Shown here piece by piece: positions 1-48,581 of a DNA stretch of 48,581 bases. A program made the position numbers and the translations under genes. The DNA lies in assembly GCA_020720085.1 (NCBI GenBank), contig DYPE01000003.1, forward strand, positions 15,520 to 64,100, read 5' to 3'. The notes beneath the pieces are model-generated. The model did not search any database. It saw nothing but the letters and a program-made list of their open reading frames with translations, and was not told the DNA's origin. Source of the DNA: Dichelobacter nodosus (GTDB lineage Bacteria > Pseudomonadota > Gammaproteobacteria > Beggiatoales > Beggiatoaceae). Every line of letters starts with the position of its first letter. Within the stretch, counting starts at the first letter, position 1.

Positions 1-464
1 AGGCCCACAGTCAGCGCCACGCCAATCGCGCCAATTAAGCTGAGAATCGGCGTGCCCAGCGCCAGGGTGAGCACCAATGCACCAATTGCTTCGCTGGGCA
101 AATACAGCAATACGCCCAGCAATGGCGCGGCAATTATCAACGGCAGGCCGGTGACCAGCCAATGCGCCAACACTTTGGCCAGCACCAGCAACGACAATGG
201 GTGATGGCTGAGCGCCATTTGTTCCAACGCGCCATCGCTAAAATCCGAACGAAACATGGTTTCCAGCGACAGCATGGCCGCCAGCAGGGCGGCCACCCAG
301 ATTACGCCAGGGGCCAGCAATTGCAGGGTTTGGGGCTGCGGGCCAATGCCCAGCGGAAATAAACTGACCACAATCACGAAAAAAATCAAAGGATTGATTA
401 ATTCGGCGCGATGGCGGTAGGCCAATGTCAAATCGCGGCGTAAAATAATAAAAAAAGCGTGCAT
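1..464 (-). CDS. ccmB: Heme exporter protein CcmB (3' end beyond window)
   Basis: CcmB is the membrane subunit of the CcmABCD complex, which releases holo-CcmE during c-type cytochrome maturation in the inner membrane. The minus-strand frame from the ATG at 464 gives about 154 residues before the left window edge, of the roughly 220 usual for the family. It starts MHAFFIILRRDLTLAYRHRA and then shows the CcmB hallmarks INPLIFFVIVVSLFPLGIGP, APGVIWVAALLAAMLSLE and LAHWLVTGLPLIIAAPLLG, forming several hydrophobic segments. An AGGA-like ribosome site precedes the ATG. The gene upstream is a divergent exporter gene rather than the ccmA ATPase that normally comes first, so ccmA must lie elsewhere. 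The family call is firm. Confidence 0.93.
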   Translation of the reverse strand, partial: MHAFFIILRRDLTLAYRHRAELINPLIFFVIVVSLFPLGIGPQPQTLQLLAPGVIWVAALLAAMLSLETMFRSDFSDGALEQMALSHHPLSLLVLAKVLAHWLVTGLPLIIAAPLLGVLLYLPSEAIGALVLTLALGTPILSLIGAIGVALTVG

Positions 465-584
465 ACTGTTCCTGTCCGTCTACAAAAGCGTGCAACCCGC
501 GCGGAAAAATGCGAATATCTTACCGCAATTGGCTGGACGCCTCTCATTATTTTTATAGGAATTTGTCGGCATGGATGAAAAATC
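465..584. promoter_or_regulatory. Divergent intergenic region, ccmB / macA-like
   Basis: These 120 bases separate the start codons of two divergent genes and should hold both promoters. On the plus strand TTGGCT (529-534) and TTTATA (552-557) are 17 bases apart and could be a weak sigma-70 promoter for the adaptor gene. No clear hexamer pair was found for ccmB. Confidence 0.3.
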
Positions 585-1856
585 ATGAATTCTCCCACTG
601 AGTTGGAGCGTGTATTAGAATTAGGGCCGCACGCGCCGCGCCGGGGCTGGCTGCGTTTTACGTTGCTGTTGACTACGCTCATTGCGGTGGCAACCTTCGC
701 GCTGGTGCGCTACACGCCGGAAAACCTTGGCCCGCGCTTCAAAACTGCCACCGCCGCACGTGGCAATTTGACCGTGTTGGTAACCGCCACTGGCGCGTTG
801 CAGCCGCGCACGCAAGTTGATGTAGGCACAGAAGTTTCTGGCACGGTAGCCGAAGTGTTGGCCGATTACAATGGCCAGGTGCAAGCTGGCCAAACGCTGG
901 CGCGGCTGGATACCACCAAGTTGGAAGCGCAAGCCGCGCAATCGCGCGCCAGCTTGGCCTTAAACGAGGCTAGGCTGCAAGATGCCCAGGCCGCTTTGCA
1001 GGAAGCGCGCAATACCTTGACGCGCTACCGCGAAATGCGCAAGCAAAGCCAAAATAGCTTGCCCTCGGAGCAGGACTTGGACGCGGCGGATGCCAAATTC
1101 AAACGCGCCCAGGCCAGCGAAGCCATCGCACACGCCCAAATCGCTGAAGCACGTGCCAAACTGCAATTGGATGAAACCAACCTAGCCAAAGCAGTGATCC
1201 GCGCGCCGATTTCCGGCGTGGTGCTGGCGCGCTTGGTGGAGCCAGGGCAAACCGTGGCAGCCTCATTGCAAGCGCCGGTGTTGTTCCGCTTGGCAGAAGA
1301 TTTAGCGCGCATGGAATTGCAAGTGGACGTGGATGAGGCTGACGTGGGCCAGACGCAAGCAGGCCAGGAAGCCACATTCAGCGTGGATGCCTATCCAGAC
1401 CGCAAGTTTCAAGCGCGCGTCACACAAGTGCGTTACGCGCCGCAAAGCGTGAACAACGTGGTCACTTACAAAGCGTTGCTGGCGGTGGACAACGCCGATT
1501 TAGCGCTACGTCCAGGCATGACAGCCACTGCCGACATCATGGTGCGCCAAATTGAACATGCTTTGCTGGTACCCAACGCGGCGTTGCGGTTTATTCCGCC
1601 CACCACCACCGCCAAAGTCGAACAACGCGATTTTCTATCCATGTTATTGTCACGCCGTCCCCCCAACCGTCCAAACCGCGCTGATAGCGCGGCAAAAAAC
1701 AACGCGCAACGGGTATGGGTACTGGGTGGAGACGGCCAACCCAAGGAAATTGCAGTCAAACTGGGGGCCAGTGATGGACGGATGAGCGAGATAATCAGCG
1801 GCGAGCTGACAGAAGGCGCGCAAATCTTGTTGGAAACGCTGAAAAATCCCTCATGA
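585..1856 (+). CDS. MacA-like periplasmic adaptor (HlyD/RND-MFP family)
   Basis: This 423-residue periplasmic adaptor of the MacA branch would link an inner-membrane ABC transporter to an outer-membrane TolC-type channel. An N-terminal membrane anchor (about residues 22-41) is followed by a lipoyl half-motif (TEVSGTVAEVLADYNGQVQAG), a long alpha-helical hairpin rich in Ala, Gln and Glu (about 105-200), the second lipoyl half (VIRAPISGVVLARLVEPGQTV), and beta-barrel and membrane-proximal domains. The ATG at 585 has only a weak GGA upstream. Its stop overlaps the ATG of the next gene by four bases (ATGA), so the two are translationally coupled. The matching permease is absent (see 2542-2565), so it is doubtful that the exporter works as a conventional tripartite pump. 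Confidence 0.88.
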   Translation: MNSPTELERVLELGPHAPRRGWLRFTLLLTTLIAVATFALVRYTPENLGPRFKTATAARGNLTVLVTATGALQPRTQVDVGTEVSGTVAEVLADYNGQVQAGQTLARLDTTKLEAQAAQSRASLALNEARLQDAQAALQEARNTLTRYREMRKQSQNSLPSEQDLDAADAKFKRAQASEAIAHAQIAEARAKLQLDETNLAKAVIRAPISGVVLARLVEPGQTVAASLQAPVLFRLAEDLARMELQVDVDEADVGQTQAGQEATFSVDAYPDRKFQARVTQVRYAPQSVNNVVTYKALLAVDNADLALRPGMTATADIMVRQIEHALLVPNAALRFIPPTTTAKVEQRDFLSMLLSRRPPNRPNRADSAAKNNAQRVWVLGGDGQPKEIAVKLGASDGRMSEIISGELTEGAQILLETLKNPS

Positions 1857-2545
1857 ACGCACTCATTGCCTTGCGCGATTTGCGCAAAACCTATGGCCGG
1901 GGCGAAGCTGCCATGCAAGCCTTGCGCGGTGTGGATTTAGAAATTCGCCCGGGCGAATTTGTGGCAGTCATGGGGCCTAGCGGTTGCGGCAAATCCACTT
2001 GCATGAACATTCTCGGCTGCCTAGATACGCCCACCAGCGGCGCTTATTATTTTCAAGGTGTGGAAGTGGGCGGCCTTAGCCGCGACCAACGCGCCCGCTT
2101 GCGCCGCCATTATCTTGGCTTTGTTTTTCAGGGCTTTAACTTGCTGCATCGCACCTCAGCGCTGGAAAATGTCGAATTGCCGCTGATTTACCGGGGAATG
2201 CCCGCCAGCACGCGCCACCACAAAGCGCGCGAGGCGCTGGCAGTGGTTGGTTTGCATGGCTGGGAACGCCATACGCCAGCGGAATTGTCCGGCGGTCAGC
2301 AACAGCGCGTGGCCATTGCCCGTGCCATTGTTACTGAGCCGAGTGTACTGCTCGCCGATGAACCCACTGGCAATCTGGATTCGGCGCGCAGTAAAGAAAT
2401 CATGGAGTTGCTGTGCCGTTTTAACCGCGAGCACGGCTTGACCATCGTCATGGTCACCCATGAGCCAGACATGGCGGCCTATGCGGGGCGCACCGTGCAC
2501 TTTAAGGATGGCGTGGTGGAAAGAGACAGCCAGGTGGTTCCATGA
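1853..2545 (+). CDS. ABC transporter ATP-binding protein, MacB/LolD type
   Basis: This 230-residue ATPase belongs to the MacB/LolD/FtsE-like group that powers export of lipoproteins, peptides or macrolides. It has Walker [10 protein letters not shown] (about residues 42-50), a Q-loop in VFQGFNLL, the signature [14 protein letters not shown], Walker [13 protein letters not shown] and the H-loop in VMVTHE. It overlaps the adaptor gene upstream by four bases. Its own stop is overlapped by a second ATGA at 2542-2545, exactly where a MacB-type permease gene would begin. That reading frame ends after seven codons and hrpB follows. The ATPase itself looks intact, so either the permease is encoded elsewhere or the module is decaying. 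Confidence 0.9.
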
Positions 2546-2565
2546 CCTTGTATATGAATTTATAA
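2542..2565 (+). pseudogene. Possible remnant start of a MacB-type permease gene
   Basis: An ATG at 2542 overlaps the ATPase stop as ATGA and encodes only MTLYMNL before TAA. MacB/FtsX-type permeases commonly begin with a similar short Met-Thr/Lys-Leu stretch before the first membrane helix. The most economical reading is that the permease was deleted just after its first codons, with the junction between about 2557 and 2576. It could instead be a chance minigene that couples translation into hrpB. Confidence 0.4.
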
Positions 2566-2575
2566 CGGTGACTCG

Positions 2576-5131
2576 TTGCAATATAATCCCTTGACTGTTC
2601 AAGTACATCCATCTACCCCCCTCCCGATAGACGCGGTTCTCCCCGAACTGCGCGCGCAACTTTCCAGTCATTCCAATGTGGTACTGCAAGCCCCGCCTGG
2701 CGCGGGCAAAACCACCCGTGTGCCGCCAGCCCTGCTCGGCGAGGACTGGCTGGCTGGGCAAACCATTCTGATGCTCGAACCGCGCCGCCTGGCCGCGCGG
2801 GCCGCTTGTGCGCGCATGGCGGCTGAACGCGGCGAAGCGGTCGGCGAGACCATAGGCTACCGCATCCGTTTTGATACCCAGATTTCCGCCCGCACCCGCA
2901 TCGAAGTCCTGACCGAGGGCATCCTCACCCGCCGCTTGCAGCAAGACCCCGGCCTGGAAGGCGTGGGCCTGGTGATTTTCGACGAATACCACGAGCGCAG
3001 TTTACACGCCGATCTGGCCCTGGCGCTGTGTCTGGACGCGCAGGCGGGCTTGCGCGAGGATTTGAAGATTTTAGTCATGTCGGCCACCCTGGACGGCGCG
3101 GCGGTCTCCCGCACCCTGAGCTTGTCGAAGGGCGCGCCCATCGTGCGCAGCGAAGGCCGTGCCTGGCCGGTGGAAATCCGCTATCAGCCGGTGGCAGACG
3201 AGAAAAAAATCGCTGATAACCTGAGCCAGGCGGTGCTGAAAATCCTGTTGCAAACGCAGGGCGACGTGCTGGCTTTTCTGCCCGGCACCGGCGAAATCCG
3301 CCGCGTGATGCAAAACCTGCAAGCTGGAGGATTGCCGCCTGAGTTGGATTTGGTGCCGCTGTACGGGGATTTGTCCAAACCGGATCAGGATCACGCCATT
3401 CGCCCCGCGCCCTTGGGCCGCAGAAAACTGGTGCTGTCAACCCCGATTGCCGAGACCAGCCTGACTATCGAAGGGGTCAGCGTGGTGGTGGACAGCGGTT
3501 GGCAGCGGCGACCCGCGTTCGATCCGCGCTCCGGCCTGAGCAAGCTGGTATTGCAGCGGATTTCGCAAGCCTCGGCGGATCAGCGCGCAGGCCGCGCCGG
3601 ACGCCTGGGGCCGGGGCAGTGTTTCAGATTGTGGAGCCAGCAACTCAATTTGCGTCCGCACACCTTGCCGGAAATTCTCGACGCTGATCTGGCACCGCTG
3701 GCCCTGGAACTGGCGGCCTGGGGCGTGGCGGATCCGCTCGCCCTGGTTTGGTTCGATCCGCCGCCGTCTGGCGCGCTGGCTCAGGCCAGGGCGTTGTTGC
3801 GCGCGCTGGACGCGCTGGACGATCAAGGCCGCATCACCGAACTGGGCCGACGCATGGCAGCCTGGCCGGTGCATCCGCGTTTGGCCCATCTGTTATGCCG
3901 GGCGGAGGCGTTCGGCTGGCAGGATTTGGCCTGTGACTTGGCCGCGCTGTTGTCTGAACGCGACATTTTGCGTGGAGCAAAAGAAGCTGATTTGGAGTTG
4001 CGTTGGCGGGTATTGCGCGAGTGCCGGGCGCAAAAACCTGGCAGGTCTGACGTGGAGGCTTGCGCCCAAGTGGTGAAACTCAGCCGGGAGTTGCGGCGGC
4101 GTTGCGGAAAAAACACGCAGAATCAAACCGCCGAAAATCTTGGCATCCTCCTCGCCTTTGCCTATCCCGACCGTATTGCCCAGCGGCGCGGCCCTTCGGC
4201 TGCTTCGACAGGCTCAGCAACCGCAGCCATTGCTTACCGCTTGTCCAACGGACGAGGCGCGGCGTTGCCCGCTGGCGATCCACTGGGCAAAGAAGAGTGG
4301 CTGGTGGTGGCGGATTTAGACGCAGGCGAACGCGAGGCGCGGATTTATTTGGCAGCCAGTGTGCGCTTGGCAGATTTGCGTGAATACCTGGCCGCCGACC
4401 TCCGTTGGGAAACCGTGGTGGCCTGGGAAAACGGCGCAGTAGCCGCGCGGCGCGAGGAAAAACTCGGCGCGCTTGTCCTGTCCAGCGAAAACCTCCAGTC
4501 CGTGCCGGAAGACGCGCGATTGACGACGCTAATCCAGGGCATCCGTCAGGCTGGCTTGCAGACTTTGCCGTGGACGCCGACCACGCGGCAGTGGCAGGCC
4601 AGGGTCGAGTGTTTGCGCCAATGGTTGCCAGAAGACGGCTGGCCGACAGTGAACGACGCGCATCTGTTGGACACACTGGAGGACTGGCTCGGGCCATATC
4701 TGGATAAAGTCAACCGTCTCAGCCACTTGCTACAACTGGATTTATCCGTAATTCTGCAAAGCCTGCTGGATTGGCCGCAACAGCAAGCGCTGGCGCAGGA
4801 AGCGCCGACCCATCTGACAGTGCCCAGCGGCTCGCAAATCCGCCTGGAATATGCGCCGGACGCCAGCCCACCAGTGTTGGCGGTGCGGCTTCAGGAAATG
4901 TTCGGACTGGCTGATACGCCAACTGTAGCAAAGGGCCGGGTCAACATCCTGCTGCATCTACTCTCGCCAGCCCAGCGTCCAATACAAGTGACCCAAGATT
5001 TAAAAAATTTCTGGGCGCGGACGTATCAAGAGGTCAAAAAAGAACTCAAAGGCCGCTATCCCAAGCATTACTGGCCCGACGATCCGTGGCAAGCCGTGGC
5101 AACACGGCGGATTAGGCCGAGAGAGAGTTGA
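2576..5131 (+). CDS. hrpB: ATP-dependent DEAH-box helicase HrpB
   Basis: HrpB is a DEAH-family RNA helicase of largely unknown physiological role. The 851-residue product is slightly longer than E. coli HrpB. It shows Walker A APPGAGKTT (Lys45), the DEAH variant DEYHERS, motif III SATLDG, QRAGRAGR (motif VI), a helicase-associated domain and the HrpB-specific C-terminal domain ending near YPKHYWPDDPW. The only plausible start is TTG at 2576, with GGTGA nine bases upstream. Two short palindromic repeats lie inside the coding sequence without breaking the frame (3114-3132, about residues 180-186; and 4202-4218, about residues 543-548). The gene is GC-rich, unlike the nuo block that follows. Its last 20 bases overlap the convergent rlmB gene. 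Confidence 0.93.
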   Translation: MQYNPLTVQVHPSTPLPIDAVLPELRAQLSSHSNVVLQAPPGAGKTTRVPPALLGEDWLAGQTILMLEPRRLAARAACARMAAERGEAVGETIGYRIRFDTQISARTRIEVLTEGILTRRLQQDPGLEGVGLVIFDEYHERSLHADLALALCLDAQAGLREDLKILVMSATLDGAAVSRTLSLSKGAPIVRSEGRAWPVEIRYQPVADEKKIADNLSQAVLKILLQTQGDVLAFLPGTGEIRRVMQNLQAGGLPPELDLVPLYGDLSKPDQDHAIRPAPLGRRKLVLSTPIAETSLTIEGVSVVVDSGWQRRPAFDPRSGLSKLVLQRISQASADQRAGRAGRLGPGQCFRLWSQQLNLRPHTLPEILDADLAPLALELAAWGVADPLALVWFDPPPSGALAQARALLRALDALDDQGRITELGRRMAAWPVHPRLAHLLCRAEAFGWQDLACDLAALLSERDILRGAKEADLELRWRVLRECRAQKPGRSDVEACAQVVKLSRELRRRCGKNTQNQTAENLGILLAFAYPDRIAQRRGPSAASTGSATAAIAYRLSNGRGAALPAGDPLGKEEWLVVADLDAGEREARIYLAASVRLADLREYLAADLRWETVVAWENGAVAARREEKLGALVLSSENLQSVPEDARLTTLIQGIRQAGLQTLPWTPTTRQWQARVECLRQWLPEDGWPTVNDAHLLDTLEDWLGPYLDKVNRLSHLLQLDLSVILQSLLDWPQQQALAQEAPTHLTVPSGSQIRLEYAPDASPPVLAVRLQEMFGLADTPTVAKGRVNILLHLLSPAQRPIQVTQDLKNFWARTYQEVKKELKGRYPKHYWPDDPWQAVATRRIRPRES
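3114..3132 (+). repeat. Short palindromic repeat, copy 1 (in hrpB)
   Basis: The sequence CCCTGAGCTTGTCGAAGGG is a member of the dispersed imperfect palindromic family with core GAGCTTGTCGAAG, known from many proteobacterial genomes. Here it is read in frame as Leu-Ser-Leu-Ser-Lys-Gly, just after helicase motif III of HrpB. A related copy in opposite orientation is at 4202 and a degenerate one at 21418. Confidence 0.75.
4202..4218 (-). repeat. Short palindromic repeat, copy 2 (in hrpB)
   Basis: GCTTCGACAGGCTCAGC on the plus strand is the reverse complement of the CTGAGCCTGTCGAAG form of the repeat found at 3114. It is read in frame as Ala-Ser-Thr-Gly-Ser-Ala, within a low-complexity stretch (SAASTGSATAA) that interrupts the expected run from the AYPDRIAQRRG segment into YRLSNGRGA. 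Confidence 0.7.
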
Positions 5132-5891
5132 TTGGCGCACGCAATTGATTTCTTTGCCGTACAGCTTCAAATAAAAAAATACCCGTGGCAACAGAAACAT
5201 TTAGGCTTTCTACTTGCCCATTCATTGGAATGGCAGCAAGGTATGTACAATGTTCGCGGGTAGATTTTCTCAGCCCTTTCTCTTCCCCTCCCATCACCAC
5301 AACCAAAGGCTGGGCTAGAGGAACTTCATACAAGCGTTTTTCCGCAGTTCCGTCGGCCCCCACCACAATAAAGCCTCGCTCTAGAAAAGCTTCCAATACA
5401 CGATTTATATTAACCGCTTGAGCTATCGACAAGGTTTCTGCCGCACCGCAGGCAATTTTACGAACAGTAGGTGTAACCTCCACGCTACGGTGGCGCGTTA
5501 AAACGACTAAATTAACGCCGGCTGCATCCGCGCTACGTAAGCAAGCCCCTAAATTATGAGGGTCCTGTATTTCTTCTAATACAAGAATTAATGGCGGGGG
5601 AGTAAGGGATTCGATTAAATCTGGAATATTACTGTCACCCATCATAGATAGCTGCGATTGTTTTTTACAACGTGCAGCGATACCCTGGTGTTGGCGACTT
5701 CCAGTAAGGTTATCAAGCGTCTTGCGAGGAACACAATGAATAGGAATGGCATGACGCTGCGCTATATCAAGAATAGGATCAATTTTTTTATCTTGGCGTC
5801 CATCTAACCGCCAAATCTCTAGTACTATGGGTAATTGATGTTCTAACAATTTTAGTGTGGAATGCACCCCAAAAATAAACTCGCTGGCCAT
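5112..5891 (-). CDS. rlmB: 23S rRNA (guanosine-2'-O)-methyltransferase RlmB
   Basis: RlmB methylates the 2'-O of a conserved guanosine (G2251 in E. coli) in 23S rRNA. The 259-residue protein has an N-terminal L30e-like substrate-binding domain (about 1-80) and a C-terminal SPOUT/TrmH domain. The three SPOUT motifs are visible: EIQDPHNLGACLRSADAAGV, VVVMGGEEKGLRK and IPMNGQVESLNVSVATGIFL, which form the knotted SAM site. No strong ribosome site precedes the ATG. The gene starts 18 bases after the nuoN stop on the same strand, so it is probably the last gene of the nuo transcript. This is unusual, because rlmB commonly pairs with rnr. Its 3' end overlaps hrpB by 20 bases. Confidence 0.94.
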   Translation of the reverse strand: MASEFIFGVHSTLKLLEHQLPIVLEIWRLDGRQDKKIDPILDIAQRHAIPIHCVPRKTLDNLTGSRQHQGIAARCKKQSQLSMMGDSNIPDLIESLTPPPLILVLEEIQDPHNLGACLRSADAAGVNLVVLTRHRSVEVTPTVRKIACGAAETLSIAQAVNINRVLEAFLERGFIVVGADGTAEKRLYEVPLAQPLVVVMGGEEKGLRKSTREHCTYLAAIPMNGQVESLNVSVATGIFLFEAVRQRNQLRAPINSLSA

Positions 5892-5909
5892 ATCAGCATG
5901 ACCAACAGC

Positions 5910-7343
5910 TTATTGCATAATAAAAATACATGCTTGCATCAGCCAACTGGGGAATAGCCCTAGCAATAATATTGTAATTGCATTAATGCTAATTGCTGTA
6001 TTAAAGTCCTGACTGGTATTGATTTCTATATTGCGTCCCGGCTTATCAAAATACATTAACTTAATTACACGCAAATAATAAAATGCGCCAATAACAGAAA
6101 AAATAACAGCATATACCGCCAACCATATATATCCTGCCTGTACCACTTGCAACAAAACAGACCATTTAGCCCAAAATCCTAATAAAGGAGGAACACCGGC
6201 CATTGATAACATAACAATGAGCATAATAAACGCCTGCCAAGAATTTTTCTCGTTTAATCCCTTATAGTCTTCTAATTGATCTGCCTCAAAATTTGCCTGA
6301 CTGAGCAATAAGATTATACCAAAACTACCCAACCCCATTAACACATAAGAAGAAATGTAGAATAATGATGCGGAATAGCCAGATACATTTCCTGTTAAAA
6401 CACCCAATAACAAAAATCCAACATGAGATATTGCTGAATAGGCGAGCATCCTTTTTATATTAGTCTGTGCAATTGCAACAGTATTGCCAAAACCAATTGA
6501 TAAAACTGCTAAAAAAATTAGCATTTCACTCCAGTCAGCCTGCATTGGTTGCAATCCATCCACCAATAAACGCATCATCATTGCAAACGCAGCAAGTTTA
6601 GGCGCTGTACTAATAAATAAGCCGATGGGCGTTACAGAACCCTGATAAACATCAGGAACCCAAGCGTGGAATGGTACGGCACCAAGCTTAAATGCAATGC
6701 CTGTAACAATGAAAACCATTCCAACAACAACAAGAGTTTTATCGCCTTGCAATTCACTCGTTACTTTATGGATGACTTCTAAAGATAGAGAACCTGTAGC
6801 TCCATATATCATTGACATTCCATATAGCAATAATCCTGATGCCAAAGCACCAAGTACAAAATATTTCATAGCTGCTTCGGAAGCTTGGCCTGATTTCCTT
6901 TGGAAAGCGACTAAACCATATAAAGAGAGCGATAATAATTCTAATCCTAAATATATAGTAATAAAATGCATCGCGGAAGTCATTATTAACATTCCCGCAA
7001 CAGAAGTTAATATCAAAAAGAAATATTCTCCTTTTAATAAACCTCTATGATAAAGATAATCCTTTGAGTATAACAAGACCACTGCGGACACTAGACAAAT
7101 CATTACTTTTAAAAAAGCACTTAACTTATCGCTCACAACAGTTGAATGTAGGGCTAATACAGAATCAGCCGTCATGGTAGCATAGGCTAATGATGCAGAA
7201 ATCAAGAGGGATATTTGAGAAATATGATACAAAATATTACTTTGACTTTTATCATTCATAAATGCACTAGCTAGAAGTATCGCGCAGCTTGCACTTAATA
7301 TAAAGATTTCTGGCAATATATAATACAACTGGTCTATATTCAT
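5910..7343 (-). CDS. nuoN: NADH-quinone oxidoreductase subunit N
   Basis: NuoN is one of the three antiporter-like proton-pumping subunits in the membrane arm of complex I. The 477-residue protein is almost entirely hydrophobic, with about 13-14 predicted helices. It carries the family core GIAFKLGAVPFHAWVPDVYQ (functional Lys and His in the middle helix), NIKRMLAYSAISHVGFLLLG and MAGVPPLLGFWAKW. It lies 12 bases downstream of nuoM. Base composition is very AT-rich (about 33% GC in a sampled line). Confidence 0.96.
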   Translation of the reverse strand: MNIDQLYYILPEIFILSASCAILLASAFMNDKSQSNILYHISQISLLISASLAYATMTADSVLALHSTVVSDKLSAFLKVMICLVSAVVLLYSKDYLYHRGLLKGEYFFLILTSVAGMLIMTSAMHFITIYLGLELLSLSLYGLVAFQRKSGQASEAAMKYFVLGALASGLLLYGMSMIYGATGSLSLEVIHKVTSELQGDKTLVVVGMVFIVTGIAFKLGAVPFHAWVPDVYQGSVTPIGLFISTAPKLAAFAMMMRLLVDGLQPMQADWSEMLIFLAVLSIGFGNTVAIAQTNIKRMLAYSAISHVGFLLLGVLTGNVSGYSASLFYISSYVLMGLGSFGIILLLSQANFEADQLEDYKGLNEKNSWQAFIMLIVMLSMAGVPPLLGFWAKWSVLLQVVQAGYIWLAVYAVIFSVIGAFYYLRVIKLMYFDKPGRNIEINTSQDFNTAISINAITILLLGLFPSWLMQACIFIMQ

Positions 7344-7355
7344 AAAGATAGAAAA

Positions 7356-8870
7356 CTATAATTTTGACTGCGTGACGTGGACCAACAATTGTTCAATAGT
7401 CGGATGCATTATTTCCAATAGTGGATTTGGGTAAATTCCAAAAAATAAGATAACGATAGCTAAGGTTCCTAAAATTAGTTGTTCTCTTAATGTAATATCA
7501 GATAACTTGGCTACATTTTCATTTGCTACTACACCAAACATTACCCGTTTTATCATCCATAAAGTGTAAGCGGCTCCAAGAATTAAAGTAGTAGCCGCAA
7601 TAAAAGCCACCCAGAAATTAGCTTGCATACTAGCTAAAATCACCAGGAATTCACCGACAAATCCAGATGTACCTGGCAAGCCAGCATTTGCCATAGCAAA
7701 TATTACCAAAAATAAAGTAAACTTTGGCATCATATTAGCGACACCACCATAATCTGCAATTTGTCTACTATGCATGCGGTCATATAATACACCTACACAT
7801 AAAAACAATGCGCCAGAAATAAATCCATGGGAAACCATTTGTACTATACCGCCCTCTATAGCCATAATGGCACCATTGGGTAAACCAGTATTATCCACAA
7901 TTTGAAATATCACAAAAAAACCCAATGTGACAAATCCCATATGCGCAATTGAAGAATAGGCGATTAGTTTTTTCATGTCCTGCTGCATGAGCGCAATTAG
8001 ACTAATATAAACAACAGCTATCAATGAAATACCTATAATAAACCAATCCAATTCCTTACTTGCATCCGGTGTAATAGGTAGAGAGAATCTTAAAAACCCA
8101 TAAGTTCCCATCTTTAACATAATTGCAGCTAGGATCACAGAGCCTCCCGTAGGAGCTTCAACATGAGCATCAGGCAACCAGGTATGTACTGGCCACATAG
8201 GTACCTTTACTGCAAAAGCCACAAAAAATGCGATAAAGATTAAAATTTGTTCAGTAAATCCTAAAGCTTGCTGATGAAAAGAAAGAATAGAAAAGCTCCC
8301 TGTTTTCGAAAAAAGATATAACAATGCAATTAACATTAATACAGAGCCAAAAAAAGTATATAGAAAAAATTTAACTGTTGCGTATATTCTATTATACCCG
8401 CCCCATATACCAATAATTAAAAACATAGGTATTAACATTGCTTCCCATAACACATAAAATAGAATGGCGTCTAATGCTGCAAATACACCATTCATGAGAC
8501 CAGTCATAATAAGAAATGCAGACATATAATGAGAAACCTTATATTGAATTACATTCCAGGCCGAAATAATCACTAAAATTGTAACAAAGCTAGTTAATAT
8601 AATCATAGGCATAGAAATACCATCCACACCTAATGCATATTGAATCTGAAATACAGGAATCCATTCTATACTCTCAACAAACTGCATGGATGGACTATGA
8701 ATATCAAAACCAATATATAAAAAAAATGACAATACAAATGTAAGTATAGAAAAAACAAGAGCAACAGGACGAATTGCTGCTTCAGAATTTCGGCCAAGTA
8801 ATAGCAGCCAAATACCCCCAATAATAGGAACCCAAATAAGGAGACTCAGCAAAGGAAAATTTGACAACAT
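7356..8870 (-). CDS. nuoM: NADH-quinone oxidoreductase subunit M
   Basis: NuoM is an antiporter-like membrane subunit of complex I that carries one proton channel. The 504-residue product has multiple helices, the early YALGVDGISMPMIILTSF segment, the conserved Glu in YVLWEAMLIPMFLIIG, VKVPMWPVHTWLPDAHVEAP, and DMKKLIAYSSIAHMGFVTLG. The stop of nuoL lies ten bases upstream of the ATG. The length matches the usual family size of about 490-510. Confidence 0.96.
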   Translation of the reverse strand: MLSNFPLLSLLIWVPIIGGIWLLLLGRNSEAAIRPVALVFSILTFVLSFFLYIGFDIHSPSMQFVESIEWIPVFQIQYALGVDGISMPMIILTSFVTILVIISAWNVIQYKVSHYMSAFLIMTGLMNGVFAALDAILFYVLWEAMLIPMFLIIGIWGGYNRIYATVKFFLYTFFGSVLMLIALLYLFSKTGSFSILSFHQQALGFTEQILIFIAFFVAFAVKVPMWPVHTWLPDAHVEAPTGGSVILAAIMLKMGTYGFLRFSLPITPDASKELDWFIIGISLIAVVYISLIALMQQDMKKLIAYSSIAHMGFVTLGFFVIFQIVDNTGLPNGAIMAIEGGIVQMVSHGFISGALFLCVGVLYDRMHSRQIADYGGVANMMPKFTLFLVIFAMANAGLPGTSGFVGEFLVILASMQANFWVAFIAATTLILGAAYTLWMIKRVMFGVVANENVAKLSDITLREQLILGTLAIVILFFGIYPNPLLEIMHPTIEQLLVHVTQSKL

Positions 8871-8879
8871 GTCACTACC

Positions 8880-10877
8880 TTATTGAAAAAAAATGAACCA
8901 ACTTAACATTATTGCTAATCCAATACTCATAATAAACGCATAGTGATACAGAAAACCTGTTTGCAATAGACGAAGAAAATTAGAAAGTCTATTTATTAAA
9001 TACGCAGTTCCATTTACCATCATACCATCAATTACATTAGTATCTATAGATTTCCAGAAAAAAATGCCAATTCGCCTAGTAAATAAAGCAATAATTTTTT
9101 CATTAATAAAATCAAAGTAATATTTATTATCTAAAACAACCCGAAAAATATAGAATTTTTCCCCAATAAATTTGTTTAAATCTAAGGAGTTACTACCATA
9201 TAAAATCCACGCAGTAATTACACCAAGTAACGATAAAATGACTGGCAAGGATGGAGGAAACATTCCATGAATAAGAAAATCTAACCATATTTTACCTTCA
9301 CTATGTAAGACATCATGAAATGGATCCTGAACCATATAAATTGCTCCATCAAAAAGACCAGTTAATATAGAACCGACCATAATGGCTCCAATAAATATAG
9401 ATGGAATTGCCAAAATTATTAATGGAATAGTAATGACACGTGAATTTTCATGTAAATGATGAAGTGTATGCTCATCCATTCTTGGCTTGCCATGAAATAC
9501 CATAAAATACATACGAAAAGAATATAAGGCGGTAATGAATATACCAATAAGTAAACAATAATAAGCGAATTCTGCTCCAATACGGTGATTAAGATGTGCG
9601 AAATGCAGCGCCTCAATAATACTATCTTTAGAATAAAACCCCGCTGTTCCAGGGAATCCTATTAAAGCTAAAGAACCGATTAGAGCAGTTATCCACGTAA
9701 TCGGCATATATTTACGAAGACCACCCATTACCCTCATATCTTGTTGATGATGCATTGCCATAATAACAGAACCAGCAGATAAAAAGAGTAAAGCTTTAAA
9801 AAAAGCATGCGTCATAAGGTGAAATATTGCAGCATTATAAGCTGACGCTCCTAATGCAGCTGTCATATAACCTAATTGCGACAATGTTGAATATGCAACT
9901 ACACGTTTAATGTCTGTTTGCACTAAGCCAAGGAACCCCATAAATAAAGCAGTTAATGCACCAATAATCAATATAAAACTTAATGCAACAGGACTTAATT
10001 CATACAAAGGAGACATTCTTGCAACCATAAAAATTCCTGCAGTAACCATAGTTGCCGCATGAATAAGCGCAGAAATAGGAGTAGGACCTTCCATGGAGTC
10101 AGGTAACCAAACATGGAGAGGCATTTGCGCTGATTTACCCATTGCACCGATAAATAGCAAAATGGCTATAACAGTTATAACATGCCACTCTTGACTGGGC
10201 CAAATACTAATATTGATATTTGAAAATTGATTTAATTTTTCAAATACTTCTGAATAATTTAATGTGCCAAAGTACCCAAGAATCAGGGCAATACCAAGCA
10301 AAAAGCCAAAATCACCTACGCGATTAACTAAAAAAGCTTTAAAATTTGCAAAAACAGCCGTTGAACGTTGAAACCAAAAGCCAATTAATAAATATGAAAC
10401 CAACCCTACAGCTTCCCACGCAAAAAATAGTTGAAGAAAATTATTAGACATTACCAGTAGTAACATTGAAAATGTAAATAAGGAAATATATGCAAAGAAG
10501 CGCTGGTAGCTATATATCCCTCCGCAACCAATCTCACTCCAATTATGTTCATCATCTTGCATATATCCAATAGTATAAATATGAACCATCCAAGAAACAG
10601 TTGTTACAATCAGCATCATAGTTGCTGTTAGTGTATCAACTAAAAAGCCAATCTGAAAATTAACACCACCACTAATAGCCCAAGTATAAACAGTAATATT
10701 TATAGGGGCAATATTTTGAATAACATAAAGATAAAAAATAAAAATAGAACATAAAAACGAAATAAAAACTCCAATATTTGCCACCCAATGAGCAATTTTT
10801 CGATTTACCGGAAATAAACCAACAATAAAAGCTCCTAGTAATGGAGATAAGGCTGCTATAAGGAAAATTGATTTCAT
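8880..10877 (-). CDS. nuoL: NADH-quinone oxidoreductase subunit L
   Basis: NuoL is the distal antiporter-like subunit of the complex I membrane arm. Its C-terminal lateral helix runs along the arm. At 665 residues it fits the family. Markers include FFAWEAVGLVSYLLIGFWF, KSAQMPLHVWLPDSMEGPTP, DIKRVVAYSTLSQLGYM and GFPGTAGFYSKDSI. A long C-terminal extension with further helices follows residue 550 or so. AGAGG lies 12 bases before the ATG. The nuoK stop lies seven bases upstream. Confidence 0.96.
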   Translation of the reverse strand: MKSIFLIAALSPLLGAFIVGLFPVNRKIAHWVANIGVFISFLCSIFIFYLYVIQNIAPINITVYTWAISGGVNFQIGFLVDTLTATMMLIVTTVSWMVHIYTIGYMQDDEHNWSEIGCGGIYSYQRFFAYISLFTFSMLLLVMSNNFLQLFFAWEAVGLVSYLLIGFWFQRSTAVFANFKAFLVNRVGDFGFLLGIALILGYFGTLNYSEVFEKLNQFSNINISIWPSQEWHVITVIAILLFIGAMGKSAQMPLHVWLPDSMEGPTPISALIHAATMVTAGIFMVARMSPLYELSPVALSFILIIGALTALFMGFLGLVQTDIKRVVAYSTLSQLGYMTAALGASAYNAAIFHLMTHAFFKALLFLSAGSVIMAMHHQQDMRVMGGLRKYMPITWITALIGSLALIGFPGTAGFYSKDSIIEALHFAHLNHRIGAEFAYYCLLIGIFITALYSFRMYFMVFHGKPRMDEHTLHHLHENSRVITIPLIILAIPSIFIGAIMVGSILTGLFDGAIYMVQDPFHDVLHSEGKIWLDFLIHGMFPPSLPVILSLLGVITAWILYGSNSLDLNKFIGEKFYIFRVVLDNKYYFDFINEKIIALFTRRIGIFFWKSIDTNVIDGMMVNGTAYLINRLSNFLRLLQTGFLYHYAFIMSIGLAIMLSWFIFFQ

Positions 10878-10884
10878 TCTTAAT

Positions 10885-11190
10885 TTAGCCTCTCATACTA
10901 TCTAACTTATTAACATCAATAGTTTGTTTATTACGAAATAATGCAACTAAAATTGCCAGTCCTATAGCAGCCTCTGCCGCTGCCACAGTTAAAATAAAAA
11001 AGACAAATATTTGGCCTGATATCTCATTATAGTATTTTGAAAAAACAATAAAATTAGTATTGATAGATAATAGTAATAATTCAATACACATCAACAAGAT
11101 GATTAGATTACTCCTGTTTAAAAATATTCCAGTTATAGCAATTACAAACAAAATAGAACTAACATATAAAACTTCTGCAGGAGTTGGCAT
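10885..11190 (-). CDS. nuoK: NADH-quinone oxidoreductase subunit K
   Basis: NuoK (MrpC-like) is a small membrane subunit of complex I with three helices. The 101-residue length is exactly that of the family. Two buried glutamates are present, in the segments [13 protein letters not shown] and [18 protein letters not shown]. These residues are known to matter for coupling. It sits between nuoJ and nuoL, as is usual. Confidence 0.96.
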
Positions 11191-11217
11191 GATTACTCTC
11201 GAATAACTAAAATTAAA

Positions 11218-11793
11218 TTACTCTGAATTTATTTTAAAAAGTTTAAGCCTATCTAATTTATGAACACTAACTTGTAACTCAGGCTTACAACTTTTATTTA
11301 ACTTGCGTTCACGCAATGTCAATAACATTGCAACTACCATTGCCACCAATAATATTATGGCTGCGATTTGTACCGGATATGCGAAATTAAGATATAAAGA
11401 ATTGCCTAATTCTTCTATATTAGACTGTACAACTAGATTTCCACTATGAAAAATCTGTTCTTTAAAATTGTTAAATATTACCGAAAATAGTCCAATAATT
11501 ATAATTCCCGTGACAAAAATACCATAAAAATAATATTTACCACTTTTATCTTGATTAAAATTAATATCTAACATCATAATAACAAATAAAAACAAAACCA
11601 TTACTGCACCAACATAAACTAATATCAACGTAATTCCTAAAAACTCAGCACTTAATAAAACCCATATAGCTGACGCTGAAATAAATGCCAAAATTAAATA
11701 TAGAGCAGCGTATACTGTGTTTTTCATGAAAATTACACAACAAGCTGAAAATAACATAATTACAGAGAATAAATAAAAAATGATACTTGCCAT
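11218..11793 (-). CDS. nuoJ: NADH-quinone oxidoreductase subunit J
   Basis: NuoJ is a complex I membrane subunit with five helices that forms part of the quinone-to-pump connection. The 191-residue product shows ALYLILAFISASAIWVLL, GITLILVYVGAVMVLFLFVI and a late hydrophobic helix (AAIILLVAMVVAMLLTL), followed by a basic tail. The upstream neighbour is not nuoI, as expected, but a 194-residue MORN-repeat protein, 75 bases away. Confidence 0.95.
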   Translation of the reverse strand: MASIIFYLFSVIMLFSACCVIFMKNTVYAALYLILAFISASAIWVLLSAEFLGITLILVYVGAVMVLFLFVIMMLDINFNQDKSGKYYFYGIFVTGIIIIGLFSVIFNNFKEQIFHSGNLVVQSNIEELGNSLYLNFAYPVQIAAIILLVAMVVAMLLTLRERKLNKSCKPELQVSVHKLDRLKLFKINSE

Positions 11794-11868
11794 AATGGTT
11801 CCTACATGTGATTTTGTAATTATATTAAAATTTTTATGTAATTAAAAAATATAATCACCAAAATATTA

Positions 11869-12453
11869 CTATTTTAATTCTCTTTTAATCATTTTGTCAT
11901 TTTCATAATAACGAATAGCCTTCAACTGCCCAAAACCATCATACTCTTTTGTTTTTCCATGAATTTTCCCCCCTTTAAATTCATGTTCTAAATACAGATC
12001 ACCTGTCATGTGATAAATTTTGGCAGATATAGGATCGCCATTTTCAAACTCCCAATCTCCCTGTATTTTGCCATTTTCATAAAAACCTTTAGCATTCCCA
12101 TTTTTTTTGCCATTTTTATATTCACGCTGAGCTTTTATTTTTCCACTAGGGTAGTATTCTTTCTCTAAACCATCCTGAACACCATTTACCAATTTTCTTT
12201 CCCGAAATAAATCTCCCGATGGATGATAACTAAATTCAATTTCTATTTTTCTTCCTTGATCCATAAACATTTCATACTCAACTTTCCCATCAATTCGATA
12301 TTTTTTTTCATTAATTAACATATTTTGAACATTATATGTAGACTCTATTTTTTTTTCACCTCCAGGATATTTCTCTAGCCTTACTTCATTCGCGGCAATA
12401 TTTTGCACGATAAAAATACAATATCCAAGCAGGAAAAATTTTATATAGTTCAC
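11869..12453 (-). CDS. Exported MORN-repeat protein inserted in the nuo operon
   Basis: A protein of 194 residues that I cannot assign to a function. It has an N-terminal signal peptide (MNYIKFFLLGYCIFIVQNIA, with cleavage plausible near Ala-Asn-Glu). At least four MORN_2-type repeats of the pattern G-x-x-K-x-Y-Y-x-N/S-G-K-I follow, for example LEKEYYPSGKIKAQREY, NAKGFYENGKIQGDWEF and KTKEYDGFGQLKAIRYY. The start is GTG at 12453, with AAGGA nine bases upstream. It lies between nuoI and nuoJ in the same orientation, with looser spacing (75 and 71 bases) than the other nuo junctions. Its AT-rich composition matches its nuo neighbours. MORN_2 proteins are found in exported proteins and some toxin-antitoxin-like sets. 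A role in complex I is not established. Confidence 0.8.
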   Translation of the reverse strand: MNYIKFFLLGYCIFIVQNIAANEVRLEKYPGGEKKIESTYNVQNMLINEKKYRIDGKVEYEMFMDQGRKIEIEFSYHPSGDLFRERKLVNGVQDGLEKEYYPSGKIKAQREYKNGKKNGNAKGFYENGKIQGDWEFENGDPISAKIYHMTGDLYLEHEFKGGKIHGKTKEYDGFGQLKAIRYYENDKMIKRELK

Positions 12454-12524
12454 TTAAAGTATCCTTCATCTAAATTTGGATTATATTAAAGACTTATAGG
12501 CTACCAACACCAATCAAACAATTT

Positions 12525-12980
12525 TTAACCAATTCTAGCCCCAAACGCAAGTAACTCTTCCTTTTTCATTAATAAATCGCCACGCTCATTGCCGTAATAC
12601 TCAAAAAAATGGGTTTCTATGATTGCATCTACGGGGCAGACTTCTTCACAAAAACCACAAAATATACATTTAGTTAAATCAATATCATAACGTGTAGTTC
12701 TACGGCTGCCGTCCTCACGAACCGCAACATCTATCGTAATAGCGAGGGCTGGGCATGTAACTTCACATAATTTACATGCAATACACCGTTCTTCTCCATT
12801 TTCATATCTCATCAACGCATGTCTACCCCTGAATCTAGGAGATATAGGAGTTTTTTCTTCTGGATACTGTATGGTTGTCTTATTTTTAAATAAATAATAT
12901 CCTGTTAATTTTAGGCCTTTTAATAACTCTAACAGAATAAATGTATTAAATATATTTCCACTAGTTATAAAAGAATTCAT
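12525..12980 (-). CDS. nuoI: NADH-quinone oxidoreductase subunit I
   Basis: NuoI (TYKY) is the peripheral-arm subunit carrying two [4Fe-4S] clusters, N6a and N6b. Both ferredoxin motifs are intact: [12 protein letters not shown] and [13 protein letters not shown] chose the ATG at 12980 (MNSFITSG..., 151 residues). It matches the usual family N-terminus and has AAGG about ten bases upstream. An in-frame ATG 18 codons earlier would run into nuoH. The gene starts 19 bases after the nuoH stop. Confidence 0.95.
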
Positions 12981-12999
12981 TAGGCTAACCTTAAAAATG

Positions 13000-14025
13000 C
13001 TAAATACCAGAAGAAAACCAGGGAGGCATGTCAATTACCACAAAAATACTGATAATAGCTAACCATAAAATGGTTATCGGAATAAATACCTTCCACCCTA
13101 GCCGCATAATTTGATCATACCTATATCGAGGAAAAGTTGCCCTCAACCATAAATAAATAAAAAGGAATAATGATATTTTCAATAAAAACCATCCAATAGA
13201 TGGTAATACAAGCACATCCTGCAAAAAAGTACCCTGGAACGGAGATAACCATCCACCAAGAAACAATATTGCAGTTAACGTTGAAACCAGTATCATATTT
13301 GCATACTCGGCGAGAAAAAAGATTGCAAACAGCATTCCAGAGTACTCAACATGAAATCCCGCAACAATTTCAGATTCGCCTTCTACAACATCAAATGGTG
13401 CTCTATTGGTTTCAGCAACACCAGAAATAAAATAAATAACAAATAAAGGAAATAAAGGCAACCAAAACCAATTAAGTATTCCTAATTCCCCTGACTGTGC
13501 TTTTACAATATCAGATAAATTCAGGCTACCCACAGCAATTAATACGCCGATTAAGGCAAAACCCATTGCTATTTCATAAGCCACTACTTGTGCTGCAGAA
13601 CGCATTGCTCCTAACAAAGCATATTTAGAGTTAGAGGCCCAACCTGCAATAATAATTCCATATACACCTAGTGACGTCATTGCAAGCAGGTATAATAAAC
13701 CAACATTAATGTCTGAAATGACAAAATTTTCCGAAAATGGAATAACCGCCCATGCTGCTAACGCTGGGGTTATTGTTAATATTGGCGCTATAATAAATAA
13801 AAATTTATTAGAGTTTGATGGCAATACAATTTCTTTAAACATGAGTTTAACAGCATCTGCAATCGGTTGCAGTAAACCTCTTAGCCCAACTCGGTTAGGT
13901 CCAATACGAATTTGAATATAACCAATAATTTTACGTTCTGCATAAGTTAGGTAAGCCACTGCTGTCAATAACGGAATTGTCACGACCAAAATTTTCAGTA
14001 AATTTATTATAAATGCCAAATCCAT
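13000..14025 (-). CDS. nuoH: NADH-quinone oxidoreductase subunit H
   Basis: NuoH (ND1) is the membrane subunit that forms most of the quinone-binding chamber at the foot of the peripheral arm. The 341-residue product has about eight helices and carries [40 protein letters not shown] (acidic loop) and a terminal [25 protein letters not shown] precedes the ATG. The length is typical. Confidence 0.96.
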
Positions 14026-14098
14026 TGTTAACCCTCTGCATTACAAGTCATCTCGTTAATACATTTAAATTTAATAGGTTTCTTATATCAATAAAAAA

Positions 14099-16249
14099 TC
14101 AGGATATAGTCCGCAATTGTAATGGATGAGAACGACGAACTATAGGGTCTATAAAATATGGAGATGCCTTGTCCATTTTATAAGACTCTAATGAAAAATT
14201 GACAGATGATATATCAATAAATTTACCTATCCATTTGTTAGATATTTTGTTAGAAGTACAATGCTGGCGAAGGTCATCTAAAATATCGGCTGTATTTTGA
14301 TACGTAAAGTCATTATTGTTTAATAAAATACCTAAATCATGTAATACTTTCCATCCTGATTTAGCTAAACCAGGAGGAGATATAGCGGCACAAAAGGATT
14401 GCCAACTTCCTTCGCTATTAATGTAAGTTCCTTCTATTTCTCCAGGTAAACCAATTGGTAATAAAATATCTGCTCTATCTAATAAGAATTGAGTCTTATA
14501 CCCAGTAAAAGATAATACAAAATTTGAATTTTTAGTAATTTCTGTAAGGTATGCACCATTTTTACAATCTAAATCAGACTCTATATTTAATAAAACCAAT
14601 CCATCAATTTTTTCTTCACTCATTTGATATATATTCTTCCCTTTTTTTTCTCTTAGGCATCCTCCGACACCGCGCTCAGGATGAACTCCGGCCAGATATG
14701 CACCTTGACTATTCGGTCCATCACCAGCAAACATAATGGAACCATTAGTCATCATAGAAATAATAGATACTAAGGCTCTCACAAGTGAAAAATATGGAGA
14801 ATGACTAAAAATGTTCCCAACTATTATGGCAAAATTTTTAGCTTGTAGCATTTTTTCAATAATTGGAATATGCTTATCTTGTATGTCGTGACAACCAATC
14901 ATACTTAATAACTCTTCAGGAAGTTGTATCGATTTTTCTGCCGCAAGACCTTTAGTTATAGCCACAAGGCTATAAACTAATTTTTCTTCATCTTCAATTA
15001 ATTTGTGACTTACAGGATAATTAAATAAAAAATCAGATGGATTCAGAATAATTACTGACGATTTTTTATAACTTACTGATTTTCTAATTCTATAATTCAA
15101 TAAGGGTATATCATTACGGAGGTTTCCTCCTAGAATGAGTATGGTATCTGCATTTTCTAAATCATTAAGCGTAATTTCAAATGAACTCGTTACTGATTCC
15201 TCTGGATTAAGGTACAGATCGACTTGGTGCAATCTATGGTCTAAATTGGAACAATTTAGTGTTGCAGCTATTTTCTGGAATAAATATAATTCTTCAACTG
15301 TAGCCTGAGGCGAGGCAAGAAAGCCTATTTTATCTGGAGAAACACTTGTAATATATTGGAATGCTTTAGTCAGCGCAGTTTTCCAATCGACTTCTTTCCA
15401 TAATCCACCTTCTTTGATCAACGGAGAGGTAAGACGATCTTCTGCTACCAAACCTAAATAGCTAAAGCGATCTCTATCGGATAACCAAGATTCATTAATA
15501 TCATTATTTTTTCTGGGGACAACACGTACAATTTTATTGTTATGGACATGATAGTATAAATTAGAACCAAGAGAATCATGTGCTGAAATTCCAGGAACTT
15601 GCTGTAACTCCCAGGTTCTAAGCGAAAAACGGCTAGGTTTGGCTGTGAGAGCACCCACAGGACAAATATCAATCATATTACCAGACAACTCTGAGTCAAT
15701 TGTTTTTGAAATATATGTACCAACTAAAGTATGCTGACCTCGCCCTATTGCTCCTATTTCTTGTATTCCTGCAACTTCAATACTAAATCTAACACAGCGT
15801 AGGCAATGTATGCAACGCGCCATATCAGTAGAAATCAATGGCCCTATATCTTGATCCGCAACAGCGCGCTTGCTTTCAGTGTAACGAGATGAATTATTGG
15901 CATATTTGAGTGCAATATCTTGCAACTCACATTCACCCGCTTGATCGCATATTGGACAATCCAATGGATGATTAATGAGTAAAAACTCCATTACTGCCTT
16001 TTGTGCGGCAATAACCTTTGCTGATTTCGTCCAAACTTTCATCCCATCCGTAACAGGGGTAGCACAAGCGGGCATCAGTTTGGGTGCTTTTTCCACTTCA
16101 ACTAAACACATCCGGCAATTAGCTGCAACGGATAATTTCTCATGATAACAAAATCGTGGAATATCAATACCTAACGAATCCGTGGCTGCTATAAGCATTT
16201 GGCCAGCAGCTACTTCATATAATTTTCCATCGATTTCTATAGTTGCCAT
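14099..16249 (-). CDS. nuoG: NADH-quinone oxidoreductase subunit G
   Basis: NuoG is the largest peripheral-arm subunit. At 716 residues it is of the shorter, mitochondrial-like type rather than the E. coli type of about 900. The N-terminal ferredoxin domain carries a [2Fe-2S] motif (CYHEKLSVAANCRMC then PAC). The His-Cys motif HPLDCPICDQAGECELQD follows, and then the [4Fe-4S] ligands in CIHCLRCVRF and MIDICPVGAL. The C-terminal two thirds (about 215-716) is a molybdopterin-oxidoreductase-like fold without visible cofactor residues, as is normal here. The extra N7 cluster Cys set of the long type was not seen. Confidence 0.95.
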   Translation of the reverse strand: MATIEIDGKLYEVAAGQMLIAATDSLGIDIPRFCYHEKLSVAANCRMCLVEVEKAPKLMPACATPVTDGMKVWTKSAKVIAAQKAVMEFLLINHPLDCPICDQAGECELQDIALKYANNSSRYTESKRAVADQDIGPLISTDMARCIHCLRCVRFSIEVAGIQEIGAIGRGQHTLVGTYISKTIDSELSGNMIDICPVGALTAKPSRFSLRTWELQQVPGISAHDSLGSNLYYHVHNNKIVRVVPRKNNDINESWLSDRDRFSYLGLVAEDRLTSPLIKEGGLWKEVDWKTALTKAFQYITSVSPDKIGFLASPQATVEELYLFQKIAATLNCSNLDHRLHQVDLYLNPEESVTSSFEITLNDLENADTILILGGNLRNDIPLLNYRIRKSVSYKKSSVIILNPSDFLFNYPVSHKLIEDEEKLVYSLVAITKGLAAEKSIQLPEELLSMIGCHDIQDKHIPIIEKMLQAKNFAIIVGNIFSHSPYFSLVRALVSIISMMTNGSIMFAGDGPNSQGAYLAGVHPERGVGGCLREKKGKNIYQMSEEKIDGLVLLNIESDLDCKNGAYLTEITKNSNFVLSFTGYKTQFLLDRADILLPIGLPGEIEGTYINSEGSWQSFCAAISPPGLAKSGWKVLHDLGILLNNNDFTYQNTADILDDLRQHCTSNKISNKWIGKFIDISSVNFSLESYKMDKASPYFIDPIVRRSHPLQLRTIS

Positions 16250-16277
16250 ATATTTAACCAGTTACACTAAATTTTAT

Positions 16278-17543
16278 TTAAACCATACATTTTTTATTAT
16301 TAATATGATATTCAAATTCTGCTTTATAATGTTTAATAAAGCTAATAACTGGCATTGCAGCGGCATCACCCAAAGCGCAAATAGTGTTGCCGCTAATATT
16401 AGTAGCTATATTATTTAGTAATTCTATATCTTTTGTTGTACCTTGACCATGCTCAATGCGATGAATTGTTTTGGATAACCACCCGGTTCCTTCCCGGCAG
16501 GGCGTGCATTGACCACAGGATTCCTCATAATAAAAGTGAGAAATTCGATCTAGTATCTTTACCATACAGGTGGTTTCATCCATCACAATCACAGAACCAG
16601 CACCTAACATTGATCCAGCTGAAGCGATAGACTCGTAGTCCATATTTAATTCCATCATAATATCGCCAGGCAACACCGGTGTTGAACTGCCGCCGGGAAT
16701 AACAGCTTTTAGCTTATTTCCATTGCGTACTCCACCAGCCATTTTAAGTAAATCTGCGAATGAAGTTCCCATTGGGATTTCGTAATTTCCTGGATTGTTT
16801 ACATGGCCTGATACAGAAAAAATTTTAGTGCCCCCACTCTTGTCCCTTCCCATTTCCATAAACCATTTACCTCCATTCTTTAATATTACAGGAATAGAGG
16901 CTAGAGTTTCTGTATTGTTAATTGTAGTTGGTTTTCCATAAAGGCCGATATTGGCGGGAAATGGTGGTTTGTATCGGGGTTGACCTTTTTTTCCTTCTAT
17001 CGACTCAATAAGTGCAGTTTCTTCACCGCAAATATAAGCACCTGCGCCAAGATGAGTATACAAATCAAAATGAATATCAGAGCTAAAAATATTTTTTCCT
17101 AAATAACCAGCCTGATATGCTTCAGTGAGGGCATTTTCAAATCGTTCATATGGCTCCCAGAATTCGCCACGAATGTAGTTATAACCTATTGTTGCACCAA
17201 TGATATACCCTGCTATTAACATACCCTCAATTACCTGGTGTGGATTAAAGCGTAAAATATCTCTGTCCTTACATGTACCAGGCTCGCCCTCATCTGAATT
17301 ACAAATAATATATTTTTGAATTTCTCTGTCCCTAGGCATGAAACTCCATTTTAAACCCGTAGGGAACCCAGCTCCACCTCTGCCACGTAATCCAGAAAGT
17401 TTTAATTCAGCAATAATCGTTTCAGGAGATATTTTTTCATTAATGATTTTTTGAATAACTGAATAGCCACCAGATTGCTCATAACTAGATAATTTCCACT
17501 GATCGCCTTTATGAATATTACGAAAACATACTTCGTTAGCCAT
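16278..17543 (-). CDS. nuoF: NADH-quinone oxidoreductase subunit F (NADH/FMN site)
   Basis: NuoF binds NADH and FMN and starts electron flow in complex I. The 421-residue protein has the nucleotide motif [17 protein letters not shown], the FMN loop [19 protein letters not shown], and the N3 [4Fe-4S] ligands in [15 protein letters not shown] with the distal Cys in [10 protein letters not shown]. The ATG lies eight bases after the nuoE stop. The Shine-Dalgarno GGAG lies inside the last nuoE codons, so the pair is coupled. Confidence 0.96.
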
Positions 17544-17551
17544 GAGCTTAA

Positions 17552-18067
17552 CTACTCCATATTTTCCAGTATTTGATCAATTTTTTCAGCCGTTAAGTTC
17601 TCATGATATGTATTCCCGATTTGAATAACCGGGGCATTCGCACAAGCACCAAGACATTCAACTTCCTTGAGCGAAAACATTTTATCTGTTGTTACTTGTC
17701 CAAATGAGATACCTAATTTATTTTTTAAATGCTCTACAATATTCTCACTACCACATAATAAACAGGAAACATTAGTACATACACATATTTTATGTTTACC
17801 TACGGGTTTCAATTCATACATTGAATAAAATGTAGCAACTTCATATGCCGCAATTCTTGGCATATTCAGATAGTCTGCAACGGCTTCAATAAGTTCGTTA
17901 GTGAGCCAACCACCATTTTGTTCCTGCACAATTCGCAATGCAGCCATGATGGCGGATTGGCTCTGGTCAGCAGGATATTTTAATATCCATCGGTCAATTT
18001 CGCGAAGGGATGCCTCAGAGATAATGTTTTGTTTATCCTTGGCCCGAATCAATTCATTGATAGCCAT
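17552..18067 (-). CDS. nuoE: NADH-quinone oxidoreductase subunit E
   Basis: NuoE is the 24-kDa-type subunit of the NADH dehydrogenase module. It holds the [2Fe-2S] cluster N1a in a thioredoxin-like fold. The 171-residue sequence has all four Cys ligands, in [10 protein letters not shown] (first and second, family pattern C-x4-C) and [11 protein letters not shown] (third and fourth). Its ATG shares one base with the nuoD stop (TGATG), which indicates tight coupling. Confidence 0.95.
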
Positions 18068-19326
18068 CAGCGATCAATCTCCCCAAATACAATATCTTGC
18101 GAACCAATTATAGCAACCACATCCGCCAACATGTGACCAGAGGCCATTTCATCAATGGATGCTAAATGAGGAAAGCCTGGCGCACGAATTTTCATACGGA
18201 ATGGTTTATTAGCACCATCTGAAATGAGGTAAATACCAAATTCTCCTTTGGGATGTTCTACTGCCGCATAGGCCTCACCCTCAGGTACACAATATCCTTC
18301 GCTGGTTAACTTAAAATGATGAATTAAACTTTCCATGTTGGCTTTAATTTGTTCACGATTTGGCGGGGTGTATTTAGAGTCTTCCACCATGACTGAACCA
18401 GGATTTTTTCGTAACCAATGCACGCATTGTTGCATAATGAGATTGCTTTGGCGCATTTCCTCAATGCGTACTAAATATCTATCATAACAATCGCCATTAA
18501 CACCAATAGGAATTTTGAAGTCAAGCGCAGGATAAACTTCATAGGGCTGCTTTCTGCGTAAATCCCATACAATACCAGATCCGCGCAACATCGGGCCGCT
18601 AAAGCCAAGTTGCTTGGCGCGTTCAGGACTCACAATTCCAATATTAACAGTTCGTTGCTTCCAAATTCTATTGTCAGTTAATAGTGTTTCATATTCATCA
18701 ATATAACCAGGAAATCTTTGCGTAAAATCTTCTATAAAGTCTAATAGCGTTCCTTCACGATTAGCATTTTTTTTCTTAAAGTCATTGGACTTATGCCACC
18801 TTGTGTCTTTTTCTTCATATTTTGGCATTGTTTCTGGCAAATCGCCCGATACGCCGCCCACTCGATAGTACGCCGCATGAAGTCGCGCTCCCGATACAGC
18901 CTCGTAACAATCCATTAAGTCTTCACGTTCACGAAAAGCGTATAAAAACATGGACATAGCTCCAACATCAAGAGCATGTGCACCTATCCACATGAGATGG
19001 TTCAAAATACGGGTAATTTCGTCAAACAGTACCCGGATATATTGGGCGCGCTCAGGAGGGGTAATTTGTAATAATTTTTCAACAGCCAGGACATACGCAT
19101 GTTCATTACACATCATGGAAACGTAATCAAGACGATCCATGTAAGGCAAATTCTGATTAAATGGTTTTGTTTCCGCTAATTTTTCAGTGGCCCTGTGCAA
19201 TAGCCCTATGTGCGGGTCTGCACGCACTATGACCTCTCCATCCATTTCTAAAATGAGCCGCAAAACGCCATGTGCAGCCGGATGTTGAGGCCCAAAATTT
19301 ACGGTATAATTACGAATTTCTGCCAT
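18067..19326 (-). CDS. nuoD: NADH-quinone oxidoreductase subunit D
   Basis: NuoD (49-kDa homologue) lines the quinone site with NuoB and derives from NiFe-hydrogenase large subunits. The 419-residue protein begins with [21 protein letters not shown] and includes [21 protein letters not shown]-like [18 protein letters not shown], and a C-terminus ending DIVFGEIDR, all typical. It is separate from nuoC, unlike the fused nuoCD of enterobacteria. Its composition is less AT-rich than that of the distal nuo genes. Confidence 0.96.
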
Positions 19327-19360
19327 GAGTATTTAAATTTTTTATAAATCAATATGATTG

Positions 19361-20008
19361 TTAGCGTATAACGCGGGGCACTAGAGTGCGTGTTTCAATG
19401 CTAACCGGCTCGTAAATGATGCGCCCCTGAATAGGATCATAACGCATTTCTACCGTGCCTGACAAAGGAAAATCTTTACGAAATGGGTACCCAATAAAGC
19501 CGTAGTCAGTAAGTATTCGGCGTAAATCTGGGTGTCCTTCAAATAAAATACCATATAAGTCGTATGCTTCCCTTTCGTACCAATTTGCGCTACTCCATAA
19601 ATCAATGACGGTTTTCACACAAGGCACTTCACCTTTAGCAAAAACACGTACTCTTATCCGTAAATTATGTTCCAACGATAACAGATGATACACCACAGCA
19701 AATCGATGCGGAAACTCTTTAGGGTTTACTGTCTGCGGACTCATTTTGTTTACTGCTCGGCTAAATCCCGTGGCAGAAGCCTGAGTATTCCACTCTGTCA
19801 GGCCATATTGCAGATAGTCTACACCACAGATATCCATTAATTGCTCAAATCCAAACTCGTCGCGCAGTGCGTGCAATACAGATAAAGATTCCTCGGCTAG
19901 AGTCTCTATGGTAATTTCACCAAACTCCAACACGCTTTGCCGGATTTGCCCAGAAAACCGGCTTTGAACCCGGTTGAATAATTGGTTTGTAGCTTCGATT
20001 CGACTCAT
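19361..20008 (-). CDS. nuoC: NADH-quinone oxidoreductase subunit C
   Basis: NuoC (30-kDa homologue) is a structural subunit of the complex I connecting module. At 215 residues it has the family signature [26 protein letters not shown], in pieces [11 protein letters not shown] and [16 protein letters not shown], followed by [10 protein letters not shown]. The N-terminal half is variable, as usual. It starts eight bases after the nuoB stop. Confidence 0.95.
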
Positions 20009-20016
20009 GTGTGAAA

Positions 20017-20493
20017 TTATCTAGCAATCGTGTTTGTGCGTTTGATTTTTTTTTGTAGCTGCAGAATACCGTAAATTAATGCTTCTGGAGTAGGTGGGCA
20101 ACCTGGAACGTAAATATCCACAGGAACAATCCGATCACAACCGCGCACTACGGAATACGCATAATGGTAATACCCGCCGCCATTGGCACAAGACCCCATT
20201 GAAATTACCCAGCGCGGTTCAGCCATTTGATCATACACTTTACGCAAGGCCGGGGCCATTTTATTAGTCAGTGTTCCTGCGATAATCATCACATCAGACT
20301 GGCGTGGGCTAGGGCGGAATACCATACCAAACCGGTCTAAGTCGTAGCGGGCAGCACCTGCCTGCATCATTTCCACTGCGCAACAAGCTAAACCAAAGGT
20401 CATTGGCCACATTGAACCACTCCGCGCCCAATTCACCAAGGAGTCTACCGTAGTGGTAACAAACCCTTCTTTAAATACGCCCTCTATTCCCAT
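20017..20493 (-). CDS. nuoB: NADH-quinone oxidoreductase subunit B
   Basis: NuoB (PSST homologue) carries the terminal [4Fe-4S] cluster N2, which reduces quinone. The 158-residue product starts [20 protein letters not shown]. It has the adjacent ligand cysteines in [11 protein letters not shown] plus the Cys in [12 protein letters not shown] and in [13 protein letters not shown] use the ATG at 20493, which overlaps the last ten bases of nuoA. A longer in-frame start seven codons upstream is less like the family. Confidence 0.96.
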
Positions 20494-20840
20494 TCTAGCG
20501 CCCCTTTTTTCCATTCATAAACAAAACCAATCAGTAGGATACCTAAAAATATTGCCATTACACTGAGTCCATACCAACCAAGATCGTCTAACACCACAGC
20601 CCAAGGAAATAAAAATACAATTTCCAGATCAAAAACAATAAATAAAATGGCTACTAGATAGAACCGCACGTCAAATTTCATTCGTGCGTCTTCAAAGGGC
20701 TCAAAACCGCATTCGTAGGGAGTATTTTTCTCGGCGTAAGGACGGCGAGGACCAAACACAAACCCTGCACCTGCCGCGCCTATACCTACGGCTAGGCCTA
20801 CAGCGATAAAAAGTAAAATCGGAACATATTCGTCTAGCAT
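20484..20840 (-). CDS. nuoA: NADH-quinone oxidoreductase subunit A
   Basis: NuoA (ND3) is a small membrane subunit with three helices and a loop reaching the quinone site. The 118-residue product has the family markers [24 protein letters not shown] (in parts YECGFEP and FDVRFYL) and [13 protein letters not shown]. The ATG at 20840 ([10 protein letters not shown]) is preferred over a TTG six codons upstream because GGAG lies nine bases before it. It is the first gene of the nuo operon, about 40 bases behind a strong promoter. Confidence 0.95.
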
Positions 20841-20881
20841 AGTTAAACACTCCGTCAACCCCGTTCTAAACAGGTGTTGCC

Positions 20882-20910
20882 AGTGTAGGCCCAGAGCAAA
20901 GTCTTGTCAA
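20882..20910 (-). promoter_or_regulatory. Sigma-70 promoter of the nuo operon
   Basis: On the minus strand a perfect -35 TTGACA (20905-20910) and a -10 TACACT (20882-20887) are separated by 17 bases. Transcription would begin around 20875, giving a leader of roughly 35 bases before the nuoA ATG at 20840. No other equally good promoter was found upstream of nuoA. Confidence 0.75.
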
Positions 20911-21385
20911 GAACTGGGCGTATCCACAAATAAATTGTTGTTTTTATAATTAACTAAAAATCAAGGATATTGGTAACTACTCAGGTAGCAAACGGCAGCT
21001 TGTCAAAAACAACAAGTTAAGTGTAACATTCCCCGCATGAATATACGAATGCCCACATAAGAAGAAATTCACACTGCCTTTGAACGCAATCCTCTCAGCT
21101 TAGCCGTAAGAAATTGATTTTAAATAATATTCACATTGACCTCCTTGCGCTAAGTGTGCTATGAAGTGGCGACATACCAGTATAGAACCTTGGTGTATCC
21201 TGACGGCATGTCTCCATGACGGGCTCACGCAAAAAATAATTAAATAAAAATCAATATATTATCTCAAGCCGAAAGGATTGATATTCACGCTGATTATCAA
21301 GGATAAGTTGCCGTTTATTCTATCCTCAATGGTAGTTTTTTCTCGTGTCGGCGTTCCACGCGGCACGGCTTAGCCCGGTAGTTGC

Positions 21386-21457
21386 AACATTATGGTGGGC
21401 AAAACAAAAAGCGGTGTCCTGAGCTTGCCGAAGAAATGTTTTGCCCACCATAATGTT
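21386..21457. repeat. 21-bp perfect inverted repeat (MITE/REP-like hairpin)
   Basis: The left arm 21386-21406 and right arm 21437-21457 are exact reverse complements over 21 bases (core GGTGGGCAAAACA / TGTTTTGCCCACC). They enclose a 30-base loop. The loop contains CCTGAGCTTGCCGAAG (21418-21433), a variant of the palindromic repeat found twice in hrpB. The element is non-coding and lies downstream of the 21481-21921 gene. Confidence 0.85.
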
Positions 21458-21480
21458 CTGGCTACCTGGCTGGAGCGCAT

Positions 21481-21921
21481 TTATTTTGATGAGGACGGGA
21501 TGGAGCAATGCCTCCCGCTCCGGCTCAAATATCCAGCGCAAGGTGCCACTTTGCCTGGATGCCGCGTGCTTTTTCTAGAACTTCTGTACTCTTGAAGTTC
21601 ATCAAGCACGGCCTGGGCGCGGGAGAGGGTGGCAGGATTCTGGGTGATTAAGGAGGTCAATGAATCAACCCAGACAATCCCCGCTTCTGGTTCAAACCAC
21701 TTTTCCGATTCCTCTTCGCCTGCGGGCAGTTCAAATGCTTCGTCCAGCATATCTTCAAATTCTGCCGCTGCTTGCCCAATGAATGCGCTGGGACCGGGCA
21801 AGCCCGCCTGTTGGCATAATGCCTCTATCTTGTTATACGAGTGCGCAACAGCCTTGCCATTTACAAAAGTATCGAAATCCTGCGCATTGGTATTCAGAAC
21901 AATGTAATATGCGACGGACAT
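21481..21921 (-). CDS. Conserved hypothetical protein, probably frameshifted near its 3' end
   Basis: I do not recognise a named function. The start at 21921 (MSVAYYIVLNTNAQDFDTFV, AAGG about eight bases upstream) reads like a real N-terminus and yields 146 residues. The middle is acidic (FEDMLDEAFELPAGEEESEKW). After LDELQE, near 21590, the frame turns into Arg/Ser/Pro-rich sequence (RSSRKSTRHPG) that looks non-native. The neighbouring frame reads STEVLEKARGIQAKWHLAL then Asp-Ile-stop at 21525, a much more protein-like tail. A small indel near 21585-21595 is therefore likely, either a real lesion or a sequencing error. It is probably cytoplasmic, as no signal peptide or membrane helix is seen. 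Confidence 0.6.
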   Translation of the reverse strand: MSVAYYIVLNTNAQDFDTFVNGKAVAHSYNKIEALCQQAGLPGPSAFIGQAAAEFEDMLDEAFELPAGEEESEKWFEPEAGIVWVDSLTSLITQNPATLSRAQAVLDELQEYRSSRKSTRHPGKVAPCAGYLSRSGRHCSIPSSSK

Positions 21922-22049
21922 ACGGAAACCTTGGTGTTGTTTGACGGGAGATGGGTTAAGGGCTGGAAATTCAGCCAAGCAGGATGGGTAATATCTTTTT
22001 TTAGCCCACCCTCCATAACTGCTTGCCGTACTACTAAATATTTTTTTGA

Positions 22050-22055
22050 ATTATA
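22050..22055 (-). promoter_or_regulatory. Possible -10 element (TATAAT) for the 21481-21921 gene
   Basis: The minus strand has TTGCTTATAATTC, a perfect TATAAT within an AT-rich stretch about 125 bases upstream of the ATG at 21921. There is a nearby TG but no convincing -35. Confidence 0.3.
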
Positions 22056-22113
22056 AGCAATTTTTTTTGAAATGGGGTGTTGAAGATGGAGGAACATGTC
22101 GTCCAGATGCGGA

Positions 22114-22536
22114 TTATTTCCAATTTACCACATCGGCATCTTCTTCCGCACCGCCTTCTTTGCCGTCCGCACCAAAGGAAAACAAGTCATAGTCATTGTT
22201 GTGGCGGCCTGGCAGGTGGTATTGGTATTCATTGCCCCACGGATCCTTGGGCAAGCCTTTCTTTAAGTATGGGCCATTCCAAGTTTGTTGGCCCGTGGTG
22301 TTGGTCAGCAATCCATCCAAGGATTTGGGATATTTACCGGTGTCTAGCTTATGTGTATCCAGAGATTGCTCGAACAAGCTAATTTGCGCAGCAGCCGCTT
22401 TGGGACGATTCTTGCCGAGCTGCTTTATCAGTGTTGGCCCTACCAGCGCCGCCAACATGCCAATGATGGCCATGACGATGAGCAGTTCAATGAGTGAGAA
22501 GCCTTGGGTAGGCTGGAATGTCGCGGTTGGTTTCAT
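22114..22536 (-). CDS. Type II secretion major pseudopilin GspG-like protein
   Basis: GspG forms the pseudopilus of type II secretion. The 140-residue protein has a class III prepilin leader ending in Gly before the Phe-Ser-Leu-Ile-Glu cleavage site (QGFSLIELLIVMAIIGMLAA). The Glu at mature position 5 is present and the hydrophobic helix follows. The C-terminal domain has WGNEYQYHLPGRHNNDYDLF and FGADGKEGGAEEDADVVNW, the calcium-site region typical of GspG. AAGGA lies before the ATG. No other gsp genes are adjacent, so it is an orphan here. It follows a lipoprotein gene by 32 bases. Confidence 0.9.
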   Translation of the reverse strand: MKPTATFQPTQGFSLIELLIVMAIIGMLAALVGPTLIKQLGKNRPKAAAAQISLFEQSLDTHKLDTGKYPKSLDGLLTNTTGQQTWNGPYLKKGLPKDPWGNEYQYHLPGRHNNDYDLFSFGADGKEGGAEEDADVVNWK

Positions 22537-22568
22537 GTGAAATCCTTTTTAGTTCAATATAATAATGG

Positions 22569-23042
22569 TTAGAAAACCGTTGCGTCCGCAGCCGGGGGAA
22601 TGGCCACGGGCAGTTCAAATGTGGTGGCAAGGCCATTAACTTCAACTTCATGCGCACCTGCCGCCAATCCGGCCACATCCAACGGAATGACTTGATCCCA
22701 AGATTGGCCGTGGCCTGGACATTGGCCATCTTGGGCCTGTTGCGTGGTCACAGTCACTACAAAGTCGCCGTTTTGGCCGCGCGTCATGGCCAGGGTATTC
22801 GGCCAGCGGCATCCTGGCCAGGTAAGAATAAGGTTAGCCTGCACTGGATAGCGGCCTTGCACGTCTACATAGGCAGCGCGTGGTGGCGGTGGGAAGGACG
22901 TGGACGGCTCCGAATCTTGCGTGCCGGGTGGTACGCAACCGCCCGCAGCTAAGCAGCAAAGCACCATAGCATAGCGCCATCCTGCGCCCAACCCAGGCAG
23001 GGACAAGTGGAGTGAATCGGAGGACGAAGATAGCCAGTACAT
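22569..23042 (-). CDS. Putative lipoprotein with beta-sandwich domain
   Basis: An uncharacterised exported protein of about 157 residues if started at the ATG 23042. An alternative ATG at 22967 gives MVLCCLAAGGC directly. A hydrophobic segment followed by LAAGGCVPPG suggests a lipoprotein signal, although the residue at -3 of the Cys is Ala rather than Leu. A Pro-rich linker precedes a predicted all-beta domain. Its end, VIPLDVAGLAAGAHEVEVNG, resembles a small Ig-like domain seen in many secreted bacterial lipoproteins, and two Cys may form a disulphide. It lies between the MBL-fold hydrolase gene (stop 20 bases upstream) and gspG. Confidence 0.65.
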   Translation of the reverse strand: MYWLSSSSDSLHLSLPGLGAGWRYAMVLCCLAAGGCVPPGTQDSEPSTSFPPPPRAAYVDVQGRYPVQANLILTWPGCRWPNTLAMTRGQNGDFVVTVTTQQAQDGQCPGHGQSWDQVIPLDVAGLAAGAHEVEVNGLATTFELPVAIPPAADATVF

Positions 23043-23062
23043 GAAACCGTGCCTAAACGTGT

Positions 23063-23698
23063 TCAGCCAATAGCAACATATGGGTTGGTATCCATTTCCA
23101 AGCCAAACGTGGACATGGGGCCATGGCCTGGAATAAATTGCACATCGCGGCCCAGCGGCCATAAGCGCATTTGGATGCTATTGAGCAGGGCGCGTAGATC
23201 GCTTTTGGGAAAGTCCGCACGACCAATGGAACCGTGAAACAGCACATCGCCCACCAGTGCCAGGCGTGATGCAGCATGATAAAACACCACATGGCCTGGC
23301 GTATGGCCTGGACAGTGAATGACTGCCAAGGTTTCCTCGCCCACGCGCAGGATATCGCCGTCTTGCAACCAGCGTTGCGGGTAAAACGTTGGAATCGGTT
23401 CGCAAGAGAACATTTGCGCTTGCATGGGCATGGCAGCCAACCAAAAACGGTCGGCTTCATGTGGGCCTAAAATTGGAATATTGTAATATTCCGCCAGCGG
23501 TTGAGCCGCGCCCACGTGATCCCAGTGGCCATGGGTGAGCCAGATGCTGACCGGTGTGACTTGCTCCTGCGTTACCCGCGCTTGAATAGCGTCGGCATCG
23601 CCGCCGGGATCCACAATGGCGGCCTCGCCCGTGTGCGGGCAGCATAACAGCGTGCAGTTTTGTTGCAGCGCGGTGACTGGGATGATGTGATAGCGCAT
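23063..23698 (-). CDS. MBL-fold metallo-hydrolase, glyoxalase II-like (YcbL type)
   Basis: A cytoplasmic metallo-beta-lactamase-fold hydrolase of 211 residues, like the small glyoxalase II relatives (YcbL). The metal ligands are present: THGHWDHVG (HxHxDH), HCPGHTPGH, the bridging Asp in LVGDVLFHGSIGRAD, and the last His in FIPGHGP. The length and the absence of the glyoxalase II C-terminal domain fit the short subgroup. The substrate is unknown; hydrolysis of glutathione thioesters is possible. The ATG lies two bases after the glmS stop, so the genes are co-transcribed. Confidence 0.9.
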   Translation of the reverse strand: MRYHIIPVTALQQNCTLLCCPHTGEAAIVDPGGDADAIQARVTQEQVTPVSIWLTHGHWDHVGAAQPLAEYYNIPILGPHEADRFWLAAMPMQAQMFSCEPIPTFYPQRWLQDGDILRVGEETLAVIHCPGHTPGHVVFYHAASRLALVGDVLFHGSIGRADFPKSDLRALLNSIQMRLWPLGRDVQFIPGHGPMSTFGLEMDTNPYVAIG

Positions 23699-23700
23699 GG

Positions 23701-25548
23701 TTACTCCACTGTGACGGATTTGGCTAAATTACGCGGTTGATCTACATCTGTGCCTTTGATCAGCGCCACGTGGTACGCCAGCAACTGCAACGGCACCGTA
23801 TACAAAATCGGTGAAACCACTGGATGGATTTCACCCAATTCAATGATGCGGACATATTCATTTTCGCTCATGATGGCGCGATGATTGGCAAAAATCAGCA
23901 ATTCCCCGCCGCGCGCTTGCACTTCGGCCAAGTTCGATTTGAGTTTTTCTTGTAAGCTGTCGTTGGGCGCCACTGCCACCACCGGCATACGCGCATCTAC
24001 CAATGCCAGCGGGCCGTGTTTTAATTCTCCTGCTGCATACGCCTCAGCATGAATGTAGGAAATTTCCTTTAATTTCAATGCGCCTTCCATGGCAATCGGG
24101 TAATGAATGCCACGCCCCAAAAATAAGGCATGTTGCTTGTCTGCGAAACGTTCGGCCCATTTTTCCACGGCACCTTGCACTTGCAATACGCGGCGCAATT
24201 GTTCTGGCAGTCCGTCCAGCGCTTCCACTACATCGGCCTCGGTCTGTGCGCTGAGGCGGTGGCCACGGCCCAATGCCAGTGTGAGCAACAGCAATGCCAC
24301 CAATTGCGTGGTGAATGCTTTGGTGGAAGCCACGCCGATTTCTGGCCCGGCGTGGGTCATCAGCAGTAAATCAGCCGCACGCGCCAGCGCGCTTTCCGGC
24401 ACATTGCAAATCGCCAAGCACGGGCCAAATCCCAGCCGCCGCGCCTCGTGCACGGCGGCCAGGGTATCCGCAGTTTCACCGGACTGTGAAATCGCCACCA
24501 CCAAGGTATCGGGCCGCGCTAACGGTTCGCGATAACGAAATTCACTGGCGATTTCCACCCGGCACGGCACGCCTGCCAGGGATTCCAGCCAATGTTGCGC
24601 CACCAGCCCCGCATGGAAGCTGGTGCCGCAGGCAATAATTTGCACGGCTTGCGTTTGGTTGAAAATTTTTGCGGCTTGCGGCCCGAAAATGCCATCCAGC
24701 ACTTTGCCGTGGCTGGTTCGCCCTGCCAAGGTATCGGCAGCAGCGCGTGCTTGCTCGTGAATTTCTTTGAGCATGTAATGACGGTATTCGCCGCGCTCTA
24801 CTGCGTCGGCCTGCAATTCTGAGGTGTGCTCGCGCCGCTGCACGGGTTGGCCATGGCGGTCGAAAATGTGCAAATGCGTGCGGCCCACATCCGCCACATC
24901 GCCTTCTTCCAAATAAATCACGCGCGAGGTGACTGGCAACAGGGCGGAAACATCGGACGCGATAAAATGCTCGCCAATGCCCACGCCAATCACCAAAGGG
25001 CTGCCCTGGCGCGCGGCAATCAGGCGGTGTGGGTCATGGGTGTGAATCACGCCAATGGCGTAAGCGCCACGCACTTCTGCCAGTGCGGCTTGCACGGCAG
25101 CCAGCAAGTCCATATTTTGACTGAGGAAAAAATGAATTTGGTGGGCAATGGTTTCCGTGTCAGTCTGCGAGCTGAATTCATAACCTTGCGCTTGCAATTT
25201 GACACGCAATGCCTCGTGGTTTTCGATGATGCCGTTATGCACCACCGCCACCGCGCCGCCAGATTGGTGCGGGTGGGCATTGGCTTCCGTGGGCTTGCCA
25301 TGCGTGGCCCAGCGCGTATGCGCAATGCCAGTGGGTGCGCGCAGGCCTTGGCGCGCCAGCGCGGCTTCCAATTCCTTGACTTTACCTGCCACCCGTACAC
25401 GTCGCAGTTCCATGGGCGCATCGGCCACGGGGTCAGGCAATACCGCTAAGCCAGCGGAGTCGTATCCCCGGTATTCCAGGCGTTTCAGCCCTTCAATCAA
25501 AATAGGCGCCACGTCGCGTTCTGCCACTGCGCCGACAATGCCACACAT
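23701..25548 (-). CDS. glmS: Glutamine-fructose-6-phosphate aminotransferase (isomerizing)
   Basis: GlmS makes glucosamine-6-phosphate from fructose-6-phosphate and glutamine, the entry step to peptidoglycan and LPS amino sugars. With the start at 25548 (MCGIVGAVAERDVAP; Cys2 becomes the N-terminal nucleophile) the protein has 615 residues. The Ntn glutaminase domain includes HTRWATHGKP and HNGIIENHEALR. Two SIS domains follow, with CGTSFHAGLVAQHWLE and SQSGETADT. The C-terminus ends LAKSVTVE, as in the family. AAGGAG precedes the ATG. No ribozyme-like leader was seen in the 34 bases to ccmG. Confidence 0.97.
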   Translation of the reverse strand: MCGIVGAVAERDVAPILIEGLKRLEYRGYDSAGLAVLPDPVADAPMELRRVRVAGKVKELEAALARQGLRAPTGIAHTRWATHGKPTEANAHPHQSGGAVAVVHNGIIENHEALRVKLQAQGYEFSSQTDTETIAHQIHFFLSQNMDLLAAVQAALAEVRGAYAIGVIHTHDPHRLIAARQGSPLVIGVGIGEHFIASDVSALLPVTSRVIYLEEGDVADVGRTHLHIFDRHGQPVQRREHTSELQADAVERGEYRHYMLKEIHEQARAAADTLAGRTSHGKVLDGIFGPQAAKIFNQTQAVQIIACGTSFHAGLVAQHWLESLAGVPCRVEIASEFRYREPLARPDTLVVAISQSGETADTLAAVHEARRLGFGPCLAICNVPESALARAADLLLMTHAGPEIGVASTKAFTTQLVALLLLTLALGRGHRLSAQTEADVVEALDGLPEQLRRVLQVQGAVEKWAERFADKQHALFLGRGIHYPIAMEGALKLKEISYIHAEAYAAGELKHGPLALVDARMPVVAVAPNDSLQEKLKSNLAEVQARGGELLIFANHRAIMSENEYVRIIELGEIHPVVSPILYTVPLQLLAYHVALIKGTDVDQPRNLAKSVTVE

Positions 25549-25582
25549 GATGCGCTCCTTGATGATGCGATATTGGATTGCC

Positions 25583-26149
25583 TTAGGGCTTGCCCTGCAA
25601 TTCCTGAATCGCTGGCCATAGCGTTTTTTCAAATACTTCCAGGCTAATGGGGCCAGTGTGTTTGTAACGGATAATACCCTGTTTATCCACTAGAAATGTC
25701 TCGGGTGTGCCAGTCACACCATAGTCAATCCCTGCACGACCAGTAGGATCGAAGGCAGACGCAAGATAGGGGTTGCCGTGGCGTTGCAGCCAATCGTTGG
25801 CCGCTTGCGTGGTGTCTTTCCAATTTAGCCCATACAACGGCACCATATTGCGCTTACTGATCTCCATCAGCAGGGGATGCTCTTGACGGCAAGATACGCA
25901 CCACGACGCCCACACGTTAATGAGAGACACCTTGCCAAGCCAATCGCGCTGGCTGAATTTTTCATTGGGGCGTGTGACTTCAGATAATTCAAACGCGGGC
26001 GCGGGTTTATCAATCAGCGTGGAGCCAATGTCGCGCGGATTCAGGCGCAAACCTGCCGCTAAAAAACCCACAAGCACCAAAAAAACCGCCATTGGCGCAA
26101 GATATGCCAAATAAAGCCAAACGGATTTGGTGGCTGCAGGTGGGTTCAT
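25583..26149 (-). CDS. ccmG: Thiol:disulfide interchange protein CcmG/DsbE
   Basis: CcmG is a membrane-anchored periplasmic thioredoxin that reduces apocytochrome c or its partner CcmH during cytochrome c maturation. The 188-residue protein has one N-terminal helix (about residues 12-32) and a thioredoxin fold with active site WASWCVSCRQEHP and the cis-Pro loop GVTGTPETFLVDKQG. It overlaps gph by ATGA and precedes glmS. It is far from ccmB in this window, so the ccm genes are dispersed. Confidence 0.92.
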   Translation of the reverse strand: MNPPAATKSVWLYLAYLAPMAVFLVLVGFLAAGLRLNPRDIGSTLIDKPAPAFELSEVTRPNEKFSQRDWLGKVSLINVWASWCVSCRQEHPLLMEISKRNMVPLYGLNWKDTTQAANDWLQRHGNPYLASAFDPTGRAGIDYGVTGTPETFLVDKQGIIRYKHTGPISLEVFEKTLWPAIQELQGKP

Positions 26150-26829
26150 AACGCTCTGCCTTCCAGTAAATTGGCCAATTCAGTGAAGCTGTCGATCACC
26201 GCGTTGGGTTGGGCCGAACGAATGTCTTCGCCGTGGTTGTAGCCATAACTCACACAGACCACCGAGCCAAAACCAGCAGCGCGCGCCGCAGCAACATCAG
26301 AAATAGAGTCGCCCAACATCAGCGCACTGGCGGGTTCAACATCAAAATGGTGCGCCACATACAGCAACGGGCCGGGATCAGGCTTTTTCACCGGCAAGCT
26401 GTCGCCGCTGACAATCAGGCTGAAGGCGCGATCTAATTCTAGCGCTGCGAGCAGCGGCAGGGTAAAGCGCTCGGCCTTGTTGGTAATGCAGGCCAGCGGA
26501 AAACCTTGCGTTTGCAGCCAGGCCAACCCTTCGCGCACGCCCGCGAACGGCTGGCTGTATTTGCCGTTATGTTCTTGATACAATTCAAGAAAAATAGGGT
26601 AAGCGCGCGCCATTACCGCTTCTTCCGGCTCGCCGTCTAATTGGTTGGATAATGCACGACGCACCAGGCGTTCCACGCCATTGCCCACCCAATGCCGCAC
26701 ACTCGCTACGCCGCGCGTGGGCAAATCTAAGCGGCGCATCATTTCATCCACGCAAAAAGCTAAATCTGGCACAGTGTCCACCAGTGTGCCATCCAAATCA
26801 ACAACAATTAATTCTGGTCTTTCTAACAT
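26146..26829 (-). CDS. gph: Phosphoglycolate phosphatase
   Basis: Gph is a HAD-superfamily phosphatase that dephosphorylates 2-phosphoglycolate. The 227-residue protein has motif I VVDLDGTLVDT, a helical cap, motif II ITNKAE, the Lys in KKPDPGPL, and motif IV MLGDSISDVAAARAAG. It follows rpe, the pairing common in proteobacteria, and overlaps ccmG by four bases (ATGA). Confidence 0.93.
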   Translation of the reverse strand: MLERPELIVVDLDGTLVDTVPDLAFCVDEMMRRLDLPTRGVASVRHWVGNGVERLVRRALSNQLDGEPEEAVMARAYPIFLELYQEHNGKYSQPFAGVREGLAWLQTQGFPLACITNKAERFTLPLLAALELDRAFSLIVSGDSLPVKKPDPGPLLYVAHHFDVEPASALMLGDSISDVAAARAAGFGSVVCVSYGYNHGEDIRSAQPNAVIDSFTELANLLEGRAL

Positions 26830-26906
26830 GATCCGTCCAAGAGTGGCGTGAAAGTGAACGAAAACCGGACATGCGCTCAGAGGCTCTGCCCGGTTTGAGG
26901 GCTAGG

Positions 26907-27599
26907 TTAACGGCTGGCCTTGGCCAGTTCAGCGCGCATTTCTGCCACTATGGAGTCATAGCGGTTGGCATCGCTGGCTTTACCCGCGTTAAAAATGGCA
27001 GAACCCGCAACAAAGGTGTCCGCGCCTGCCTCGGCAATTTCACGGATATTGCTGGATTTTACGCCGCCGTCAATTTCCAGGCGGATGGGCAGACCCGATT
27101 CAGTGATAAGTTTACGCGCCTCGGCCAATTTTGCCAGCGTAGCGGGAATAAAAGATTGGCCGCCGAACCCCGGGTTGACAGACATCAGCAGTACCATATC
27201 CACTTTATCCAACACATATTTTAGGTAATCCAACGGAGTAGCGGGGTTGAATACCAGGCCCGATTTGCAGCCTTCAGCACGGATCAGTTGCAAGGTGCGG
27301 TCAATGTGTTCACTGGCTTCGGGATGAAACGTAATGTACGTGGCACCTGCCTTGGCAAAGTCGGGGATAATTCGATCCACCGGCTTCACCATCAAATGTA
27401 CGTCAATCGGTGCGGTAACGCCATGCTTGCGCAGGGCTTCGCACACCAGTGGCCCTATGGTTAAATTGGGCACGTAATGGTTGTCCATCACGTCAAAATG
27501 CACAATATCCGCGCCGGATGCCAGCACATTCACCACTTCCTCTCCCAGGCGGGCGAAATCCGCAGACAGGATGGAAGGCGCAATCAGATAATCAGCCAT
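26907..27599 (-). CDS. rpe: Ribulose-phosphate 3-epimerase
   Basis: Rpe interconverts ribulose-5-phosphate and xylulose-5-phosphate in the pentose phosphate or Calvin cycle. The 230-residue TIM barrel has [31 protein letters not shown] (catalytic Asp), [27 protein letters not shown] (second catalytic Asp) and VAGSAIF. It is followed 77 bases later by gph. No cbb genes are present in the window. Confidence 0.95.
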
Positions 27600-27690
27600 G
27601 GTTAAGACTCCTTGGGATTGAGGCGAAAAGCGTAAACTTTACCTGAAAACCCGCTGTTTTGCACCCAGCGGCCCTGGTGCGAATGCATCC

Positions 27691-29523
27691 TTATCCGGGG
27701 TTGGCTTGTTTTTGTACCAACGCTTGGTGGTACGCCACGAACTGTTCCGTGCCTTCTTTCCCCCAGTAACGGCTCATGATTTTGGCGTCAGTTTTAAGCA
27801 AATCGACCATAATCAAGCCATCTACCACGTTGCTGAAGTCCTTATCCACGTTAAAGCCTAGCAATTGCCCGCCTAATTTTAGGTATTGTTTGAGCAACAC
27901 GGGCACACCCTTGTTGTCAGTTTCAATCTGGGCAACCAGTTCCGACACTTCATCAATATTTTTTACCGTGCAACCATGGCGATTATTACACAACGTTTTG
28001 ATTTTTTTAGCCTGAAATGGCCGCCGGGGTTTCACCAGGCGCGCCAAGTCTTGTTTGTAATTATGTTCTTGCAGAAAGTTAACCAGCAATTGCTGTGATA
28101 AGCTATTATATTCATTACTAATGCTCACCGGGCCAAATAAAATACGGTAATGGGGGTTGCGCAATACATAGTGCGCAATGCCTTTCCACAGTAAAAATAA
28201 TGAGACCACATTGCGCTGGTATTCCTCGCGCACAAAGGAGCGGCCCATTTCCAAGGCAGGATTGATTTGATCCAGCAAACGGCGTTTGTATTTGAATAAA
28301 CTGTAGGTATACAAGCCTTTTTTGCCAAAGCGGCGCAAAATTTCATCTACCCGCCCCAGACGGTATGCGCCAACGATTTCATGTTTTTCTTGTTCCCACA
28401 CAAACAAATGCAAATAAAAATCGTCATACACGTCCAAATCCAGCGCTTTGCCTGTGCCTTCGCCGGTGCCACGAAAAGTAATCTCGCGCAAGCGGCCAAT
28501 TTCACGCAAAATCATCGGAATTTGCTTGGCATGGGCGTAGTAGACCACCATTTGGTTAGAGTTCGCCAGCCTTTGTCCGTCTGGCAGAGTTTGTAACTCA
28601 CGCCACAATTCCTCGGGTGGTATGGCGGCAATGACCGGTTCCAACTGTGCGATTTCGCGGCTAGGGAACAACCGTTTCCAGCGTTGCCATGCGGCTTGCG
28701 ATTTGGCAGCGGTGTGGATTTCGCGCAACGTAGCGCAACGTAGGGCCAAATAATCATTCACCGCACCCGCGCCTTGGTGGCCCGGCAATGCCAACGAATG
28801 GATTTTTGTGGCAGATACCCATTTGCCCAATGCCAGTTGAATAGGCGCGCGTTGAAATCGGGCCAGTTTGGCGGCTTGCCCAGGTGGAATGAGTATATCC
28901 GGCCATAATTTAAGGCTATACGCGGCCAGCCGTTTGCGCCCCAGCAATACCGCCGGCAACACTGGCGCGCGCAACAGCCGTAGCAGTCGGCCCACGGACG
29001 GATGCCAACGCGATGCGGCAGATCGCCAGCCAGGCCAGGTGGTTGCGCTTTCTTTCCAGGCAAACAGCACCAATACGCCACCTTGTTGCACCCAACGCGC
29101 TGCCGCACGCAGGGTGCGAAAGTTATGATCCCTCTGATTTTCACGCAACGTGAAAAATTGACTGTCTAAACCACGAAATTCCACCAAAGGCGAGGGCGTG
29201 AAAATTTTGCAGTCTTCTCGCTGCGTGCGTAGCAAGGTCAACACCACCAAGCTTTCCAACAAGCCGAAGCTGTTGTGCAAAACCACCACTGCCGGGCCGC
29301 TGGCGGGCAGCGTAGAAGCACAACCTGTGAGTTGGCAAGGCAAGACCAAATCTTCTAAAATTCGTTGCGCCAAGGCCGCGCCCTGCGCGTGTTCTTGATG
29401 CTTGAGACAAAGCTTGCGCAGTTTCTTAACGCCCAGCATTTGCTCCCAGGCCGTAAACAGCCAGTGCCAGCCCGTGGCGGGAAGAACAGGGCTGGATTTG
29501 CCAGCCGAGGATGGGGTATTCAT
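27691..29523 (-). CDS. PlsC-like acyltransferase / GNAT fusion (OlsF-like)
   Basis: A two-domain protein of 610 residues. The N-terminal half (about 50-270) resembles a PlsC/LPLAT glycerolipid acyltransferase. The C-terminal half (about 310-500) resembles the GNAT-like OlsB/hemolysin N-acyltransferase, with EIGRLREITFRGTGEGTGKA, IVGAYRLG and EMGRSFVREEYQRN. Bifunctional enzymes of this layout (OlsF) make ornithine or related aminolipids. The GNAT motifs are strong. The expected PlsC motif HPFGGLD is replaced by HNSFGLLE, and the FPAGEVS-type motif by LFAWKESA, so O-acyl transfer may be lost. GGAG precedes the ATG. It sits in front of rpe in the same orientation. Confidence 0.8.
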   Translation of the reverse strand: MNTPSSAGKSSPVLPATGWHWLFTAWEQMLGVKKLRKLCLKHQEHAQGAALAQRILEDLVLPCQLTGCASTLPASGPAVVVLHNSFGLLESLVVLTLLRTQREDCKIFTPSPLVEFRGLDSQFFTLRENQRDHNFRTLRAAARWVQQGGVLVLFAWKESATTWPGWRSAASRWHPSVGRLLRLLRAPVLPAVLLGRKRLAAYSLKLWPDILIPPGQAAKLARFQRAPIQLALGKWVSATKIHSLALPGHQGAGAVNDYLALRCATLREIHTAAKSQAAWQRWKRLFPSREIAQLEPVIAAIPPEELWRELQTLPDGQRLANSNQMVVYYAHAKQIPMILREIGRLREITFRGTGEGTGKALDLDVYDDFYLHLFVWEQEKHEIVGAYRLGRVDEILRRFGKKGLYTYSLFKYKRRLLDQINPALEMGRSFVREEYQRNVVSLFLLWKGIAHYVLRNPHYRILFGPVSISNEYNSLSQQLLVNFLQEHNYKQDLARLVKPRRPFQAKKIKTLCNNRHGCTVKNIDEVSELVAQIETDNKGVPVLLKQYLKLGGQLLGFNVDKDFSNVVDGLIMVDLLKTDAKIMSRYWGKEGTEQFVAYHQALVQKQANPG

Positions 29524-29615
29524 GCCAGTCTCCAGAGTGATGGGCGCCGCGCGGGTTCTTTTTCCCTGTTAGGAAAGACTCCGTTCATACGCACGGCGTA
29601 ATCCTCCATTATACG

Positions 29616-30047
29616 TCAGAAGCCAGGCCCATCCGTAATTTTGGGCGCACACGCGGGCGGAGACAGTATTACGTTAAATCTCAATGCGTTGTATTCCAAC
29701 ATGACTTGTCCCCCCAAACAAGCACCATTGGCAAAAAAGCGTACCGGCGGATTTGCGGTGAGGTGCCAGCCAGTGGGCAAGTACAAGGGCGGGCGCTGGC
29801 TTTCAGGTTGGTCGGCTGGGAAGGGATACGTCCGCAACTCACAGTTGCGGGCAGATTGCTGCACTTGATAACTCAGCCCAGCCAGTCGCAGCAACACGTC
29901 GTCCTTGGCCAAAGCCAGTTGCACGCTGTCGTACATGCGTAGCAAGCTAGGTGCCGCCAGTCCTGCCAATAGGCCGATGATGGCTAATACAATCAATAAT
30001 TCCAATAACGTATAGCCGCGTGGTCGCACTCGGACAAAGGCATTCAT
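29616..30047 (-). CDS. GspH-like type II pseudopilin (prepilin leader)
   Basis: A 143-residue prepilin-like protein. The leader MNAFVRVRPRG ends in Gly, and the mature part starts YTLLELLIVLAIIGLLAGLA with Glu at position 5, as in GspH/minor pseudopilins. The globular part is short, with two Cys (NCELRTYPF and NGACLGGQVM) and a third near the C-terminus (PPACAPKI). AAGGA lies before the ATG. No gsp partner other than the distant gspG-like gene was seen. It follows the coiled-coil protein gene by 27 bases, so the two are probably co-transcribed. Confidence 0.82.
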   Translation of the reverse strand: MNAFVRVRPRGYTLLELLIVLAIIGLLAGLAAPSLLRMYDSVQLALAKDDVLLRLAGLSYQVQQSARNCELRTYPFPADQPESQRPPLYLPTGWHLTANPPVRFFANGACLGGQVMLEYNALRFNVILSPPACAPKITDGPGF

Positions 30048-30074
30048 GGCGGATTCCTTGGGTGGGAAATCGCC

Positions 30075-31127
30075 TTAAAACGTGGTTTTTTGCAGCAAGG
30101 ATTCTTGCTCAGGTACGATAAGTTCAAAAATACGCCAGTTAGGTCGGTAAATAATTAAAATATGTTTACCACGCCAGCGGATTCTATTTTCATCCGAGGC
30201 ATTGCTGGCCGGGCCAAAATTACGCTCTAAGAATAATCTAACGTTCTCGGTATGATCAACGGTTTGCCATCGAATTTGTATGGCAACGAGCGTTTCTTGG
30301 TAAAAAACGTAATCAATGTGGGTAAGCGGAATGTCTTGATCTAGAACCAGCGTTTCCCCTGGGTTGCGATAATGGTGTAATTCGCCTTGGGTTTTACTGA
30401 GTTGTAACAGCGGCATGGTATCGCGCTGTGCGCCCAGGGTGAAACCGCGAAAGCCACGAATGGAGGCGAGATTTTGGTTGTCTTTGCTGGTGTCCGTGCC
30501 CTCTTCCTTGGCACTTTTGATTTCTTTATAACGCACAAGCAATTGTTCGTATTCTGTCTTAATCGACTCCAATTCTTGAATATTTTTGGTTTTAAGTTCT
30601 TCAAATTTAGCAATTTGCTGTTGCAAGATGGGAATCTGTTCCTGCATTTTTTTTCTTTCTTCAGCATTTTTGCTGGCTTTAATGACTTTCTCAGTTTCTT
30701 GTAGGCTTTTTTGGTAAAATTGAATTTGGCTATTATTCACGCTAATCGCCGCTTCCACGGATTTTACTTTATCGTCGAGCTGTAACTTAATATCCTCCTC
30801 GGTAGGAAATTTGTCCAGCATTTGTTTATCATCCCTGGCGCGCATTTCAGCACGGAGCTTGGCGTCTGCTAACTTTTTCTTTTCTTCCTCTAAAATACGA
30901 CGCTGTTCTTCGCTGATTTCTGCGCCAACCTCTTTAATCACCACACCGTTTTGATCCTTGATTAAATAGCCTTTTTTGGAAAATTCTGGTGGTACAGCAT
31001 TGCCACATTCCTGCACTTCTGCTGCGTTTTTCCAGCAAAAAAATTGCTTGGCAGGCGCGGCCCAGGCCAGGCCCATGTGGCATTGTGTGGCAGAAATAAT
31101 CAGTAACCATGCGATTTTTTTGGGCAT
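30075..31127 (-). CDS. Periplasmic coiled-coil protein, DUF4124-like N-terminus
   Basis: A 350-residue exported protein of unknown function. The signal peptide covers about residues 1-24 (MPKKIAWLLIISATQCHMGL, then AWAAPAKQ). Residues 28-70 (FFCWKNAAEVQECG, VPPEFSKKGYLIKDQNGVV) resemble the DUF4124 domain common in exported gammaproteobacterial proteins. A Lys/Glu/Gln-rich region (about 75-215) should form coiled coil. The C-terminal domain (about 225-345) starts SIRGFRGFTLGAQRDTMPLL and contains RIRWRGKHILIIYRPNWRIF. A perfect ribosome site (AAAGGAGG) precedes the ATG. It heads a pair with the GspH-like gene. Confidence 0.72.
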   Translation of the reverse strand: MPKKIAWLLIISATQCHMGLAWAAPAKQFFCWKNAAEVQECGNAVPPEFSKKGYLIKDQNGVVIKEVGAEISEEQRRILEEEKKKLADAKLRAEMRARDDKQMLDKFPTEEDIKLQLDDKVKSVEAAISVNNSQIQFYQKSLQETEKVIKASKNAEERKKMQEQIPILQQQIAKFEELKTKNIQELESIKTEYEQLLVRYKEIKSAKEEGTDTSKDNQNLASIRGFRGFTLGAQRDTMPLLQLSKTQGELHHYRNPGETLVLDQDIPLTHIDYVFYQETLVAIQIRWQTVDHTENVRLFLERNFGPASNASDENRIRWRGKHILIIYRPNWRIFELIVPEQESLLQKTTF

Positions 31128-31535
31128 AACAATCCTCCTTTGCCTAGTGAAAACAATCCGGGTGAGCCAAAGCGCGCCTGTCTAGAACCTGCCGCAACAA
31201 GTCGACAGAAATTTTTCCGTATCTGCCGAAATATCATGGCATTCCTGCAACAGCATACCGCGCAATTAGGATAACAGAGTCTTTTTTATGAAGCCACATG
31301 GATAAATAGCGTGTTTGCTGGCGCAACAGGCGAGTGAGCGTTGCAGCGCAACAGGCATTGGCAACGCAACAGGCGGATTTCCACGCCTAGGCAGCGGATT
31401 ACGGCCTGGTTGCCAGCGTGTTGTTCCCACATGCGCGCCCGCCGTTGCGCGCGCGCGAGGTTGCGCATGTGTTGCCAGCCAGAGGGGCGTCCGTAGTGGA
31501 AAAATTGCACCAGAAATACCCACTGCCGCACGCCG
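31128..31535. other. Intergenic region with a short repeated motif
   Basis: These 408 bases separate the large secreted protein gene from the coiled-coil protein gene. Open frames here overlap the 3' end of the large gene in another frame and show no protein-like composition, so I call no gene. CGCAACAGGC occurs three times (31322-31331, 31347-31356, 31365-31374). A GC-rich alternating stretch (GCGCGCGCGCGAGG) lies near 31448-31461. No hairpin followed by a T-run was found after the large gene. Confidence 0.5.
31322..31374. repeat. Three copies of CGCAACAGGC
   Basis: The ten-base motif CGCAACAGGC is repeated exactly three times, at 31322-31331, 31347-31356 and 31365-31374, with start-to-start spacing of 25 and 18 bases. 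The unequal spacing argues against a simple tandem array. It could be a protein-binding site cluster or a fragment of a mobile repeat. Confidence 0.55.
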
Positions 31536-33821
31536 TCACTCCGTGGCAGGCAAAATGAGCAGACGGCAGCCGATTTCGTAGCCGCCGTCTTGCACAGAAA
31601 AGAGCACGGTGCCACCGCTTTCCAGCACGATGGGCGTGATGGGCACGCCGGACAATGGCTTACTGATGATTTCAAACGTTGGCTGCAACAGTAGGCGCTG
31701 TCCCAAAAATTGAATAATAAATGCGCCATCGGCCTTGAAAATCACTTGTTCCACGCCGTCCATCTGGCGCGCCGCTTGCTCAAATTGCTGCGGAAAACGC
31801 ACGGTGGGGTACACGGTTTGCGCGGTGTGGTCACTATACACCATGCGTGAGGGTTGGTCGGCGGTGCTGCTGATGGTGAGTCCTGGCGGCTCACTTTCCG
31901 CCACGGGCGTAATCACGGGGTCAAAAATCACCACTTGATGAATTTGGCCAGGATTGCGGTTGCGGCGGGCCAGCGTGGCGGGATACTCAATCAACACATC
32001 GCCAGCCTTGCCCATTTTGATTTTCGGTTGCGGCGCAGGGGCTACACCCGTTGGCGCGCTGCTGGTTTCAGCGGCCAATTGCACGGTGATCGCGCTTTGC
32101 GCCTGCACTGGGTCTTTGGGCGCGCCAACAAATTGGTACATGCGTTTTTCTGGCGTGGTGAGGGTGAATTGGCCGCCTTCGGCTATGCCTAGGCCGGTGC
32201 GGCTGTCTAAGCTCTGCTGGAAGACGTGGTTAGCGTCGGCCAGCACTGCCAGTTGCAGCCCGGCGAATTGTTCTTCGCCCAAGACGTGGACGATGCCATT
32301 GTCCTGTTGCTGCATTTGAATGCCAGCCAACCCTTCGGCAACCAGCGCTTGGTTGAGTTGCGTTTCTTCTGGCAATACGCTGTCAGACAGTTGACCGCCC
32401 ACGCTAAATCCAGCTTTTAGGTTGACGCGATCCTGCGGCAATTCCACCGTGGCTGCGAGCGTTGGCACGGACGTGGGCAACATAGCTGGGGTGAGTTGCG
32501 CACCTGCGGGTGGCGTGATTTTGCCGGTGGTTGCATCCACCTGCCAATTTTCCGGCAATTTGCTGGTAAATTGATCCGGCTTGATGTGTTGTGCATCCAC
32601 ATTGGTAAGAATTTTTGACAAGTCTTTGTCTTGCAAGGCTTGCAAATCTTGTGCAGCGAATTTTTGCACTTCTTCTTGCGTTAGGCGGGTGATTTCCTCA
32701 GGGGCCAACTTGCCCACAGTGGCTTTGTCGTAATCACGAACCATGACGACGAATTCGGCTTGCGCATACCCTGGTGCGGTGGCGAAAATTTTTATCGCTT
32801 GGGGTTCCTCGGGCGTGCGGTCGTCCACCGTAAAAATATCGAACACAGCACGGTCAGCGCCAGCGACCAAGCGGACGCGCTCGGGTGTGGGGACAAGCTG
32901 GGCAGGGTCAGACGCGCTTACAGTCACCTCCACGGCTTCATTCAATGCGCCAGCGCGGGTAATTATGCCTTGCGCAGCAGGCTTGGGAACTGTCTCGTCG
33001 CTGGTCGCTTCAGACACTTCAGCCGGGGTAATCACCAATGTCAAATTTTCGTCAACACGAATGGTGAAGGTATAGGGTAAGCTCTGATCAGCGCCATTAT
33101 TGGCTGTGCCGCCATCGTCTTTGGCCACGGCTTGTAATTTTGCCACCCCCGCTTTTCCACTCAGTGTGTAGGTTAAATCGCCGGTTTTGCCATCCAGCAC
33201 GGGCAACGGCGAGGTGAGAATGCCAGCGGGATCGCTGAGGGTCGTCAGTGTAACCGACAAATTTTGCGCACTTTCGTTGGCAGGCCCGGTGGACAATTCT
33301 TTGGCCCAGCTCGGTTGTTTCATGGTGCCTTGTGTGCCTTTGCTGTGGCTAATATCCGCGCCAGGTTGAAACGACGGTGCATCATTGACCGGTTCAATGA
33401 TGAGATTGACCGATTGCAAATCAAAGCCATCCGCGCCCGCCACCACGGCCAGGCCAATGCTGTCGCCTTCCACTGCGTCCTTGGCGGGCTGATATTTTAA
33501 GCCGTCCAGCGCCGTGTTGGCATCGGCCAGCGTGGCGGTGAAGATATGTTTTGTAGCTGCCGTCCCGTCACCTGCTTCGAAGGTCAAACCGCGCGTAGCG
33601 GCCAACGCCACAGTGCCCCGGCGCACGGAGAGGGTCACTTTAACCAATAAATTCATATCACTGCCGCGCAGGGAAATGCCATTGCCATTGGCGTTGGATA
33701 GCGTTAAGGGCTGATCTTCGCGCACCGATGGCTCGTCAACGGGCAACGCGAACTCCAATGCCTGGGCAACGGCGCTCACAAGTAACACGGTGCCCAGCAG
33801 AAACAATTTGAATTTTTTCAT
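31536..33821 (-). CDS. Large secreted protein with cadherin-like and Calx-beta-like domains
   Basis: A secreted protein of 761 residues of unknown role, probably surface-associated. I chose the ATG at 33821 (MKKFKLFLLGTVLLVSAVAQ, a clear signal peptide; GGAG 12 bases upstream) over one 16 codons earlier. The N-terminal domain (about 25-145) has the SVREDQPLTLS and RGLTFEAGDGTAATKHIFTA pattern of bacterial cadherin/VCBS-like repeats. It is followed by the linker VNDAPSFQPGADI and a second repeat with TVNTKDDGG-like AVAKDDGGTANNGADQSL. A Calx-beta-like domain comes next (about 285-380; VRLVAGADRAVFDIFTVDD), then an alpha-helical stretch (LTQEEVQKFAAQDLQALQDK) and a long C-terminal region I cannot classify. 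The coiled-coil and pseudopilin genes lie downstream on the same strand. Confidence 0.75.
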   Translation of the reverse strand: MKKFKLFLLGTVLLVSAVAQALEFALPVDEPSVREDQPLTLSNANGNGISLRGSDMNLLVKVTLSVRRGTVALAATRGLTFEAGDGTAATKHIFTATLADANTALDGLKYQPAKDAVEGDSIGLAVVAGADGFDLQSVNLIIEPVNDAPSFQPGADISHSKGTQGTMKQPSWAKELSTGPANESAQNLSVTLTTLSDPAGILTSPLPVLDGKTGDLTYTLSGKAGVAKLQAVAKDDGGTANNGADQSLPYTFTIRVDENLTLVITPAEVSEATSDETVPKPAAQGIITRAGALNEAVEVTVSASDPAQLVPTPERVRLVAGADRAVFDIFTVDDRTPEEPQAIKIFATAPGYAQAEFVVMVRDYDKATVGKLAPEEITRLTQEEVQKFAAQDLQALQDKDLSKILTNVDAQHIKPDQFTSKLPENWQVDATTGKITPPAGAQLTPAMLPTSVPTLAATVELPQDRVNLKAGFSVGGQLSDSVLPEETQLNQALVAEGLAGIQMQQQDNGIVHVLGEEQFAGLQLAVLADANHVFQQSLDSRTGLGIAEGGQFTLTTPEKRMYQFVGAPKDPVQAQSAITVQLAAETSSAPTGVAPAPQPKIKMGKAGDVLIEYPATLARRNRNPGQIHQVVIFDPVITPVAESEPPGLTISSTADQPSRMVYSDHTAQTVYPTVRFPQQFEQAARQMDGVEQVIFKADGAFIIQFLGQRLLLQPTFEIISKPLSGVPITPIVLESGGTVLFSVQDGGYEIGCRLLILPATE

Positions 33822-33907
33822 GGCTTTTTCTCCTTTATTGGCCAATGTAAACTGGAACCAATGTTGCATATTTCACACCACAAACGTGCGGTGTGACAGA
33901 TAAGCGC

Positions 33908-34501
33908 CTACACGGCGGCTTGCAATGCCTTGCGAATCAATTGCTCGCTGGTAATCCCTTCGGTGTGTGCGGCACGCGCCAGCTTTTCGGCTTCCGGGCG
34001 TTTGTATCCTAAACTTACCAGAGCGCCGATGGCATCCTCCAGCACACTGGCGATGGGCATGTCCGTCGCGCTGACCGCCGGTAGGTCTGCTCCAGTCAGG
34101 CTATCTAATTTACCGCGCATTTCCAGCACCAGGCGTTCAGCCGTTTTGCGCCCCACGCCGGGCAGGTGGGTGAGACGGGCAAAATCCTGGTTGCGCACGC
34201 AGGTGGCGAAAGTGGCCCAATCCATGCCAGCTAAAATGCCCAGGGCCATTTTGGGGCCAACCCCGTTGACTTTAATCAATTCGCGGAAAAACTGGCGTTC
34301 TGGCTGGGAATAAAACGCATACAGCAATTGCGCGTCTTCGCGCGCAACCCAATGCGTATGCAATGTCACTTGCGCGCCGTTTTCCGGCAGCGCGTAAAAC
34401 GTAGACATGGGCGCTTCTAGTTCGTAGCCCACACCATGAACGTCCAGTAACAGGTAAGGTGGTTTTTTTTCAACCAAGACGCCAGTCAATCTGCCAATCA
34501 T
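33908..34501 (-). CDS. ruvA: Holliday junction branch migration protein RuvA
   Basis: RuvA binds Holliday junctions as a tetramer and directs the RuvB motor. The 197-residue protein has an OB-fold domain starting MIGRLTGVLVEKKPPYLLLD. The two helix-hairpin-helix motifs are KVNGVGPKMAL and HLPGVGRKTAERLV. The flexible linker and RuvB-binding domain III (ALVSLGYKRPEAEKLARAAH) complete it. AAAGGA precedes the ATG. Neither ruvB nor ruvC is adjacent, although they are usually neighbours. The divergent small gene starts within about 35-85 bases. Confidence 0.95.
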   Translation of the reverse strand: MIGRLTGVLVEKKPPYLLLDVHGVGYELEAPMSTFYALPENGAQVTLHTHWVAREDAQLLYAFYSQPERQFFRELIKVNGVGPKMALGILAGMDWATFATCVRNQDFARLTHLPGVGRKTAERLVLEMRGKLDSLTGADLPAVSATDMPIASVLEDAIGALVSLGYKRPEAEKLARAAHTEGITSEQLIRKALQAAV

Positions 34502-34536
34502 GCCGTTAATCCTTTATCATATTGGGACGATATAGT

Positions 34537-35136
34537 ATGCCACGAACTTTGATTCCTTCACCCACCACAACGCGGCTCGGTTTTATGCTCAAATATGTAT
34601 TGAAAACATTTATTTTATTTTTTTTGTTCGTCGCAAACTTAACGTTGTTTTTTTCGTGGGCCGGACGACTCCCGTTTAATGGCGACTCCAGGCATGACGC
34701 CCGCCCTCCTTCATGGATTGCTGCCGCACAAGCGAATATTCAAGAAAGCCCGCTACCGCAAACCATTCAGCCCGAGGTTGTGTCGCACCATGAGGCAATG
34801 GCGGACGCCGTTAGGCCATGTGCAACATCACAAGCGGGCTGTAGCGAGCCTGCGCCATGGTTGCCCATGCCGCACACCGCCTTGCATCCCGATGCGCATG
34901 GTACGCCACCACAATGGGAAATGGACGCGCTGTTTACCAGGATAGCCCAACCGAATGTAAAAAATCTGACCATTTACACCAGCAGCGCGCTGGCGGGTCG
35001 CCAGCAGCAAATGGTATTGGCGCAACAAGTGGCGAGGACAATTTATCCACACCAGCAAGCCATCACAATTAGGCTCAATTATGCCAGCATCGCACCAGAT
35101 GCTGTGATGATTGCGTGGCGGGAAAATAGCAAGTAA
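34537..35136 (+). CDS. Hypothetical membrane-anchored protein
   Basis: I do not recognise this protein of about 199 residues. After a short N-terminus there is one strongly hydrophobic segment (YVLKTFILFFLFVANLTLFF), probably a signal anchor. A low-complexity Pro/Ala/His-rich region with three Cys follows, then a more structured C-terminus (LTIYTSSALAGRQQQMVLAQ, TIRLNYASIAPDAVMIAW). The start is uncertain: ATG 34537 or ATG 34585 (MLKYVLKTF), and both have poor ribosome sites. The later start would leave more room for a ruvA promoter. It is divergent from ruvA and has no operon partner. Confidence 0.55.
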   Translation: MPRTLIPSPTTTRLGFMLKYVLKTFILFFLFVANLTLFFSWAGRLPFNGDSRHDARPPSWIAAAQANIQESPLPQTIQPEVVSHHEAMADAVRPCATSQAGCSEPAPWLPMPHTALHPDAHGTPPQWEMDALFTRIAQPNVKNLTIYTSSALAGRQQQMVLAQQVARTIYPHQQAITIRLNYASIAPDAVMIAWRENSK

Positions 35137-35162
35137 TCCAACTGGAAAACCGCTTTGGGGAA

Positions 35163-35215
35163 CCTCTCCTTCCCCTCATGTTCAATTCGGAAAACCGTGT
35201 TTTCTCGTGGAGAGG
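35163..35215. repeat. Nested inverted repeat between convergent genes
   Basis: Outer arms CCTCTCC (35163-35169) and GGAGAGG (35209-35215) enclose an inner hairpin GAAAAC/GTTTTC (35190-35195 and 35199-35204). It lies between the ends of two convergent genes and could act as a bidirectional terminator, although the outer arms are far apart and no long T-run follows. Confidence 0.4.
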
Positions 35216-35330
35216 GAGGGATTTTTAGAGGTGTCTGTTGGGATAGCGTAAATTCCAGAGCAGAACATTGCTACGTCAGTCGGGGACGGGGATCGGCGCA
35301 AGGAAAAGAAAGCGGCGTGCGAGTTCCGCG

Positions 35331-36446
35331 TTACGTACCCGCACCGGATTGGGCGTCTTCCACCACACGAACTACATCGCCATCATTCAAAAATGCGCCG
35401 CCGCTGGATACCACGCGGGTCGTGGGCATGATGCCTTCAAGAATTTCGACCTTATCCTGCGTGCGGCGACCTGTTTTTACCTGGTGTTGGGCGATGCGAT
35501 TTTCTTGATTCACTTCAAACACATAAGCATTGCCATCGCGCAAAATGACTGCGGTTGGCGGCAGGCTTAAGGCCGATGCTGAACCAATATGAATTTTGCC
35601 TTGGGCAAACATGCCCACTTTGGCTTGGCTCTCTGCTGGCAAACGGACATACACCGTGGCGTTGCGCGTGTTGGGGTTGAGTGTGGGCGCGACCATGCGC
35701 ACTTCACCTTCTACTTCTGCGCCATCCGGCAAAGTCAGGCGCGCACGCTGACCAGGTTGAATCGCTGCCAGGTGGTTGCCAGCAACTTCGGCGTGCCACT
35801 CTATGCGGTTTTGCCGTACCAGGCGGAATAATTCAGTGCCCGCTTGCACCACGGCACCCAGTGTGGCGTTGCGTGTGGCGATGATGCCGTCGTCCACGGC
35901 AATGATTTGGGTTTGTTTTAAGCGGATTTGTTGAATATGCAATGCGGCTTGCTGTGCGCGCAAATTGGCTTTGGCAGTGGCCTCACCGGTAAGATATTGA
36001 TCTATTTGCTGGGCAGCCAGCGCACCGTCCGCTTTAAGGCCGCGCGCACGCCCCGCGTTGGCGCGCGCTTCAGCCAATGCGGCCTCGGTTTGCGCCACTT
36101 TGGCCTCCGCTTGCGCCATATCCGCTTGCACGGATTCTTGCTCTAACAACGCTAACACTTGGCCCTGTTTAACCACATCGCCAACATCCGCCAGCAATTT
36201 ATCAATACGCAACCCACTGATTTCAGAAGCAATCACCGCATCCTGCCAGGCATTTAGTGCGCCACTGGCTTCAATCACCGCATCCCATTGCTGTTGCGTG
36301 GGCATGGTCAATGTCACTGTCAACGCGGCTTTGGGCGCAACTGTGGGCGGTGGTTCGGCGATCACCATTGCTATGGGGCAAGCCAGGTAAAATAACAGGC
36401 CGGCTGCCCATCCAATAGAATGCCGGAAAACCGTTTTCATGGACAT
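35331..36446 (-). CDS. RND-type efflux periplasmic adaptor subunit (orphan)
   Basis: A membrane fusion protein of the RND/HlyD family, 371 residues if started at ATG 36446, which has AGGA nine bases upstream. An in-frame ATG 13 codons earlier is less likely. It has a signal peptide (about 3-28; GWAAGLLFYLACPIAMVIA), the lipoyl halves ASEISGLRIDKLLADVGDVV and VDDGIIATRNATLGAVVQAG around an Ala/Gln-rich helical hairpin (about 95-165), and a beta-barrel domain. These adaptors pair with an RND pump gene downstream. Here the next sequence downstream is the end of a convergent unrelated gene, so the pump is missing or elsewhere. Confidence 0.86.
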   Translation of the reverse strand: MSMKTVFRHSIGWAAGLLFYLACPIAMVIAEPPPTVAPKAALTVTLTMPTQQQWDAVIEASGALNAWQDAVIASEISGLRIDKLLADVGDVVKQGQVLALLEQESVQADMAQAEAKVAQTEAALAEARANAGRARGLKADGALAAQQIDQYLTGEATAKANLRAQQAALHIQQIRLKQTQIIAVDDGIIATRNATLGAVVQAGTELFRLVRQNRIEWHAEVAGNHLAAIQPGQRARLTLPDGAEVEGEVRMVAPTLNPNTRNATVYVRLPAESQAKVGMFAQGKIHIGSASALSLPPTAVILRDGNAYVFEVNQENRIAQHQVKTGRRTQDKVEILEGIMPTTRVVSSGGAFLNDGDVVRVVEDAQSGAGT

Positions 36447-36509
36447 CAATCTTTTTCCTGAGTTTTTGTGGAAAAATCTGGGCAATACAGCGTGGTTTAT
36501 GGTATTAGG

Positions 36510-37646
36510 TTAGGCGGATTTTGATAAGCCAATGTCCTCAAGAAATTTTTTCACACTGTCAAGCCAGGATGTAGATTTGGGCGTGTGCGGCATGTTACTG
36601 TCGCGCATAGAATTTTGAAATTCAATGAGCAATTCTTTTTGTTTGGCAGTTAAATGCACGGGCGTTTCTACTACGATACGGCAGTGTAAATCGCCTTGCG
36701 GGCCGCCGCGCACAGGTTTAATGCCTTTGTTGGCTAAGCGGAATACTTTGCCAGTTTGGGTTTCTGGTGGAATTTTCAACAGCACTTTGCCGTCTAGCGT
36801 GGGTACTTCTAATTCGCCGCCCAAGGCCGCAGTCACGATATCAATGGGTACTTCGCAGTATAAGTTATTATCTTCACGAACAAAAATGGCATGTGGCTTG
36901 ATGTTGATTTGTACATATAAATCGCCGTTAGGGCCGCCGTTAAGCCCAGCCTCGCCTTCGCCGGATAAACGGATGCGATCCCCTGTGTCTACGCCTGCTG
37001 GAATTTTGACGCTGAGGGTTTTGTGCTCTTTGACCAGTCCTTGGCCTCGGCAATCTGGGCAGGGGTCGCGCACAATTTTGCCCGTGCCGTGACATTTTGG
37101 GCAGGTCTGTTGAATAGAAAAGAAATTTTGTTGCACGCGCACTTGGCCCATGCCATGGCAGGTGTTACAGGTGATGGGCGAGGTGCCAGGTTTGGCACCG
37201 CTGCCATTGCAGGTCTTGCACGCCACATGGGTGGGAATGCGAATTTTGACTTCAGTACCGCTAACGGCTTCCTCTAGCGTGAGCGTTAAATCATAGCGCA
37301 AGTCCGCGCCGCGATAGACGCGGTTACGCCCGCCACTGCGTCCGCCACCAAACATATCGCCAAATACGGACTCAAAAATATCCCCAAATCCACCTTCAAA
37401 CCCGCCAGGGGCACCATGTCCTTCCAATCCGGCATGGCCAAATTGGTCATACGCCGCGCGTTTGCGTTCGTCGCTAAGAATTTCGTAGGCTTCCTTGACT
37501 TCTTTGAATTTTTCTTCCGCACTGGCATCGTCTTGATTGCGGTCAGGATGGAATTTCATGGCCAATCTGCGATAGGCGCTTTTGATTTCGCTTTCCGAAG
37601 CGTTTTTATTGACACCTAAAACTTCATAATAATCGCGTTTGGCCAT
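36510..37646 (-). CDS. dnaJ: Molecular chaperone DnaJ
   Basis: DnaJ is the J-domain co-chaperone that delivers substrates to DnaK and stimulates its ATPase. The 378-residue protein has an N-terminal J domain ([23 protein letters not shown] in MKFHPDRNQ), a Gly/Phe-rich region, four zinc-finger repeats ([32 protein letters not shown]), and two C-terminal substrate-binding beta domains. It follows dnaK on the same strand but is separated from it by an Rpn-family gene. GGAG lies about 12 bases before the ATG. Confidence 0.97.
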
Positions 37647-37690
37647 GTGGAAAATTCTCCAGGAAAACTATTGGAATAAGGTAAGTTGGT

Positions 37691-38699
37691 TTAAATAGGC
37701 GTGTGTTGCGTTACAGGGTGTTGCGCCAGTGCCAACACTTCTTCAACGGAATTGGCCTGAAAACAATGCCCCATGCAGGTAAATAATGCCTCTTCCGGCA
37801 GGGCGTGAATCCAGGTGCGTTGATTTTCTGAAAGTGGCGCGAATTTTTTTTCCAAGATAAAAATCAAACTGTTGGCAGTGCCTTTCTGTGTCCCTATGGC
37901 CTTACCCCAGACCTCACCCTGTGCTCTGCCTTCGGCAGTGGCTTGGGCATACCATTCTTGGATTGTTTCCGCCAACATGCTACGTACCTCACTGAGTTGA
38001 TTAAAGTCTTGACTAAAAATGTAATCCGGAAATTTTTGCGGTAAAGCCACCTGCCGAAGCCATGCTGCAAAAGCACGGCGCAGACTGTCTTGCTGCGGCG
38101 TATGCAACCACTCCAGCAAAGCATCAAGTACGCGGGACATCTTCACGCGATTTACTACTTTCCAGGCGGAACAGTGCCGCACTGAGGTTTTTCAGCGGGG
38201 ATAGCTCCGCCTCGCTGTAGCACCCTTCATCAATCAGTAAGTAGCGCAAGCTTGGCGCATAAGTTTGCAGTCCATCTGGCAGCGGAGCCAATAAGTCGCA
38301 GAGGTCGCGAGCCGCGTTCCACCGTGGTTTGCCACTGTACAGCACCAGTGGCAAGGCCGGTGGTAGCCGCCCGCCTTCGGCGAGTTCGTCCCGCGCGATC
38401 AAGTCCTGGTAGAGCAACCCCAGGTAGGTCATCATCCGCACCGCCATGTAGGTATCTACTGTGGACTGAAATTCCAGCAGAAGATACACATACAGCCAGC
38501 GCTCACGCCAGCGCACCCGCCAAACCATATCTTCTTCACGTTGGCGCAGGTCGGCGCTGACATAGCTGCCATGAACCTTTTCCAACGTTTCAAAATCCAG
38601 CTCCGCCACCCACGGCTCGTGAACAAACCCCACCAGCAGATCCCGCACCATCTGGGGATGCGAGAATAGCAGCTTGTAGCCAGCGTCATGCGCGGGCAT
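37691..38699 (-). pseudogene. Rpn-family nuclease (PD-(D/E)XK), split by a one-base frameshift
   Basis: Rpn/YhgA-like proteins are recombination-promoting nucleases, formerly called transposase_31. The first frame (38124-38699) starts MPAHDAGYKLLFSHPQMVRD and has the nuclease residues in EEDMVW and YLLLEFQST (D...E-x-Q). It ends soon after LFRLESSKSREDV. The second frame (37691 to about 38140) continues the family C-terminus with RVLDALLEWLHTPQQDSLRR, EGRAQGEVWGKAIGTQKG and a DUF4351-like end. Removing one base from GGG at 38134-38136 (plus strand) joins them as ...REDVRVLDALLEW. This may be a true lesion, a sequencing error or slippage. It interrupts the dnaK-dnaJ pair. Confidence 0.82.
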
Positions 38700-38745
38700 G
38701 TGTTAGCGGCGCAAGAAAACGTGAGTCGTGGCGTGGTGGGGAAAA

Positions 38746-40704
38746 TTACCGCTTGTCCTTAATTTCCTCGAATTCTGCATCTACCACATCGCCGTCCTTG
38801 TCATTGGCAGCGGCTTTTTCGGAAGCCTTGCGTGCGGCATCGCTGAATCCATCCATGTTTTCCGCGCCGTCCGTGCCCGCGTTGCCGGATTGGGCGTACA
38901 AATGTTCGGCCATTTTACCAGAAACCTCTAGCAACGCCTTGGTCTTGGCCTCAATATCGTCCTTGTCGTCGCCTTTGGCCGCTTCTTTGAGCGCGTCTAT
39001 GGCTTGCTGAATGCGTGTTTTTTCGTCCGCGCTGATTTTGTCGTTCACTTCTTGCAAGGTTTTTTCTGTGGAATGAACTAAGTTGTCCGCATGATTGCGC
39101 GCAAACACCAATTCATGGAATTTTTTATCTTCCGCTGCGTGCGATTCCGCATCCCTAACCATGCGCTGGATTTCATCCTCAGACAAGCCGCTGCTGGCAG
39201 TGATGCGGATAGATTGCTCTTTGCCCGTGGCTTTGTCCTTGGCAGATACATGCAAAATGCCGTTGGCGTCAATGTCAAACGTAACTTCAATTTGCGGCAT
39301 ACCGCGCGGCGCGGTAGGAAGACCCATCAAGTCGAATTTGCCCAATGACTTGTTGGCAGAGGCTTTTTCGCGTTCGCCTTGCAATACATGCACGGTGACC
39401 GCGGTTTGGTTGTCCTCGGCGGTGGAAAAAGTCTGGGTTTGCTTGGTGGGAATAGTGGTGTTTTTTTCAATCAATTTGGTCATTACACCGCCCAGGGTTT
39501 CAATGCCCAAACTCAGCGGCGTTACGTCCAGCAGCAGCACATCTTTCACTTCACCGGTAAGCACGCCGCCTTGAATGGCCGCGCCAATGGCCACCGCTTC
39601 GTCGGGATTCACGTCCTTGCGCGGTTCTTTGCCAAAAAAATCCTTGACGCGGTCTTGTACTTTGGGCATACGGGTCTGACCGCCGACCAGAATGACTTCA
39701 TCAATTTGTGCGGCAGACAAGCCTGCGTCTTTGAGCGCGGTGCGGCACGGGTCGATGGTGCGTTCCACCAGGTCTTCTACCAACCCTTCAAACTTGGCGC
39801 GAGTCAATTTGATATTCAAATGCTTAGGCCCGCTGGCATCGGCGGTGATGTATGGCAGGTTGATGTCGGTTTGTTGGCTGGAAGACAGCTCGATTTTGGC
39901 CTTTTCCGCTGCCTCTTTTAAACGCTGTAAAGCCAGCGGGTCGTTGTGCAAATCAATACCCGTGTCTTTTTTGAATTCTGTGGCAAGAAAATCAATAACA
40001 CGCATGTCAAAGTCTTCGCCGCCCAGGAAGGTGTCACCATTGGTGGACAGCACTTCAAATTGATGCTCGCCGTCCACTTCGGCGATTTCAATGATGGAAA
40101 TGTCAAACGTGCCACCACCCAAGTCGTATACCGCGATTTTTTGATCGCCGCGTTTTTTATCCAGTCCGTAGGCCAGCGCCGCAGCAGTGGGTTCGTTGAT
40201 GATGCGCTTGACTTCTAAACCAGCAATGCGGCCTGCGTCCTTGGTGGCTTGGCGTTGCGAGTCGTTAAAATAGGCTGGCACAGTAATCACCGCTTGTGTG
40301 ACTTCTTCGCCCAAATAGTCCTCAGCGGTTTTTTTCATTTTCATCAATACGCGCGCGGATACTTCGGGCGGAGCCATTTTTCTGCCCTTGGCTTCAACCC
40401 AGGCATCGCCGTTATCCGCACGGACGATTTTGTACGGCACCATTTTGATGTCGCGTTGCACCACATCATCGGAAAATTTACGACCAATCAAGCGCTTAAC
40501 CGCAAACAAAGTGTTTTGCGGATTCGTTACTGCCTGGCGCTTCGCAGATTGACCGACCAGGATTTCGCTGTCGTCGGCATAAGCCACAATAGAGGGCGTG
40601 GTGCGCGCGCCTTCGCTATTTTCAATAACCTTGGGCGCTTTGCCTTCCATCACGGCCACGCAAGAGTTGGTAGTGCCCAAGTCAATTCCAATAATTTTTG
40701 CCAT
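38746..40704 (-). CDS. dnaK: Molecular chaperone DnaK (Hsp70)
   Basis: DnaK is the ATP-dependent Hsp70 chaperone of the cytoplasm. The 652-residue protein has the nucleotide-binding domain ([50 protein letters not shown]), the linker [19 protein letters not shown], and a substrate-binding domain and lid. It ends in [11 protein letters not shown], close to the usual EEVKDK. GrpE is encoded 126 bases upstream on the same strand. A hairpin and a possible sigma-32 element lie in that gap. Confidence 0.98.
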
Positions 40705-40748
40705 ACTTTGTTACTCCGTTACTCCATGAATAAGTTGACCGCGTAACG

Positions 40749-40814
40749 CGCTGGCGAAACCAGCGTTCGCGTTAAAGTTGTCTTATTTTTAAGGCATTGA
40801 TAGCGCTTTTCAAG
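40749..40814 (-). promoter_or_regulatory. dnaK leader: hairpin and possible sigma-32 element
   Basis: On the minus strand CTTGAAA (40808-40814) matches a sigma-32 -35. The -10 candidate CCTTAAAAAT (40785-40794), 13 bases away, is a poor match to CCCCATNT. Further downstream is a hairpin with stem CGCTGG/CCAGCG (40749-40754 and 40760-40765) and a five-base loop. It lies in the dnaK leader and has no T-run, so it is not a terminator. Confidence 0.4.
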
Positions 40815-40830
40815 CGTTGCCTGCTACGCA

Positions 40831-41457
40831 TTACAATGCTTTGGCAACCACCACGCGCGCAGGGCGCAATAAGCGTTCGTTCAGCAGGAAGCCTTTTTGA
40901 TGAACCACCAGCACGGTGTTGGGTTCGGCTTGCGGCGCGGGCGCGAGGGTGATAGCTTCGTGCAGGTTGGGATCGAATTTCTCCCCTAGCGGATTCAGTT
41001 CCAGGATGCCAAATTTTTCCAACGCCGCGCTCATCATGTTGTGAATAAGCACGCCGCCTTCGCGCAGCGTTTGTATATCCGCTGTTTCCTGTTGCGCCGC
41101 ATTTAAGCCCATTTCCATGCTGTCCTTGATGGGCAGCAGTGCCTCAGCAAACTTTTCCAGCGCATATTTATGCGCTTTTTCAATTTCCCGCTCCATGCGT
41201 TTACGTAAATTTTCCTGCTCAGCATGTTGGCGCAGGATTTCTTCTTTGTATTTTTCCACTTGCAGGTTGGCCGCGTCCAGCCGCCGTTGTAATGCCGCTA
41301 CATCATTGCCCTCATCTGGCTGGGCGGATTCTGTGTCCTGGCCATTGTCTTGCGCGTCTTCTACAGTGGCCGCCGCTTCCTCTGGCACAGTTTGCGATTC
41401 GGTTGCCGGGTCTGGAGATAGCCCAGGTTGCGGGGGTGTTTGTTCTTCAACCGTCAT
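40831..41457 (-). CDS. grpE: Nucleotide exchange factor GrpE
   Basis: GrpE promotes ADP release from DnaK. The 208-residue protein has an acidic, low-complexity N-terminus (about 1-50), a long coiled coil (AALQRRLDAANLQVEKYKEE, then NLRKRMEREIEKAHKYALEK), and a C-terminal beta domain ending KGFLLNERLLRPARVVVAK, the family signature. It starts the grpE-dnaK-(rpn)-dnaJ group. The start at 41457 has AGGAGGGAG about ten bases upstream. Confidence 0.96.
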   Translation of the reverse strand: MTVEEQTPPQPGLSPDPATESQTVPEEAAATVEDAQDNGQDTESAQPDEGNDVAALQRRLDAANLQVEKYKEEILRQHAEQENLRKRMEREIEKAHKYALEKFAEALLPIKDSMEMGLNAAQQETADIQTLREGGVLIHNMMSAALEKFGILELNPLGEKFDPNLHEAITLAPAPQAEPNTVLVVHQKGFLLNERLLRPARVVVAKAL

Positions 41458-41527
41458 AATAAAAATGCTCCCTCCTGAATTTTTTTAAGAAAATCCGTCC
41501 GCGCCAGTCATGGCGCGGTGGAGAGAA

Positions 41528-41555
41528 TTATGGGGGTAGGGGTTAGTTATTCAAC
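41528..41555 (-). promoter_or_regulatory. Sigma-32 heat-shock promoter of grpE
   Basis: The minus strand has GTTGAA (41550-41555) and CCCCATAA (41528-41535) separated by 14 bases, close to the sigma-32 consensus CTTGAA-N13/17-CCCCATNT. It would drive grpE and dnaK from a start near 41521. The -35 lies within the last codons of the rlpA-like gene. Confidence 0.72.
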
Positions 41556-41947
41556 GGTTGTTCAACAGGCTCTATTTTCACTTGGGCCAGCCCGCTGGCA
41601 ATCATGCCCAATTTTTTTGCAGCCGCACGCGAGACATCAATCACGCGCTTGCGCGCCCTGGGGCCTCGGTCAGTGATGCGTACTACCACAGATCGGCGGT
41701 TTTTTAAGTTAGTCACGCGCACTTGCGACCCCAATGGCAGATGGCGGTGCGCTGCGGTAAGATCATGTTTATTGTAAGTATGTCCGCTGGCAGTGCGGCG
41801 GCCATGAAATTTATCGTGGTAATATGAAGCCAACCCTGCGTCATTTGCGCTGGATTGGGCAGAGGTGGTTTCGCGCGCGAGTCCATTCTGTAGCGGCCAG
41901 CATAACGTGATAGGTAAAATTACGTGTAAAAAAATAATGCGTTTCAT
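41543..41947 (-). CDS. RlpA-like septal ring protein (double-psi beta-barrel)
   Basis: A small exported protein of 134 residues with a single RlpA-type double-psi beta-barrel. Known RlpA proteins are peptidoglycan lytic transglycosylases. I chose the ATG at 41947 (MKRIIFLHVILPITLCWPLQ, a signal peptide; GGAG eight bases upstream); the longer frame upstream is not protein-like. The fold motifs are GLASYYHDKFHGRRTASGHT, LPLGSQVRVTNLKNRRSVVV and RITDRGPRARKRVIDVSRAA. The SPOR domain of classical RlpA is absent. Its 3' end carries the -35 of the grpE promoter. Confidence 0.88.
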   Translation of the reverse strand: MKRIIFLHVILPITLCWPLQNGLARETTSAQSSANDAGLASYYHDKFHGRRTASGHTYNKHDLTAAHRHLPLGSQVRVTNLKNRRSVVVRITDRGPRARKRVIDVSRAAAKKLGMIASGLAQVKIEPVEQPLNN

Positions 41948-42110
41948 CAGTACATCTCCAGCAAGTTTGCGCTTGTTGTAGAAGTATGCCAAAAGGCTTG
42001 CGTCCTTGAAGTGGCGTTGCGCAGGTTTGTCTTGAAAAATCGCGTAGCCAAGGCCGCATAGCCCAGGGCGCAATCCTGGGCCAGCCGGTGTGAGAAAAAA
42101 TGGATGCGAA

Positions 42111-42395
42111 CTATTGATCAGGGTTGACCCGTTCGCGCAATTCTTTGCCTGGCTTAAAATGGGGTACATGCTTGGAAGGCAAGGACACCGAGTCGCCGGT
42201 TTTAGGGTTGCGCCCAACGCGGGGTGGACGGTAGTGCAGGGAAAAGCTGCCGAATCCGCGAATTTCTATGCGCTCGCCATTAGAAAGTGCGGAGGACATG
42301 TGTTCTAAAATACTTTTTACAGCAGAATCAATGTCTTTCTGGGTTAATTGGGTTTGTTTACACGCCAAGACTTCAATCAATTCGGATTTGGTCAT
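42111..42395 (-). CDS. ihfB: Integration host factor subunit beta
   Basis: IhfB pairs with IhfA as a DNA-bending nucleoid protein. The 94-residue protein is typical in size and carries [39 protein letters not shown] (family signature GFGSF), and [11 protein letters not shown] leading to [16 protein letters not shown]. It follows rpsA, the usual order. AAGGA precedes the ATG. The intergenic stretch with rpsA contains a perfect hairpin (42466-42487). Confidence 0.96.
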
Positions 42396-42465
42396 GAGTA
42401 GTTTTCCTTAGATTCGTTAGATAGTTAAGTATGCGCGTAAAAAGCAGTGACAGTGTTACGGGCTG

Positions 42466-42487
42466 CCAGCGCGCAGATGCGCGCTGG
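42466..42487. repeat. Perfect 9-bp hairpin between rpsA and ihfB
   Basis: CCAGCGCGC (42466-42474) and GCGCGCTGG (42479-42487) form an exact nine-base stem with an AGAT loop, 23 bases beyond the rpsA stop in transcription order. No T-run follows on either strand. It may therefore be an mRNA-stabilising or processing structure rather than a canonical terminator. Confidence 0.65.
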
Positions 42488-42510
42488 TTGTTTCACGCAC
42501 AAGGCTGAAC

Positions 42511-44211
42511 TTACTCGGCCTTTTTACCCTCCAGTTGCCCTTTCAGTTCATTTAGCACATTCATAGCATCATCGCCCAGATTGGTGTTCAGATTGGCCTG
42601 GCCACCTGCGTAATTGCTGATAGCCGTCTGTTCATCTTCCTGGTATTTGGCTTTAATGGACAATGAAAGTACACGCCGTTTGCGCTCCATGCCTAGAAAT
42701 TTAGCTTCGATTTCCTCGCCTTCCTTCAGCACCGTGCGCGCATCTTCTATGCGCTCGCGCGCCAGTTCGGACACGCGCAGATAACCTTCCACGCCGTCTG
42801 CCAACTGCACCAGTGCACCCTTGGCGTCAACTTCACGCACCACTCCCTTAACGATACTGCCTTTTTCGTGCAGCGTCATATAGTTGGAGAATGGGTCTTC
42901 GGCTAATTGCTTGATGCCCAGCGAGATGCGCTCGCGTGGCGCATCCACTGCCAACACGATGGCTTCCACGTCGTCGCCCTTTTTGTACTCGCGTACCGCT
43001 TCCTCGCCGGATTCGTTCCACGAAATATCGGACAAATGCACCAAGCCGTCGATGTTGCCATCCAGACCCACGAAAATGCCAAAATCGGTGATGGATTTGA
43101 TTTTGCCAGTAACGCGGTCATTCTTAGAATGGGTGGCAGCGAATTCTTCCCAGGGATTGGGATGGCATTGTTTGATGCCCAGTGAGATGCGGCGGCGATC
43201 TTCGTCAATATCCAGTACCATGACTTCCACTTCGTCGCCCACTTGCACGATTTTGGATGGATGCACGTTTTTATTGGTCCAGTCCATTTCCGACACGTGA
43301 ACCAAGCCTTCCACGCCTTCTTCCAGCTCCACAAAGCAGCCGTAATCGGCCAAGTTGGTGACATGGCCCAGGATTTTAGTTTTTTCTGGGTAGCGTTGCG
43401 AAATGTTGTGCCAGGGGTCTTCGCCCAATTGCTTGAGTCCCAGCGAAACGCGAGTGCGCTCGCGGTCGAATTTCAGTACTCTGACTGAGATTTCATCGCC
43501 AATGGTCACTACTTCGTTGGGGTGCTTGACACGGCGCCAGGCCATGTCAGTGATGTGTAGCAGGCCATCCACACCGCCCAAATCGACAAATGCGCCGTAA
43601 TCAGTAAGATTTTTGACCGTGCCCTTGAGCACCATGCCTTCCTGCATGGTTTCCAGTAGATTTTGGCGTTCTGCATCATTTTCGCGCTCGACCACCGCAC
43701 GGCGGGAAACCACCACGTTGTTGCGTTTGCGGTCTAGCTTAATGACTTTGAACTCTAACTCCTTGCCTTCAATGTGCGTGGTGTCGCGCACCGGACGTAC
43801 GTCCACCAACGATCCAGGCAGGAATGCGCGCACTTCGTTGAGGTTGACCGTGAAGCCACCTTTTACCTTGTCGGTAATCGTGCCCACCACAGTGATATTT
43901 TCCTCAAAGGCTTTTTCTAAATCCTTCCACACCGCAGCGCGCTTGGCTTTCTCGCGCGACAGCCGGGTTTCGCCCCAGCCGTCTTCCACGGTGTCTAGGG
44001 CAACTTCAACCGTGTCCCCTACGGATACTTCCAATTCGCCCCGCTCGTTACGAAATTGTTCGATGGGGATTACGCCTTCGGATTTCAGTCCGGCGTTGAC
44101 AATGACCACGTCATTGCGGATTTCCATAATCATGCCCGTGACAATGCTGCCAGGCTGCATGGTTTGTTGTGACAGGCTTTCTGCAAAAAGTTCGGCAAAG
44201 CTCTCGCTCAT
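42511..44211 (-). CDS. rpsA: 30S ribosomal protein S1
   Basis: S1 recruits mRNA to the 30S subunit. The 566-residue protein has six S1 RNA-binding repeats. The first begins at about residue 20 ([20 protein letters not shown]). Repeats 3 to 6 show [30 protein letters not shown] and a final [13 protein letters not shown]. Its lysine/acid-rich C-terminus is typical. AAGG lies about nine bases before the ATG. It follows cmk, as in many gammaproteobacteria. The 172-base leader has hairpins, consistent with (but not proof of) S1 autoregulation. Confidence 0.97.
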
Positions 44212-44273
44212 TCATCATACCTTTCTCAGTCTAGGGTCATATTCCTATTTGGCCCGGACTGGTTGTGCTAAAA

Positions 44274-44352
44274 CCGCAGTAAATTGCGGGTCAGTGGAAA
44301 ATAGCCAGTGAACTTCCTTGTGCACTGACACGGATGCCTTCCAAACGGAAGG
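44274..44352 (-). promoter_or_regulatory. Hairpins in the cmk-rpsA gap
   Basis: Two stem-loops lie in the 172-base gap. CCTTCC/GGAAGG is at 44337-44352. CCGCA/TGCGG is at 44274-44289 and is followed on the minus strand by TTTTAG. The latter is a weak candidate for a cmk terminator or an rpsA leader structure. No convincing -35/-10 pair was found. Confidence 0.3.
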
Positions 44353-44383
44353 AAAATCAATAAAATAAACACCGCAGCGCGGT

Positions 44384-45064
44384 CTAGGGCAGATACCCCG
44401 CCAACCGCGCCCAGGCGCGCGCTTGCGCCAACACGGCTTCCACGTCCAGCGCCGAGGTGTCGAGCACGTGCGCGTCCGCCGCAGGTTGTAGCGGCGCAGC
44501 AGCACGCGCTTGATCACGCTGGTCGCGTTCGCGTTGTTGGGCAAGGGCGTTAAGAGTATCACTTATCCCTTTTTCTTTCAACTGCTTAACCCGGCGCTGC
44601 CAGCGCGCCTCAGGACTGGCGGTCAAAAATAGTTTACACCCAGCATCGGGAAACACTACGGTGCCCATGTCACGGCCATCAGCAATCAGGCCTGGCGGCT
44701 GACGAAAGTCGCGCTGGCGTTGCAGCAGTGCCTGGCGCACAGCAGGCATGGCAGCGGCTTTGGAAGCCGCGTTGCCGGTGCTTTCCATGCGCAGCGCACG
44801 TGAAATTTCTTCATCGTCCAAGTACACGCCCATGCCATCCCCATCCGGGGCAAAACGCAAGTTCAAGCGACCCGCCAAATCTGCCAACTGCGTTTCCTCG
44901 GTTAAATCCAGCCCTTGGCGCAAGGCGGCCAGCGCCAAAGCGCGGTATATCGCGCCACTGTCCAGCACGTGCCAGCCCAGTTCAGCGGCCAGGCCCATGC
45001 ACAAGGTGCCTTTGCCCACGCCGCTGGGGCCATCAATGGTAATGACCGGAATTGGAGATTGCAT
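44384..45064 (-). CDS. cmk: Cytidylate kinase
   Basis: Cmk phosphorylates CMP and dCMP. The 226-residue protein has the P-loop [18 protein letters not shown], the cytosine-binding region [15 protein letters not shown], the NMP domain with [18 protein letters not shown], and [20 protein letters not shown]. The ATG lies nine bases after the purB stop. It forms the upstream partner of rpsA. Confidence 0.95.
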
Positions 45065-45073
45065 CGTGAATTC

Positions 45074-46477
<1,404 letters not shown>

Positions 46478-46502
46478 CTAACCGCAAAACAAATGCCCTG
46501 GA

Positions 46503-46538
46503 GTGCCAAGCCGCAGCTTGGCGCGCGCCGCTCGGCAC
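46503..46538. repeat. Hairpin in the purB-iscR-like divergent region
   Basis: GCCAAGC (46505-46511) and GCTTGGC (46516-46522) form a seven-base stem with a CGCA loop. GTGCC (46503-46507) can alternatively pair with GGCAC (46534-46538). It lies in the purB leader and resembles REP-type extragenic palindromes, but no second copy was found in the window. Confidence 0.55.
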
Positions 46539-46599
46539 GCATCCTTTCGGTTAGGATACCCATAGATGCCAAGGCACTGCAATTGGTTTGAAATGAGGC

Positions 46600-46612
46600 T
46601 ATACTGGTACCA
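46600..46612 (+). promoter_or_regulatory. -10 element and palindrome before the Rrf2-family regulator
   Basis: TATACT (46600-46605) is a good -10, with only a weak -35 (CTGCAA, 17 bases upstream). It overlaps the palindrome TGGTACCA (46605-46612), itself flanked by ATA and TAT. This is a plausible operator for the Rrf2-family product, giving autoregulation. It does not closely match the E. coli IscR type 1 site. Confidence 0.4.
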
Positions 46613-46639
46613 TATTCACGGTCAGATGCCAGGAAATTT

Positions 46640-47083
46640 ATGCTCAGGGTCAGTAAACTCACCGATTATGCCACAGTACTCATGGCTTGGCTGGCAAAAA
46701 ATCCCAGCCAAGCGTGTACTGCGGCGGAAGCCGCGCAGGCGGTACGGCTGCCGCCGCCCACTGTGCGTAAGTTGCTAAAATCCTTGACCAAATCCGGCTT
46801 ATTACAATCGCAGCAAGGCGTGAAGGGCGGCTATCGCCTGGCGCGTGCGCCACAGGACATTTCCGTGGCGCAGGTGGTACAGGCCATGGAAGGCCCCATC
46901 GCCTTAACCGAATGCAGCAGCGCGCAGCCCACCTGCGCCCAAGCAGCGGTATGCGGCATGAAGGACGGCTGGCAAGGAATTAACCACGCGATTTTCTTGG
47001 CCTTGGCTGAAGTCAGCCTGGCCGCGCTCAACCAACCGCCGCCTGAGCAGCCGGTATATTTTTTAGAACAACGGCCTGAATAA
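46640..47083 (+). CDS. Rrf2-family SUF system regulator (IscR-like)
   Basis: A 147-residue Rrf2-family transcription factor that probably controls the suf operon. A winged helix-turn-helix fills about residues 1-75 ([45 protein letters not shown]). Cys92, Cys99 and Cys105 match the IscR cluster ligands (92, 98 and 104 in E. coli), with one extra residue in the first gap, and [14 protein letters not shown] follows. It sits 46 bases before sufB. AGGA lies five bases before the ATG. It is close to the gammaproteobacterial SUF regulator subgroup rather than to IscR proper. Confidence 0.9.
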
Positions 47084-47129
47084 CCGCCACCCAACGCGCT
47101 ACGCCACGCCAACTCATAGGGAGACCGCA

Positions 47130-48569
47130 ATGACCACGCAGGCCATTGATGATGTAATCAATCAAGAATACAAACATGGATTTATCACCGAAATCGACGC
47201 CGATACCATACCCAAAGGCTTGAACGAAGACATCGTGCGACTGATTTCCAGCAAAAAAAACGAACCAGAATTTATGCTCGCCTGGCGGCTGGAAGCTTTT
47301 CGCTATTGGCTGACGCTGCGCGAGCCAGAATGGGCGTATGTGCACTATCCGGCGATTGATTATCAGGGTTTGTACTATTACTCTGCGCCCAAAATAAAAG
47401 AACGCCCAAAAAGCCTGGACGAAGTAGACCCCAACTTACTGGAAACATACAAAAAACTCGGCATTCCCCTGCAAGAACAGGAAATGCTTGCTGGCGTGGC
47501 TGTGGACGCAGTGTTTGACAGCGTGTCGGTGGTAACCACCTTCCGCGAAAAATTGGCCAAGGAAGGCATTACCTTCTGCTCATTTTCCGAAGCGTTGCAC
47601 ACTCATCCCGAATTGATTCAGCGCTATTTGGGCAGCGTAGTGCCCTACAAAGACAATTATTTTGCCGCGCTCAATTCCGCTGTATTTTCCGATGGCTCGT
47701 TTTGTCATATTCCCAAAGGCGTGCGCTGCCCAGTGGAATTGTCTACCTATTTCCGCATTAACGCGATCAACACCGGCCAATTCGAACGCACGTTAATTAT
47801 CGCCGAAGAAGGCAGCTATGTCAGTTACTTAGAAGGCTGCTCCGCGCCCCAGCGCGATGAGAATCAACTCCATGCCGCTGTGGTGGAACTGATTGCGCTC
47901 GACAACGCGCAAATTAAATATTCCACCGTGCAAAACTGGTATCCTGGCGATGAAGAGGGTCGCGGCGGCATTTACAACTTCGTTACCAAACGCGGCGATT
48001 GCCGGGGTAAAAATTCAAAAATTTCGTGGACGCAAATCGAAACCGGCTCGGCCATCACTTGGAAATATCCATCGTGCATTTTGCGCGGCGACAATTCAGT
48101 GGGCGAATTTTATTCAGTCGCGCTCACCAATCACCGCCAGCAGGCGGATACAGGCACCAAAATGATTCACATGGGCAAAAATACCCGCAGCACGATTATT
48201 TCTAAAGGTATTTCCGCTGGGCACGGTTCCAACGCCTACCGTGGCCTGGTGCGCATTTTGCCCAGCGCGGACAACGCACGCAATTACACGCAATGCGACT
48301 CGCTATTGCTCAGCCCCACCTGCGGCGCGCACACCTTTCCTTACATAGAAGTGCAAAATCCCACTGCCAAACTAGAGCACGAAGCCACCACTTCGCGCAT
48401 CAGCGAAGATCAATTATTCTATTGCCAGCAACGCGGCATCGCCGCTGAAGACGCGGTGTCGATGATTGTCAACGGTTTTTGCAAGGAAGTGTTCAAAGAA
48501 CTGCCCATGGAGTTTGCCGTAGAGGCGCATAAACTGCTGGGCATCAGTTTGGAGGGCAGCGTAGGCTAG
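47130..48569 (+). CDS. sufB: Fe-S cluster assembly protein SufB
   Basis: SufB is part of the SufBCD scaffold for Fe-S cluster assembly. The 479-residue protein ends just inside the window and has the typical sections [54 protein letters not shown] and [20 protein letters not shown] (conserved Cys region). Its C-terminus has [25 protein letters not shown] precedes the ATG. sufC would be expected immediately downstream, outside the window. Confidence 0.97.
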
Positions 48570-48581
48570 CGGCTCATTATA

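Follow-up and report, generated by a model that had tools for sequence, protein, structure and literature searches.

An ancient fifteenth cistron of the Beggiatoaceae nuo operon encodes a predicted periplasmic MORN-repeat protein

The nuo operon of the Beggiatoaceae, a family of sulfur bacteria, contains an ancient, family-specific fifteenth cistron, a gene for an exported protein of MORN_2 repeats that lies at the junction of nuoI and nuoJ. We give about an even chance to the reading that its product works in the periplasm as an accessory or assembly factor of complex I, one that is confined to this lineage and not essential. How the protein folds, that it is exported and that it is anchored at the inner membrane are predictions; that it touches complex I, and what it does there, is only what we infer from the findings set out below.

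The gene was found in the window, the whole stretch of 48,581 nucleotides that was analysed, where the minus strand carries all 14 nuo genes, nuoA to nuoN, in their canonical order (Table 1). The original prediction of a signal-peptide MORN_2 protein between nuoI and nuoJ, in the orientation of the canonical genes and flanked by gaps of 71 and 75 bases, was borne out. The open reading frame is real, encodes 194 aa and has the sequence AGGAT 7–8 nt upstream of its GTG start, and the spacers measure exactly 71 bp (nuoI–MORN, 12454–12524) and 75 bp (MORN–nuoJ, 11794–11868). The same prediction had remarked on an AT-rich composition. With a GC content of 0.31 the gene does resemble nuoI–K (0.27–0.35) in a genome of 0.52 (137 kb sampled), but this is a trait of the whole operon and is not peculiar to the MORN gene. 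A scan for promoters was uninformative (17 promoter-like sites against 11.6 ± 3.5 expected), and a scan for terminators found none.

Table 1. Coordinates of the MORN gene, its parts and its operon in the window
Feature	Position	Strand	Remark
Exported MORN_2-repeat protein, 194 aa	11869..12453	-	starts with GTG at 12453; orthologues throughout the family at the nuoI/nuoJ junction
Predicted Sec signal peptide, residues 1–21, cleavage near ...NIAA/NEV, without lipobox	12391..12453	-	helix 3–17 in the model
MORN_2 repeat region, 15 strands, one continuous single-layer beta-sheet	11869..12390	-	domain match and model
nuoI, neighbour upstream, assigned start 12986	12525..12986	-	
nuoJ, downstream neighbour	11218..11793	-	
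Complete nuoA–nuoN operon with the extra MORN gene inside	5910..20858	-	

Several further features of the operon were observed. The stretch from nuoA to nuoN forms an AT-rich island with a GC content of about 0.27–0.48 against about 0.52 for the genome, and GC3 drops along it from 0.44 (nuoB) to 0.21 (nuoJ/K). Among the nuo-operon genes of relatives, nuoI and the MORN gene have some of the lowest GC3 values, and two relatives have a nuo GC content below that of the flanks. The window's NuoG (14099–16249) is 716 aa long, against 774–806 aa in relatives, and is 45–49% identical to theirs, compared with 77–88% for nuoB and nuoD.

Conservation of the gene within the family is close to complete. 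When relatives were searched for similar sequences, all 36 other family members gave a match and the 21 other families sampled gave none; a presence profile built from 18 orthologues was positive in 41 of 43 family genomes and in 25 of 25 genera, 25 also being the count of genera that GTDB assigns to the Beggiatoaceae (PMC11172852). The two non-matching genomes (G062 and G063) are incomplete assemblies from which the nuoH match is missing too. One of the 41 matches, in G005 (E=5e-11), is a cytosolic YwqK-like paralogue distant from nuo. A tblastn search with the window's Nuo proteins served to check gene order and strand, and the order nuoI–MORN–nuoJ on one strand was found in each of the 30 relatives whose fetched stretch holds the gene and both flanks. 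One flank is visible in a further seven, among them G022, where the contig edge falls inside the MORN gene. Two genomes (G018 and G034) have the MORN gene beside nuoI with nuoJ not found just downstream, and linkage to nuoJ is thus not absolute. The search beside nuoI and nuoJ in related genomes that had been proposed as a check returned an orthologue at the same junction and on the same strand; neither of the outcomes named as refuting, a lack of the gene in every relative's nuo operon or a random location, was found.

The spacers on either side of the gene range from 14 to more than 2,500 bp and are looser than most nuo junctions, so a separate promoter is possible. Other nuo junctions in the relatives carry sporadic unrelated inserts, none of them family-wide, and some operons are split. 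No recurrent partner gene was found beside the MORN gene in the relatives' nuo operons. Two genomes (G008 and G002) hold a similar protein of 156–160 aa between the MORN gene and nuoJ, resembling by eye a cyclic-nucleotide-binding domain, at sites in the MORN–nuoJ gap of L043 (9122–9693) and in a gap of 688 bp in L054. In genera g17 and g18 (L086, L093, L096 and L060) the nuo operons are heavily invaded at several junctions by unrelated genes, which by eye are TnpB-like, DNA-methylase-like, amidase-like and multihaem-cytochrome-like. Homologues of bPAC (Beggiatoa photoactivated cyclase) occur at 49–64% identity in nine of the 43 family genomes.

Outside the family the arrangement was not encountered. 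All 27 nuoI–nuoJ junctions measured in other families of the class lack a MORN gene, and their gaps of 10–148 bp hold no gene. The profile gave six matches at E<=1e-10 among 369 class genomes, four of them family members and two others, and no nuo genes lie near these two matches from the 365 non-family class genomes. In a sample of 398 phylum genomes the window itself was the only match at E<=1e-12, and a single-protein search of genome contigs reached only distant MORN_2 repeats, none near nuo. A literature search found no paper joining "MORN repeat" and "nuo operon".

The age of the insertion follows from the position of the one genome that lacks it. A FastTree tree of NuoH, NuoI, NuoJ and NuoK recovers the family as one clade. 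The complete genome G005 carries its nuo genes on two contigs, with a nuoI–nuoJ gap of 21 bp and no orthologue of the MORN gene, and groups in this tree with G013, G031, G008 and G015 at a support of 1.00. As judged from the tree, its lack of the gene is a secondary loss because it is nested inside the family, and the insertion at nuoI/nuoJ dates to the family ancestor. The same nested position rules out the alternative that G005 branched off at the base and had never possessed the gene. The original prediction of a later insertion was right in that the gene is an insertion relative to other families, but it erred on the date, which is not late.

The MORN gene of G012 is cut short and is followed by a two-gene insertion in a MORN–nuoJ gap of 998 bp (L052), which suggests that the insertion disrupted it; one of the two inserted proteins is PIN-like by eye. 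This copy is truncated and the window copy is shorter than most orthologues by about 1.5 N-terminal repeats, so decay of the gene may be under way in the part of the family that holds the window, G012 and G005. The loss in G005 and the truncation in G012 also mark the gene as non-essential.

In most of the pairs compared, purifying selection acts on the gene about as strongly as on the nuo genes. Its dN/dS is 0.03–0.16 in eight pairs, each of congeners or close relatives, and that of nuoH–K in the same pairs is 0.02–0.29. Two very close pairs gave 0.31 and 0.48 for the MORN gene, with the nuo genes mostly raised there too, and one further pair was unscored. MORN distances correlate best with those of NuoJ (r=0.68, with a nuo–nuo range of 0.50–0.80), and the main clades of the NuoHIJK tree reappear in the tree of the MORN gene. 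Genetic linkage and co-inheritance with the complex I genes were thus found for the MORN gene, with G005 as the exception. Presence wherever complex I occurs in the lineage, as expected of an obligate subunit though not of an optional one, was not found, and the protein is not filed as a proven or obligate subunit because G005 keeps its nuo genes without an orthologue.

The window protein belongs to the MORN_2 family (PF07661), which it matches at E=5e-14 and 51.1 bits against a Pfam gathering cutoff of 29.6; three stretches pass individually, and the repeats are predicted to form a single-layer antiparallel beta-sheet. Its AlphaFold2 model (pLDDT 95.2) presents 15 consecutive strands in a continuous single-layer MORN sheet. 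Foldseek matches this model to structures of MORN1 (PDB 6t4d, 6t68, 6t69) and OspA (2fkj, 6kk9) at a TM of about 0.45–0.59, and searching solved structures by sequence yielded nothing beyond weak MORN matches to SET7/9. Conservation is strongest in the middle and C-terminal-half repeats, with the pattern NG..QGDW.F.NG.P..A.I followed by GE..L.H.

Both ends of the protein bear on its location. The N-terminus of the window protein and of its orthologues is a Sec-type signal peptide that has no lipobox, and no surface-anchor motif was found in the MORN orthologues. Two orthologues (G011 and G030) end in a C-terminal membrane helix (mean hydropathy 3.1) followed by basic residues, and many others finish with a tail that is basic and rich in Trp, for example RRRIGSWSRWWWELWY. 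The window protein and its nearest relatives have short KR-rich tails without Trp, and the window protein has no membrane helix. A signal peptide without lipobox, a membrane helix in two orthologues and Trp-rich basic tails together suggest, from sequence, a periplasmic MORN protein at the inner membrane.

These features can be combined into a mechanism. The MORN protein would be made together with NuoI and NuoJ, exported by Sec and kept on the periplasmic side of the inner membrane, where its single-layer sheet would dock on membrane-arm loops that face the periplasm (NuoJ/K/A/H/N region). Once docked, it could aid the assembly or stability of complex I, in the role of accessory subunit or of assembly factor; this help would not be strictly needed, as one lineage lost the gene. 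The more specific proposal of a stably bound, family-specific periplasmic accessory subunit whose MORN sheet clamps the membrane arm on its outer face is tentative, and we regard it as rather unlikely.

A possible reading, to which we give less weight than to a complex I helper, is that the protein has an envelope job of its own as a periplasmic or cell-surface scaffold or adhesin-like factor, gaining only steady expression from the operon and never touching complex I. MORN_2 proteins elsewhere are unlinked to nuo, adhesion has been suggested for fusobacterial MORN proteins (PMC11005410), the gaps around the gene are loose, and G005 lost it without losing nuo. Furthermore, MORN repeats are generic interaction modules, which counts against the complex I reading. 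An envelope job of this kind sits poorly with one junction held family-wide while other inserts come and go, with the inner-membrane helix of two orthologues and the Trp-rich tails, and with the lack of lipobox or surface-anchor motif. A complex I helper is favoured over an envelope protein that shares the operon.

Slow turnover alone, in which an ancestral insertion with a weak function unrelated to respiration was kept since operons of this family rarely rearrange, is improbable. The shortened gene of the window genome, the truncated one of G012 and the loss in related G005 speak for it, but dN/dS is mostly 0.03–0.16, other junctions of the same operons accept insertions and some of these operons are split. 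MORN_2 proteins are frequently labelled as YwqK-type antitoxins of toxin–antitoxin pairs, and the repeat family is the same, with cytosolic YwqK-like paralogues in the family (for example in G005); the signal peptide of the orthologues and the absence of a recurrent adjoining partner gene largely refute this assignment, which we hold to be very improbable. Finally, the suggestion of a simple passenger fails on a gene kept under purifying selection in nearly all of 25 genera, and its strictest form, a recent insertion in this genome only, for which the 71 and 75 bp gaps speak in being wider than most nuo junctions of the window, is refuted by the same-site orthologue across the whole family, that is, by family-wide synteny.

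Few respiratory enzymes are as well studied as complex I, and its bacterial form is treated as a 14-subunit core with few known accessory proteins. To our knowledge, no bacterial complex I has a dedicated periplasmic accessory subunit. An extra gene that recurs throughout a family at a fixed operon site points to a factor, so far undescribed, that acts on the periplasmic face of the enzyme. It offers a directly testable candidate in culturable Beggiatoa, with G005 as a natural knockout lineage for comparison.

Comparison with known systems places the protein among familiar components in an unfamiliar setting. It shares the repeat sequence and single-layer beta-sheet fold of the MORN_2 (PF07661), YwqK-like proteins; unlike the YwqK antitoxins of other contexts it is exported, membrane-anchored in some orthologues and fixed in the nuo operon. 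The single-layer sheets of eukaryotic MORN1 and of OspA have the same elongated architecture as the model, at a sequence identity of 9–16% that is not meaningful and with unrelated roles. The accessory subunits of Paracoccus and Mycobacterium complex I sit on the cytoplasmic, hydrophilic arm, and chloroplast NDH carries the lumenal subcomplex L on the positive side of its membrane arm. The Paracoccus subunits NDUFS4, NDUFS6, NDUFA12 and PIMT (PMC11522691) and the Mycobacterium subunit A9 (PMC12361115) are likewise lineage-restricted extras to the 14 core subunits. These have been shown to bind, whereas the MORN protein, predicted to be periplasmic and unrelated to them in sequence, is a candidate only; none of the known bacterial accessory subunits is a MORN protein, in agreement with the original remark that its author knew of no complex I accessory subunit of this type. 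The mitochondrial subunits NDUFA8 and NDUFS5 lie on the outer face of complex I (PMC11522691). Neither they nor NDH subcomplex L are bacterial or homologous to the MORN protein, but both are extras that sit on the membrane arm's positive side, which is where the MORN protein is proposed to lie.
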